43,990 nucleotides of DNA. It comes from Prevotella sp. Its GTDB lineage: Bacteria; Bacteroidota; Bacteroidia; Bacteroidales; Bacteroidaceae. The notes under the pieces are model-generated. The model worked only from the letters and a program-made list of their open reading frames with translations. It did no database searches and was not told the origin of the DNA. The DNA is taken from the NCBI GenBank assembly GCA_017965475.1, contig JAGCPV010000130.1, forward strand, positions 1 to 43,990. The letters are read 5' to 3'. This document shows positions 1 through 43,990 of this stretch, one piece after another. The position numbers and the translations under genes were made by a program. The stretch's first letter is position 1, and each line of letters opens with the position of its first letter.

Positions 1-1338
1 AGCAATCACAAGGAGAGACTCCCACTCGTCATTTGGGGTATCACCCTGCTTCTTAGCCTCGGTCAGTGTGACAATCCAGTCAGAGAAGACATAGTCGCGA
101 CCACCAATGTTCTTCACCCAGTTACCATTGTTTTCAGTAGGTAGGGCGCTCTGAAGGATGTATCCCAGAATCATATCCAGATTATAAATACCATCCTCCT
201 GATTAGAGATATCTACATTATAGAGATCCTTAAACTGCTGCTTGCTCAGTTTGTAGTTATAGGCATCCTTGGTGACATTGCCAATGGTGCCATCGCTCTT
301 CGTATATTTGATATAGTCGGCAATAGCCTGGTTAGAGACATTATCTATTACATAGCGAACTTTCTCACCCTTGGTGTCTATAAGATCAAAGTCGGCAAAA
401 TCATTGGCTGCATATACAGTTCCCTGATAAAGAATCCAATGGGAATTGCCGTCGATGAAATCCTTGGCTTTGGCAGTGCCCTTCCAACTGCTATACAGAT
501 TATCAATGGTTCTGTTCTCATAATCCAGACCAACGAAAGAACGGTTCCAACCATCATCGAGGGTTGCACCAAATTTGCCAATAGCCTTCAGAGAATCCTC
601 GTGAGCGATAGCCCAAGCCTCGATAACCCGCCAGCCAGCCAGTGCGCAGCAGTCGGTATGATATTGGTTACCCGTGCTAGAACCGAAAGCAACGAACTCG
701 GTAGAAGAATTCTCCATCAGAGTGATCATATCAGGATGTGTGACACCTTCGACATGGGTTGTATTGCCTTTATGATCATTTGCGTTGGCACCGGTGTTCA
801 GTACTTCATAAGGAACACCTAAATTCCATGTACCATTGTTGTAGTCATTGACATGATCTAACCCTTCTCCCATATACAGCCAATCCATGTTGTCACTACC
901 AATAAGCGGAGTACCATTAGTCTGGGTATATTGTTCTGAAGAGATGGCTCCAGGAGTTGCACCACCCTTGTAAACCTGCTGAATGAAGAAATTGGTAAGA
1001 TGAGGATCCTCATATGTAAGACCTGGGTTAGCCTGGAAGTAGGCCATCACACGAATTTTCTGACCATCAGTCAGTGCATCGGGAACAATCCAATTACCTT
1101 TAGTTGGATCACCCCACTCATTGAGGTTCTTGTTTTCTGTACGAGTGCCTGCCTGGGCTGAGCCGAAGCCCCAATCTACAGCAGAATCAGGATGTCCGAA
1201 ACGGGTTACGAAAGCATCTTCGTAAACCTTGTTAATGTTTCCCTGTGCGCTACTGCCTCCCTCAATGTCATGGGAGCAGCTGGTGAATAAACCACCGAAT
1301 ACCACGGCGGCCATTCCTGTCATCAAATACTTTTTCAT
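1..1338 (-). CDS. Secreted lipoprotein of the LruC/DUF4842-like group, 3' end outside window
   Basis: The start is ATG at 1338-1336; the frame stays open for 446 codons to the window edge, so the C-terminus is missing. The N-terminus is a lipoprotein signal (MKKYLMTGMAAVVFGGLF then TSC), with the lipid-bearing Cys near residue 21. The mature part opens like its neighbour at 1615-3855 (KVYEDAFVTRFG..., then a WGFGSAQ stretch matching NWGFTG there), so the two are probably paralogues. A late segment (GGRDYVFSDWIVT) occupies the place where LruC proteins carry the DxDxND motif, but the full motif is not visible. Expected to sit in the outer membrane or on the surface; the role is unknown. It has its own promoter and is separated from the upstream paralogue by a terminator. 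Confidence 0.75.
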   Translation of the reverse strand, partial: MKKYLMTGMAAVVFGGLFTSCSHDIEGGSSAQGNINKVYEDAFVTRFGHPDSAVDWGFGSAQAGTRTENKNLNEWGDPTKGNWIVPDALTDGQKIRVMAYFQANPGLTYEDPHLTNFFIQQVYKGGATPGAISSEQYTQTNGTPLIGSDNMDWLYMGEGLDHVNDYNNGTWNLGVPYEVLNTGANANDHKGNTTHVEGVTHPDMITLMENSSTEFVAFGSSTGNQYHTDCCALAGWRVIEAWAIAHEDSLKAIGKFGATLDDGWNRSFVGLDYENRTIDNLYSSWKGTAKAKDFIDGNSHWILYQGTVYAANDFADFDLIDTKGEKVRYVIDNVSNQAIADYIKYTKSDGTIGNVTKDAYNYKLSKQQFKDLYNVDISNQEDGIYNLDMILGYILQSALPTENNGNWVKNIGGRDYVFSDWIVTLTEAKKQGDTPNDEWESLLVIA

Positions 1339-1395
1339 ACTGAATTCCATATTTTAATAGTTGTTGATAAAGATTCAAATGATCGAAAAGTGCTG

Positions 1396-1403
1396 CAAAG
1401 ATA
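1396..1403 (-). promoter_or_regulatory. Bacteroidota -7 promoter box (TATCTTTG)
   Basis: On the minus strand this reads TATCTTTG, fitting TAnnTTTG. A CTTG at 1425-1428 stands in for the -33 TTTG with a 21-nt spacer. It would start a transcript with a leader of about 50 nt for the lipoprotein gene beginning at 1338. Confidence 0.6.
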
Positions 1404-1545
1404 CATAAAATATAATAAGGTAGCCAAGGATTCTTAGTTAAATATTGTTAACAAACACAAGAACAACCGTAATTTGCTACAATTTGTATAGAAAATGATA
1501 ATTCTCGCAAAGTCGGCCGATCTTCGGGGGGATAAATCCTTGAAA

Positions 1546-1583
1546 AAAGAAGAGGGGCGCCAGCTCACGCGGACGCCCCCTGC
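1546..1583 (-). terminator. Rho-independent terminator of the 1615-3855 gene
   Basis: Minus-strand reading gives GGGGCG (1579-1574) and CGCCCC (1559-1554) as stem arms around a loop of about 14 nt, followed by TCTTCTTTTTTC. It lies 30 nt after the stop of the 1615-3855 gene and before the promoter of the next lipoprotein, so it separates the two transcripts. Confidence 0.75.
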
Positions 1584-1614
1584 TGCAATGAATGTATTTT
1601 AATTGTTACTTCTA

Positions 1615-3855
1615 TTAATTTGAAGGTGGGGTATATACAACTGCTCTCAGTGTGAAGTTCTTACCTGCAACAATTACTTGTTCCTGATCTTTTCCAAAGT
1701 GCTCATTGTCATTACCATACTCCAATGTAAATTGGACATATCCGTTGAAAGCTACAAAGTTGTTATAATCAGTGTTATAGCCAGCAGTACCAATGAAGTT
1801 CCTGTTACCCCATGAGCTTCTTACGGCGATAATAGCATTCTCTGCATTAGTACCATAGACGGTGACTTTACCACCTTGTCTTAAACTTGCCCAGTCACTG
1901 CGTACTCCTAAATATTGTACAAAGCCATCACCCATAGCCTGTGAACCTTCCCAAAGAAGAATTTCTCCTTCTTGCAACTCGATCTCTTCTGTAGTTTCTA
2001 CTGTCTGGGTGACTGTCGGGTTACCGATTTCTTCATAATAATATGTACCAAGATCGGCATCGGTATTCGTGAACTGGCCTCCATATGGATTTGTCATGGA
2101 TAATTTACCATCAAAGTTGTCACCATAGTAGAGGGCATTCGGATTCTTGTTCTCATGGGTAAAGAAATCCTTATTGGCATCCGTCTCTGCAGTAGCCCAA
2201 CTGCTGAAGTCGGGATATGCCTCAATGATGCTTCTGCGCTCACTGGGCCATAACGTTCCGATAGGCAGACAGATCTTATGGGGTACATTACCTGGATCAG
2301 CATGCAGGTCACCAACATCCTGTAGGTCGCTTCCGAACTCAGCTGTCTCTGGATTATCAGTTGTCTGCCATAACACAGAGATGGGGATATCGTTGAGCGT
2401 GATCTTATGCTCAGGATCATTCTCTAACAACGTGTTGATAATGGCAGTGATGTTGATCTCATTTCCGTTCTTATAGCTATAGGTCTTTGGGGTAGGATAT
2501 GCAGCCATGTTATCCCAACTGTTTGTGAGACCGGTGTGGCTGTCAATAGTGTTGAGCATAGTTGTCTGACCATAACTCCCCTCAAACATATCGTGGATGT
2601 TAGTAGTGTGGAACATCTTGGCGGGAATGGTGCCTCCGGCTGCCAACATGCAGAGCTCTGCCTTATATAAGGCGGGATCAAATTTCCAATCTACAGCCTT
2701 ACCGTCAACAGAGGTTTCCACATACTCTTCGTGTTTCCAGATCCTGGCATCGAAAACGATATCATTAAAGTCGATATCCTTTAAGCCGACTGCACCCAGA
2801 TCTTCACAGAACACGCGACCCTGTGACATAAGGGTCTTCTTAACCTTGCGCTGGACAGTCGTGGTCGTGACTTTCTGACCGTAGTTAATAATCAAGGGCT
2901 TGGTCTCTGTAGGCTTGATGGCCATCACGATATCGTTACAATCGAAGTCGGCCTGATTATTACTTGTGGGCCACCACCAGTCTTCCAGACCGACGGCGTA
3001 TGTGCCGTCAGACAAGGTTGCAATGGCACTATAGAAATGATTGTTCTCATTAGTACGTGACTTCGTAGAATACATCACGTTATCACCGTTGATGACATAG
3101 AAACCTATACGGTAGCCAATGGGGATGTTCAGCGTGATCTTCTTGGCCCTGACCTTAATATTTAAACCATTACCAAAGTTATGGCACATGACATGCTCGC
3201 AAGTCCATTGATAGAACTCCTTGCCATAAGCGCTTTTGCACTCATTACAATAGCCATTGCCATTGGGATTGGGATTAATAGACGGGTTCTGGTAACCGGA
3301 ATCGTCAGAAAAACCATATTGGAAGAACCCATTATTCTGGATATTATCTACAAACTGAATGTAATGGGGGTGGTAGCTACCTCCGTCAGTATTAGGATCC
3401 AAATTGGGATCATAATAATAGACACCAACTTGGTCTGCTGCACTGGTAACGGAATAGACAATGCTGAACTCAATGGGGCCCTTGGACTCCAATTCATAGT
3501 CGTTCAACTTGTTGGCTGCACTGATACCCTCTGGAAGTGCTCCCAGGATCTCTGCCATTTTGGTGTGATCGAAAGTGACATCCCATCCGTTACTGACAGT
3601 CTTGCTGCCATCATCAAAACGTGTTCTGGTATGGGCACGGGCGCGGGCATCTGCCTCGGTGTTGGAAAGACCTGTGAAGCCCCAATTCTGATTGGGATCG
3701 ACGTCTTTACCGCCAATCAACTCCTTAAAGGTCTGTTCATAGGCTTGTGTCTTTCGCTGGGCGAGGGGAACATAGTCCACATCGTGATCAGCACAACTGG
3801 CTGCAAAGCCTCCTGCATAAAGAGCCAGTAATCCTTTAAACAAATACTTTTTCAT
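1615..3855 (-). CDS. Large LruC-type secreted lipoprotein
   Basis: A 746-residue protein with a lipoprotein signal ending FAAS then C21. Two acidic motifs of the LruC/DUF4842 kind are visible: DFDCNDIVMA near residue 303 and DIDFNDIVFDA near residue 363. They resemble calcium-binding DxDxND loops and sit in beta-rich sequence. A later part (ICLPIGTLWPSERRSIIEAYP, near residue 540) matches the DUF4842 C-terminal pattern of the two neighbouring proteins (WPxE...YPxFSxW). The last 130 residues (LLWEGSQAMGDGFVQYLG onward) look like an extra beta-sandwich. The function of this family is not established; surface binding of a glycan or protein is inference. It is a single-gene transcript with its own promoter and terminator. 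Confidence 0.8.
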   Translation of the reverse strand: MKKYLFKGLLALYAGGFAASCADHDVDYVPLAQRKTQAYEQTFKELIGGKDVDPNQNWGFTGLSNTEADARARAHTRTRFDDGSKTVSNGWDVTFDHTKMAEILGALPEGISAANKLNDYELESKGPIEFSIVYSVTSAADQVGVYYYDPNLDPNTDGGSYHPHYIQFVDNIQNNGFFQYGFSDDSGYQNPSINPNPNGNGYCNECKSAYGKEFYQWTCEHVMCHNFGNGLNIKVRAKKITLNIPIGYRIGFYVINGDNVMYSTKSRTNENNHFYSAIATLSDGTYAVGLEDWWWPTSNNQADFDCNDIVMAIKPTETKPLIINYGQKVTTTTVQRKVKKTLMSQGRVFCEDLGAVGLKDIDFNDIVFDARIWKHEEYVETSVDGKAVDWKFDPALYKAELCMLAAGGTIPAKMFHTTNIHDMFEGSYGQTTMLNTIDSHTGLTNSWDNMAAYPTPKTYSYKNGNEINITAIINTLLENDPEHKITLNDIPISVLWQTTDNPETAEFGSDLQDVGDLHADPGNVPHKICLPIGTLWPSERRSIIEAYPDFSSWATAETDANKDFFTHENKNPNALYYGDNFDGKLSMTNPYGGQFTNTDADLGTYYYEEIGNPTVTQTVETTEEIELQEGEILLWEGSQAMGDGFVQYLGVRSDWASLRQGGKVTVYGTNAENAIIAVRSSWGNRNFIGTAGYNTDYNNFVAFNGYVQFTLEYGNDNEHFGKDQEQVIVAGKNFTLRAVVYTPPSN

Positions 3856-3911
3856 TGCAATAAATACTTAATAGAATGTTACGTAACTAATAAACTAAAT
3901 CGATTCGGCTG

Positions 3912-3919
3912 CAAATATA
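3912..3919 (-). promoter_or_regulatory. Bacteroidota -7 promoter box (TATATTTG)
   Basis: Reads TATATTTG on the minus strand, about 57 nt before the start of the 1615-3855 gene. The nearest TTTG (3946-3943) is 23 nt further upstream, slightly long for a -33 box. Confidence 0.5.
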
Positions 3920-4005
3920 GGCAAAAATCTCCGAACTTGTATCAAAAATGATGTTAAATTCTGCAAAACAGTCTATTTCATGATGCTGTTCTGCGATAAA
4001 TTTTG

Positions 4006-4013
4006 TAATTTTG
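4006..4013 (+). promoter_or_regulatory. Bacteroidota -7 promoter box (TAATTTTG)
   Basis: TAATTTTG fits TAnnTTTG and lies 26 nt before the ATG at 4040, with a purine-rich ribosome-binding stretch (AAGGAAGG, 4031-4038) between. No clear -33 TTTG is seen. Confidence 0.5.
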
Positions 4014-4039
4014 GCCCAAAATATCAACAAAAGGAAGGT

Positions 4040-5338
4040 ATGAAGCAACTTCAATGGGCAGCCCTTGCTGTCATCATGATCATGATAGGCATGAATATTT
4101 CATGTAGCCGTCACATGTTTGACGAGGATAAATACAATGAACTCGTTGACAGTGTCTCTCCTGTGGATACGGTGGATCCCAACCATAAGTGGACGCTCAC
4201 CGTGGAGAAGGTATTAAAGATCCAGACGCCTGATTCGGGTGATGTGCAGAAGGTGAAGATCCTGACGGCGAACCCCAGGGAGACTGGCGCAGCTGAGATC
4301 GTGGGCGAGGCCTGGGTCCCCGCCGGAGAGCAGTTCCAGATGCGGGTCTCCTACTCGAACCTGCTGACGACACTCTACGCGGCACTCGTGGATGACGAGG
4401 GACGGTATAGTATCGAACAGATTGACCCCGAGACACAGTCGGAGGTGACATTCTCCGACCTGATCGTCGATCATGAGAAGATCTCCTACGACCCGAGGCC
4501 ACAGCAGTTTACCTATTGTTTCGAGGCGGAGTATCCGCTTCCTGGTGATTATGATTATAATGATGTGGTACTGCGCGTGTCGCATAAGCGCACGGGTATG
4601 CGCGAGGTACAGTTCAACGTGCAGCTGTGTGCCGTTGGAACCACAGAGCAGGTGGCTGCTGCTATCCGTCTGGCAGGTTTTAACTACAGTGAGATCGAAA
4701 GTGTGAAGACGATAGATAGTCTGTCGTTCAACCGGACGAACGGCAAAGATCTCCCAGATCAGGTGAAGACGGTGGTTTCCAAGGATAAGACAGCTTTCTA
4801 CGACTCTTTCCTGTCGTCAGGCTTGAATGGTGAAGCCGTGCTTAATCTGTTTGGAGATGCCCACTGGGCTACTGGCGATCTCTTGGAAGAGAACTTCGGC
4901 ACCTTCGACCGCAAGATGTACAATGTGTCGAAGAAGATTGACAAGGACCATACACAGTTTGTAGCCCGCAGCATCACCTATGTCGTCAACTTCAAGTCAT
5001 CGACCACCCTGAACAACCTCTCGATGAATCAGGTGGATCCTTTCATCATGGAGATGTACAATGGTGGTATTTTTGAAGTGCATCAGTTTGCTTTCCAGCT
5101 GGCCCCAGTGCTTTACGACTATTCTCCTTCGAATATCAAGAATCTGCCGTGGGGGCTTTGTGTGCCGATGAGGGATTTCCGTTGGCCGTTAGAGGGCCAG
5201 AACATGGGCTTCCATATGAAGGATGTTCACACGTATGGCGCCTACCAGACCACCAGCCATTCGTTCGGTGAGTGGGCGGAGGATCAGAAAAAGTCTATTG
5301 ACTGGTATAAGTATCCGAAGGAAAGTTTAGTATTCTAA
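4040..5338 (+). CDS. LruC/DUF4842-type lipoprotein, plus-strand member of the cluster
   Basis: I place the start at ATG 4040: it follows AAGGAAGG by one base and begins a lipoprotein signal (hydrophobic IMIMIGMN, then ISC at residue 22). The frame extends 60 nt further upstream but that part has no signal features. The product has 432 residues. The LruC signature GDYDYNDVVLRVSH lies at about 167-180, and the C-terminus carries the DUF4842 pattern (WPLEGQNMGFHM ... FGEWAEDQKKSIDWY). Both match the product of 5335-7608, to which this gene converges; the two genes share stop-codon bases (plus TAA at 5336-5338, minus TAG at 5337-5335). Sequence around 4260-4560 is more GC-rich than the flanks. 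Family role unknown; probably cell-surface. Confidence 0.82.
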   Translation: MKQLQWAALAVIMIMIGMNISCSRHMFDEDKYNELVDSVSPVDTVDPNHKWTLTVEKVLKIQTPDSGDVQKVKILTANPRETGAAEIVGEAWVPAGEQFQMRVSYSNLLTTLYAALVDDEGRYSIEQIDPETQSEVTFSDLIVDHEKISYDPRPQQFTYCFEAEYPLPGDYDYNDVVLRVSHKRTGMREVQFNVQLCAVGTTEQVAAAIRLAGFNYSEIESVKTIDSLSFNRTNGKDLPDQVKTVVSKDKTAFYDSFLSSGLNGEAVLNLFGDAHWATGDLLEENFGTFDRKMYNVSKKIDKDHTQFVARSITYVVNFKSSTTLNNLSMNQVDPFIMEMYNGGIFEVHQFAFQLAPVLYDYSPSNIKNLPWGLCVPMRDFRWPLEGQNMGFHMKDVHTYGAYQTTSHSFGEWAEDQKKSIDWYKYPKESLVF

Positions 5339-7608
5339 TAGGAGACGATCTTACCCTTTGCGGCATTGCTGCTATCGTACCAGTCAATAGAGGTCTGCAC
5401 GTTAGATCCCCATTCACTGAACTGCGGGTATGCGATACCGATGTTGTTGGCTTCGATAGGCCAGAAACATTTACCTGCCCTGTTACCATTGATAACGAGG
5501 TAGAGCGGTGCAGTACCGAGTGTCGAGGGTTGTTTTTCCGATGTGATATCGCCATCCTCGTCTTCGATACTTAAGGAGAAGTCAAGTAATTCGGTACGGA
5601 AATTGCCATCGGTGAAGATAATTTCGCCGAGCTTACGGAACGTGCGGTTGACAGTTGAATTATTAACGGTGCTATTGACATCTATACCGATGGCGGCATG
5701 AACCTCCTCGCCAAAGACCTCGTCTTTGTATAGGATGGTGCTCTTCGTCTTGTTGCCGACACATACAATTTGTACGTTGGCGGTAAAGGTGCCGTCGCCA
5801 TTATCGATGGGGGTGTTGACGCGGATGACGACATCGTTGTAGTCGAAATCCTTGGAAGACTCATTCAGGGTCTCAAAGAGATAATAGACACTTCCGAAGT
5901 CCGGGATAGTACCAGTCTCCTCCTTGCTGAAAAGATAAGTGTTGTACGATGGGGCGATGCTGTAGGTGCAGGTCTGACGGCTGGCATCGATACCGTTGTT
6001 CAAGGCGTCGGTGCCGACGAAACAGTATTTGTCATCGACCAGGGTCCATTCATAATTATCCACGTCCAGTGCCCGCCCCTCCCGGCCGTTCATCCAGTAA
6101 TAGAGCATACGGAGGTTATGGTAACCGGAAAAGGTCTCCTGCAGTTTGCCGATGCCGACGCCATGCTTGTCGCCATCCCATGTGTTCAAGGCTCCCTTGT
6201 CGAAAATGGTGGGGAATTTGGTGGGTACAATCAGCTCTACATGGTCGAGCAGGTAGGTGCCTGCCACACCATCGGTAGTAGCGCAATAGTTACATTTATT
6301 AATATTCAGGACAGCGTTCGCCTTAAAGCCGTCGCCAACAGGTCCTTGGACACCGAAATTGTCGATGCTGAGGTTGCCGTAGCAGCGCAGATAGGCAGCA
6401 TTGCCCATGTAGAGCACCTTGTCACCGCTGATGTCGCCGTTCAGGTTCAGGTTCTTGCACTCAATATAGCTGCCGTCATCCATCTTCGAGGGGCGGCTGA
6501 GCGTCAGTTCACCAGTTACATTTATGTAACCGGCATTCTCAACAGAGAGGTTCTCGTCTGCCAACGATGAGACATAAACGGAACCGGCATTGGCGAGGAT
6601 GCTGGGTGTGCCAAGGCTGTCGGCGGTACAGGTGATCTTTGTGCCGACAGTCGTACCGCCAATGGTACCAGCGTTATAGAGCATACAGCAGTTGATGTTG
6701 AGGGTCTTGGTCGTGATGGTGCCGGCATTATAGCTGTAGATACCGTCAGTGGTGGCGAAATCGACGGTACCGTCACCAGTGATGTTTCCGCCAGGGAGCA
6801 CATAGATCAGACCAGCGTTCTCATCAGCCATTGGCGTGGTGGAGAGCTTATAGTTCTTGGGAACCACGATCGTACCGCCAGCGCCGACAATGAGCACATT
6901 GTTTCTCAGCACCTGTTGGTTGAAGGACAGTGTCCAAACAGCCGTCACATAGACGGACTTCTTCTGGTAGGTACCCAGACTGGGGATAAAGCCTGTGAAG
7001 TCGGAGTTGACCTGGAAGTGCACCTCATCCTCGTCGTTCAGATCTACAGGATCCGTCGGGCCATAGAGGGTGCCGGTGGTATAGGCGGACAAGTCGGGCA
7101 GACTGCGGGCGGGAACGCTCCATCTGTTGCCTGTAGAAGAGGAATAGAATAATGTTTCCTGAGGGCTCTTGCCTGAGAAGATGACGTCGGCGGTGCCATT
7201 TATGATGGAGAAGGGCTTGCAGGCTGCATGACCCTCGGCATCGTAGCAGGCCGCATAGAGCAGGGGGGAATTGGCAGGACGGGCGATGTTGATGATCTTC
7301 GAATCACCGGACTTCAGCCTGGCCATGCCAATATAGACGGCATTGGCATCGAGGATCAGAGGGGATTGGGAGATATAGACCGTGTATTCGGCTTCATTGC
7401 CATAATCAACACTAATGTTGACGATGGCGTTGCCCACCGTGTTCCAGTCCTGATGGCTGTCAATCTCCTTACTGCCCATCACCATGGCCTTGAAGTTATC
7501 GACAAACTTCTGCTCTGGCGTGGAACCGTAATCTCTCTTACAACTGATTGCAGCTAAGCATAGGGATATAGCCACTACGCATTTTATCCAATCACTCCTT
7601 TTCCTCAT
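5335..7608 (-). CDS. LruC/DUF4842 lipoprotein with central beta-repeat region
   Basis: A 757-residue product with a lipoprotein signal (VVAISLCLAAIS then C23). Residues of about 60-130 resemble a small beta-sandwich. Residues of about 240-440 are rich in short beta repeats with N/G turns (NAGTI, NAGSVYV, NAGYINV, NLNLNGDI), as in right-handed beta-helix adhesin-like proteins. The LruC motif DFDYNDVVIRVN is near 588 and the terminal part (WPIEANNIGIAYP ... TSIDWYDSS) matches the DUF4842 end of the 4040-5338 product. The start lies only 28 nt behind tRNA-Met on the same strand with no terminator between, so it may rely on the tRNA promoter. A surface-exposed binding protein is likely, ligand unknown. 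Confidence 0.8.
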   Translation of the reverse strand: MRKRSDWIKCVVAISLCLAAISCKRDYGSTPEQKFVDNFKAMVMGSKEIDSHQDWNTVGNAIVNISVDYGNEAEYTVYISQSPLILDANAVYIGMARLKSGDSKIINIARPANSPLLYAACYDAEGHAACKPFSIINGTADVIFSGKSPQETLFYSSSTGNRWSVPARSLPDLSAYTTGTLYGPTDPVDLNDEDEVHFQVNSDFTGFIPSLGTYQKKSVYVTAVWTLSFNQQVLRNNVLIVGAGGTIVVPKNYKLSTTPMADENAGLIYVLPGGNITGDGTVDFATTDGIYSYNAGTITTKTLNINCCMLYNAGTIGGTTVGTKITCTADSLGTPSILANAGSVYVSSLADENLSVENAGYINVTGELTLSRPSKMDDGSYIECKNLNLNGDISGDKVLYMGNAAYLRCYGNLSIDNFGVQGPVGDGFKANAVLNINKCNYCATTDGVAGTYLLDHVELIVPTKFPTIFDKGALNTWDGDKHGVGIGKLQETFSGYHNLRMLYYWMNGREGRALDVDNYEWTLVDDKYCFVGTDALNNGIDASRQTCTYSIAPSYNTYLFSKEETGTIPDFGSVYYLFETLNESSKDFDYNDVVIRVNTPIDNGDGTFTANVQIVCVGNKTKSTILYKDEVFGEEVHAAIGIDVNSTVNNSTVNRTFRKLGEIIFTDGNFRTELLDFSLSIEDEDGDITSEKQPSTLGTAPLYLVINGNRAGKCFWPIEANNIGIAYPQFSEWGSNVQTSIDWYDSSNAAKGKIVSY

Positions 7609-7636
7609 AAAATGGTATAGCCTTTAGAACGTTTTG

Positions 7637-7710
7637 TGGACCAGCCAGGGCTTGAACCTGGGACCTCCAGATTATGAGTCTGTTGCTCTAACCAACTGAG
7701 CTACAAGTCC
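7637..7710 (-). tRNA. tRNA with CAU anticodon, probably elongator tRNA-Met
   Basis: Minus-strand cloverleaf of 74 nt: acceptor GGACTTG/CTGGTCC, D arm GCTC...GAGC, anticodon loop CTCATAA with CAT at plus 7674-7676, T arm CCAGG TTCAAGC CCTGG, discriminator A. CCA is not encoded. CAU also fits tRNA-Ile2 (lysidine-modified); the overall form resembles elongator Met more. There is no terminator before the downstream lipoprotein gene. Confidence 0.9.
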
Positions 7711-7723
7711 GGGATTTGGGATG

Positions 7724-7731
7724 CAAAGTTA
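7724..7731 (-). promoter_or_regulatory. Promoter of tRNA-Met (TAACTTTG)
   Basis: Minus-strand TAACTTTG with a TTTG -33 box at 7755-7752 and a 20-nt spacer: a near-ideal Bacteroidota promoter 13 nt before the tRNA 5' end. It probably also drives the lipoprotein gene that starts at 7608. Confidence 0.75.
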
Positions 7732-7794
7732 CATGAAAAACCTTAAATATCCAAATTTTTTACGTGAATCTTTCGCTCTGCGCCTATTTTTTCG

Positions 7795-7802
7795 TAACTT
7801 TG
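7795..7802 (+). promoter_or_regulatory. Promoter of ribF (TAACTTTG), near-leaderless
   Basis: TAACTTTG lies 7 nt before the ATG at 7810, with TTTC at 7771-7774 as a -33 variant (20-nt spacer). Transcription would start within a few bases of the start codon, so the mRNA is likely leaderless or nearly so. Confidence 0.65.
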
Positions 7803-7809
7803 TCGCCCA

Positions 7810-8748
7810 ATGGAGACAATTTACCTCAATCAGGTCCGGAAAAGGCTGGCTGCCTGCGTGGCGACCGTCGGCATGTTCGACGGTGTGCACCGTGGTCATC
7901 AGCACGTGATCGGACGCGTGGTGGAACTGGCACATGAGATGGGACTGGCCGCTACGGTCATCACTTTCGACAAGGTGCCCCGTCAGGTGCTCGATCCGTC
8001 GTTCCGTCCGCAGCTGCTATCGACTTTGGAGGAGAAGGAAACCGTCATCAGGCAGTTGGGCGTGGATACCCTCGCCATCCTCCCCTTCACCCGTGAGACG
8101 GCAGGACTGTCAGCGCGGGCCTTTATGCAGCAGGTGCTCCGCGAACAGTTGCAGACAGAGGTGCTGGTCACAGGCTATGACAATCGTTTCGGTCATGACC
8201 GGACGGAGGGCTTCGAGGACTATGTACACTATGGCCGTGAACTGGGTATGCAGGTAGTCCGCGGGGATGTGCAGTTGATGGACGACGGAGAACGGCCCGT
8301 CAGCTCGTCGCTGATCCGGCAGTTGTTGGCTGAGGAGGGACGGGTGGATCTGATGCCCCATTACCTGACACGTCTCTATCAGCTACGGGGGACGGTGACG
8401 GCCGGTGAGCATATCGGTCATCGGCTCGGCTATCCCACCGCGAACCTGGAGCCCGACGAGGCCGACAAACTGATCCCTGCCCCGGGTGCCTATGCCGTGT
8501 GGGCCACCTTGGAAGGAGAACAGCAGCCCCGGGCAGCGATGATGAATATCGGTCACCGTCCAACCTTCCATGGTCATCGTCAGACGCTGGAAGTGAATAT
8601 TCTGGACTTTGAGGGTGATCTCTATGGTCAAACGATGAGCGTCTCGTTCGTCGAACGCCTCCGGGCTGAACGGCGTTTTGAGTCGCCAGCGGCCCTGGCG
8701 GCGCAGTTGGAAACAGACAAAGAACAAGTCAAAGCAATATTAAGATGA
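7810..8748 (+). CDS. ribF: Bifunctional riboflavin kinase / FAD synthetase
   Basis: Phosphorylates riboflavin to FMN and adenylates FMN to FAD in the cytoplasm. The 312-residue length is typical. The N-terminal nucleotidyltransferase domain shows GMFDGVHRGH at residues 21-30 (HxGH-type motif) and RPVSSSLIR near 160-170. The C-terminal flavokinase domain starts near 185 and has GHRLGYPTANL at about 203-213. The ATG at 7810 is chosen because the promoter box ends only 7 nt before it and no upstream start fits. The stop overlaps the start of the CPBP protease gene (ATGA), so the two are translationally coupled. Confidence 0.95.
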   Translation: METIYLNQVRKRLAACVATVGMFDGVHRGHQHVIGRVVELAHEMGLAATVITFDKVPRQVLDPSFRPQLLSTLEEKETVIRQLGVDTLAILPFTRETAGLSARAFMQQVLREQLQTEVLVTGYDNRFGHDRTEGFEDYVHYGRELGMQVVRGDVQLMDDGERPVSSSLIRQLLAEEGRVDLMPHYLTRLYQLRGTVTAGEHIGHRLGYPTANLEPDEADKLIPAPGAYAVWATLEGEQQPRAAMMNIGHRPTFHGHRQTLEVNILDFEGDLYGQTMSVSFVERLRAERRFESPAALAAQLETDKEQVKAILR

Positions 8749-9503
8749 AAAAAGCATTGATCTATACTATTGTGTTCGCAGCCATCCAGTTCGTGGCTGG
8801 CGGACTGGTCGCACAGGCCTTTCGGTTGCTGCAGGGTGAGGGTGCCGAGACGAGTGCCACAGGACTGATTGTCACGACGGCTGCAGCCAGTATCGTGACG
8901 GTGATCGTCTTTCTGGCCACAAAATGGACGGTGGTGTCGCGCCACTGGGTGCGGACCCGTCCTTGGTTTGTGCTGTTCTGGTGCGTGCTGGCCGCCCTCG
9001 GACTATTGGTTCCGTCGGAGTGGCTCCAGGAGCTGATGCCGGCCTTGCCCAACATTGCCGAGGAGACCTTCGACCTGATCATGAAGGACCGCTGGGGCTA
9101 TGTCGTCGTCGGTCTGTTGGCACCGTTGACAGAGGAGATGGTGTTCCGTGGCGCTGTCCTGAAGGCCCTGTTGCAGTGGAAGCCGAATCCCTGGGTGGGT
9201 ATCGTCATCTCGGCCGTGCTCTTCGCACTGATCCACATGAACCCGGCACAGATGCCCCATGCCTTCCTTGTCGGACTGCTGCTGGGCTGGATGTACTACC
9301 GCACAGACAGTATCGTACCGGGTGTGGTGTATCACTGGGTGAACAATACGGTAGCCTATGTGTTGTATAACCTCTATCCCAATCCGGACATGACACTGCT
9401 GGATCTCTTCGGCAATCAGCGGTCGGTACTGATGGCCCTGGTCTTTTCGCTGTGCATCTTCCTACCCGCGTTGTATCAGTTGAACATGAGACTGAAGAAA
9501 TAA
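8745..9503 (+). CDS. CPBP-family intramembrane glutamic endopeptidase
   Basis: A 252-residue polytopic membrane protein of the CPBP (CaaX protease/bacteriocin-processing, ABI) family. The three family motifs are present: EEMVFR (E130, E131, R135), FALIH (F160 to H164) and HWVNN (H197 to N201). These residues form the membrane-buried active site in the family. Hydrophobic segments span about 5-25, 40-65, 75-92 and most of 140-250. Its start overlaps the ribF stop by 4 nt and a strong terminator follows, so ribF and this gene form a two-gene operon. The substrate cannot be told; links to self-immunity or prenyl-protein processing are family knowledge only. Confidence 0.88.
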   Translation: MKKALIYTIVFAAIQFVAGGLVAQAFRLLQGEGAETSATGLIVTTAAASIVTVIVFLATKWTVVSRHWVRTRPWFVLFWCVLAALGLLVPSEWLQELMPALPNIAEETFDLIMKDRWGYVVVGLLAPLTEEMVFRGAVLKALLQWKPNPWVGIVISAVLFALIHMNPAQMPHAFLVGLLLGWMYYRTDSIVPGVVYHWVNNTVAYVLYNLYPNPDMTLLDLFGNQRSVLMALVFSLCIFLPALYQLNMRLKK

Positions 9504-9509
9504 CCAAGA

Positions 9510-9541
9510 GGGCTGGCAATCTGCCAGCCCTTTCTTGTCTT
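9510..9541 (+). terminator. Rho-independent terminator after the CPBP gene
   Basis: GGGCTGGCA (9510-9518) pairs perfectly with TGCCAGCCC (9522-9530) across a 3-nt loop, followed by TTTCTTGTCTT. It begins 6 nt after the stop. Confidence 0.9.
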
Positions 9542-9584
9542 GTGTTTTCAAATGGATTGTTTTATAAAGAAAGCATAGAAAATA

Positions 9585-10064
9585 TTATTCCAGATAGGTG
9601 GAGTTCTCTGTGGCGGCTGCCTTGATACTGTCGGTGGCATTCTCCGCCTGGATGGCATTCAGTACATTGACAGTGTCGGTCTCCTGCTCATGGAACTTCG
9701 CATAGGCGTCCTTCGGGTCGTCCCATCCCCATTCCCACGGTGCCTGGGCGGCATTGCCCAACGTGAGGATGATGGCAACGATGGCAGCAGCCCTGAACAG
9801 CGGCATCAGCCGGTCTTTCAGCGTGACGACCTTAGCCTTGGGGGCTTCACCGATCTTCTCCAGGATGCGCATGTCGAAGGCTTCGTCCAACGGGGTTTCA
9901 CGCTCTGTCTCGCAGACAAAGAGATCACGGTATTTCCGAAGGCTCTCCGGAATGTCCGAGCTGTCGGGCTGACTGAAGAAGGTGCGCAGAATGGCCTCTT
10001 CCTGCAGGGTGGTCTCACACTGCCAGTAGCGCTCTAAGAGTTGTTCGATGTACTTATAATCCAT
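9585..10064 (-). CDS. Putative membrane anti-sigma factor partner of the ECF sigma gene
   Basis: A 159-residue product when started at ATG 10064-10062; this start overlaps the end of the sigma gene by 11 nt, the usual coupling of such pairs. The frame is open further upstream, but that lies inside the sigma gene. Residues 1-85 are charged and helical, and one hydrophobic segment (LFRAAAIVAIILTLGNAA, about 89-106) would span the inner membrane, leaving about 50 residues outside. No zinc-binding HxxxCxxC is present, so it is not a ZAS-type anti-sigma. The role as anti-sigma factor is inferred from the gene order and topology, not from a recognised domain. Confidence 0.65.
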   Translation of the reverse strand: MDYKYIEQLLERYWQCETTLQEEAILRTFFSQPDSSDIPESLRKYRDLFVCETERETPLDEAFDMRILEKIGEAPKAKVVTLKDRLMPLFRAAAIVAIILTLGNAAQAPWEWGWDDPKDAYAKFHEQETDTVNVLNAIQAENATDSIKAAATENSTYLE

Positions 10065-10572
10065 ATTCCTCTGTTTCAAGATATTTCTGTCGGATGGCTT
10101 GTCGGGCACGGAAGATATTCACCTTGACCTGTTCCTCACTGATGTCCATGATGGCGGCAATCTCCTTGTAGCTTTTGCCCTCGAAATCGCGCAACTGCAT
10201 GACTGTGCGCTGTTTTTCCGGCAACTGTCCGATGAGGCGGCGTATCAGCCCTATGCGGTCTTGCTGCATGGCCCGCTCCTCGGGGTTGGATGAGTAGCTT
10301 CGGTCGGGGGCATCATGCACCCCCTCGTCGAGGCTCTGGTTCAGACTTTCCATCCGTCGCATCTTGTCGAGTGCGAGGTTCCGGCAGATGGTGAGGCAGA
10401 AGGCTTCGATGGATTCGATCTCGTCCCACTGGTCGCGCCTGTTCCAGACCTTGATCATGGTTTCCTGTACGACATCTTCCGCTTCCGCAGGGTTGAGAGT
10501 GATGCGGAGGGCAAGCCGGTAGAGCTCGTTTTTCAGCGGAAGGATATCGTTTTGGAAGCTGATCTTTTTCAT
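10054..10572 (-). CDS. RNA polymerase ECF sigma factor (sigma-70 family)
   Basis: A 172-residue sigma factor with only regions 2 and 4. Region 2 covers about 10-75 (AEDVVQETMIKVW at 31-43, then AFCLTICRNLALDKMRR), and region 4 about 113-165 (LPEKQRTVMQLRDFEGKSYKEIA, then SEEQVKVNIFRARQAIR as the recognition helix). It would direct RNA polymerase to a small regulon, probably held back by the overlapping membrane protein gene. It lies 81 nt downstream of nothing obvious as a promoter: a TAACTTTT-like string near 10604 is only a weak candidate. Regulon unknown. Confidence 0.9.
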   Translation of the reverse strand: MKKISFQNDILPLKNELYRLALRITLNPAEAEDVVQETMIKVWNRRDQWDEIESIEAFCLTICRNLALDKMRRMESLNQSLDEGVHDAPDRSYSSNPEERAMQQDRIGLIRRLIGQLPEKQRTVMQLRDFEGKSYKEIAAIMDISEEQVKVNIFRARQAIRQKYLETEEYGL

Positions 10573-10653
10573 CCTCTCTGTATAGTAAGACGAATGGGAA
10601 ACGGAAAAGTTACAGGAAAACTAAAATAAAATAAATGTAATAAATCTGATAGA

Positions 10654-11427
10654 TTATCTGATCACGGTGCCAGCGGTTCCGTCGATGGCGGTGGCCAGGG
10701 TGATGATGACACGGCAGACACCAGCGTCGATGGCGGAGAGGGCGTTCTCGATCTTCGGGAGCATCCCACCGCTGATGGTGCCGTCGGCCTTATATCGGAT
10801 AAAGTCTGCGCGTGTGATCGTGGGGATGACACTGTCGTCATCGTCAGGGTTACGGAGCACCCCTTTCTTCTCGAACGAGAAGATGAGGGTCACGTCATAG
10901 TAGGGAGCCAGGGCCTTGGCGGTCTCCGAAGCGATGGTGTCGGCATTGGTGTTGAGGATATGTCCTTCGCCGTCGTGCGTCAGGGGAGCCACCACGGGGG
11001 TGATACCCTCTTCGATAAGACGACTGAGCATCCGGCCGTCGGCACGATCGACATCGCCGACAAAGCCGTAGTCGATACCGTTCTTCAACGGGCGCTTATG
11101 GGAGCGGATGATGTCGATGTCGGCACCGGTCAGACCGAGGGCATTGACACCATTGGCCTGCAGACGGGCCACGAGGTTCTTGTTCACCAGACCGCCATAG
11201 ACCATCGTCACTACCTGAAGCATGTCGGCATCGGTGATGCGACGACCTTCTACCATCTTCGACTCAATGCCGAGGCTGGCAGCTACCTGCGTGGCGCGGC
11301 GGCCACCGCCATGGACGAGCACTTTACGCCCCTCGATGGCACTGAAGTCCTTCAGGAGCTGCGTGAGCTGGGCCTCGTCTTCGACGACGGCACCGCCCAC
11401 CTTGACGATCGTGATTTTCTCTTTCAT
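10654..11427 (-). CDS. argB: Acetylglutamate kinase
   Basis: Phosphorylates N-acetyl-L-glutamate (or the N-succinyl analogue used by some Bacteroidota) in arginine synthesis. The 257-residue length fits. Visible motifs: KVGGA at 9-13 (phosphate-binding Lys), HGGGRR at 39-44, GRRITDADML at 61-70 and LTGADIDII in the middle. It lies 43 nt behind speA on the same strand, putting arginine synthesis and arginine decarboxylation side by side. Whether Asn-/succinyl-specific residues are present cannot be judged by eye. Confidence 0.95.
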   Translation of the reverse strand: MKEKITIVKVGGAVVEDEAQLTQLLKDFSAIEGRKVLVHGGGRRATQVAASLGIESKMVEGRRITDADMLQVVTMVYGGLVNKNLVARLQANGVNALGLTGADIDIIRSHKRPLKNGIDYGFVGDVDRADGRMLSRLIEEGITPVVAPLTHDGEGHILNTNADTIASETAKALAPYYDVTLIFSFEKKGVLRNPDDDDSVIPTITRADFIRYKADGTISGGMLPKIENALSAIDAGVCRVIITLATAIDGTAGTVIR

Positions 11428-11470
11428 TTTCTAGTATTTCTAGCCAATTCAGGTGATCTGGCCGTTCTGG

Positions 11471-13363
11471 CTATTCCAGATAGGTATAGCCATAGAGGCC
11501 GCTGCGGTAGTTGCTCAGGAACTCCTTACCCTCTTCGAGGGAGATCTTGCCCTGTTTCACGCTCTTGGCGACCCAGACCTCTAATTGGCGTACGAGTTTC
11601 TTAGGATCATACTGTACATAGTCGAGTACCTCGGCCACTGTCTCACCGTCGATGATCTGGTCGATGTGGTATGTACCGTCTTTCTCAGAAATATGGACGG
11701 CATTGGTATCACCGAAGAGGTTATGCATGTCACCGAGGATCTCCTGATAGGCACCCACCAGGAACACGCCAAGGTAATAGGGCTCGTTCTTTCGCAACGG
11801 GTGAACGGGCAGGGAGTGTGAGTTATGGCGGTTGGTGACGAAATTGGCAATCTTACCGTCGCTGTCACAGGTGATATCCTGGATGGTGGCGTTGCGTGTC
11901 GGCCGTTCGTCGAGCCGCTGGATAGGCATGATGGGGAAGAGTTGGTCGATGGCCCAGCAGTCGGGCAGGCTCTGGAACAGTGAGAAGTTGCAGAAGTATT
12001 TATCAGCCAGCAGCTTGTCAATGTTCATCAGCTCTTCAGGGATATGCTTCAGACTCTTGGTGAGGATATTGATCTCATGACAGACGCTCCAGTACATGGC
12101 TTCGATCTCGGCACGGGTCTTTAGATCGACGATACCGTGGGAGAAGAGGTCAAGCACCTCCTCACGGATCTGCTCTGCGTCGTGCCAGTCCTCCAGCACG
12201 TTACGGGGGGAGAGGTTGTCCCAGATATCATAGAGATCCTTCACCAACTGGTGGCTGTTTTCGTCGGGCTCGAACTCCTCGGGCATCTCCGGCAGGGACG
12301 CCGTCTCCAACACATCGATGACGAGCACGGAATGGTGGGCGGCCAGGGAACGGCCACTCTCAGTGATGATATTGGGGTGGGGCAGTCCGTTTTTGTTGGC
12401 GGCATCCACAAAGGTGTAGATACAGTCGTTGACATACTCCTGGATGGAATAGTTGACGGAACTCTCACTGGATGGGGAGCGTGTGCCGTCGTAATCGACG
12501 CCGAGACCGCCACCGCAATCCACGAAATCCACGTTATAGCCCATCTTATGGAGTTGGATATAGAACTGTGAGGCTTCGCGGAGGGCTGTCTGGATACGGC
12601 GGATCTTCGTGATCTGACTACCGATATGGAAATGGATGAGACGGAGGCAGTCGCGCATGTCCTTCTTGTCGAGCATCTCCAGGGCATCGAGGAGTTCGGC
12701 ACTTGTCAGACCGAATTTCGAGGCATCACCACCACTCTCTTCCCATTTGCCAGAACCTGATGAGGCCAGTTTGATGCGGATACCGATGTTAGGACGGATA
12801 TTCATCTTTTTAGCAACTTTGGCGATGATATCCAGTTCGTTGAGTTTCTCCACGACGATGAAGATACGCTTACCCATCTTCTGGGCCAGAAGGGCCAGTT
12901 CGATATAACTCTGGTCCTTGTAACCGTTACAGACGATGATGGAATCGCTCTGGCACTGCACGGCGATGACGGCGTGCAACTCGGGCTTGGAACCAGCCTC
13001 GACACCGAGGTTGAACTTCTTACCGTGGGAGATGATCTCCTCGACGACCGGCTGTATCTGGTTGACCTTGATGGGATAGACCACATAGTTCTCGCCTTTG
13101 TATTCGTATTCCTCGGCAGCCTTCTTGAAACAGCTCCACGTCTTCTCGATACGGTTGTCAAGAATGTCCGGGAAACGGAGCAGTACGGGGGGAGTGACAT
13201 CACGGAGTGCCAGCTCGTCCATCACTTCGCGCAGGTCTATCTGCGTCTGGTTCTTGCAAGGCGTGACATAGACATTGCCTTTGTCGTTGATGCCGAAATA
13301 GGAGGTACCCCAACCGTTGATGTTGTAGAGTTCCTTCGAATCGTCAATAGTCCATTTCTTCAT
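11471..13363 (-). CDS. speA: Biosynthetic arginine decarboxylase
   Basis: Converts arginine to agmatine with PLP, the first step of the agmatine route to putrescine/spermidine. I start at ATG 13363 (MKKWTIDDSKELYNINGWG), the usual N-terminus of the family, giving 630 residues; the open frame extends 25 codons upstream into low-complexity DNA. YPIKVNQ at 97-103 carries the PLP Lys (K99); HFHIGSQ and DCGGGLGVDYDG are the barrel motifs; ITESGRSLAAHH follows. It overlaps nothing: 40 nt of short AT repeats separate it from aroK upstream. Confidence 0.95.
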   Translation of the reverse strand: MKKWTIDDSKELYNINGWGTSYFGINDKGNVYVTPCKNQTQIDLREVMDELALRDVTPPVLLRFPDILDNRIEKTWSCFKKAAEEYEYKGENYVVYPIKVNQIQPVVEEIISHGKKFNLGVEAGSKPELHAVIAVQCQSDSIIVCNGYKDQSYIELALLAQKMGKRIFIVVEKLNELDIIAKVAKKMNIRPNIGIRIKLASSGSGKWEESGGDASKFGLTSAELLDALEMLDKKDMRDCLRLIHFHIGSQITKIRRIQTALREASQFYIQLHKMGYNVDFVDCGGGLGVDYDGTRSPSSESSVNYSIQEYVNDCIYTFVDAANKNGLPHPNIITESGRSLAAHHSVLVIDVLETASLPEMPEEFEPDENSHQLVKDLYDIWDNLSPRNVLEDWHDAEQIREEVLDLFSHGIVDLKTRAEIEAMYWSVCHEINILTKSLKHIPEELMNIDKLLADKYFCNFSLFQSLPDCWAIDQLFPIMPIQRLDERPTRNATIQDITCDSDGKIANFVTNRHNSHSLPVHPLRKNEPYYLGVFLVGAYQEILGDMHNLFGDTNAVHISEKDGTYHIDQIIDGETVAEVLDYVQYDPKKLVRQLEVWVAKSVKQGKISLEEGKEFLSNYRSGLYGYTYLE

Positions 13364-13369
13364 CTCGAT

Positions 13370-13410
13370 AGATATAATAGATGTAATAGATACAATAGAT
13401 GTATTATATA
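13370..13410. repeat. Imperfect 9-nt tandem repeat between speA and aroK
   Basis: The stretch consists of about four copies of a 9-mer like AATAGATGT / AATAGATAC, followed by TATTATATA. It overlaps the 3' end of aroK and fills the gap to speA. No promoter or terminator is evident in it; copy number may vary between strains (inference). Confidence 0.5.
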
Positions 13411-13931
13411 TCCAGTAGCTCGCGGATCTTGGCGACACTGATCTTGATCTTCTCGTAATTGTCCATCAGGCTGACATCAAGTGTATAGCGAGCCTTGGTG
13501 TAATAGGGTTCGCGTTTCTCCAACTGCTCCCGGATGAAGGCGATGAGCTGTTCGGGTGTCTTGCCCTTCAGCAACGGGCGCTCGACCTTTCCCATCAGCA
13601 GGTGCTTGTAGAGCACTTCCGGGTCGGCCTTCAGATAGACCACCTGTCCCTGCTGGTTCAGGTAGTCCATATTGTCGAAGAAACAGGGTGTGCCACCACC
13701 GCAGCTGATGATGACATCCTCAAACTCGGCGACCTCATGGAGCATGTTGTATTCGATCTTACGGAATCCCTCCTCGCCCTGTTCGGCGAAGATCTGTGCG
13801 ACCGTCTTACGCATCCGGCTCTCGATATACCAGTCGAGGTCATAGAAGATGATGCCCAGTTCCTTGGAGAGGGCCTTGCCGACGGTGGTCTTCCCCGCGC
13901 CCATGTAGCCGATGAGGATAATCCGCGTCAT
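13404..13931 (-). CDS. aroK: Shikimate kinase
   Basis: ATP-dependent 3-phosphorylation of shikimate in aromatic amino acid synthesis. 175 residues, the usual size. P-loop GYMGAGKTT at 8-16, substrate-binding acidic residues in FYDLDWYIE (D31, D33), CGGGTPCF near 77-84, and the lid RPLLKG near 117-122. The start is 1 nt from the topA stop, so it is probably cotranscribed and translationally linked with topA. Confidence 0.95.
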   Translation of the reverse strand: MTRIILIGYMGAGKTTVGKALSKELGIIFYDLDWYIESRMRKTVAQIFAEQGEEGFRKIEYNMLHEVAEFEDVIISCGGGTPCFFDNMDYLNQQGQVVYLKADPEVLYKHLLMGKVERPLLKGKTPEQLIAFIREQLEKREPYYTKARYTLDVSLMDNYEKIKISVAKIRELLDI

Positions 13932-13932
13932 G

Positions 13933-16245
13933 TCAGCTCTTCTTTGCCGGGACAGCGTTGATCACCTTCATGCACTCGTCATAGGTCAACTGGGCTGCCT
14001 TCTCGTGCATGCTCTTTGGCAGACGGTAGTTCTTGCCGTCGTAGGCCAGATAGGGACCATAACGACCGTTGAGCACTTCCAGTTTCGGATCTTCGAGGAA
14101 GATCTTCAGATGCTTCTGGTTGTCCTGTTGGCGCTTCTCCTCAATGAGGGCGATGGCCTCCTCAAGTGTGATGGTCATGGGGTCGGCATCCTTCGGTAGG
14201 GAAGCGTATTTGCGGTTATGGAGGATATACGGGCCGAAGCGTCCGGCACCGATGGTGACAGGCTTGTGCTCGTAGTCTCCCAGTTCACGGGGCAACTTGA
14301 ACAGTTCCAATGCCTCTTTGAGTGTGATGGTCTCCATGCTCTGCTCCTTGGGGAGCTGGGCGAACTGCGGCTTGTCCTGGTCGTCGGCAGTACCAATCTG
14401 GACGACGGGACCGAAGCGTCCGATCTTAACGAAGACGGGACGTCCGCTCTTCGGGTCGGTACCGAGCTGACGCTCACCGGCCTTGTGCTCGTTGCGGCTG
14501 TTCATCGTCTTCTCCACCTCAGGCACGAAATCGTCGTAGAACGTCTGCATCATGTCCGTCCATGTCTCGCTGCCTTCGGCAATCTTATCAAAGTCCTGCT
14601 CCACCTTGGCGGTGAAGTTATAGTCCATGATATCGTTGAAGTTATCCATCAGGAAGTCGTTCACCACGATACCGATATCCGTGGGGATCAGCTTACCTTT
14701 CTCAGAACCCACGTTCTCCTTGCGGGTCTTCTGGCTGATCTGCTTACCTTTCAGGGTGATGATGGTAAAGACACGGTCCTCACCCTTCTTGTCACCCTTC
14801 TGCACGTATTCGCGCTGCTGGATGGTGGAGATGGTGGGGGCATAGGTCGAAGGACGGCCGATACCGAGTTCTTCCATCTTATGGACGAGGCTGGCCTCGG
14901 TGTATCGCTGGGGACCCTGACTGAAGCGCTCCGTGGCGATGATCTCGCGGCGGGTCAACTCCTGACCTTTTTTCAGTGGCGGCAGGAGATGTCCAAACTC
15001 CTCCTGCTGTTCCTCATCCTCGGAAGATTCGCGATAGACTTTGATGAATCCGTCGAACTTCACGACCTCACCCTGGGCCACAAACAGTTCATCGGTGCCG
15101 TTGACATTGATGTTGACGGTTGTCTTCTCGATCTCTGCGTCAGCCATCTGACTGGCGATGGTACGTTTCCAGATCAGTTCGTACAGGCGTTTCTCCTGTG
15201 ATGTTCCTTCGATTTCCGACTGATCCATATAGGTAGGACGGATGGCCTCGTGAGCCTCCTGGGCTCCCTTCGAACTGGTATGATATTGACGGGTCTTACT
15301 GTATTCCTTTCCGTATAGGTTTACAATCTCTTGCTTGCTGGCATTCAGACAGAGACTGGAAAGATTCACAGAGTCAGTACGCATATAGGTGATCCGTCCA
15401 CTCTCGTACAGGTGCTGTGCCACCATCATCGTCTGTGAGACGGTAAAGCCGAGTTTACGGGCGGCCTCCTGCTGGAGGGTTGAGGTGGTGAAAGGAGGTG
15501 CCGGGGTACGCTTCACGGGTTTCTTCGTGACACTTTCCACGGTGTAGGTGGCCTCCTTGCACTTCTCCAGGAAGGCATTGACCTCGTCCTCGGTCTTGAA
15601 ACGGTTGGCAAGCAGGGCCTTCACCTCTGTGGCCGAACCGTCGGTATTCGTGATGGCGAAGACACCATTCACGCTGTAGTAAGTCTCGCTCTGGAAATTC
15701 TGGATCTCCCGTTCCCGTTCCACGATCAGGCGTACGGCCACACTCTGCACACGTCCTGCGGAGAGGGCGGGCTTCACCTTGCGCCAGAGCACCGGCGAGA
15801 GTTTGAAACCTACGATGCGGTCGAGCACACGACGGGCCTGCTGGGCGTTCACCAGATTCATGTCCAGATGGCGCGGATGTTCGATGGCTTCCAGAATGGC
15901 AGGTTTGGTAATCTCGTGGAAGACGATACGGTTGGTCTTCTGCTTATCCAGTCCCAGCACCTCACACAGGTGCCAGGAAATAGCTTCTCCCTCACGGTCT
16001 TCATCGGATGCGAGCCATACCTTCTCGGCTTTGTTTGCCTTGGAACGCAGGTCGGCAACCAGTTTGGCCTTCTCTTCGGGGATTTCATATTCTGGCTCCA
16101 GTGACACTTCATCGACACTGAGTTCTTTCTTCTTCAAGTCACGGATATGGCCGTAGCTGGACATCACCTTGAAGTCCTTCCCAAGGAACTTCTCAATCGT
16201 CTTCGCCTTAGCTGGAGACTCGACAATTACTAAGTTTTTTTGCAT
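13933..16245 (-). CDS. topA: DNA topoisomerase I
   Basis: Type IA topoisomerase that relaxes negative supercoils. 770 residues. The N-terminal Toprim domain starts LVIVESPAKAKTIEKFLG and has SDEDREGEAI near 79-88; the active-site Tyr is Y287 in RITYMRTDS. Instead of zinc fingers, the last 200 residues hold two or three topo-C type repeats (GRFGPVVQIG, GRFGPYILHNRKYASLP, GRYGPYLAYDGKNYRLP), typical for Bacteroidota. It is first in an operon with aroK and perhaps speA and argB. Confidence 0.97.
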   Translation of the reverse strand: MQKNLVIVESPAKAKTIEKFLGKDFKVMSSYGHIRDLKKKELSVDEVSLEPEYEIPEEKAKLVADLRSKANKAEKVWLASDEDREGEAISWHLCEVLGLDKQKTNRIVFHEITKPAILEAIEHPRHLDMNLVNAQQARRVLDRIVGFKLSPVLWRKVKPALSAGRVQSVAVRLIVEREREIQNFQSETYYSVNGVFAITNTDGSATEVKALLANRFKTEDEVNAFLEKCKEATYTVESVTKKPVKRTPAPPFTTSTLQQEAARKLGFTVSQTMMVAQHLYESGRITYMRTDSVNLSSLCLNASKQEIVNLYGKEYSKTRQYHTSSKGAQEAHEAIRPTYMDQSEIEGTSQEKRLYELIWKRTIASQMADAEIEKTTVNINVNGTDELFVAQGEVVKFDGFIKVYRESSEDEEQQEEFGHLLPPLKKGQELTRREIIATERFSQGPQRYTEASLVHKMEELGIGRPSTYAPTISTIQQREYVQKGDKKGEDRVFTIITLKGKQISQKTRKENVGSEKGKLIPTDIGIVVNDFLMDNFNDIMDYNFTAKVEQDFDKIAEGSETWTDMMQTFYDDFVPEVEKTMNSRNEHKAGERQLGTDPKSGRPVFVKIGRFGPVVQIGTADDQDKPQFAQLPKEQSMETITLKEALELFKLPRELGDYEHKPVTIGAGRFGPYILHNRKYASLPKDADPMTITLEEAIALIEEKRQQDNQKHLKIFLEDPKLEVLNGRYGPYLAYDGKNYRLPKSMHEKAAQLTYDECMKVINAVPAKKS

Positions 16246-16276
16246 ACTTTGTCTCGTTATGATTTCTTACGGGCTG

Positions 16277-16284
16277 CAAAAGTA
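16277..16284 (-). promoter_or_regulatory. Candidate topA promoter (TACTTTTG)
   Basis: Minus-strand TACTTTTG fits TAnnTTTG and lies 31 nt before the topA start. No good -33 TTTG is seen at the usual distance. Confidence 0.5.
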
Positions 16285-16333
16285 AGCAAAAAAGTGGCTC
16301 ACACCTTATTTATATAGAGGATTTTTGTATTTC

Positions 16334-16861
16334 TTAACAGTTCAGCTGTAAGAATCGGTGGACAGCCTCACGGATGGAGCGCAGTCCGAAGCGCTCCACA
16401 TAGACCTCTCTGAGCGGTACCCACGTACATTCCGCCACATCGTCGCTGGCCTGTACGACAGCCTCCTCTTCCACGTGGCAGAGGTAGAACATGTCGAGCG
16501 TGTGGATGTTCATCCCGGAGTAGGGATAGATATTGGGGATGGAGAAGAGGTACTTCACCTCTTTGATGTCGAGACCCGTCTCCTCTTTGATCTCTCGGAT
16601 GATGCCCTGCTCACCGGACTCCCCGTTATCGACAAAGCCACCAGGCAGGTCGAGGGTACCCTTGGCGGGTTCTTTTCCTCGACGGGCTACCAGCAGTTCA
16701 CCCTTGCTGTTGAGGATGAAGGCCGCTGTTGACGAACTGGGGTTCTGATAATAGGTGAACCCGCAGTTCGAACAGTGCTTACTCTTGAAGTTATGGATAT
16801 CGAACAGATCACTGCCACACTTCGGACAGAAATGGAACGTGTCTAATGGATGATTCTTCAT
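16334..16861 (-). CDS. NUDIX hydrolase with N-terminal zinc ribbon
   Basis: A 175-residue hydrolase of nucleoside-diphosphate-linked compounds. A zinc ribbon (C12, C15, C30, C33) precedes the NUDIX domain. The Nudix box is complete: G75, E81, then REIKEETGL at 89-97, matching Gx5Ex7REUxEExGU. The combination resembles NudC-like or NUDIX proteins with an N-terminal zinc ribbon, but NADH pyrophosphatase specificity cannot be claimed because the NudC SQPWPFPxS motif is absent. It lies 31 nt downstream of the sialate esterase gene, so cotranscription is possible. Confidence 0.88.
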   Translation of the reverse strand: MKNHPLDTFHFCPKCGSDLFDIHNFKSKHCSNCGFTYYQNPSSSTAAFILNSKGELLVARRGKEPAKGTLDLPGGFVDNGESGEQGIIREIKEETGLDIKEVKYLFSIPNIYPYSGMNIHTLDMFYLCHVEEEAVVQASDDVAECTWVPLREVYVERFGLRSIREAVHRFLQLNC

Positions 16862-16892
16862 TTAGTTTCTTACCCTTTTGTTTTTTACCTTT

Positions 16893-18356
16893 TTACCTTT
16901 CCCAGTTGTCCGTGCGGAAGGGGAAGAGCGGCAGGTTGCCACCGTTCTTCACGTTGCCGAGCTGGAAGTTCTTGAAACAGTAGCGCACGGCCACGGGCTT
17001 CTTCACCTTGTCGGAGGTCAGCTTCAGGGCCTCGTCCCAGTAGCCGCCGCCCTCCTGCCAGAAGTGCTGGGCCGTGGCGGGGTAGAACACCTTGTCTTCA
17101 CCAGCGATCTCAAAACCCTCGATACCCTCGAAGGGGGCATCGGTGTGGTAGTTGTTGTCAAGGTGGATATAAACAGCATCGCCGTCAATCTTCATATCCT
17201 TGAAGGTAGAGCTCTGGTAGAGGATGCCTTCGAAGCCGTAGTCACGGTTCAGCGCCGTGTAGGCCAGACGCTCGCCCACCTGTTGTTTCTGTGTGGGATG
17301 GATCTGACTATACTCGTAGGGATAGACGAGGTCGTTGGTGCAGACCAGACTGCTGTTGGGGATGATCTGCGCAGCCTTGAACTGCTGTTCGCGGAGCAGG
17401 GCACCGCTGATGGCATTCAGGTCACCGTCATCGTAGGCCCAGGGGGCAATCTGTACGAAGTAGAAGGGGATCTCACCGAGGCCGAACTGTGTGCGCCACT
17501 GATCCACGAGGATCTTCAGACGCTCGGAGTACTGGTCACCCGGGTCGCCGACATTCGAGCAGCCCTGATAGAAGAGGATGCCCTTCACGGTGTAGTTCAG
17601 GATGGGGTTGAACGTGCCGTTGCCCCAGAGCAGGCTGCGGTGGTAGTCCCACTTGTCCCATTTCTTGCAGATCTCCACGGAGTCCGTCGGGTCGCTGGTG
17701 TATTTCTCCAGGTTCTCTTTCGTCAGCCAGCTCTCCACACGTGAGCCGCCCTTGTTGGCCTCGATGAGACCGATGGGGATGTCGAGGGCCTGGTGCATCG
17801 TACGGGCGAAGAAATAGCCTGTGGCAGAGAAGTCACCCACGGTGTTGGGGGAACAGACCTTCCACTCACATTGGGCATCGTCCTGCGGTTCGGCACGCAT
17901 CACACTGGGGATCTTCACTGAGCGCACGCCCTTGTGGTTGGCTGCGTCGATGACCACCTGGTTATAGTCTTTCACGGGACACATCCAGAAGCCTTTCACG
18001 GGCATCTCCATGTTCGACTGTCCGGCGCAGACCCATACCTCGCCCGCGAGTACATTATTTATAGTGAGCGTCTCTCCGTCGTCAAAAGTAATCGACAATG
18101 GCACGTATGAAGCCTTCGGTGTCTTCACCTTCACGAGCCACTTGCCGTCCTTGCCGACCTTGGCACTGACGGTCTCGTCGCTCCATGAAGTACTGACCTT
18201 CACTGTCTTGCCCGGCTGTGCCCAACCCCAGAGGCGGGCGTCCGTCTGCTGTTGCAATACCATGTTGTCGCAGATGATGTGCGGCAGCCTTACCTTGGCG
18301 TGTGCACTGATTGTCAGTGCCACCATTGCCATGATGAAATATAAACGCTTGTACAT
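16893..18356 (-). CDS. Sialate O-acetylesterase-like SGNH hydrolase, secreted
   Basis: A 487-residue carbohydrate esterase (SASA/DUF303 type) that removes acetyl groups from sialic acids or xylan-type glycans. A signal peptide covers about 1-20 (MAMVALTISAHA). Residues 22-105 form the usual beta domain (LPHIICDNMVLQQ), then CAGQSNMEMPV at 110-120 provides the nucleophile S114, KGGSRVESW lies mid-way, and HPTQKQQVGERLA holds the catalytic His. No lipobox is present, so it is probably periplasmic. It starts 4 nt after the stop of the zinc-ribbon protein gene. The exact substrate cannot be inferred, since no glycoside hydrolase is adjacent. Confidence 0.88.
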   Translation of the reverse strand: MYKRLYFIMAMVALTISAHAKVRLPHIICDNMVLQQQTDARLWGWAQPGKTVKVSTSWSDETVSAKVGKDGKWLVKVKTPKASYVPLSITFDDGETLTINNVLAGEVWVCAGQSNMEMPVKGFWMCPVKDYNQVVIDAANHKGVRSVKIPSVMRAEPQDDAQCEWKVCSPNTVGDFSATGYFFARTMHQALDIPIGLIEANKGGSRVESWLTKENLEKYTSDPTDSVEICKKWDKWDYHRSLLWGNGTFNPILNYTVKGILFYQGCSNVGDPGDQYSERLKILVDQWRTQFGLGEIPFYFVQIAPWAYDDGDLNAISGALLREQQFKAAQIIPNSSLVCTNDLVYPYEYSQIHPTQKQQVGERLAYTALNRDYGFEGILYQSSTFKDMKIDGDAVYIHLDNNYHTDAPFEGIEGFEIAGEDKVFYPATAQHFWQEGGGYWDEALKLTSDKVKKPVAVRYCFKNFQLGNVKNGGNLPLFPFRTDNWER

Positions 18357-18360
18357 ATTG

Positions 18361-19191
18361 TTATTGGTTTAGTGTCTGTAACGAATCCGGTTCAGCCTTC
18401 CTGACGAAAATCGGGTAGGGAATATCATGAACACCTTTCTTTAAGGCAGTAATATCTAAATGGTTTAATTGGTATCTGATAGCGCCTTCATTTTCCTGGA
18501 CTTTCTTACCACCAAGTTGTTCTATCTGATGGAGATAACCATTAAAGACTGATTCTGAGAAGGATGCAAAAACGATGTTGCCGGTAAACGTATCAATCCC
18601 TATAAAACTGGAGATTCCATCACCGTTTTCTATGGGGGTGACGGAATAGGTGCCAGTTCCCGATCTGTCCAACATACAGTCCTTGTAATACAATGGCTCG
18701 AAATTGAACTGGTTGTAGGAGTAGTATTTCTTGACATAGTTATAGCCACACTTGTTTTGCATGATATTATCCACCTCATCCTTGGAACGCAAACCTTTAT
18801 AGTCCCCATTTTCCATGATGATATTGTCTGCCACCTTGATAACGTCGTCCATAGAAATCGCACCTTCTACAGAGATTACTTCTTCTTCTTCTGTCGAAGA
18901 TATCGAAGATATTGAGGGGATTTTGAGATCCCTGTGGGTATAGAACCACCAGCCTCCACCCACTATTAATAGGAACGCAACGACAGAAAGTGTTACACCA
19001 AGAATGATATGAACGGTCTGTTTGGTGTTATCAACATATTGTGGAGCTCCGCAAAGAGGACAAGTCGATGATCCCTTGTCAATGTATTCACCACAGCTCA
19101 CGCATTTGTCAAAGATGGAAAGGTCACCTCCACACTTTGAACAATACCTTGCTATGGGCGAAACTTCCGCATTACAATACTTACACCTCAT
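18361..19191 (-). CDS. Double zinc-ribbon, single-pass membrane protein
   Basis: A 276-residue protein of unknown function. Two zinc ribbons are visible at the cytoplasmic N-terminus: C3, C6, C17, C20 and C30, C33, C44, C47. A hydrophobic segment at about 59-84 (IILGVTLSVVAFLLIVGGGWWF) anchors it, and about 190 residues follow outside the membrane with no recognised domain. Such zinc-ribbon/TM/variable-domain proteins are common in gut Bacteroidota and are usually uncharacterised. The gene is 4 nt upstream of the sialate esterase, with which it probably forms an operon; no TAnnTTTG box was found in front of it. Confidence 0.75.
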   Translation of the reverse strand: MRCKYCNAEVSPIARYCSKCGGDLSIFDKCVSCGEYIDKGSSTCPLCGAPQYVDNTKQTVHIILGVTLSVVAFLLIVGGGWWFYTHRDLKIPSISSISSTEEEEVISVEGAISMDDVIKVADNIIMENGDYKGLRSKDEVDNIMQNKCGYNYVKKYYSYNQFNFEPLYYKDCMLDRSGTGTYSVTPIENGDGISSFIGIDTFTGNIVFASFSESVFNGYLHQIEQLGGKKVQENEGAIRYQLNHLDITALKKGVHDIPYPIFVRKAEPDSLQTLNQ

Positions 19192-19216
19192 GAGCCGTTC
19201 TATTCATACTTTGTTG

Positions 19217-19250
19217 GTTTAAAAGAATGGCAGCCATATATAGCTGCCAT
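19217..19250 (-). terminator. Terminator after tRNA-Val
   Basis: Minus-strand hairpin: ATGGCAGC (19250-19243), 8-nt loop, GCTGCCAT (19234-19227), then TCTTTTAAAC. It begins 9 nt after the tRNA 3' end and separates the tRNA from the zinc-ribbon gene. Confidence 0.75.
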
Positions 19251-19258
19251 CTTCTGTG

Positions 19259-19332
19259 TGTCGACACTTGGATTCGGACCAAGGACCCCCACCATGTCAA
19301 GGTGATACTCTAACCAACTGAGCTATGCCGAC
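19259..19332 (-). tRNA. tRNA-Val (GAC anticodon)
   Basis: Minus-strand 74-nt cloverleaf: acceptor GTCGGCA/TGTCGAC, D arm GCTC...GAGT, anticodon stem CACC/GGTG with loop TTGACAT (GAC at plus 19298-19296), T arm CTTGG TCCGAAT CCAAG, discriminator A, no encoded CCA. The T loop reads TCC where TTC (position 55 U/pseudouridine) is almost universal; see findings. Confidence 0.9.
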
Positions 19333-19350
19333 AGATATTGTTTGCGGGTG

Positions 19351-19358
19351 CAAAGGTA
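19351..19358 (-). promoter_or_regulatory. Promoter of tRNA-Val (TACCTTTG)
   Basis: Minus-strand TACCTTTG with CTTG at 19382-19379 as -33 variant and a 20-nt spacer, 18 nt before the tRNA 5' end. Confidence 0.65.
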
Positions 19359-19418
19359 ATAAGAATTTCTGATATCTGCAAGAAAAACCGATATTTTCTT
19401 GCAGATATCAGAAAAACC

Positions 19419-20573
19419 TTACAGTAATTTCTTGATCTCGGCCTCTAAATCCTTGATCTGAGCGGCACGCTTCACGAGGTTGTTGTCACGGTCAATGATG
19501 AAGAAGTCGGGTATGGTCTGAATATTATAGAGCAGCAGGCGCTGTGACTGGATGCCGTCGGCATCGCGCACGCTGATCCAAGGAAGGGCGGCCGTCTGCT
19601 GTTTCCAGAAATGCTCGTCGGGATCGAGGGAAACCTGATAGACCTCGAAGCCCTGGCCCTGGTACTTGTTGTAAAGCTCACGGAGCATCAGGATACGGGC
19701 GGGGGACTCATCCATGGCGAAGACATGGAAGTCGAGCAACACCACCTTACCCTTCAGATCCGTCAGATGGCGCAACTGACCCTTGTTATCGATCAGGGCG
19801 ATATCTACGATGCCAGACTCCTGTACCTTGCTGGCGTCAATCTGGATATCGCGCTTCTGGGCATCAACGATGCGCTGGTTCTTCATGCCCTCAATGGCGA
19901 TGTTGTGCAGGTTCTGTCCACGCTCGGCATGGGGATAGTAGGTGTCCCAACTGGTGGCGACGGCGGCAAAGGCCTTGATGTCGTCCTTGTTCGTGCGGGG
20001 ATCGAAGATGAGCCACTGACCGATGGTTTGGAACAGGGCAAAGTAGGAGTAGGCCTTCATAGGCTCCTTGTAGATATAGTTGAGCTTCACATCCTCCTTA
20101 TAGGCATCGATGAGCTTCTGGATACTGTCGTTGGCCACTTTGATACCCAGTTCCATGTTCTGCTGGAGGGCGATGGCCTGATTCTGCAGGGCCATCTGCT
20201 TCAGCGTGAGCTCCTTGATCTTCTCACAGTTGTCGGAACCGGAGATGGTGTAGTTGGAGGCCATGCCTGGATACTCACCCTTCACCTGTACGGTCTCTGT
20301 GGAGTCGATGCTGACGTTGATGATCTGGTCGGAAATCCTAAGACGGTAGAACTCGGGGGCGATGGTCGATTCCTGACTGAAGGCGAAGTCGCCGTTGTCA
20401 TTCAATTTGACGGAGTCGAGCACATTGATGCCCTCCAGACCCACGTTCTCAAAGTAGAGCACGGAGTCCTTGGCGTTTGTGATCTGTCCTTCCACCGTGA
20501 ACTTCTTGTCGTTGCACGCGGTAATCATCGTGGCTGCCGCAAACAGCAGGGAAGCTTTCCAAAGATGTTTCAT
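19419..20573 (-). CDS. DUF4369 plus thioredoxin-fold lipoprotein lacking CxxC
   Basis: Started at ATG 20573 (MKHLWKASLLFAAATMITAC), a lipoprotein signal with C20; the frame upstream lacks signal features. 384 residues. The N-terminal part from about 24 (FTVEGQITNAKDSVLYFENV) is DUF4369-like, the middle is helical, and the last 125 residues have a TlpA/AhpC thioredoxin fold (GKVVLLDF near 275-282, cis-Pro region TIPDFFIID near 353-361). At the position of the redox CxxC the protein has MDES (287-290), so it cannot act as a dithiol oxidoreductase. A binding or structural role in the envelope is inference. Transcribed divergently from pnp. Confidence 0.82.
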   Translation of the reverse strand: MKHLWKASLLFAAATMITACNDKKFTVEGQITNAKDSVLYFENVGLEGINVLDSVKLNDNGDFAFSQESTIAPEFYRLRISDQIINVSIDSTETVQVKGEYPGMASNYTISGSDNCEKIKELTLKQMALQNQAIALQQNMELGIKVANDSIQKLIDAYKEDVKLNYIYKEPMKAYSYFALFQTIGQWLIFDPRTNKDDIKAFAAVATSWDTYYPHAERGQNLHNIAIEGMKNQRIVDAQKRDIQIDASKVQESGIVDIALIDNKGQLRHLTDLKGKVVLLDFHVFAMDESPARILMLRELYNKYQGQGFEVYQVSLDPDEHFWKQQTAALPWISVRDADGIQSQRLLLYNIQTIPDFFIIDRDNNLVKRAAQIKDLEAEIKKLL

Positions 20574-20604
20574 ATCTGATATCGTTTTTTTCTTTTTGCG
20601 GCTG

Positions 20605-20612
20605 CAAAGGTA
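20605..20612 (-). promoter_or_regulatory. Promoter of the thioredoxin-fold lipoprotein (TACCTTTG)
   Basis: Minus-strand TACCTTTG, 31 nt before the start at 20573, with TTTC at 20636-20633 as -33 variant (20-nt spacer). It faces the pnp promoter across 63 nt. Confidence 0.6.
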
Positions 20613-20675
20613 CACCTTTTTTCATAAAAAACGAAAAATAATCCCGTTTTCTTCGTTTATTTATATTATAATGTG

Positions 20676-20683
20676 TAACTTTG
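20676..20683 (+). promoter_or_regulatory. Promoter of pnp (TAACTTTG)
   Basis: TAACTTTG fits TAnnTTTG and lies 36 nt before the ATG at 20720. No clear -33 TTTG at the usual distance. Confidence 0.55.
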
Positions 20684-20719
20684 CGCCTGTTTTTTTATAT
20701 ATTAGATGTTTTAAACAAG

Positions 20720-23077
20720 ATGAATGTAATTACAAAGACCCTTCAATTGGCTGATGGACGTACCATCACCATTGAAACCGGGAAAGTGGCAAAACAGACC
20801 GATGGTGCCGTCATGCTGACGATGAACAATACCGTGCTCCTGGCCACTGTTTGTGCCGCAAAAGATGCAGTTCCCGGAACAGATTTCATGCCTTTGCAGG
20901 TAGATTATCGTGAACAGTACAGTGCAGCCGGCCGTTTCCCCGGCGGATTTACCAAGCGCGAAGGCAAAGCCAGCGACAACGAAATCCTGACATCACGACT
21001 GGTGGATCGTGTGCTCCGCCCGCTCTTCCCGTCAAACTACCACGCTGAGGTATTCGTGAATGTGATGCTGCTCTCTGCAGATGGTGTGGACCAGCCCGAC
21101 GCTCTGGCAGGTTTTGCTGCCTCTGCCGCCCTGGCTTGCTCCGACATCCCCTTCGAGTGCCCTATCAGTGAGGTGCGCGTAGCCCGTGTCAACGGTGAGT
21201 ATGTCATCGATCCTACCTTCGAGCAGATGAAGGAGGCAGACATGGACATCATGGTCGGTGCTTCTGCCGAGAATATCATGATGGTGGAAGGTGAGATGAA
21301 AGAGGTGTCAGAACAGGATATGATCGGTGCCCTGAAGGCTGCTATGGCTGCCATCAAGCCGATGTGCGAACTCCAGGCTGAGCTCTCCAAGGAACTCGGC
21401 AAGGATGTGAAGCGCGAGTACGATCACGAGGTGAACGACGAGGCTCTGCGCGAGCAGATGAACAAAGAGCTGTACCAGCCCACCTATGACATCACCAAGC
21501 AGGCTCTGGAGAAGCAGGCTCGTGCTGAGGCTTTCGAGAAGATCCTCGCCGACTTCGAGGAGAAGTATTTCGAGGCACATGCCGAGATCACTGCCAACTC
21601 AGAGATCTCAAAGGATGAGTACGTGGCTATGATGGACCGCTACTACCACGACGTGATGCGCGACGCCATGCGCCGTTGCATCCTTGATGAGGGTATCCGT
21701 CTCGATGGCCGTAAGACCGATGAGATCCGTCCCATCTGGTGCGAGGTCTCTCCGCTGCCCATGCCTCACGGAAGTTCTATCTTCACCCGTGGTGAGACAC
21801 AGTCGCTGAGCACCTGTACCCTTGGTACGAAACTCGATGAGAAACTCGTTGACGATGTGCTGGAGCATGGCTATCAGCGTTTCCTGCTCCACTATAACTT
21901 CCCGCCGTTCTGTACGGGTGAGGCCAAGGCCCAGCGCGGTGTAGGCCGTCGTGAGATTGGTCACGGTCACCTGGCATGGCGCGGTCTGAAGGGTCAGATC
22001 CCCGAGGACTTCCCTTACACTGTTCGTCTGGTCAGCCAGATTCTTGAGTCTAATGGTTCTTCTTCCATGGCTACTGTCTGTGCCGGTACCCTCGCCCTGA
22101 TGGACGCTGGTGTGCCCATGAAGAAGCCCGTCTCCGGTATCGCCATGGGTCTGATCAAGAACCCCGGTGAGGAGAAGTATGCTGTGCTCAGCGATATTCT
22201 TGGTGACGAGGACCACCTGGGTGACATGGACTTCAAGACTACTGGTACGAAGGACGGTCTGACAGCCACCCAGATGGATATCAAGTGCGACGGTTTGTCG
22301 TTCGAGATCCTGGAGAAAGCCCTCATGCAGGCCAAGGCCGGTCGTGAGCATATCTTGAAGTGTCTCACTGATACGATTGCCGAGCCTCGTGCCGAGATGA
22401 AGCCTCAGGTACCCCGTATCGAGGCCTTCGATATTCCCAAGGAGTTTATTGGTGCCGTTATTGGCCCGGGCGGAAAGATCATCCAGCAGATGCAGGAGGA
22501 TACGGGTGCCACGATCACCATCGACGAGGCCGACGGTGTGGGTAAGGTTCAGGTCAGCGCTCCCAACAAGGAGAGCATCGACGCTGCCATTGCCAAAATC
22601 AAGGCCATCGTGGCTATCCCTGAGGTCGGTGAGATCTACGAGGGTACCGTCCGCTCGATCATGCCTTACGGCTGTTTCGTGGAGATCATGCCGGGTAAGG
22701 ATGGTCTGCTCCATATCTCCGAGATCGACTGGAAGCGTCTGGAGACCGTCGAGGAGGCTGGCATCAAGGAAGGCGACAAGATCAAGGTGAAACTGTTGGA
22801 GATCGACCCGAAGACGGGTAAGTATAAGTTGTCTCACCGTGTGTTGATCGAGAAGCCCGCCGACTATGTGGAGCGTCCTGCCCGTGAACGTGGTGAGCGT
22901 CGTGAGCGTCCCGAGCGCGGTGATCGCAGAGACCGTCGTCCGGATCGTGGCGATCGTCGCGACAGAGGTGACCGCCATGGCGACCGTCGTCCCCATCATG
23001 ATCATCAGGAGGAAGCTCCAAAGGAGGAACAGGCTCCCAAGGACTTCAGTGACTCCCTCGATAACATGGACTTCTAA
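20720..23077 (+). CDS. pnp: Polyribonucleotide nucleotidyltransferase (PNPase)
   Basis: Phosphorolytic 3'-to-5' exoribonuclease of RNA turnover. I start at ATG 20720 ([19 protein letters not shown]); the frame extends upstream only through a TTG in the promoter box. 785 residues. Two RNase PH domains ([10 protein letters not shown] in the first; GIAMGLIKN and [13 protein letters not shown] in the second), a KH domain ([15 protein letters not shown] near 573-587), and an S1 domain ([19 protein letters not shown] near 637-655). After the S1 domain comes a basic/acidic tail of about 60 residues rich in R, D, E and G (repeats of GDRRDR), then an acidic end. Single-gene transcript with a strong terminator. 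Confidence 0.97.
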
Positions 23078-23084
23078 ATAGCAA

Positions 23085-23118
23085 GACCCTCGCCACTACG
23101 GCGAGGGTCTTTTTATTT
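23085..23118 (+). terminator. Rho-independent terminator of pnp
   Basis: GACCCTCGCC (23085-23094) pairs with GGCGAGGGTC (23100-23109) across a 5-nt loop, followed by TTTTTATTT. It starts 7 nt after the pnp stop. Confidence 0.95.
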
Positions 23119-23316
23119 ACTTAAAATTCACCTTCTCAGCATATTTATCGCCATCCACATTAATATATATAATGTACTGGCCTTTGCGGAGGCCGGTGCA
23201 AGTCCGGCGCGCAGTAATACATCTCTGCCGTCATCATAGAGTCGCAGTAGCTCATGGTCATCAGGAGAAGCATACAACGAAAATTGATGCTGTTCAATAA
23301 AATAACTTAAAAACAC
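23117..23316 (-). pseudogene. Frameshifted 3' remnant of a secreted-protein gene
   Basis: On the minus strand the frame from 23316 reads FSLYASPDDHELLRLYDDGRDVLL, then switches by one base near 23205-23212 (a GCGCGC run) into a frame ending TGLRKGQYIIYINVDGDKY and a few more residues to a TAA at 23119-23117. The joined sequence looks like the C-terminal tail typical of secreted Bacteroidota proteins (xxYDxxGRxV...GLxKGxYIIxVxGxKxxxKV). No start with a signal peptide is present. The reading as a decayed gene end is by eye; a sequencing slip is an alternative. Confidence 0.5.
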
Positions 23317-23344
23317 AAAAATATAACAAGGTTTTTGTTATCTA

Positions 23345-23377
23345 TTTGCGTAGTTAGACAAATAATGTCTATCTTTG
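23345..23377 (+). promoter_or_regulatory. Promoter of the AbiE operon (TTTG-21-TATCTTTG)
   Basis: TTTG at 23345-23348 and TATCTTTG at 23370-23377 with a 21-nt spacer form a full Bacteroidota promoter. The ATG at 23403 is 25 nt downstream. In AbiE systems the antitoxin represses its own promoter, but I see no clear operator repeat here. Confidence 0.75.
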
Positions 23378-23402
23378 CAAACGAAATAGTAAATACAAGA
23401 TA

Positions 23403-24209
23403 ATGGCGAGCATAGCAAGCTGGATATATAATAAGCCGCTCAGAGGCAATTACACTTTCACACACGATGAGGTGGCGCAGGCATTCCCTGACATGAGTGC
23501 CGGCAGCATTGCACGGGCACTGACCAGGGAGGTGAGCAAGAGACGGATTATGTCGCCCCTGCGCGGTTTCTATGTCATAGTGCCGGATGAATATGTACTG
23601 CGCGGGGCTGTGCCGCAGTCGTTTTACTTGGACGACATGATGCACCACCTGGGACGCAAATACTATGTGGCTCTGCTGAGTGCGGCAAGTTATCACGGAG
23701 CTTCGCATCAGGTCCCGCTACGGTTCAGCGTGATGATAGAACCTCCCGCCATGCGTGACAAGAAGGGAGAGAAATACCTTACGCATTATTTCTGCAAGAG
23801 CCATATTCCTGAGGCATACGTGGAGAGGCGGCAGACGCGGACAGGCTACATTAACGTGTCGTGCCCTGAACTGACGGCAGTGGATTTGCTGACGTATCAG
23901 GCTAAGACAGGCAGCGTTTCGCGGGCAGCCACTGTTCTGGCAGAACTGGCAGAGAAACTGGATTTTGGGCGCTTAAGCGCCGACTTTGCGAAGGAGGTGC
24001 CGGTAACCAGTCTGCAGCGTCTGGGCTATATTTTGGACGAGGTGCTGGAGGAAGAGGAAACGGCAGAGTCGTTGTACAGTCTATTGAAGAGTTCCGGTTT
24101 CGTGCTCCAGTATGTGCCTTTAAAGGCGGGAAAGAGTTGCGAGGGGTGCGAAAGGAACGCTAAGTGGAGAATTATTGTGAACGAAACCATCGAGATTGAC
24201 GAGTTATGA
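23403..24209 (+). CDS. abiEi: AbiEi-type antitoxin (type IV toxin-antitoxin)
   Basis: A 268-residue protein. Residues 1-60 form a winged-helix-like segment (YTFTHDEVAQAFPDMSAG, then ALTREVSKRRIMSPLRGFYVIVP) used for DNA binding and autoregulation; the rest resembles the AbiEi C-terminal antitoxin domain (YYVALLSAASYHGASHQ near 85-101; CPELTAVDLLTYQ). The start follows a full promoter. Its stop overlaps the toxin ATG (ATGA at 24206-24209). In the family the pair acts in abortive infection and plasmid/element maintenance. A CxxC near the end (SCEGCERN) is unusual for a cytoplasmic antitoxin and may be incidental. Confidence 0.88.
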   Translation: MASIASWIYNKPLRGNYTFTHDEVAQAFPDMSAGSIARALTREVSKRRIMSPLRGFYVIVPDEYVLRGAVPQSFYLDDMMHHLGRKYYVALLSAASYHGASHQVPLRFSVMIEPPAMRDKKGEKYLTHYFCKSHIPEAYVERRQTRTGYINVSCPELTAVDLLTYQAKTGSVSRAATVLAELAEKLDFGRLSADFAKEVPVTSLQRLGYILDEVLEEEETAESLYSLLKSSGFVLQYVPLKAGKSCEGCERNAKWRIIVNETIEIDEL

Positions 24210-25009
24210 TACCAGAGCGATATATTACGGAATGGAGCGAGCAGGCCCCATGGGTGGTGAATAAATTCATCGAACAGGACCTGATAGTCTGCCGTGCGTT
24301 AGTGTCTATTTATAGCGATGCATTTCTTGTGGAGCATCTGGCGTTCAGAGGCGGCACAGCATTAGGTAAGTTGTATCTGAAGCCACAGCCCAGATACTCG
24401 GAGGACATCGATTTGGTTCAAGTGAAGGCAGAACCCATCAAAGAGACCATAGACCATCTAAGGGATGCGCTGGCCTGGCTGGGCGAGCCGGTGGTGAAGC
24501 AGAAGAAGCACAACAATACGCTGGTGTTCAAGGTGCAGCCGACGGATATGGATGCGGGCGAGATTCACTTGAAGGTGGAAATTAACTGCAAGGAGCATTT
24601 CTCTGTATATCCGATGGTAAGAGTACCTTTTGCGGTGGAGAGTTCGTGGTTCAAAGGTGCTTGCGAGGTGCAGACCTATGAGTTGGCAGAACTGACCGGG
24701 ACGAAACTGAGGGCTGTGTATCAGCGGAGAAAAGGACGTGATTTGTTTGACCTGTGGAAGATTCTGTCAATGCACCCCGAGTTGGATAAAGGGAAAGTGA
24801 TGGAGAGCTATGAGCGGTATCTGGGCTTCACAGCGTCTCACTTGCCAACATACAAAGAGTTTTTGTTGAATATGGACGGAAAACTGCAGGACGAGGAGTT
24901 CCTGACGGATACAGAAATGATTCTTGGACCACAAGTGGAGTATGACCCTCAAGTGGCGTGGGAAAAGGTGAAAGCGGAGTTAGTGGAGAGACTTAATCCT
25001 GAAGTCTGA
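24206..25009 (+). CDS. abiEii: AbiEii nucleotidyltransferase toxin
   Basis: A 267-residue nucleotidyltransferase of the AbiEii/AbiGii family. FRGGTALGKLYL (48-58) is the GG[ST] motif and RYSEDIDLV (63-71) gives the metal-binding D67 and D69; ELTGTKLRAVYQRRKGRDLFD further on matches the conserved Lys and RKGRDxxD motifs. All catalytic positions look intact, so the toxin is probably active. AbiEii toxins act by nucleotide transfer, for related toxins onto tRNA; the target here is not known. Second gene of the AbiE operon. It is followed by a palindrome-rich intergenic stretch. Confidence 0.9.
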   Translation: MIPERYITEWSEQAPWVVNKFIEQDLIVCRALVSIYSDAFLVEHLAFRGGTALGKLYLKPQPRYSEDIDLVQVKAEPIKETIDHLRDALAWLGEPVVKQKKHNNTLVFKVQPTDMDAGEIHLKVEINCKEHFSVYPMVRVPFAVESSWFKGACEVQTYELAELTGTKLRAVYQRRKGRDLFDLWKILSMHPELDKGKVMESYERYLGFTASHLPTYKEFLLNMDGKLQDEEFLTDTEMILGPQVEYDPQVAWEKVKAELVERLNPEV

Positions 25010-25162
25010 ATCTTGAAACTTGAAACATGGAACTTGAAACAAATTTTCAATTAAAGTAGTGTCATGTTTATATCAAGCATCCCCACCAGTAAACGGCTGT
25101 CATAGCGTTTCCACCAGGAAACCACCACCATGGGATTTGTCCCAGCCATCGGGACTTTTCTA

Positions 25163-25194
25163 AAGGTCACCTTTAGCCGGCTAAAGGTGACCTT
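25163..25194. repeat. Perfect 32-bp palindrome built of AAGGTCACC units
   Basis: Arms 25163-25178 and 25179-25194 are perfectly complementary with no loop, centred on AGCCGGCT. Each arm itself contains AAAGGTSACCTTT, a near-palindrome, and a third AAGGTCACC copy follows at 25204-25212. Both strands therefore read KVTF in the matching frame. Part of the gene-free stretch 25010-25517, which also has a tandem CTTGAAAC motif near 25013-25040 and a GTTTCC/GGAAAC hairpin at 25107-25122. Confidence 0.85.
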
Positions 25195-25261
25195 CACGGT
25201 GCTGAAGGTCACCTCTACACCGGGACAGACCCACCAAAATCTATCAAACAATTTGTCCGTG

Positions 25262-25285
25262 GCGCGCGCGTACATATGCGCGCGC
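25262..25285. repeat. Alternating GC palindrome
   Basis: GCGCGCGC at 25262-25269 and again at 25278-25285 flank GTACATAT. The strictly alternating purine-pyrimidine run could form a hairpin or Z-DNA; a similar CGCGCCCGCGCGCG lies at 25409-25422. Confidence 0.75.
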
Positions 25286-25316
25286 ATTTATAGTTGCTAT
25301 ACTTACTTTTTATCCT

Positions 25317-25379
25317 GCTCATCCCGCTCATCCCACACCCAGAGCAAAATGATTTGGGTGTGGGATGAGCGGGATGAGC
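25317..25379. repeat. 25-bp inverted repeat with tandem GCTCATCCC units
   Basis: The left arm 25317-25341 is perfectly complementary to 25355-25379, separated by a 13-nt AT-rich loop. Each arm contains two tandem GCTCATCCC (or GGGATGAGC) copies. After one mismatch two more pairs form outside. No T tract follows, so it is not a simple terminator. Confidence 0.88.
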
Positions 25380-25434
25380 GGGTTATTTTCTAAGTTTCCC
25401 TACTACCACGCGCCCGCGCGCGAAAAAACATAGT

Positions 25435-25459
25435 GTGCCACCCCGTCGCAGGGTGGCAC
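25435..25459 (-). terminator. Hairpin downstream of the 25518-28495 operon
   Basis: GTGCCACCC-type arms: 25435-25443 pairs with 25451-25459 over a 7-nt loop. On the minus strand it is followed within 6 nt by GTTTTTTCG. It is 59 nt past the stop at 25518, so it may terminate the secreted-protein operon. Confidence 0.55.
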
Positions 25460-25517
25460 GATCCAAAACAAATCTAATACAGTGTGTTCATCAAGGGGCA
25501 ATTACTAACAATGTCTT

Positions 25518-26321
25518 TTATTTCACAATCACCTTCTTGCCGTTTTGGATGTAGAGGCCCTTCCGCGGTGTGCCCATGACCCTGCGGCCTTGGAGGTCGT
25601 AGATCGGTGTGTCGTCTATAGGCAGCTCTTTGATACTCTGAACGGAGGTAGCATCATCATATTGGTAGATGATATTCCCCTGCTGGGTACATTTCACGAG
25701 CTGTCTGAAAGCACCGCCATACAGATCTCCTCTCATGCCCACCAAGCCATGTTTCATGGATCCGATACCCTCTATCCAGACATCGTGATGATATTCTTCG
25801 AATAGGACCTCACCGTCAAAGAAATGTGAGAGGTGAATACACTTTCGGGGGGTCCTATCAAAAGAGTTTTCAAGTATCGTATCTGACACTGCCGTAACAA
25901 CATAGGGAAGGAGATCGTAATCAGAACCAAACTGAAACACATCACCCACCTGTAAAGAGAAATCCATCGTCACAAGGTTTTCTATAGAATTATCATTGTC
26001 TTTGTAAAAAAAGACTTTACCTGCGTTGTCCTCTCCTATGTATGTTCCACCGAAAGATCCACCGAATTCCCCTGATTCCCAATCACTCCAGTCATCCTCA
26101 TATTCCCACCTGTATCGTGAAAACAACAGTTTGTAGGAAATTCCCTCAATGGAGGTCTCGTCCATGAGTTTGTATTCGGTATAGCTTACCGTTTGTTCGG
26201 GACTAGAGAGAGTATTCTTAATAGTCCATATTTTCTCATTGTCAAGAAACGAATCATAATCCTGCCCAAACGATATGGCTGGCAGTAATGCTATCAAGAA
26301 AAACAAAAAGAATCTTCTCAT
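25518..26321 (-). CDS. Secreted protein with T9SS-like C-terminal tail
   Basis: A 267-residue product of unknown function. The signal peptide (MRRFFLFFLIALLPAISFGQ) is almost identical to that of the next gene upstream. The body has the GEDNAGKVFFY and VWIEGIGSMKHGL motifs seen in many uncharacterised secreted Bacteroidota proteins. The C-terminus is a YDLQGRRVMG ... KGLYIQNGKKVIVK tail, a Prevotella-type variant of the Por secretion tail that would send it through T9SS or anchor it (inference). Last gene of a three-gene operon, 16 nt behind its neighbour. The tail DNA (25519-25601) is one of three near-identical copies. Confidence 0.8.
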   Translation of the reverse strand: MRRFFLFFLIALLPAISFGQDYDSFLDNEKIWTIKNTLSSPEQTVSYTEYKLMDETSIEGISYKLLFSRYRWEYEDDWSDWESGEFGGSFGGTYIGEDNAGKVFFYKDNDNSIENLVTMDFSLQVGDVFQFGSDYDLLPYVVTAVSDTILENSFDRTPRKCIHLSHFFDGEVLFEEYHHDVWIEGIGSMKHGLVGMRGDLYGGAFRQLVKCTQQGNIIYQYDDATSVQSIKELPIDDTPIYDLQGRRVMGTPRKGLYIQNGKKVIVK

Positions 26322-26421
26322 ACCTACATATAAATAATTATTTCACAATCACCTTCTTGCCGTTTTGGATGTAGAGGCCCTTTGTCGGTGGGCCCATGAC
26401 CCTGCGGCCTTGGAGATCGTA
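26254..26421. repeat. 168-bp direct repeat, copy 1
   Basis: This block covers the signal-peptide end of the 25518-26321 gene, the 16-nt spacer and the tail end of the 26338-27768 gene. It matches 27701-27868 over the same length with only about six or seven differences. The tail part (83 bp) also occurs at 25519-25601. Confidence 0.88.
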
Positions 26422-27768
26422 GAGCGTATTGGCGATTGGTGTCTCTACCTCGCTGACGGACTTCATCCCGCTGATTGTCCCTTTCTCTGGCCAGACGTCA
26501 TAAAGCACCTCTCCGTTGCGCTCAAAATGAACGAGCATGGAACGATAGTGACGATCCTCTTCTGATTCTTCCTGGAAAAAGGTTCGGGCTTGATACGGTT
26601 CTACCGGGCCAAAGAGGCATTCACCATCATTCCAAGTTGTCACACCAATTCCCTGAATGATACGGACACCATTCACATCCGCATAACTCAATGAACTTGC
26701 ACCTCCGAAATCACCTTCCTTTATTTCATCAATAGTGCCAAAGTCAAATGTTCCTGGAGGGAAGATGGCTGTAGCATTGGAGCTTGTTATATCCTCGAAT
26801 TCCACTATTGTTCCGATGCTCCAGCCAAACTGATAGGCATTGCCCGGAAATAGCAGATATGAAGAACCATCGAACCCAATGATTGGCGGTATCGTTGCTA
26901 AAACGCATTTGTCATCTCCATTGAAACTCCCTTCCCATAGCAAAAGCGTGAGAGAGTCTGTCCACTCGGGGCCGTTGGTATATACCTTTTTAAATGTATT
27001 GAGATCATCATCCCATTCCTTTTCTACATATTCCCCTTGCACATAATACTCTATCGTCTCAAAGTTCGGCACCCATTCATCGCCGACCTTCGAATACCAG
27101 CTGTCATACTTCAGCGTGTCAAGCCTTATCTCCGTCCACTTCGTACCCTCGGGGAAATACTCTTGGGCTTTTGCCACAAACAGTTCGTTCTCACCTAACA
27201 TCTCATTACCTACCCAGCAGGAATGGAAGGTATTATAATTGCCGGGCAACTGAACAGGACTTACCAGACCGCAAGAACTTCCCAAGCCTTCTATCCAGAT
27301 ACCATTACTTGACCCGATAACCTGATCATTCTCCAGATACTCTTCCACAACCTCCATCCTGCGCAAGAGACGGTCGCCATACTTGATGGCATCAACCGCA
27401 ACAACCCTGACAATGGTTTTACCGTCCTTATCCGCCACTTCGCTCACAATCTCCCCGGCTTCCTTGCCGAAATCATAGATGAGTTGGGGCGTGTCTTTGG
27501 TCTGGAATACGCAATAGACCCTCTTCTCATCCTCACGCAGGGCATACTGATATGCACCAGTACTGACGTCGTATATCTTTTTGTAAGTGAGGTCGTTGAT
27601 GGTCGTATCACCTCTGACGACAAGGGAGAAATCATAATAATCTTCCGAAAAGGGCTTGTTATGAGTATATTTCCACGTCTTGCCCTCTTTCAGCAACGGC
27701 TCATAATCCTGCCCGAACGACATGGCTGGCAGTAATGCTATCAAGAAAAACAAAAAGAATCTTCTCAT
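26338..27768 (-). CDS. Secreted protein with EGxGS motif and T9SS-like tail
   Basis: A 476-residue product. Signal peptide MRRFFLFFLIALLPAMSFGQ. Residues of about 25-170 resemble the body of the neighbouring 267-residue protein (GKTWKYTHN, DTTINDLTYKKIY, GIWIEGLGSSCGL). The part from about 205 to 435 is an additional region (TKWTEIRLDTLKYDSWYSK; LLLWEGSFNGDD) with a second motif GVRIIQGIGV. It ends with the same YDLQGRRVMGPP ... NGKKVIVK tail. Function unknown; a two-unit version of its neighbour. Middle gene of the operon starting at 28495, with 16-nt gaps on both sides. Confidence 0.78.
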   Translation of the reverse strand: MRRFFLFFLIALLPAMSFGQDYEPLLKEGKTWKYTHNKPFSEDYYDFSLVVRGDTTINDLTYKKIYDVSTGAYQYALREDEKRVYCVFQTKDTPQLIYDFGKEAGEIVSEVADKDGKTIVRVVAVDAIKYGDRLLRRMEVVEEYLENDQVIGSSNGIWIEGLGSSCGLVSPVQLPGNYNTFHSCWVGNEMLGENELFVAKAQEYFPEGTKWTEIRLDTLKYDSWYSKVGDEWVPNFETIEYYVQGEYVEKEWDDDLNTFKKVYTNGPEWTDSLTLLLWEGSFNGDDKCVLATIPPIIGFDGSSYLLFPGNAYQFGWSIGTIVEFEDITSSNATAIFPPGTFDFGTIDEIKEGDFGGASSLSYADVNGVRIIQGIGVTTWNDGECLFGPVEPYQARTFFQEESEEDRHYRSMLVHFERNGEVLYDVWPEKGTISGMKSVSEVETPIANTLYDLQGRRVMGPPTKGLYIQNGKKVIVK

Positions 27769-27868
27769 ACCTACATATAAATTATTATTTCACAATCACC
27801 TTCTTACCGTTTTGGATGTAGAGGCCCTTTGTCGGTGGGCCCATGACCCTGCGACCTTGGAGGTCGTA
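27701..27868. repeat. 168-bp direct repeat, copy 2
   Basis: Covers the signal-peptide end of the 26338-27768 gene, a 16-nt spacer and the tail end of the 27785-28495 gene. It is near-identical to 26254-26421. The two copies put the same signal peptide and tail next to different protein bodies, which points to recent duplication or gene conversion. Confidence 0.88.
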
Positions 27869-28495
27869 AATCCCTGAGGATTCTGTGTCCGTTCCAGTGG
27901 TTACGCCCTGAATGTCCGCTTCGCCATAACTTGCCAAATCTGGTACTGATGCTGCAAAATCTCCACTTTCAAACATTTCATTAGCGCATTCCATTGGGCT
28001 CTTATCACTCTCTGGAGTAACATACAGGGCATACAATAAAGGTATTAGAGGACTATTCCCAACAATTCTGAGTTTATATTTCTCAGCATAGGAAGTCAGC
28101 AAGTCTATATCCTCATCTTTCTTAAGCCGAACATTCAGGTATGGAGTCGCAAAAACCTCCACATTGTCCTCTGTAAGATAACTTGAGGTTATTATCACAG
28201 ACTTTGCGTCTTCTTCCCAGAAATCCCGTGAGGATAGCTGCTCGAAATCTGACCGAAGAATGATAAAGATGTCGAAAAGATCCTCGTCTTTTATCATATC
28301 CTGGACCTGGACATTCGCACGAATCCTCTCGCTTACATCTTTATTGTCCTTAGATATACTGACACAGACCTTGCTTTCATTTAGGGTTAAAGGCATTTTT
28401 TCCCCCTTGTAGTAGTAATAATAGTCCTGTGCCATCGCATGCATTGAACATGAGATGAACAACAACATCAACAAATAATTTCTGCTCATAATCAT
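27785..28495 (-). CDS. Stand-alone subtilisin propeptide-like protein with T9SS-like tail
   Basis: A 236-residue product with signal peptide (LLMLLFISCSMHAMAQ). Residues 24-187 align without gaps to the N-terminal pro-region (25-188) of the S8 protease encoded just upstream at 28602-30308; by eye I count about 19 differences in about 160 positions. The catalytic domain is absent: after SVPDL a short linker leads straight to YDLQGRRVMGPP ... NGKKVIVK. It could be a secreted inhibitor or folding helper of the protease, or a protease gene truncated by recombination with a tail repeat. First gene of a three-gene operon with its own full promoter. Confidence 0.82.
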   Translation of the reverse strand: MIMSRNYLLMLLFISCSMHAMAQDYYYYYKGEKMPLTLNESKVCVSISKDNKDVSERIRANVQVQDMIKDEDLFDIFIILRSDFEQLSSRDFWEEDAKSVIITSSYLTEDNVEVFATPYLNVRLKKDEDIDLLTSYAEKYKLRIVGNSPLIPLLYALYVTPESDKSPMECANEMFESGDFAASVPDLASYGEADIQGVTTGTDTESSGIYDLQGRRVMGPPTKGLYIQNGKKVIVK

Positions 28496-28540
28496 TACTA
28501 TTTAATTTCTGATAGCCAATATTATACATTATAACAACTG

Positions 28541-28572
28541 CAAAAGTACGAAATAATATATCATTTAGCAAA
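28541..28572 (-). promoter_or_regulatory. Promoter of the three-gene secreted operon (TTTG-20-TACTTTTG)
   Basis: Minus-strand TTTG at 28572-28569 and TACTTTTG at 28548-28541 with a 20-nt spacer. It starts transcription about 40 nt before the gene at 28495 and separates it from the S8 protease gene. Confidence 0.75.
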
Positions 28573-28601
28573 TAGTTATTAGTATTTCTATATGTTTTCA
28601 A

Positions 28602-30308
28602 TTAGTTTCCTATCGTAAGCGTAGTGCCTAATGGCACTGTCGTAGAATTCTTAATTTCCACATATCCTGCTTGCAACGTGATATTACCTTGACCAAGAAC
28701 AACGTCTCCATATGCCTTTGTGTTGGTAACATTTCTTCCCACATAAATACTGCCTGCGGAAATTAATCTTGTTCCAGTGATGGTTTCGTTCTGAATATAT
28801 ACGGTGCTAGGGGTATTTATCACAGAACTGTATGCGTCAACAAGGCCGTATCCATATTCGTTATTCCATAATCCATCAGGTTTTGTAATATTGAAATTAA
28901 CTCCTGATAGTTTCTTTGCATTACTGTTAATAATACTGTTGACTTGGGTAACTGTCAATTCCGAGTTTCGCTGCAATATTAAAGCTGCAACTCCGGCAAC
29001 ATGGGGGCATGCTGCAGAAGTTCCGCTTCTATATCCTTTCTTGTTATTTGGAAGAGTGGAAAGGATGCTATCTCCAGGCGCAACAATGTCAAGTTTTACT
29101 CCATAATTTGAAAGAGTGGCTCTCATCCCTGTATTGTTAATTGAACCAACAGCAAGAATCGTGTCATTGCAGTTAGCAGGATAATTAATACTGTTCATGC
29201 TATTATTCCCTGCTGCAAAGACAACTACACAACCTTTACCCTGACGACCATATCTAAAAGCATCATATATGGCCGCATCTATTTCATCATAATGAATTGA
29301 AGAATGCCATGAATTCGAGATGATGTCAGCACCGTTTTGATAAGCCCAAATAATTCCGTCTGCTCTTTTTAATTGGCTGTTAGTCGTCATTTGCAGTGAA
29401 TTGCTTATTGAGACAATTGTTGCTTCAGGGGCAACTCCCGCAATTTGGATACCATTATCCTTAACGGCTGCCGCTATTCCTGCACAATGTGTACCATGGT
29501 CACCATAGACCTGACTCGGAGAAGAATTTGTTTCGGTATCATAACTCAAACTGCTAATGTTAGACATTAAATCTATATGATCCATATCCACGCCTGTATC
29601 TAATAATGCAATTTTTATTTTTTTTCCTGTGGAATAATTCCATGCTTCGGGCGCTGATATATCTATGCCTGGATGACTACTATTATGCAGTCCCCATTGC
29701 TGGCTATACATAGGGTCATTAGAACATATAAAGTCATCAGAACTCAGGTCTGGTACTGATGTTGCAAAATCCCCACTTTCAAATAATTCATTAGCGCATT
29801 CCATTGGGCTCTTGTCACCCTCTGGAGTAACATACAGGACATACAATAAAGGTATTAGAGAACTATTCCCAACAATCCTGAGTCTATATTTTTCAGCATA
29901 GGAAGCCAGCAAGTCTATATCCTCATCCTTCTTAAGCCGGACATTCAGGTATGGAGTCGCAAAAACCTCCACATTGTCTTCTGTAAGATAACTTGAGGTT
30001 ATTATCACAGACTTTGCGTCTTCATACCAAAAATCCTGTGAGACCAACTTCTCGAATTCTGACCGAGTAATAACAAAAATATCGAAAAGATCCTCGTCTT
30101 TTATCGTTTCCTGAACCTGAACATTCGCACGAATCCTCTCGCTTACATCCTTTTTGTCCTTAAATATACTGACACAGACCTTGCTTTCATTTAGGGTTAA
30201 AGGCATCTTTCCCCCCTTATAGTAATAATAATAGTCCGTTGGGGCTATCGCATGTACCGAACATGAGATGATAAACAATATCATCATAACATATTTCTTG
30301 CTTATCAT
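28602..30308 (-). CDS. Secreted subtilisin-family (S8) serine protease
   Basis: A 568-residue extracellular endopeptidase. Signal peptide about 1-22; pro-region about 25-190; catalytic domain about 195-495. The full catalytic set is present: D237 in LLDTGVD, H271 in GDHGTHCAG, N368 in AAGNN and S431 in GTSAACPHVAG. After the domain comes a short beta stretch (GDVVLGQGNITLQAGYVEI, about 534-552) of the 3-coathanger type often found at the C-terminus of secreted Bacteroidota enzymes; no YDLQGRR tail is present, unlike its neighbours. The pro-region is duplicated as a separate gene (27785-28495). A weak promoter box lies at 30353-30346. Confidence 0.93.
   Translation of the reverse strand: MISKKYVMMILFIISCSVHAIAPTDYYYYYKGGKMPLTLNESKVCVSIFKDKKDVSERIRANVQVQETIKDEDLFDIFVITRSEFEKLVSQDFWYEDAKSVIITSSYLTEDNVEVFATPYLNVRLKKDEDIDLLASYAEKYRLRIVGNSSLIPLLYVLYVTPEGDKSPMECANELFESGDFATSVPDLSSDDFICSNDPMYSQQWGLHNSSHPGIDISAPEAWNYSTGKKIKIALLDTGVDMDHIDLMSNISSLSYDTETNSSPSQVYGDHGTHCAGIAAAVKDNGIQIAGVAPEATIVSISNSLQMTTNSQLKRADGIIWAYQNGADIISNSWHSSIHYDEIDAAIYDAFRYGRQGKGCVVVFAAGNNSMNSINYPANCNDTILAVGSINNTGMRATLSNYGVKLDIVAPGDSILSTLPNNKKGYRSGTSAACPHVAGVAALILQRNSELTVTQVNSIINSNAKKLSGVNFNITKPDGLWNNEYGYGLVDAYSSVINTPSTVYIQNETITGTRLISAGSIYVGRNVTNTKAYGDVVLGQGNITLQAGYVEIKNSTTVPLGTTLTIGN
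29745..30236. repeat. Pro-region duplication (partner 27935-28426)
   Basis: About 490 bp encoding the pro-region of the S8 protease recurs at 27935-28426 with high nucleotide identity; long stretches are identical, for example around 28151-28210 and 29951-30010. It is a direct repeat that could recombine to delete the protease gene. Confidence 0.85.
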
Positions 30309-30345
30309 TGTAAAGGCATTTATCTATTATTCTTTAACTATATAG

Positions 30346-30353
30346 CAAAGTAA
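30346..30353 (-). promoter_or_regulatory. Weak promoter box for the S8 protease (TTACTTTG)
   Basis: Minus-strand TTACTTTG differs from TAnnTTTG at one base and lies 38 nt before the protease start; no -33 box is clear. Read-through from the 30366-31574 gene is possible. Confidence 0.35.
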
Positions 30354-30365
30354 CCCTTTTCTTGA

Positions 30366-31574
30366 TTACTTCGATATTATCATCTTCTTCGTATCGATCT
30401 CCTGCCCATTGACAATCAGGGAGTAGAGGAACATGCCTTCGCCGAGTTCATAGCCTCCAAAGGAGACGCTCTCCATGCCCGATGAAACGGGCATTTCCCT
30501 GATGGTCTTGCCCGTCATGTCGAAGATGCAGATGGCGGCATCCCTGACATCATCGGCCAGAGAGAAGCGGATCGTGGTCTGCTCCTTGAACGGGTTCGGG
30601 GTGTTCTGGTAGAGTTTGTTCTTAGAGGCGAAGGAGCCTTCAACGCCTGTCTCTCCACGGGAGGCAGCTTTGGTCATTCCACCTGATGCCTGACCCTGCA
30701 ATTCCTCAATCTTCTCACTCAGTTCGTTGATGCTCTGTACCAGCAGGGGTATCATCTCCACGTAGTTGATGACCTTATTGCCGTCCTTGTTTACATAGAC
30801 CAGATCGGGGAAGGCTTCTTCCAACCGGTCTGCATCAAGGGCATAGTGGCTTTTCGTATAGAACTGCTCATCCATGATGTCGGCCTCAGGCTGCACGGCC
30901 TCTGCCGTCCTGGTAGAGTCCTCGTCTGGGTCGAGGATAGCGTCTGTGTCTTCGATTGGTGCCGGCCGCTCTTTCTGATAGGTCGTGACATGGAGCCCCG
31001 ACAAACCACTGGTTGCGGATAGCCCCTTTAAGGACTGGCCGCTGCCTGACGAGTTCGTCGAACTGGATGACTCGCCAAGAAGGGCACCCTGGATGGCCGA
31101 GCTCGTAACGATGCTGCCAATTACCTTGACATTACCACGGAAGAAACCGGCGTATTTGTCGCCCGTGCTCAGGCCTGCGCCGTTGTCGTTATAGATCGTG
31201 CCATAGACACCTGCACCGGTAGTGCTGTTGCTCTGGTTGATGCTGCCCACGATGCCGATGGCCTTCGTCCCTGTATCTGCATTGCCATACACGCCGATAC
31301 TGTTTGTAGTACCGTTGGCACTGCTCTTCAATCCGATACACTGGGAGGCATTGGAGGAACTGAGTTTACCTCCGTAGATTGCCGAACTGCTGTTGTTCCC
31401 GTCCGCAGAAAAAAGCAATCCGCTCCTCCCGCTGCTGGTACTGCTGCAAGACATCTGGTATGAGGTACTGCCTGAACCATTGATGGCAACCCTGCCATTG
31501 CTCATGACTTTGAACTGGGCACTTGCAGAAAAGGCAAGTACGCATAGACTGATTGATAATAATGTTCTTTTCAT
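30366..31574 (-). CDS. T9SS-secreted fibre-like protein with S74-type segment
   Basis: A 402-residue product. Signal peptide about 1-19 (LLSISLCVLAFSASAQ). Residues 20-175 are a Ser/Gly/Asn-rich repetitive region (SIGVYGNADTG, GIVGSINQSN, GAGVYGTIYND) of the type found in phage-tail-like and fibre proteins. Residues of about 235-290 (HYALDADRLEEAFPDLVY ... VEMIPLLVQSINELSEKI) resemble the Peptidase S74 intramolecular chaperone (AQEVEKxFPELV...YxxLxPLLxxAI). A canonical T9SS type A sorting domain ends it (LYQNTPNPFKEQTTIRFSL ... FDMTGKTI ... KKMIISK). Likely surface-exposed or secreted; trimer formation is inference. Confidence 0.82.
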   Translation of the reverse strand: MKRTLLSISLCVLAFSASAQFKVMSNGRVAINGSGSTSYQMSCSSTSSGRSGLLFSADGNNSSSAIYGGKLSSSNASQCIGLKSSANGTTNSIGVYGNADTGTKAIGIVGSINQSNSTTGAGVYGTIYNDNGAGLSTGDKYAGFFRGNVKVIGSIVTSSAIQGALLGESSSSTNSSGSGQSLKGLSATSGLSGLHVTTYQKERPAPIEDTDAILDPDEDSTRTAEAVQPEADIMDEQFYTKSHYALDADRLEEAFPDLVYVNKDGNKVINYVEMIPLLVQSINELSEKIEELQGQASGGMTKAASRGETGVEGSFASKNKLYQNTPNPFKEQTTIRFSLADDVRDAAICIFDMTGKTIREMPVSSGMESVSFGGYELGEGMFLYSLIVNGQEIDTKKMIISK

Positions 31575-31603
31575 TTTTTTAATTGGTTTTAGTGATTTCG
31601 TGG

Positions 31604-31611
31604 CAAAGGTA
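31604..31611 (-). promoter_or_regulatory. Promoter of the fibre-like gene (TACCTTTG)
   Basis: Minus-strand TACCTTTG with CTTG at 31635-31632 (20-nt spacer), 29 nt before the start at 31574. Confidence 0.65.
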
Positions 31612-31654
31612 AGAAGAAATACTTATTATGGCAAGATTCCATAAAATCACGGTA

Positions 31655-32020
31655 TCACTCGTCCTCTACGGTGATCTCGTACTGGTCGATGATTCCGTCG
31701 GCAGTCGAGAGTGTCAGGATGTACGTGCCCACGCTGAGGAAGCTAAGGCAGTCAGTGTAGCTCTGCCCCGCACTCAGCGATACTGTCGTGTCCAGATAAG
31801 TCACACCATTGGACGCGATGCTAATCTCCAGCCCTGTGATGGCATAGTTCGGAGTAATAGCCAAGTCGCCAGTGTTGTAATCCAGATACAGGCTGATGAC
31901 ATTCTCAGATCTGGGCGGAGGGGTTCCTTGAGAAATTCTTTTGCTATTGTACTTGTCTGCAAACATCTCTGTTGGGGTCAGCAACAACCCAACTAACAAC
32001 ACTAATAATACTTTTTTCAT
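31655..32020 (-). CDS. Small secreted DUF3244-like protein
   Basis: A 121-residue product with signal peptide (KKVLLVLLVGLLLTPTEMFA). The mature part is a single beta-sandwich of DUF3244 type: ISLYLDYNTGDLAITPN, then GLEISIASNGVTYLDTTVSL and SVGTYILTLSTADG. DUF3244 proteins are small periplasmic or surface proteins of Bacteroidota with unknown function. It has its own promoter, is transcribed away from the TPR regulator gene, and is followed 43 nt later by a second promoter for the fibre-like gene. Confidence 0.75.
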   Translation of the reverse strand: MKKVLLVLLVGLLLTPTEMFADKYNSKRISQGTPPPRSENVISLYLDYNTGDLAITPNYAITGLEISIASNGVTYLDTTVSLSAGQSYTDCLSFLSVGTYILTLSTADGIIDQYEITVEDE

Positions 32021-32046
32021 ATTCTTTGAGTTTTAGAAATTCGCTG

Positions 32047-32054
32047 CAAATATA
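32047..32054 (-). promoter_or_regulatory. Promoter of the DUF3244 gene (TATATTTG)
   Basis: Minus-strand TATATTTG, 27 nt before the start at 32020, with TTTG-type sequence (32080-32077) 22 nt further upstream. Confidence 0.6.
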
Positions 32055-32229
32055 TGGATAATCACTATAATTTCAGCAAAATGAGCGTTGCAACATGATA
32101 ATACGTGATTCCCCTGTATTTAAGCAGTTTAGCTAAATCGTGGTGACAAATAATAGTGAATCTAAAACGCCCATTTTTAGCATGATGCATATTATTGCCG
32201 ATTTTGAACGACAAGAATCTACCAGATTT

Positions 32230-32261
32230 TTTGTTTCTTCGATAAAAAATATCTATCTTTG
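32230..32261 (+). promoter_or_regulatory. Promoter of the TPR regulator (TTTG-20-TATCTTTG), leaderless
   Basis: TTTG at 32230-32233 and TATCTTTG at 32254-32261, spacer 20. The first candidate ATG is at 32266, so the transcript would begin at or next to the start codon. Confidence 0.75.
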
Positions 32262-32265
32262 CAGC

Positions 32266-33915
32266 ATGATGATAAAGAAAATATTACCTCCATTTTTCAT
32301 TCTATTCCTGTTGTTTGCCTGTAACGGCATTCAGGTGTCAGAGAAACTTGACCAAGTTGACTCTTTGATTGCTAAAGAGCAATATGATTCTGCCTGTGCC
32401 CTGATGAAAGATATGGCCAAAGCACTTATGACAAATGAGGAACAGGCGCATTATTATCTATTGGAGACACAATTAGGTTATCTCACGAACCAGCCTTTGG
32501 AGTCGGATTCACTTCTTGACTTAGCTATTACATACTATAATAAGGTGAGAAATCAACATAAATTGGCAGATGCCTATTATTATAAGTCATACAGGTCAAG
32601 AATTAATCAGGATTATCCTCGTGCTATACTATACTGCAAAGAGGCTGAACGTCACAGTAAACATGCTAACGATATTCGCCTTCAATATAAAATTGTAGAA
32701 AACTTGGCATATCTTAATGGGCGATGTGAGAATGATCTTCTTCAACTGCATTATGCAAAAAAAGCATTATCTACAGCAATGAAAGCAAGAGAAGGAAATT
32801 GGATAGCTTATTCCTATAATCTAATTAGTTTTTCTTTTGCAAATCTTGGTCAATGTGACAGTTCTTATTTTTATGTCCAGAAAACAATACCATATATTAA
32901 ATATGTATCTGACACAGACAAGGCAACGTTTCTAATGAACATTGGCGTATTATATAAAGAGAGTAACAAAGAAAAGGCCAAGGAATATTTTGAGAAAGCG
33001 TTAGCCTATGATGATTTGCCAGAAGTACTAGAACATTTGGCTGACATCTATTATTCTGAAGGTGACGAGGAAAAAGCATATAATTTATGGAAGAAAGCCT
33101 TGACAAAAGATAGTAAATACGAGAAGGATAATCTAATTTATAGTATTTTATCCTATGATCTTGAACGTGGTAAACTTGTTGAGGCAAGTAAGAACGTAGA
33201 TGAAGTGATTGCCATTAAGGATAGTATGATTTATGCCTTAAGGAATGATACTATCAAAGACCTACAACTACGCTTTGACCATGAAGTGGCTATGCATGAG
33301 GCAGACAAGAAACTGATCAGTACCCAAAGACTAATTCTGGGTCTCATCATTCTTATGGGCGTTATGGCTATTTACATCATCATCCGAAAGAAGAAACAAG
33401 AGACCAAGGAGAAAGAATACCAAATGCAGCTTTATACCTATACTACAGAGATAAACAAACTGAGGATCGTCAGAGACAATGCTCAGGCGCAGATCAAAGA
33501 CTTAGAAGGTCGTAAGGAAACAGACAGGCAGAAAATATGTAAACTGGAAGAAGATGTGAGGAATGCAGAAGATGCCATCGAGAAATACAACAAGGATATC
33601 AAGAAACTCCTTGATGATAAGGCGCCCAGGTTAAATCATGGCAGGTTGCTCTATGACCACATTATGAATGGAGGAAGCACTATCAAATGGGACAAAAACG
33701 ATGATTCTGATTTCGTCTATTATTATTCATCCATCAACTATGAGGCCTACCATAATATTATAAAGGTGAGAAGGTTCTCAAAACTAACAAATCACAACAA
33801 TGTTTATCTCATTCTAAAGGAGGCATTGGACAAAGACGATAAAGAGATTAAGCATATTATGGGACTCTCCCAAGAAGGTTTGCGCTCTATAAGAATGAGA
33901 ACAAAACCCCTATAA
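32266..33915 (+). CDS. TPR lipoprotein with membrane helix and cytoplasmic coiled coil, putative signalling regulator
   Basis: Start chosen at ATG 32266 (a second ATG follows directly at 32269) because the promoter box ends 4 nt upstream; the longer open frame upstream would precede the promoter. About 549 residues. N-terminal lipoprotein-like signal (FFILFLLFAC). Residues of about 25-330 form several TPR units (DQVDSLIAKEQYDSACALM; KEKAKEYFEKALAYDDLPEV; YSEGDEEKAYNLWKKALTKD). A TM helix at about 354-376 (LILGLIILMGVMAIYIII) leads to a cytoplasmic coiled coil (380-450) and a terminal part (LILKEALDKDDKEIKHIMGLSQEGLRSIRMR) resembling the DNA-contacting end of Bacteroidota TPR regulators. Sensing periplasmic signals to control the adjacent secreted genes is inference. 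Confidence 0.75.
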   Translation: MMIKKILPPFFILFLLFACNGIQVSEKLDQVDSLIAKEQYDSACALMKDMAKALMTNEEQAHYYLLETQLGYLTNQPLESDSLLDLAITYYNKVRNQHKLADAYYYKSYRSRINQDYPRAILYCKEAERHSKHANDIRLQYKIVENLAYLNGRCENDLLQLHYAKKALSTAMKAREGNWIAYSYNLISFSFANLGQCDSSYFYVQKTIPYIKYVSDTDKATFLMNIGVLYKESNKEKAKEYFEKALAYDDLPEVLEHLADIYYSEGDEEKAYNLWKKALTKDSKYEKDNLIYSILSYDLERGKLVEASKNVDEVIAIKDSMIYALRNDTIKDLQLRFDHEVAMHEADKKLISTQRLILGLIILMGVMAIYIIIRKKKQETKEKEYQMQLYTYTTEINKLRIVRDNAQAQIKDLEGRKETDRQKICKLEEDVRNAEDAIEKYNKDIKKLLDDKAPRLNHGRLLYDHIMNGGSTIKWDKNDDSDFVYYYSSINYEAYHNIIKVRRFSKLTNHNNVYLILKEALDKDDKEIKHIMGLSQEGLRSIRMRTKPL

Positions 33916-34043
33916 GGAACTCTCATAACCGTTTCATATAGGTGCGTTTTTATCTCCTACAAGAGATAATCTCATTGATTATTAGCTTCTTTTACCATAC
34001 CTAATTGAAACGCATGAATCTTGCCATAATAAGTATTTGTTCA

Positions 34044-34051
34044 TATCTTTG
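34044..34051 (+). promoter_or_regulatory. Promoter of the TIR-STAND gene (TATCTTTG)
   Basis: TATCTTTG with CTTG at 34020-34023 as -33 variant (20-nt spacer), 20 nt before the ATG at 34072. Confidence 0.65.
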
Positions 34052-34071
34052 CCACCAAAATTATATTATAT

Positions 34072-36402
34072 ATGGCAAGGGCATTTTTATCTCATAGCAG
34101 TAGTGACAAATCTTTGGTAAGGAAAATTGCTAATTTATTAGGTAACCAAAGATGCGTATTGGACGAAAACTCATTTGAACCTGGAGCTAAAACTTTAGAC
34201 GAAATTTTCAGGGAATTAGATGAATCGGATGTGTTTGTTTTGTTCATCTCCGATAAAGCACTTAATTCCAATTGGGTACAAACGGAGATAAATATGGCTT
34301 ATAAGGCGATGAGTGAAGACAAGCTTGACAGGATTCTTCCCATTATAATAGACGAGAAAGTGGATCACACAGATCATCGCATACCTAAATGGCTTTCGAA
34401 TGACTATAATCTGCGTTATATTAAAAACGAAGTCATCATATATCATAAGATAAGGGACGCACTTTATGATGTGAGTTACAAAAAAAGCGAACATAATCAG
34501 GCGTTGGAACGTATCTTTGTCGGACGCAATGAAGAGATGGCAAGATTTGAGAGAGATGTGAATAACCTAGAGGGATGGACTCCTACCTATATCATTGCAT
34601 ATAACTTCTATCAAGGAATTGGTAGAAGTACATTCCTGAAAAATGCTTTATTAAAAGCGCAGTTTATCTCGAAATTGTCTTCTCATAAGCCTATAACACT
34701 CGACAGGCGTGAGAGCATTGAGAGTTTTATATATAAGCTGAATGCCATCAGTGAAGATGAGGTGGTTTATAAGAGTGACCTGTCAAAGAAAACTATGGAC
34801 GAAAAAGTCGCGATGGCTGTTACACAGGTAAAAACATTCATGCAGAACAAGGAAATCGTCTTCATTGAAGACAACGGAGGTATCATATTGCCAAATAAGG
34901 AAATGGCTCCTTGGTTCAAACAGGTAGCTCATAATAAAGCATTTGATAATAATCTTGTATTTTGCATCATATCAAAATTCCGCCCCGATGAGCGACAATT
35001 GGAACGTGAAAAACGTTCTTTGGTTTACATGATTCCAGAACTTAAAAAGGAAGAATACAAGAGTCTTTTCATCAAACTATTGAAGATTTATGGCCACGAC
35101 GATATTTCAACAGATGATAAGAAATTCTTCTTGGAACACCTTAAAGGTATTCCCGCCCAAATCATTTATGCCGTCAAGATGATAGATATCAACCTTTTTG
35201 AAGCAAAAAAGGGAATCAAGGAGATTGACGAATTTACAGACAAATACAGCAAAATTCTTTTAGAGAAGCTGCGTGAGATGCCAAAAGCATATCAGATAGC
35301 CGTAATGCTGTCACAAAACGAAGTGTTCAGTATGACTTTGATCAAAAAAATCTTTGGTGATAATCAAGAAACAGTGGATGCCATGCAGATACTCATCGAC
35401 TTGTCTGTGGTGAGTTTCCTTTTTGGTGGCTATGAATATCTTAGCCTCAACTCTGCCCTAGCAGACTATATTCGTCGTTCACGTATCCAGATTGACAATA
35501 ATTACGGTAGGAAATTAACTGAGGAGATTAAGAAACTATTAAAGAAGGATTTGGGTAATGTACTTATAAATGACTATTCAGCATTTATGCTTACACTTCA
35601 AAATATGCTAAAGGAAGGGAAAAAAATACCATCCAAATATTTCATGCCTTCGTTACTGCTTAAGAATGTTATTGTTCTTTATGATCAAGGGAAATGTAAC
35701 CTGGTCATAGATATATGTGAAAGGCTCTTGAGCGATACGAACTATGACGAACAGATTATGTGGGAAACAAGATATTGGCAAACGGCTGCAATGGCAAAAT
35801 GTAAAGATCGGAGAGTTTTGGACAATCTCAGATTCTTCAAATATGACAGTGTTGCACAGAATTTCCTGAAAGGTTTCTACTATCGTCATATTGGTGAAAA
35901 GAAAAAAGCGCTCGATTGTTTCTATAGGGTATTAGAAAAGGATAAGACCCATGCAAAATCCAAACGGGAAATAGTGAACATCCTGCTTTCACAAGGAAAG
36001 TATTCTGAAGCACTTGATATGGCCAAAGATAATTATAGTATGAACAAAACGAATATATACCATATTCATTCATACTTCATCTGTCTCATACGTAGAAAAG
36101 AGTATTTAGTACCCCAAGACATTAAGGTGCTTGATAGTCTTCTGGAAAACATGAAAGACAATGTTGCCACAAAGGCCGAGGACATGGCCAGATGTATGGA
36201 AGGGGAATATGCCTACTATGTAAAGAATGACATTAATCGGGCTCGAGACATCTTAAAGAATGCAATTGAAATAAATGAGAACAAATCTTATCCCAAGAAA
36301 TCCTTATTTGAGATTTATCGTACAGAAAAGCGTTTGACAGATTTCTACAAATTAGGTATTGACCTAAATAATTCTGTTTATGAAATAGAAGATTTTGAAT
36401 AA
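34072..36402 (+). CDS. TIR-STAND ATPase-TPR protein, candidate anti-phage NLR-like sensor
   Basis: A 776-residue protein in three parts. TIR domain about 1-135 (ARAFLSHSSSDKSLVRKIA; FVLFISDKALNSNWVQTEI) with the putative NADase Glu E72. STAND-like ATPase about 148-400: FVGRNEEMARFE linker, P-loop region FYQGIGRST (179-187), Walker B VFIEDN (263-268), IISKFRP (299-305), then a GLPLA-like LKGIPAQIIYAV. C-terminal helical TPR-like repeats about 560-776 (FYYRHIGEKKKALDCFYRVLEKD). In known TIR-NLR defence proteins the repeats sense phage and the TIR domain depletes NAD+. The P-loop has Arg at the Lys position. AT-rich relative to the core genes; no partner gene on the same strand. Confidence 0.88.
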   Translation: MARAFLSHSSSDKSLVRKIANLLGNQRCVLDENSFEPGAKTLDEIFRELDESDVFVLFISDKALNSNWVQTEINMAYKAMSEDKLDRILPIIIDEKVDHTDHRIPKWLSNDYNLRYIKNEVIIYHKIRDALYDVSYKKSEHNQALERIFVGRNEEMARFERDVNNLEGWTPTYIIAYNFYQGIGRSTFLKNALLKAQFISKLSSHKPITLDRRESIESFIYKLNAISEDEVVYKSDLSKKTMDEKVAMAVTQVKTFMQNKEIVFIEDNGGIILPNKEMAPWFKQVAHNKAFDNNLVFCIISKFRPDERQLEREKRSLVYMIPELKKEEYKSLFIKLLKIYGHDDISTDDKKFFLEHLKGIPAQIIYAVKMIDINLFEAKKGIKEIDEFTDKYSKILLEKLREMPKAYQIAVMLSQNEVFSMTLIKKIFGDNQETVDAMQILIDLSVVSFLFGGYEYLSLNSALADYIRRSRIQIDNNYGRKLTEEIKKLLKKDLGNVLINDYSAFMLTLQNMLKEGKKIPSKYFMPSLLLKNVIVLYDQGKCNLVIDICERLLSDTNYDEQIMWETRYWQTAAMAKCKDRRVLDNLRFFKYDSVAQNFLKGFYYRHIGEKKKALDCFYRVLEKDKTHAKSKREIVNILLSQGKYSEALDMAKDNYSMNKTNIYHIHSYFICLIRRKEYLVPQDIKVLDSLLENMKDNVATKAEDMARCMEGEYAYYVKNDINRARDILKNAIEINENKSYPKKSLFEIYRTEKRLTDFYKLGIDLNNSVYEIEDFE

Positions 36403-36440
36403 ATAGAATCCAACTAAACACGTTACAGCGACTCCAGTAA

Positions 36441-36495
36441 CTGTCTTACCCTGAAAAACGTTGAATCAAAAACAACGTTTTTCAGGGTAAGACAG
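36441..36495. repeat. 23-bp perfect inverted repeat between convergent defence genes
   Basis: Arms 36441-36463 and 36473-36495 are perfectly complementary across a 9-nt loop (AATCAAAAA). It lies 38 nt after the TIR-STAND stop and 37 nt after the DUF4276 stop on the other strand, so it may act as a bidirectional terminator. No strong T tract follows on either side, and the arms are unusually long. Confidence 0.9.
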
Positions 36496-36532
36496 TCTCG
36501 TATTATATTTATTATAATTGATTAAAACTTGA

Positions 36533-37231
36533 TTAAATATTTACTAGTCGTTCTACCCACTCATTAAAATGAGGGCACTTGGCACGGAGTTCGTCTATGC
36601 CGATCTCCTTTGTCACGGATTTACCTGTAGTAGGCTTGTTGTAGTTATAATGAATTTTCTTTTCCCCCTCAATAGCCTTAATAATGCGCTTACTTGGAGC
36701 AGTAGTCGGGCCATTGTCTATGAGTTCAGGATTCCCTACTTTTTGAAGGTCTTTAGTTAGCTGCTCGCAACGCTTCTCACAACCAGGATAGAGTTTGGAC
36801 AAGTGGTTGATACCGCAAAACAATAATGCCTCGAACTCATGCAGTTGGATATATGGGATAAAGTGTTTCTCACCTACCGCTTCTGAAAAAGCTTTTTCCA
36901 AAGCCTTTATGCGAACGTATGGATCATAAATAGTTGAAGCTTCCATGAATCCAGGGAAATCATCTGGCAAAGCGTATAAATCGAACATCGTTGTGAATAT
37001 ATGACGCTCGTAATCGTTATCTTGCTTTGTCATTCGTAGCAAGTTTATATCCGTCTCAACATGTTTGTATGTGGACATTCCTCCGCGGGCATTCCTTTTT
37101 TTGTTTGTAGTGATAAGAATACTTTTTACTCCTGTCACTCCTTTATTTTGAAGATAAGGTCGAAGGACTTCCTCAACGAACCCTTGTTCTGTTTGCCCCT
37201 CACAGAGAACATGAATAATCTTTGCTTTCAT
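36533..37231 (-). CDS. DUF4276 family protein, partner of an AAA ATPase
   Basis: A 232-residue protein. The DUF4276 pattern is visible: VLCEGQTEQGFVEEVLRPYL at 8-27 and the central PYIQLHEFEALLF near 125-137. The family is related to Toprim/RloB-type putative nucleases; conserved acidic residues (E12, E15, and E130/E132 of HEFEALLF) are candidate metal ligands. The gene overlaps the upstream ATPase gene by 4 nt (37228-37231), so the two are coupled. By analogy with RloA/RloB, AriA/AriB (PARIS) and OLD-type pairs, it is the likely effector of a two-gene defence module; this assignment is inference. Confidence 0.82.
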   Translation of the reverse strand: MKAKIIHVLCEGQTEQGFVEEVLRPYLQNKGVTGVKSILITTNKKRNARGGMSTYKHVETDINLLRMTKQDNDYERHIFTTMFDLYALPDDFPGFMEASTIYDPYVRIKALEKAFSEAVGEKHFIPYIQLHEFEALLFCGINHLSKLYPGCEKRCEQLTKDLQKVGNPELIDNGPTTAPSKRIIKAIEGEKKIHYNYNKPTTGKSVTKEIGIDELRAKCPHFNEWVERLVNI

Positions 37232-38352
37232 ACAGGTCGCCCTCCAATGATGTTTTTATCCCACAATTCGCTGACTGTGTAATGCTCAAGCCAGAGTTTA
37301 TAGTCACTTTCTTTCAGATGAGTTACAGATGTGCTTTGAGTCTTCTCATCCATCTCAACCACAGAGATATTCTCAACATCAAATAAGTCAACTAAATCCT
37401 TGCTTTGCGTAGCAATAATCACTTGCGCATGAATGGATGCATCTTTTATCATTTCTGCCAATTGAGCAATAGCATAAGGGTGAAGTCCTAATTCAGGTTC
37501 ATCCAATATAATAACATCTGGCATAGTCTTTACAGGTTGCAATAATAGAGTTGCCAAGGCTATAAATCTGATAGATCCATCTGAGAATTGATATGCATTG
37601 AGCCGATAATCTGTTGCAGAATTGTCAATCCATCGAAGTGAAATGGTATTATTGTTTGGTTCAAGATAAAAATCTTGGAACTGAGGTATTACATCACGCA
37701 CATAATCCACAATGCGTTTATATGAATCTATATAATTGTCGCGAAGAAATAGCAAGAAAGAAGGGAGATTATTACCATGAGACTGAAGATAATTTGCAGT
37801 ATCTACAGGGCAAGCTTGTCGCAAAGGACCTTCGTTAGAAGAATCATGAAATTGATATACTTTACAATAGGCCAACATCCAATAGATAGATTTTGCAACA
37901 GAATCTTTGCTATCTGCAAGAGCAGACTCTTTAAAGTTTGATTCCAATATTACCTCATATGGCTTATTCTCGGTTTTACGATGCCATTTTATGCTTTCTT
38001 CTGTAATGATAAGTCTGTCAGGAGCTGCATTCGACAATGAAAAATGATATGAGTAAGCGGACTTAGTGTCAGTAAATTCTAACGTTCCTGACATTATTGG
38101 CGTTTTTTTGGGACCATAATGAAGCAAGGAATTTGCAGTTCCAGACTTTTCCACGTAGACGCCAAAAGATTTACTCATCATATAACCTAACATCCTAAAG
38201 AAACTAATAATGTTACTTTTACCAGCTCCATTAGCACCCAATAGGATATTCACATTACCAAGATTCAAAGTAACAGGATTATTATGGGCTATTGATTTGT
38301 AGCCACAAATAGTAACCTTATCTAATTTTTTACGAAGATAATTCTTTCCCAT
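37228..38352 (-). CDS. AAA family ATPase (RecF/OLD-like) of a two-gene defence module
   Basis: A 374-residue ABC-type ATPase of the AAA_21 kind. Walker A GANGAGKS at 39-46; signature-like FSDGSIRFIALATLL near 255-270; Walker B VIILDEPELGLHP near 276-288; then a conserved ATQSKDLVDLF (switch His replaced by Gln). It lacks a Toprim domain of its own; the overlapping DUF4276 gene may supply it. Start at ATG 38352 with a full promoter upstream. The pair is transcribed toward the TIR-STAND gene and both are AT-rich, consistent with an acquired island. Confidence 0.87.
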   Translation of the reverse strand: MGKNYLRKKLDKVTICGYKSIAHNNPVTLNLGNVNILLGANGAGKSNIISFFRMLGYMMSKSFGVYVEKSGTANSLLHYGPKKTPIMSGTLEFTDTKSAYSYHFSLSNAAPDRLIITEESIKWHRKTENKPYEVILESNFKESALADSKDSVAKSIYWMLAYCKVYQFHDSSNEGPLRQACPVDTANYLQSHGNNLPSFLLFLRDNYIDSYKRIVDYVRDVIPQFQDFYLEPNNNTISLRWIDNSATDYRLNAYQFSDGSIRFIALATLLLQPVKTMPDVIILDEPELGLHPYAIAQLAEMIKDASIHAQVIIATQSKDLVDLFDVENISVVEMDEKTQSTSVTHLKESDYKLWLEHYTVSELWDKNIIGGRPV

Positions 38353-38378
38353 CAGAGTTGTTTTTATTGATTCGTGTG

Positions 38379-38410
38379 CAAAAATAGTGTTTTATTTTTA
38401 GAATAGCAAA
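38379..38410 (-). promoter_or_regulatory. Promoter of the ATPase/DUF4276 operon (TTTG-20-TATTTTTG)
   Basis: Minus-strand TTTG at 38410-38407 and TATTTTTG at 38386-38379, spacer 20, 26 nt before the ATG at 38352. It begins right after the glycan operon ends at 38441. Confidence 0.75.
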
Positions 38411-38440
38411 TAATTAGATAGAAACTTTACCTTATTTATA

Positions 38441-39937
38441 TTAGAGTTTCCAAGGGAACTGGAACTTGGGTTTGGTGAAGTGACGCCTGAGGATGCAGTG
38501 CCAGAAATAGGCCAGTTGATAGATCTTCTGGGAATTCCACAGTTTGAAGTAGGAGGTATAAGTGAAGTTCCACTTGAAATGGTGCCTGATCTTGACGTCG
38601 ATGTCGATATGCGTCTGATCCACCTTGTACTTCCTGTCGAGGAGGAAGTAGGCGAACTTGATGGCGGCCATGCGGGGCTTGGGAGGCAGGTCGCCCTCGA
38701 TGGAGGGCATGACATCCTTTCGTTTCTGGATATGGTAGAGCGCACCGCAGCCTTCGAAGCCACAGTGGCCTATCAGGAGCGACGGCTTACCCCAGTAGCA
38801 GGCTTCCAGACCTGTAGATGAGCCGAACGAGATGACCTTCTCGCAGGCGTCCATCAGGTCGTAACTGCTCACCTTGCTCTCTGGGGGGATCACCGTGACG
38901 TTGGGCAGTTTGTCGTACTGATAGAGATCCACATGGTCTTTATAGTTGATGCCCTTCAGGTTGGGGTGTATCCTTATATAATAATGTATATCGCCCTTGG
39001 AGTGGCTGAGGATATAGCCGATGGCCTCGCACTGTGTGGAAAACACCTTGTTGGTGCTCCAGTCGTCGCCAAGGGCCACCTGCTCGTCGAGCGAGGAAGT
39101 GAACATGGCGATGTTACGTTTGCAGGGGTCAAAGCCCTCTGGCAGCAGACCTTTCTTCTGGCCAGCGACGTAGGCCTTGACATCGACCACCACCTCGCCC
39201 TTGCGCCTGCGCTCATAGAAGGAAGAGCCGATCCTGATCTTCTCCTCCTCGGGCTCCTGTGACTGTTCCCAGGTGGTGATGGCCAACTGGTTCCATCGCT
39301 CGATATTGTGCGGGAGCGCGTCGGGATAACTCATCTTCTTATACGGTTCGCCGTAGCCTCCCACGGTCTCCACGGCCTTGAACTTGATGGCGAGGGTCTT
39401 GGCGATGTCGTAGAAGAGGCGGTTCTCGTAGAGACGGCCGTTATGGACGATGATCGTGTCGGGCTTCACCTGGTCGATGATCTCGTAGGCCTTATCCACC
39501 AGGTCGCAGAGTTCACTGAGCAGCGGGAGGGCGAACTCGTGGAACTCGTCGTAGCGCGTCATGTCCAGGTCGCGGGTCGTGGAGTAGTAGAGGGAAAGGA
39601 CCGATCTACCCACCTTGACATCGCGATACGTGAAATCCTCCAGTTCGTCGGCCTTGTGGAAATCGATAACCTGATCCCTGTGCTTCATGTCCTCCTTCCT
39701 GATGGGAATCATGTGAACGCCGGCTCCGTAGGCCCGCTGGTACTCGCGGTACATGCGGTGGCAGAACTGGCAGTCGCAGGGGTAGCCGTCGAGGTTCATG
39801 AAACAGGAGGAGAGCCCGCAATGGCAGTAGGCCCAGTAGATATCGTCGCCTTTCTCCTTACCGTCGAGGATATCGTCGATGATCACCCCGATATGTGGGG
39901 CGGCAAGGGCACTGGAACTGTAATATAGTCTTTTCAT
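38441..39937 (-). CDS. Capsule-type polysaccharide glycosyltransferase/biosynthesis protein
   Basis: A 498-residue cytoplasmic protein. The C-terminal half shows a GT-B/CDP-glycerol-type sugar-binding pattern: IHYYIRIHPNLKG near 310-322 and FGSSTGLEACYWGKPSLLIG near 371-390, as in capsule biosynthesis (KpsS/LipB-like) proteins. The N-terminal part contains a Cys-rich patch (CHCGLSSCFMNLDGYPCDCQFCHRMY, described by positions about 38-63), which could bind a metal and is odd for the family. Last gene of the six-gene operon, 9 nt behind the AAC(3)-like gene. The transferred sugar is unknown. Confidence 0.72.
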   Translation of the reverse strand: MKRLYYSSSALAAPHIGVIIDDILDGKEKGDDIYWAYCHCGLSSCFMNLDGYPCDCQFCHRMYREYQRAYGAGVHMIPIRKEDMKHRDQVIDFHKADELEDFTYRDVKVGRSVLSLYYSTTRDLDMTRYDEFHEFALPLLSELCDLVDKAYEIIDQVKPDTIIVHNGRLYENRLFYDIAKTLAIKFKAVETVGGYGEPYKKMSYPDALPHNIERWNQLAITTWEQSQEPEEEKIRIGSSFYERRRKGEVVVDVKAYVAGQKKGLLPEGFDPCKRNIAMFTSSLDEQVALGDDWSTNKVFSTQCEAIGYILSHSKGDIHYYIRIHPNLKGINYKDHVDLYQYDKLPNVTVIPPESKVSSYDLMDACEKVISFGSSTGLEACYWGKPSLLIGHCGFEGCGALYHIQKRKDVMPSIEGDLPPKPRMAAIKFAYFLLDRKYKVDQTHIDIDVKIRHHFKWNFTYTSYFKLWNSQKIYQLAYFWHCILRRHFTKPKFQFPWKL

Positions 39938-39946
39938 GCAGATGCT

Positions 39947-40726
39947 TTATTGTCCGTTATACCTGCACAGTTTCTTGCTTCTGTTGTGCAGGATGTCGTT
40001 GAGGATGAAGGGGGTGACGTCGCTGAAGCGGATCACCTCGTAGGGGACGCTGCCAATCAGTCCGCTACTGACGATCCCATAGGCATAGAGGTCATCGACA
40101 AACGGATCGGGCGTGCAGACGACATCAAGGTCGAGGTTCCTGACATACATGGCGTATCCCTTTTCCGACTCCTGGCCGTCCTCATCCACATAGTGGCTCG
40201 TGAAGAGTTTGGAGAAACGGTAGGAGGCCCCTGATTTCTGTTCGATATAGTGGATATAGGTGAAACTGTTGCGCAGGGAGGCGCTGCCTATGAAGACGTT
40301 CTTGGCGTTGACCCTCTCCAGGTAGGCGAAGGGTGAGTCGGCACCGAAGGATTCCACATTGTCCATGGCCACCAGTTCGTCAGTGTCCTTCCCCCATACG
40401 GCAAAGGAATAGATGGGGTGCTTGGTGCGGATGAAGTCCTTTCTCCTGAGGGCCGCATTGCCGATGGCACCCGTCTTACTGGGCGTACGGCGGTAGTCGA
40501 AGGTCTTCCCCTGACAGAAGCCCCAGTTGTAGGTGGGGATCAGGAGCGTGCCTTCTTTGCCGACAGCCTCCTGAAAACGGTCGAGCAGCACGTTGGCATC
40601 GAAGTGCTCGCCATGCTCCTGGCACTGCATGAACAGATCCGTGATGTCGGACGTCAGCAGGACCACGTCGCCCCGCTGGATTCCTATCTCCGAGGGAATC
40701 TGCTGATAACTGATGTATGCTGCCAT
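39947..40726 (-). CDS. AAC(3)-family N-acyltransferase, likely for a glycan amino sugar
   Basis: A 259-residue member of the antibiotic N-acetyltransferase AAC(3) family. Family motifs: GDVVLLTSDI near 19-28, EGTLLIPTYNWGFC near 58-71, TPSKTGAIGN near 81-90, and HPIYSFAVWG near 102-111. Members within polysaccharide clusters acylate amino sugars rather than antibiotics, and the position here (between an SDR and a glycosyltransferase, with two carrier proteins upstream) favours that. The acyl donor may be an acyl-ACP from this operon rather than acetyl-CoA (inference). Gaps of 9 nt on both sides mark a tight operon. Confidence 0.82.
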   Translation of the reverse strand: MAAYISYQQIPSEIGIQRGDVVLLTSDITDLFMQCQEHGEHFDANVLLDRFQEAVGKEGTLLIPTYNWGFCQGKTFDYRRTPSKTGAIGNAALRRKDFIRTKHPIYSFAVWGKDTDELVAMDNVESFGADSPFAYLERVNAKNVFIGSASLRNSFTYIHYIEQKSGASYRFSKLFTSHYVDEDGQESEKGYAMYVRNLDLDVVCTPDPFVDDLYAYGIVSSGLIGSVPYEVIRFSDVTPFILNDILHNRSKKLCRYNGQ

Positions 40727-40735
40727 TCGTATTGT

Positions 40736-41467
40736 CTAATAGGTGGAACGCCCACCGTCGATGACGATGTTCTGTCCAGTGATCCATCGGGCTTCGTCAG
40801 ACAGGAGGAAACAGACGAGGTTCGTGATGTCCTCACAGTGGCCTACGCCTAAGGGATAGGTCTCGAGATGGGCTGCACCGGCCTCTGACTGGAGGAAGGC
40901 CTCGGTCATGGGGGTCTCTACCGTTCCCGGTGAGATGCTGTTGACGCGCACCTTCGGGGCCAGTTCCTTGGCCAGTGTGATGGCTAAGGCGTTCAGCGCT
41001 CCCTTCGAGGCGGCATAGACGGCATTACCCTTCTCACCGCGGATGGAGGCTAATGAGGAGATAAGCACGATGTTCTTCAGCGAGCCCTTGTTCTCTTTCT
41101 TCAGCAGCGGACGGATGAGTTCGATGGCGGAGAGGATATTCACGTTGAAGATGGTGTCGATGGTGTCGGTATCGGCCTGACGGATGGACATCGCCTTGCT
41201 CGTGCCGGCACAGTGCACCAGGGCATCGATCTGAAGGTCGTTCCTATGGAGGAGGTCTGTCAGTCGTGCTGCCACCTGACGCCTGTCGGCATCCAGGTCG
41301 CAGACCAGTTTCAGGGCCTTATAAGGGCCGCTGATCTGTCGGATCACGTCGTCGAGTTTCGCCTCGTCGCGTCCGACGAGGATCAGGTTCCTTTCACTGG
41401 AGAGGCGAATGGCTACGTCGAGGCCGATGCCTGAAGTGGCGCCTGTGAGAAGGGTATAGGTATCCAT
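40736..41467 (-). CDS. Short-chain dehydrogenase/reductase (FabG-like)
   Basis: A 243-residue NAD(P)H-dependent reductase. Start at ATG 41467, which overlaps the stop of the upstream ACP gene (TGATG); a longer frame exists but lies inside that gene. Motifs: TGATSGIG near the N-terminus, HCAG (NNAG variant), catalytic Ser in LISSLASIRG and YAASKG (Y and K), then SPGTVETPM. It is most like 3-oxoacyl-ACP reductase in layout, and the operon supplies a KAS III and two ACPs, so reduction of a 3-oxoacyl-ACP is the natural guess; sugar reduction is the alternative. Confidence 0.85.
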   Translation of the reverse strand: MDTYTLLTGATSGIGLDVAIRLSSERNLILVGRDEAKLDDVIRQISGPYKALKLVCDLDADRRQVAARLTDLLHRNDLQIDALVHCAGTSKAMSIRQADTDTIDTIFNVNILSAIELIRPLLKKENKGSLKNIVLISSLASIRGEKGNAVYAASKGALNALAITLAKELAPKVRVNSISPGTVETPMTEAFLQSEAGAAHLETYPLGVGHCEDITNLVCFLLSDEARWITGQNIVIDGGRSTY

Positions 41468-41676
41468 CAGCCTAAGATCAGTTTGCAAAGGTCACCGATG
41501 GTTGCACAGGCCCTGATGTCAGCGGCCTTAAAAGTCTTCTTATAGTTCTCGGAGACCATCGAGATGATGCCGAGAATGGCTAAGGAGTCCCAGTATTCGA
41601 AGTCCTCGAGGACGTCGGTATCATTGACGGTCTCTTCTTCCAGGATCTCTGAAAGCTTATCCTTTAATTCTTCCAT
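41467..41676 (-). CDS. Acyl carrier protein (second of operon)
   Basis: A 69-residue acidic carrier protein. The phosphopantetheine attachment motif is WDSL (Ser36) in FEYWDSLAILG. It overlaps the SDR start by 1 nt and lies 9 nt behind the KAS III gene. It is not the housekeeping AcpP (which has DSLDTVE), so it is a dedicated carrier for this operon. Confidence 0.85.
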   Translation of the reverse strand: MEELKDKLSEILEEETVNDTDVLEDFEYWDSLAILGIISMVSENYKKTFKAADIRACATIGDLCKLILG

Positions 41677-41685
41677 ATATGATGA

Positions 41686-42750
41686 TTAAAATTCTATAAT
41701 CTGATTGAATTTGACAGGTCCGATCTCCATTAGGATGGCAGCCCAGGTCAGTCCGACACCAAAACCAGACAGGCATGTCAGGTAGGATGCCTGTTCCAGT
41801 TTCTCTCCCAGGTTATAGGAGATACAGGTCGGTACGGTCACTCCACTGGCATTGCCGAAGTTCTCCACGATGTTACTGGGCATCTTCTCATAAGGAACGC
41901 CAATGGCATCTGCCAATTTGTTCAGCATGAACTTGTTAGGCTGGTGGAACATATACCAGTCGATGTCTTCTGCCTTCTTGCCTGCGTCTTCCAACAGCTG
42001 ATGGATCATGGGGGGCACCTCGCGCTGTACGAAGTTGAAGACATCGTCGCCCTGCATGACCAGATTGTTCAGTGATCTGAAGTTGCCTGCCTCGTCCTCA
42101 TGTTCTATGGCGGTCTCTTCCGTGCATGGCATACGGAAGCCCCCGGCAGGAATGATCAGTGCCTTGGCACCTGTTCCGTCCATCTTGACAGAGACGAAGA
42201 TGTCCTTCTCCTCGTCCGTCTTCTCCACGATGGTGATGGAAGCAGCATCACCGACAAGGGGTTTGCTGTTCCTGTCATGGATGGACACCTTCGGACTGAG
42301 AACGTCGGCATTCATCAGCACCACCTTGTTGACAGCGTCCTGCTCCAACAACATGAAGGCCTGCATCAGACCAATTTCGAAGCCTGCACAGCCCTGGTTG
42401 ATATCCATGCAGATCATGTCGTGTTTCATGTTGAAATGACCTTGTATCAGGTTGCTGGTAGGAGGCATGAAGTAATCGGGCGACTGTGAGACAAAAAGTA
42501 GGGCGTCGATATCATCCTTGTTGAGCAGCCCCTGGTCGAACAGGTATTGCAGACCATGGATGCAGAAGTCGGACGAGCATTGTCCCTCGGCAGCGACGCG
42601 ATGGGTGTTATAGCCCATGATCTTCTTCAGGCGCAATGATTTCTTCTCAGGGAAATTGTAGTTCCCCATCTCCTCTTCGAAGGTGACGACACGCTTGGGA
42701 AGGATGGTCAGGATGCCTGTGATCTGCTTGTTCTTAAACTTCAGGTTCAT
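41686..42750 (-). CDS. 3-oxoacyl-ACP synthase III (FabH-like)
   Basis: A 354-residue condensing enzyme. The Cys-His-Asn triad is complete: C121 in NQGCAGFEIG, H269 in MFHQPNKFML and N300 in FGNASGVTVP. It would condense an acyl-CoA primer with malonyl-ACP to a 3-oxoacyl-ACP. Its start overlaps the upstream ACP stop by 4 nt (42747-42750) and another ACP follows, so it works on dedicated carriers. It is longer than a fatty-acid-pathway FabH (about 320 residues), typical of paralogues in polysaccharide or secondary-metabolite loci. Confidence 0.9.
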   Translation of the reverse strand: MNLKFKNKQITGILTILPKRVVTFEEEMGNYNFPEKKSLRLKKIMGYNTHRVAAEGQCSSDFCIHGLQYLFDQGLLNKDDIDALLFVSQSPDYFMPPTSNLIQGHFNMKHDMICMDINQGCAGFEIGLMQAFMLLEQDAVNKVVLMNADVLSPKVSIHDRNSKPLVGDAASITIVEKTDEEKDIFVSVKMDGTGAKALIIPAGGFRMPCTEETAIEHEDEAGNFRSLNNLVMQGDDVFNFVQREVPPMIHQLLEDAGKKAEDIDWYMFHQPNKFMLNKLADAIGVPYEKMPSNIVENFGNASGVTVPTCISYNLGEKLEQASYLTCLSGFGVGLTWAAILMEIGPVKFNQIIEF

Positions 42751-42977
42751 GCTGCTCCGCTTTTCTTGACTAGGGCCTCAATCTTATCGAGGGTAGAGAA
42801 ATTCTCCGCGATGACATCGGTACCATTGATCTTGATGTTGAACTGACTCTCCAGTTCGTCAACCAATGAGACCACATCAAAGGAATCCAACATTCCCTCT
42901 TCGATGAAGTTCACATCTTCGGTGAAATCAAACTCTGGCCGGAGATCGGTCAGGATTTCCACAATTCTTTCTTTCAT
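42747..42977 (-). CDS. Acyl carrier protein (first of operon)
   Basis: Start at ATG 42977 (MKERIVEILTDLRPEFDF), giving 76 residues; the frame upstream reads through the promoter. Phosphopantetheine Ser in GMLDSFDVVSLVDELE. First gene of the six-gene glycan operon, overlapping the KAS III start by 4 nt. D-alanyl-carrier-protein-like ACPs have a similar LDSF motif, but no DltA-type ligase is present. Confidence 0.85.
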   Translation of the reverse strand: MKERIVEILTDLRPEFDFTEDVNFIEEGMLDSFDVVSLVDELESQFNIKINGTDVIAENFSTLDKIEALVKKSGAA

Positions 42978-43008
42978 ATCTATACTTATCCCTCCTTTTT
43001 TGACGCTG

Positions 43009-43016
43009 CAAAGGTA
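43009..43016 (-). promoter_or_regulatory. Promoter of the glycan operon (TACCTTTG)
   Basis: Minus-strand TACCTTTG, 32 nt before the ACP start at 42977. It faces an identical box on the other strand at 43081-43088, so the region is a divergent promoter; no -33 TTTG at standard spacing. Confidence 0.6.
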
Positions 43017-43080
43017 CAACTTTTTTTTGGTATATGATACATTTTCCAGGGATTTCTTCTTTAATCCCCTAAAATCTTAG

Positions 43081-43088
43081 TACCTTTG
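43081..43088 (+). promoter_or_regulatory. Promoter of the acyltransferase gene (TACCTTTG)
   Basis: TACCTTTG, 24 nt before the ATG at 43113. An ATG at 43090 directly behind the box opens a frame of only four codons, so it is not the gene start. Confidence 0.6.
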
Positions 43089-43112
43089 CATGTTGGAAAC
43101 GTAGAAGTGAAA

Positions 43113-43990
43113 ATGAGTGATATGCAAAATACTTCTGTGGGAGCAAAGCGTGACCCCTACTGGGACGCCCTGAAGTTCGTTTTGATCTTCCTAGTGGTGT
43201 ATGGCCATATCGTGCCTTTTGCTGATTACTCTCGCTATAAGGTGGCCGCGTTTAATTACATGTACCTGTTCCACATGCCGCTGTTCATCTTCATTTCTGG
43301 ACGATTTTCACAGATTCGTGACAGGAAGCGCTACATGCGTTCTATCTGGCGGTTCCTGGAGACACTGTTGGTATTCCAGATCATATATGTCGTGCTTCTG
43401 GAGAAATGGGATGTGAGATATCTGATTACGCCCGACTACCATCTGTGGTATTTGTTGTCTCTGGCGTATTGGCGGCTGATGCTCTATTACCTTCCTGAAC
43501 GTTGGCTGTCACACCGCTGTCTGGTGCTTGTCATCTGCTTTGTCATCAGTTTGTCGGCTGGCTTCATCGATGTCGGGGAGCCCCTCTCCCTGCAACGGAC
43601 ACTGACGCACCTGCCATTCTTCATGTTAGGCTATTACACCTCTGATATTGATATAAGAAAATACATCAATAAGATCCCATTCCTCGTGGCTGCCGGTGCA
43701 TTATTTGCGGTATTCTGCTTGTTCTTCTTCGTTCTGCAGGAGTCTTATTCGTATGTCTTTTATGGCTCGATACCTTATTGGACCGACAACTGGCCGGAGA
43801 CGTTTACACGGTTCCTGTGCAGATGTCTTTTCCTGCCGTCGGCCATCGTGATGAGTGTGCTGGTCATGCGGGTAGTGTCAGCGTGGAAAACGCTTGCCAA
43901 ATGGAGTAGTGTGACGTTGTTTGTTTACATCTACCATCCGTTGCTTTCACAGGGACTCTTGAAACAAGCCACCGCCAACGGCCTGATTCC
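43113..43990 (+). CDS. Membrane acyltransferase family 3 protein, 3' end outside window
   Basis: Open from ATG 43113 to the window edge (292 codons seen). The N-terminus RDPYWDALKFVLIFLVVYGH is the acyltransferase-3 start, with the conserved His in the first helix; FHMPLFIFISGRF and the following hydrophobic helices (near 65-90, 120-150, 190-215, 245-270) agree. Such proteins O-acetylate surface sugars from acetyl-CoA (fucose 4-O-acetylase-like). It is divergent from the ACP/KAS III glycan operon and probably modifies the same or a related glycan. Confidence 0.85.
   Translation, partial: MSDMQNTSVGAKRDPYWDALKFVLIFLVVYGHIVPFADYSRYKVAAFNYMYLFHMPLFIFISGRFSQIRDRKRYMRSIWRFLETLLVFQIIYVVLLEKWDVRYLITPDYHLWYLLSLAYWRLMLYYLPERWLSHRCLVLVICFVISLSAGFIDVGEPLSLQRTLTHLPFFMLGYYTSDIDIRKYINKIPFLVAAGALFAVFCLFFFVLQESYSYVFYGSIPYWTDNWPETFTRFLCRCLFLPSAIVMSVLVMRVVSAWKTLAKWSSVTLFVYIYHPLLSQGLLKQATANGLI

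Follow-up and report, generated by a model that had tools for sequence, protein, structure and literature searches.

In a Prevotella genome, an S8 protease gene that still encodes its own pro-domain is followed directly by a gene for a 236-residue protein with a second copy of that pro-domain. The question is whether this protein acts in trans on a subtilase. The separation of a built-in folding helper into a protein of its own has usually been argued from finished examples. Among related genomes, a single locus flanked by similar genes is seen in what seem to be states before, midway through and after such a separation, and the step is therefore open to direct test. The window is the whole stretch of DNA analysed, 43,990 nucleotides long; sampled genomes are denoted G and loci L.

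A pro-domain copy encoded beside an S8 protease

On the minus strand, the genes follow the order DUF3244-like protein, T9SS-tail protein, S8 protease, 236-aa protein and two further secreted proteins, from which the regulator gene diverges. The features are as follows.

32260..33915, +, TPR regulator-like gene heading the locus; relatives have similar genes there (by eye)
31655..32020, -, small DUF3244-like secreted protein (E 0.091, below cut-off)
30366..31574, -, T9SS-tail protein before the S8 gene; its G493 counterpart has a Peptidase_S74 match
28602..30308, -, S8 protease, 568 aa, with its own pro-domain and the D/H/N/S motifs
29745..30236, -, covalent pro-domain of the S8 protease
28845..29627, -, S8 catalytic domain (Pfam Peptidase_S8)
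28541..28572, -, Bacteroidota-type promoter of the stand-alone gene (TTTG-N20-TAnnTTTG match)
27785..28495, -, stand-alone pro-domain protein, 236 aa, no Pfam match and no catalytic domain
28430..28495, -, signal-peptide-like N-terminus, 22 aa (judged by eye from the sequence)
27935..28426, -, pro-domain of the stand-alone protein, 164 aa (alignment with the S8 pro-domain)
27788..27874, -, short C-terminal T9SS-like tail, recurring in two downstream genes, without HMM support
26338..27768, -, second operon gene, encoding a tail and an 'EGKxW' domain that other genomes have fused to the pro-domain
25518..26321, -, third operon gene, EGKxW-like domain with nearly the same tail and signal DNA

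The DUF3244-like counterpart in G412 reached E 2.3e-4, likewise below the cut-off.

The 236-aa protein begins with a signal-peptide-like start, continues with the 164-residue domain and ends, after a linker, in a short tail. The gap-free alignment with the pro-domain of the neighbouring S8 protease claimed in the earlier note, with about 19 differences in about 160 positions, was confirmed, 144 of 163 residues being identical (88%) and 19 differing; nucleotide identity between 27935-28426 and 29745-30236 is 91.0%. In its own genome, the protein gave a match of 84% over residues 2-188 (E 4.1e-101), far beyond chance. While the neighbouring protease matched Peptidase_S8 at E 1.9e-55 in Pfam, the 236-aa protein matched no domain at E≤0.1, including I9, in line with the claimed lack of a catalytic domain, and among 22 members of the family no match to the curated I9 model was listed at E≤1. 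A moderate-confidence model suggests an I9-like fold of the domain; the full-length S8 model, meant for interface mapping, had a pLDDT of 31. Based on the 88% identity and a shared tree with 21 S8 pro-domains, the stand-alone domain is judged to share descent with the pro-domains of S8 catalytic domains. Residues ~69-141 of both window pro-domains also gave a weak match to the NCBIfam model TscT (E 1.3e-4 and 2.4e-4); a TscT identity was set aside (E 2.4e-4, 21.5 bits against a cut-off of 100).

The signal peptide said to be kept is visible by eye as a signal-peptide-like start. Of the proposed secretion-tail-like end, the likeness stood, the tail (IYDLQGRRV..KGLYIQNGKK) matching nine other places in the same genome, but a T9SS domain was not called in it by Pfam and NCBIfam (PF18962/TIGR04183). 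The genome encodes the T9SS sortase PorU (947 bits with a neighbour in frame, cut-off 420).

The S8 locus is flanked by defence genes, namely an AbiEi/AbiEii type IV toxin-antitoxin pair (23403-25009, +; PADLOC E 7.8e-87 and 3.5e-107), a TIR-NLR-like defence protein with TPR repeats (34072-36402, +; PADLOC TIR-NLR E 2.2e-122) and a candidate HEC-01A/HEC-01B defence pair (36533-38352, -).

Promoter and operon of the stand-alone gene

The sequence TTTG-N20-TAnnTTTG, which we take to be the Bacteroidota-type promoter motif, has four matches in the window against 0.11 expected, one of them at 28541-28572, supporting the claim that the stand-alone gene has its own promoter. Directly before the S8 gene no match to this motif was found; a slightly looser pattern gave a promoter-like match at 31604-31634, before the gene upstream of S8 (30366-31574). 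The further statement that the promoter is conserved needs a correction: the DNA upstream of the two pro-domain genes shows no similarity visible by eye, so the stand-alone promoter is a good consensus match rather than a copy of the protease promoter. The stand-alone gene and the next two genes are separated by 16-bp gaps and thus, by position, form one operon, separate from S8 and headed by the stand-alone gene as described earlier.

The label 'EGKxW' for the domain encoded by the two following genes was coined in this analysis. The protein of 26338-27768 matches eight of nine LRR/EGKxW fusions (E 1e-26 to 0.004), as well as genes beside the stand-alones of G554 (4e-11), G652 (4e-9) and, weakly, G233 (0.007). 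The two EGKxW genes (25518-27768, -) have near-identical DNA at both ends and middles that differ by eye, and look as though cassettes were swapped.

Selection and history of the window pair

The pro-domain pair is under constraint, with a dN/dS of 0.245 (NG86; bootstrap 0.12-0.53). In simulations under a simple binomial model, a ratio this low arose in 0.2-1.1% of runs when one copy was fully neutral, whereas two copies at 0.25 fitted (63%). The purifying selection suggested as a check is therefore seen, the ratio being well below 1, with the qualification that a half-relaxed copy (0.5 against 0.1) also fits in 39%. For the 19 differing residues, 13 and 12 of the states in the two copies are shared with other family members, which gives no sign that one copy is more degraded than the other.

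The synonymous distance is 0.25 within the pair, compared with 0.73-0.86 to the pro-domain of the G415 protease, so the two copies would have arisen by fairly recent duplication, or would be older and have been homogenised over their full length. Nucleotide differences are clustered (16 in 60 nt, p 0.001), and synonymous differences are evenly spread (p 0.99). A gene-conversion mosaic was rejected on this even spread, the cluster being due to amino-acid change around positions 43-71 and not to a tract of conversion; the pro-domain may still have been converted uniformly along its entire length.

Distribution and architectures of related domains

A protein search of 301 family genomes gave matches in 18 at E≤0.001, and profile searches gave matches in 23 of 398 genus genomes at E≤1e-15 and in 8 of 344 order genomes at 1e-12, the own genome being counted in each. 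A single-sequence contig scan returned only two lipoprotein loci, and no relatives were confirmed among viral contigs. The same architecture, a stand-alone pro-domain with a tail, was found in nine other sampled genomes (G187, G233, G526, G543, G554, G651, G652, G415 and G493), as the earlier note would predict of a functional protein; in G412, parts of a stand-alone lie at two contig ends. Other architectures include S8 proteases, lipoproteins and fusions with LRR/EGKxW, VPS10-like or tandem domains. The stand-alones and most fusions have tail-like C-termini, and the domain extends through its last strand in the free and fused rows that no contig end truncates. A divergent S8-type stand-alone that is not beside an S8 occurs in G984, from a different family of the same order (L142 1447-2310); the end of this protein resembles Por_Secre_tail (E 2.5e-4, below the cut-off). 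One tail protein (L109 186-2033) appears by eye to contain the pro-domain followed by further propeptide-like repeats.

With a broad profile at E≤0.01, the stand-alone is the sole domain copy in 7 of 11 stand-alone genomes (G233, G187, G526, G543, G554, G651 and G652), and G493 likewise has one match. Three of the seven are 99% complete, and G233 is one contig. All seven carry S8 proteases, those inspected in G233 and G187 having other pro-regions, and the close S8s listed at E≤1e-80 include none from G526, G543, G554, G651, G652 or G233.

The tree comprises 44 domains, of which 26 group in a single clade (100/99) made up of 10 stand-alones, 11 fusions (LRR, EGKxW, VPS10-like and tandem), 2 lipoproteins and 3 S8 proteases. 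The remaining 18 rows, on one of which the root was placed, are all S8 pro-domains, so the domain most likely originated in proteases and then left them. The tree omits L012 and L040 (near or the same as L011), L020, L051, L055 and L063 (cut by contig ends) and what was found afterwards (G1080/G1082 and the order-level loci L139-L146); the 26 also do not include three S8s of this domain type that came to light later. The window pair are sisters (100/99). A single origin of the stand-alones was rejected (p-AU 0.0006), the stand-alones being polyphyletic. The domain is a mobile module. The description of the protein as a duplicated propeptide of its neighbour thus stands as to homology and is too narrow as to the rest, given that S8 proteases bear only 3 of the 26 domains of the clade, that the stand-alone is often the sole copy, and that the domain is linked with EGKxW proteins by operon and fusion.

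A possible origin of such proteins is suggested by the G189 fusion, in which the pro-domain is joined to a protein 53% identical to that encoded directly after the G415 S8. Deletion of the catalytic part would yield such a product, which suggests that stand-alones with tails may arise by loss of the stretch between the pro-domain and the downstream gene.

The S8 locus in related genomes

Seven close S8 loci, with a match reaching the C-terminal end, were found in two overlapping draws of 398 genus and 369 family genomes; other S8 matches (G357, G620, G466, G508 and G616) stop short of that end and were not counted. Where contigs allow, the genes before S8 are alike (regulator, DUF3244-like and T9SS-tail protein, mostly by eye). 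The gene directly after S8 encodes one or more catalytic-free pro-domains in four of the seven loci (the window, G412, G493 and G1080), two of which, G412 and G1080, are incomplete at contig ends. In G1080 (L156 5430-6580), these are tandem pro-domains, the first apparently frameshifted, and the contig end cuts the locus. A VPS10-like tail protein follows S8 in G415 (Pfam), which has its own stand-alone elsewhere in the genome, and at one G1082 locus (by eye); the other G1082 locus has tail proteins with weak EGKxW-type matches, and more distant S8 loci have VPS10-like-looking or other genes in this place. In G651 (L078 1-5319), a C10 protease with an I69 pro-region takes the place that S8 has in other loci, after the regulator and DUF3244-like genes; beyond it come one small gene and then a stand-alone pro-domain of S8 type.

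The S8 of G493 has no pro-domain of its own: its signal peptide leads almost straight into the catalytic domain, with ~70 residues before the Asp motif compared with 209-224 in the window, G412 and G415. Its Asp, His, Asn and Ser motifs are present, and the stand-alone domain begins 52 bp downstream. The dN and dS between the G493 and window catalytic domains are 0.268 and 1.13, a ratio like that for G415 (0.189 and 0.75). This split is known from one genome, on a contig of ~100 kb.

Possible roles of the stand-alone pro-domain

We give an even chance to the reading that the 236-aa protein is an exported, trans-acting pro-domain (inhibitor or chaperone) of a subtilase, based on homology, the intact frame, constraint on the pair, recurrence, the position after S8 in several genomes and the loss of the covalent pro-domain in G493. 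The free pro-domain would bind the S8 catalytic domain as the covalent one does, would then block the subtilase and/or help it fold, and may leave the cell through the T9SS; the window copy would be a second, separately promoted pro-domain beside a protease still having its own. This reading is preferred because it covers both the position after S8 and the G493 split. The role in trans proposed in the earlier note is thus partly upheld, by the post-S8 gene in four genomes and the pro-domain-less G493 protease; a simple cognate inhibitor is at odds with the seven single-copy genomes, with the fusion of half of the clade into secreted proteins or lipoproteins, and with an operon shared, by position, with EGKxW genes and not S8. 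The fusions and partner-less copies appear to show further uses of the domain. More tentatively, an external protease chaperone may have arisen in stages at one locus, with G415 and G1082 having just the covalent pro-domain at this locus, the window, G412 and G1080 a covalent and a separate one (the window being a redundant middle stage), and G493 a separate one only, on which its protease would depend; in parallel, the freed domain would have become a protease-binding module of surface proteins.

The domain might instead be a general surface module of Prevotella secreted LRR/EGKxW proteins that has no protease partner, the window copy being a split-off subunit and its S8 neighbourhood historical. 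We consider this somewhat unlikely, for all that the 26-domain clade contains 11 fusions, 2 lipoproteins and 10 stand-alones against 3 S8s, the window EGKxW neighbour matches both the fusions and genes beside three stand-alones, and 7 of 11 genomes have no other copy: the post-S8 position in 4 of 7 loci and the G493 split would be unexpected, the uncut free and fused rows keep the domain to the last strand, and three later S8s with this domain type lie outside the 26. An outward inhibitor, shielding the surface from host, diet or competitor subtilases and having S8 merely as its evolutionary source, would suit the tail-like C-termini of stand-alones and most fusions and the stand-alones in genomes with no second domain copy. 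The literature reports both stand-alone I9-type inhibitors (PMC6993865) and promiscuous propeptides of mesophilic subtilases (PMC10580911), but also a pernisine propeptide highly selective for its cognate enzyme (PMC10580911), and with no target known this reading is improbable. We hold it very improbable that the gene is a non-functional relic, a truncated protease duplicate joined to the tail repeat by recombination. Such joins seem recurrent (the G189 fusion looks as if the catalytic part was deleted), the stand-alones are polyphyletic, the G1080 gene looks frameshifted and a half-relaxed copy fits the substitutions; against this stand the intact frame, the promoter match (four in the window against 0.11 expected), the low dN/dS with symmetric differences and the recurrence in nine other genomes.

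If the pro-domain does act in trans, Bacteroidota would possess a means of self-protection or regulation derived from the pro-domain of the protease itself, and BspA-type surface proteins would gain a new module resembling an inhibitor.

Comparison with known systems

Among the literature matches listed, in a coverage that mostly excludes subscription literature, no paper describes a subtilase pro-domain standing alone in Bacteroidota or in Prevotella, and none the tail, fusions or staged locus; the portion of PMC11285876 covered has nothing on short T9SS tails.

The closest likeness is to ORF2 of Aeromonas sobria, which is needed for maturation of the protease ASP and inhibits it with an IC50 of 84.3 nM (PMC5638518). 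As with ASP/ORF2, the separate gene lies directly after the protease gene in the window and G493 (and in G412 and G1080, incomplete), and the G493 protease, like the propeptide-deficient ASP (PMC5638518), lacks a pro-domain. Unlike ASP, the window S8 retains its covalent pro-domain, absence being seen only in G493, and two tandem units and an export-type tail are features unlike ASP/ORF2. In a weak structure comparison, rank 3 was a chain of the ASP-ORF2 complex, ORF2 by its length. The domain profile gave no ORF2 homology among PDB sequences; at E≤10 it matched two unrelated chains only, ABC substrate-binding proteins (E 0.11-0.14) that were attributed to chance.

POIA1, the yeast protease B inhibitor and Arabidopsis SPI-1 are stand-alone inhibitors of I9 type; these, TgMIC5 and SUB1-ProM are, as is modelled here, small proteins of propeptide fold, and the SUB1-ProM gene also lies beside subtilase genes (PMC6993865). 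POIA1, the yeast protease B inhibitor and SPI-1 are said to be without significant sequence similarity (PMC6993865), whereas the window protein is 88% identical to its neighbour's pro-domain; the examples named are eukaryotic, whereas the present protein is bacterial, with a T9SS-like tail, fused relatives and no Pfam I9 match.

An inhibitor gene adjoining the protease gene is also seen in SpeB-Spi, where Spi is called a propeptide analogue, and in Bacteroides C10 pairs (PMC2873492); the G651 locus, with a C10 protease near a stand-alone S8-type pro-domain, is a point of likeness. Both systems belong to another protease clan and have another family of inhibitors, which in Bacteroides are staphostatin-like and not propeptides. 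The Tannerella KLIKK proteases and potempins are a further Bacteroidota case of a protease gene with an adjoining specific inhibitor gene, but potempins are small lipoproteins encoded before the protease and are not described as pro-domains in the portion covered (PMC7296668). Trans-acting pro-domains are thus a kind already known, from ORF2, SUB1-ProM and Spi.
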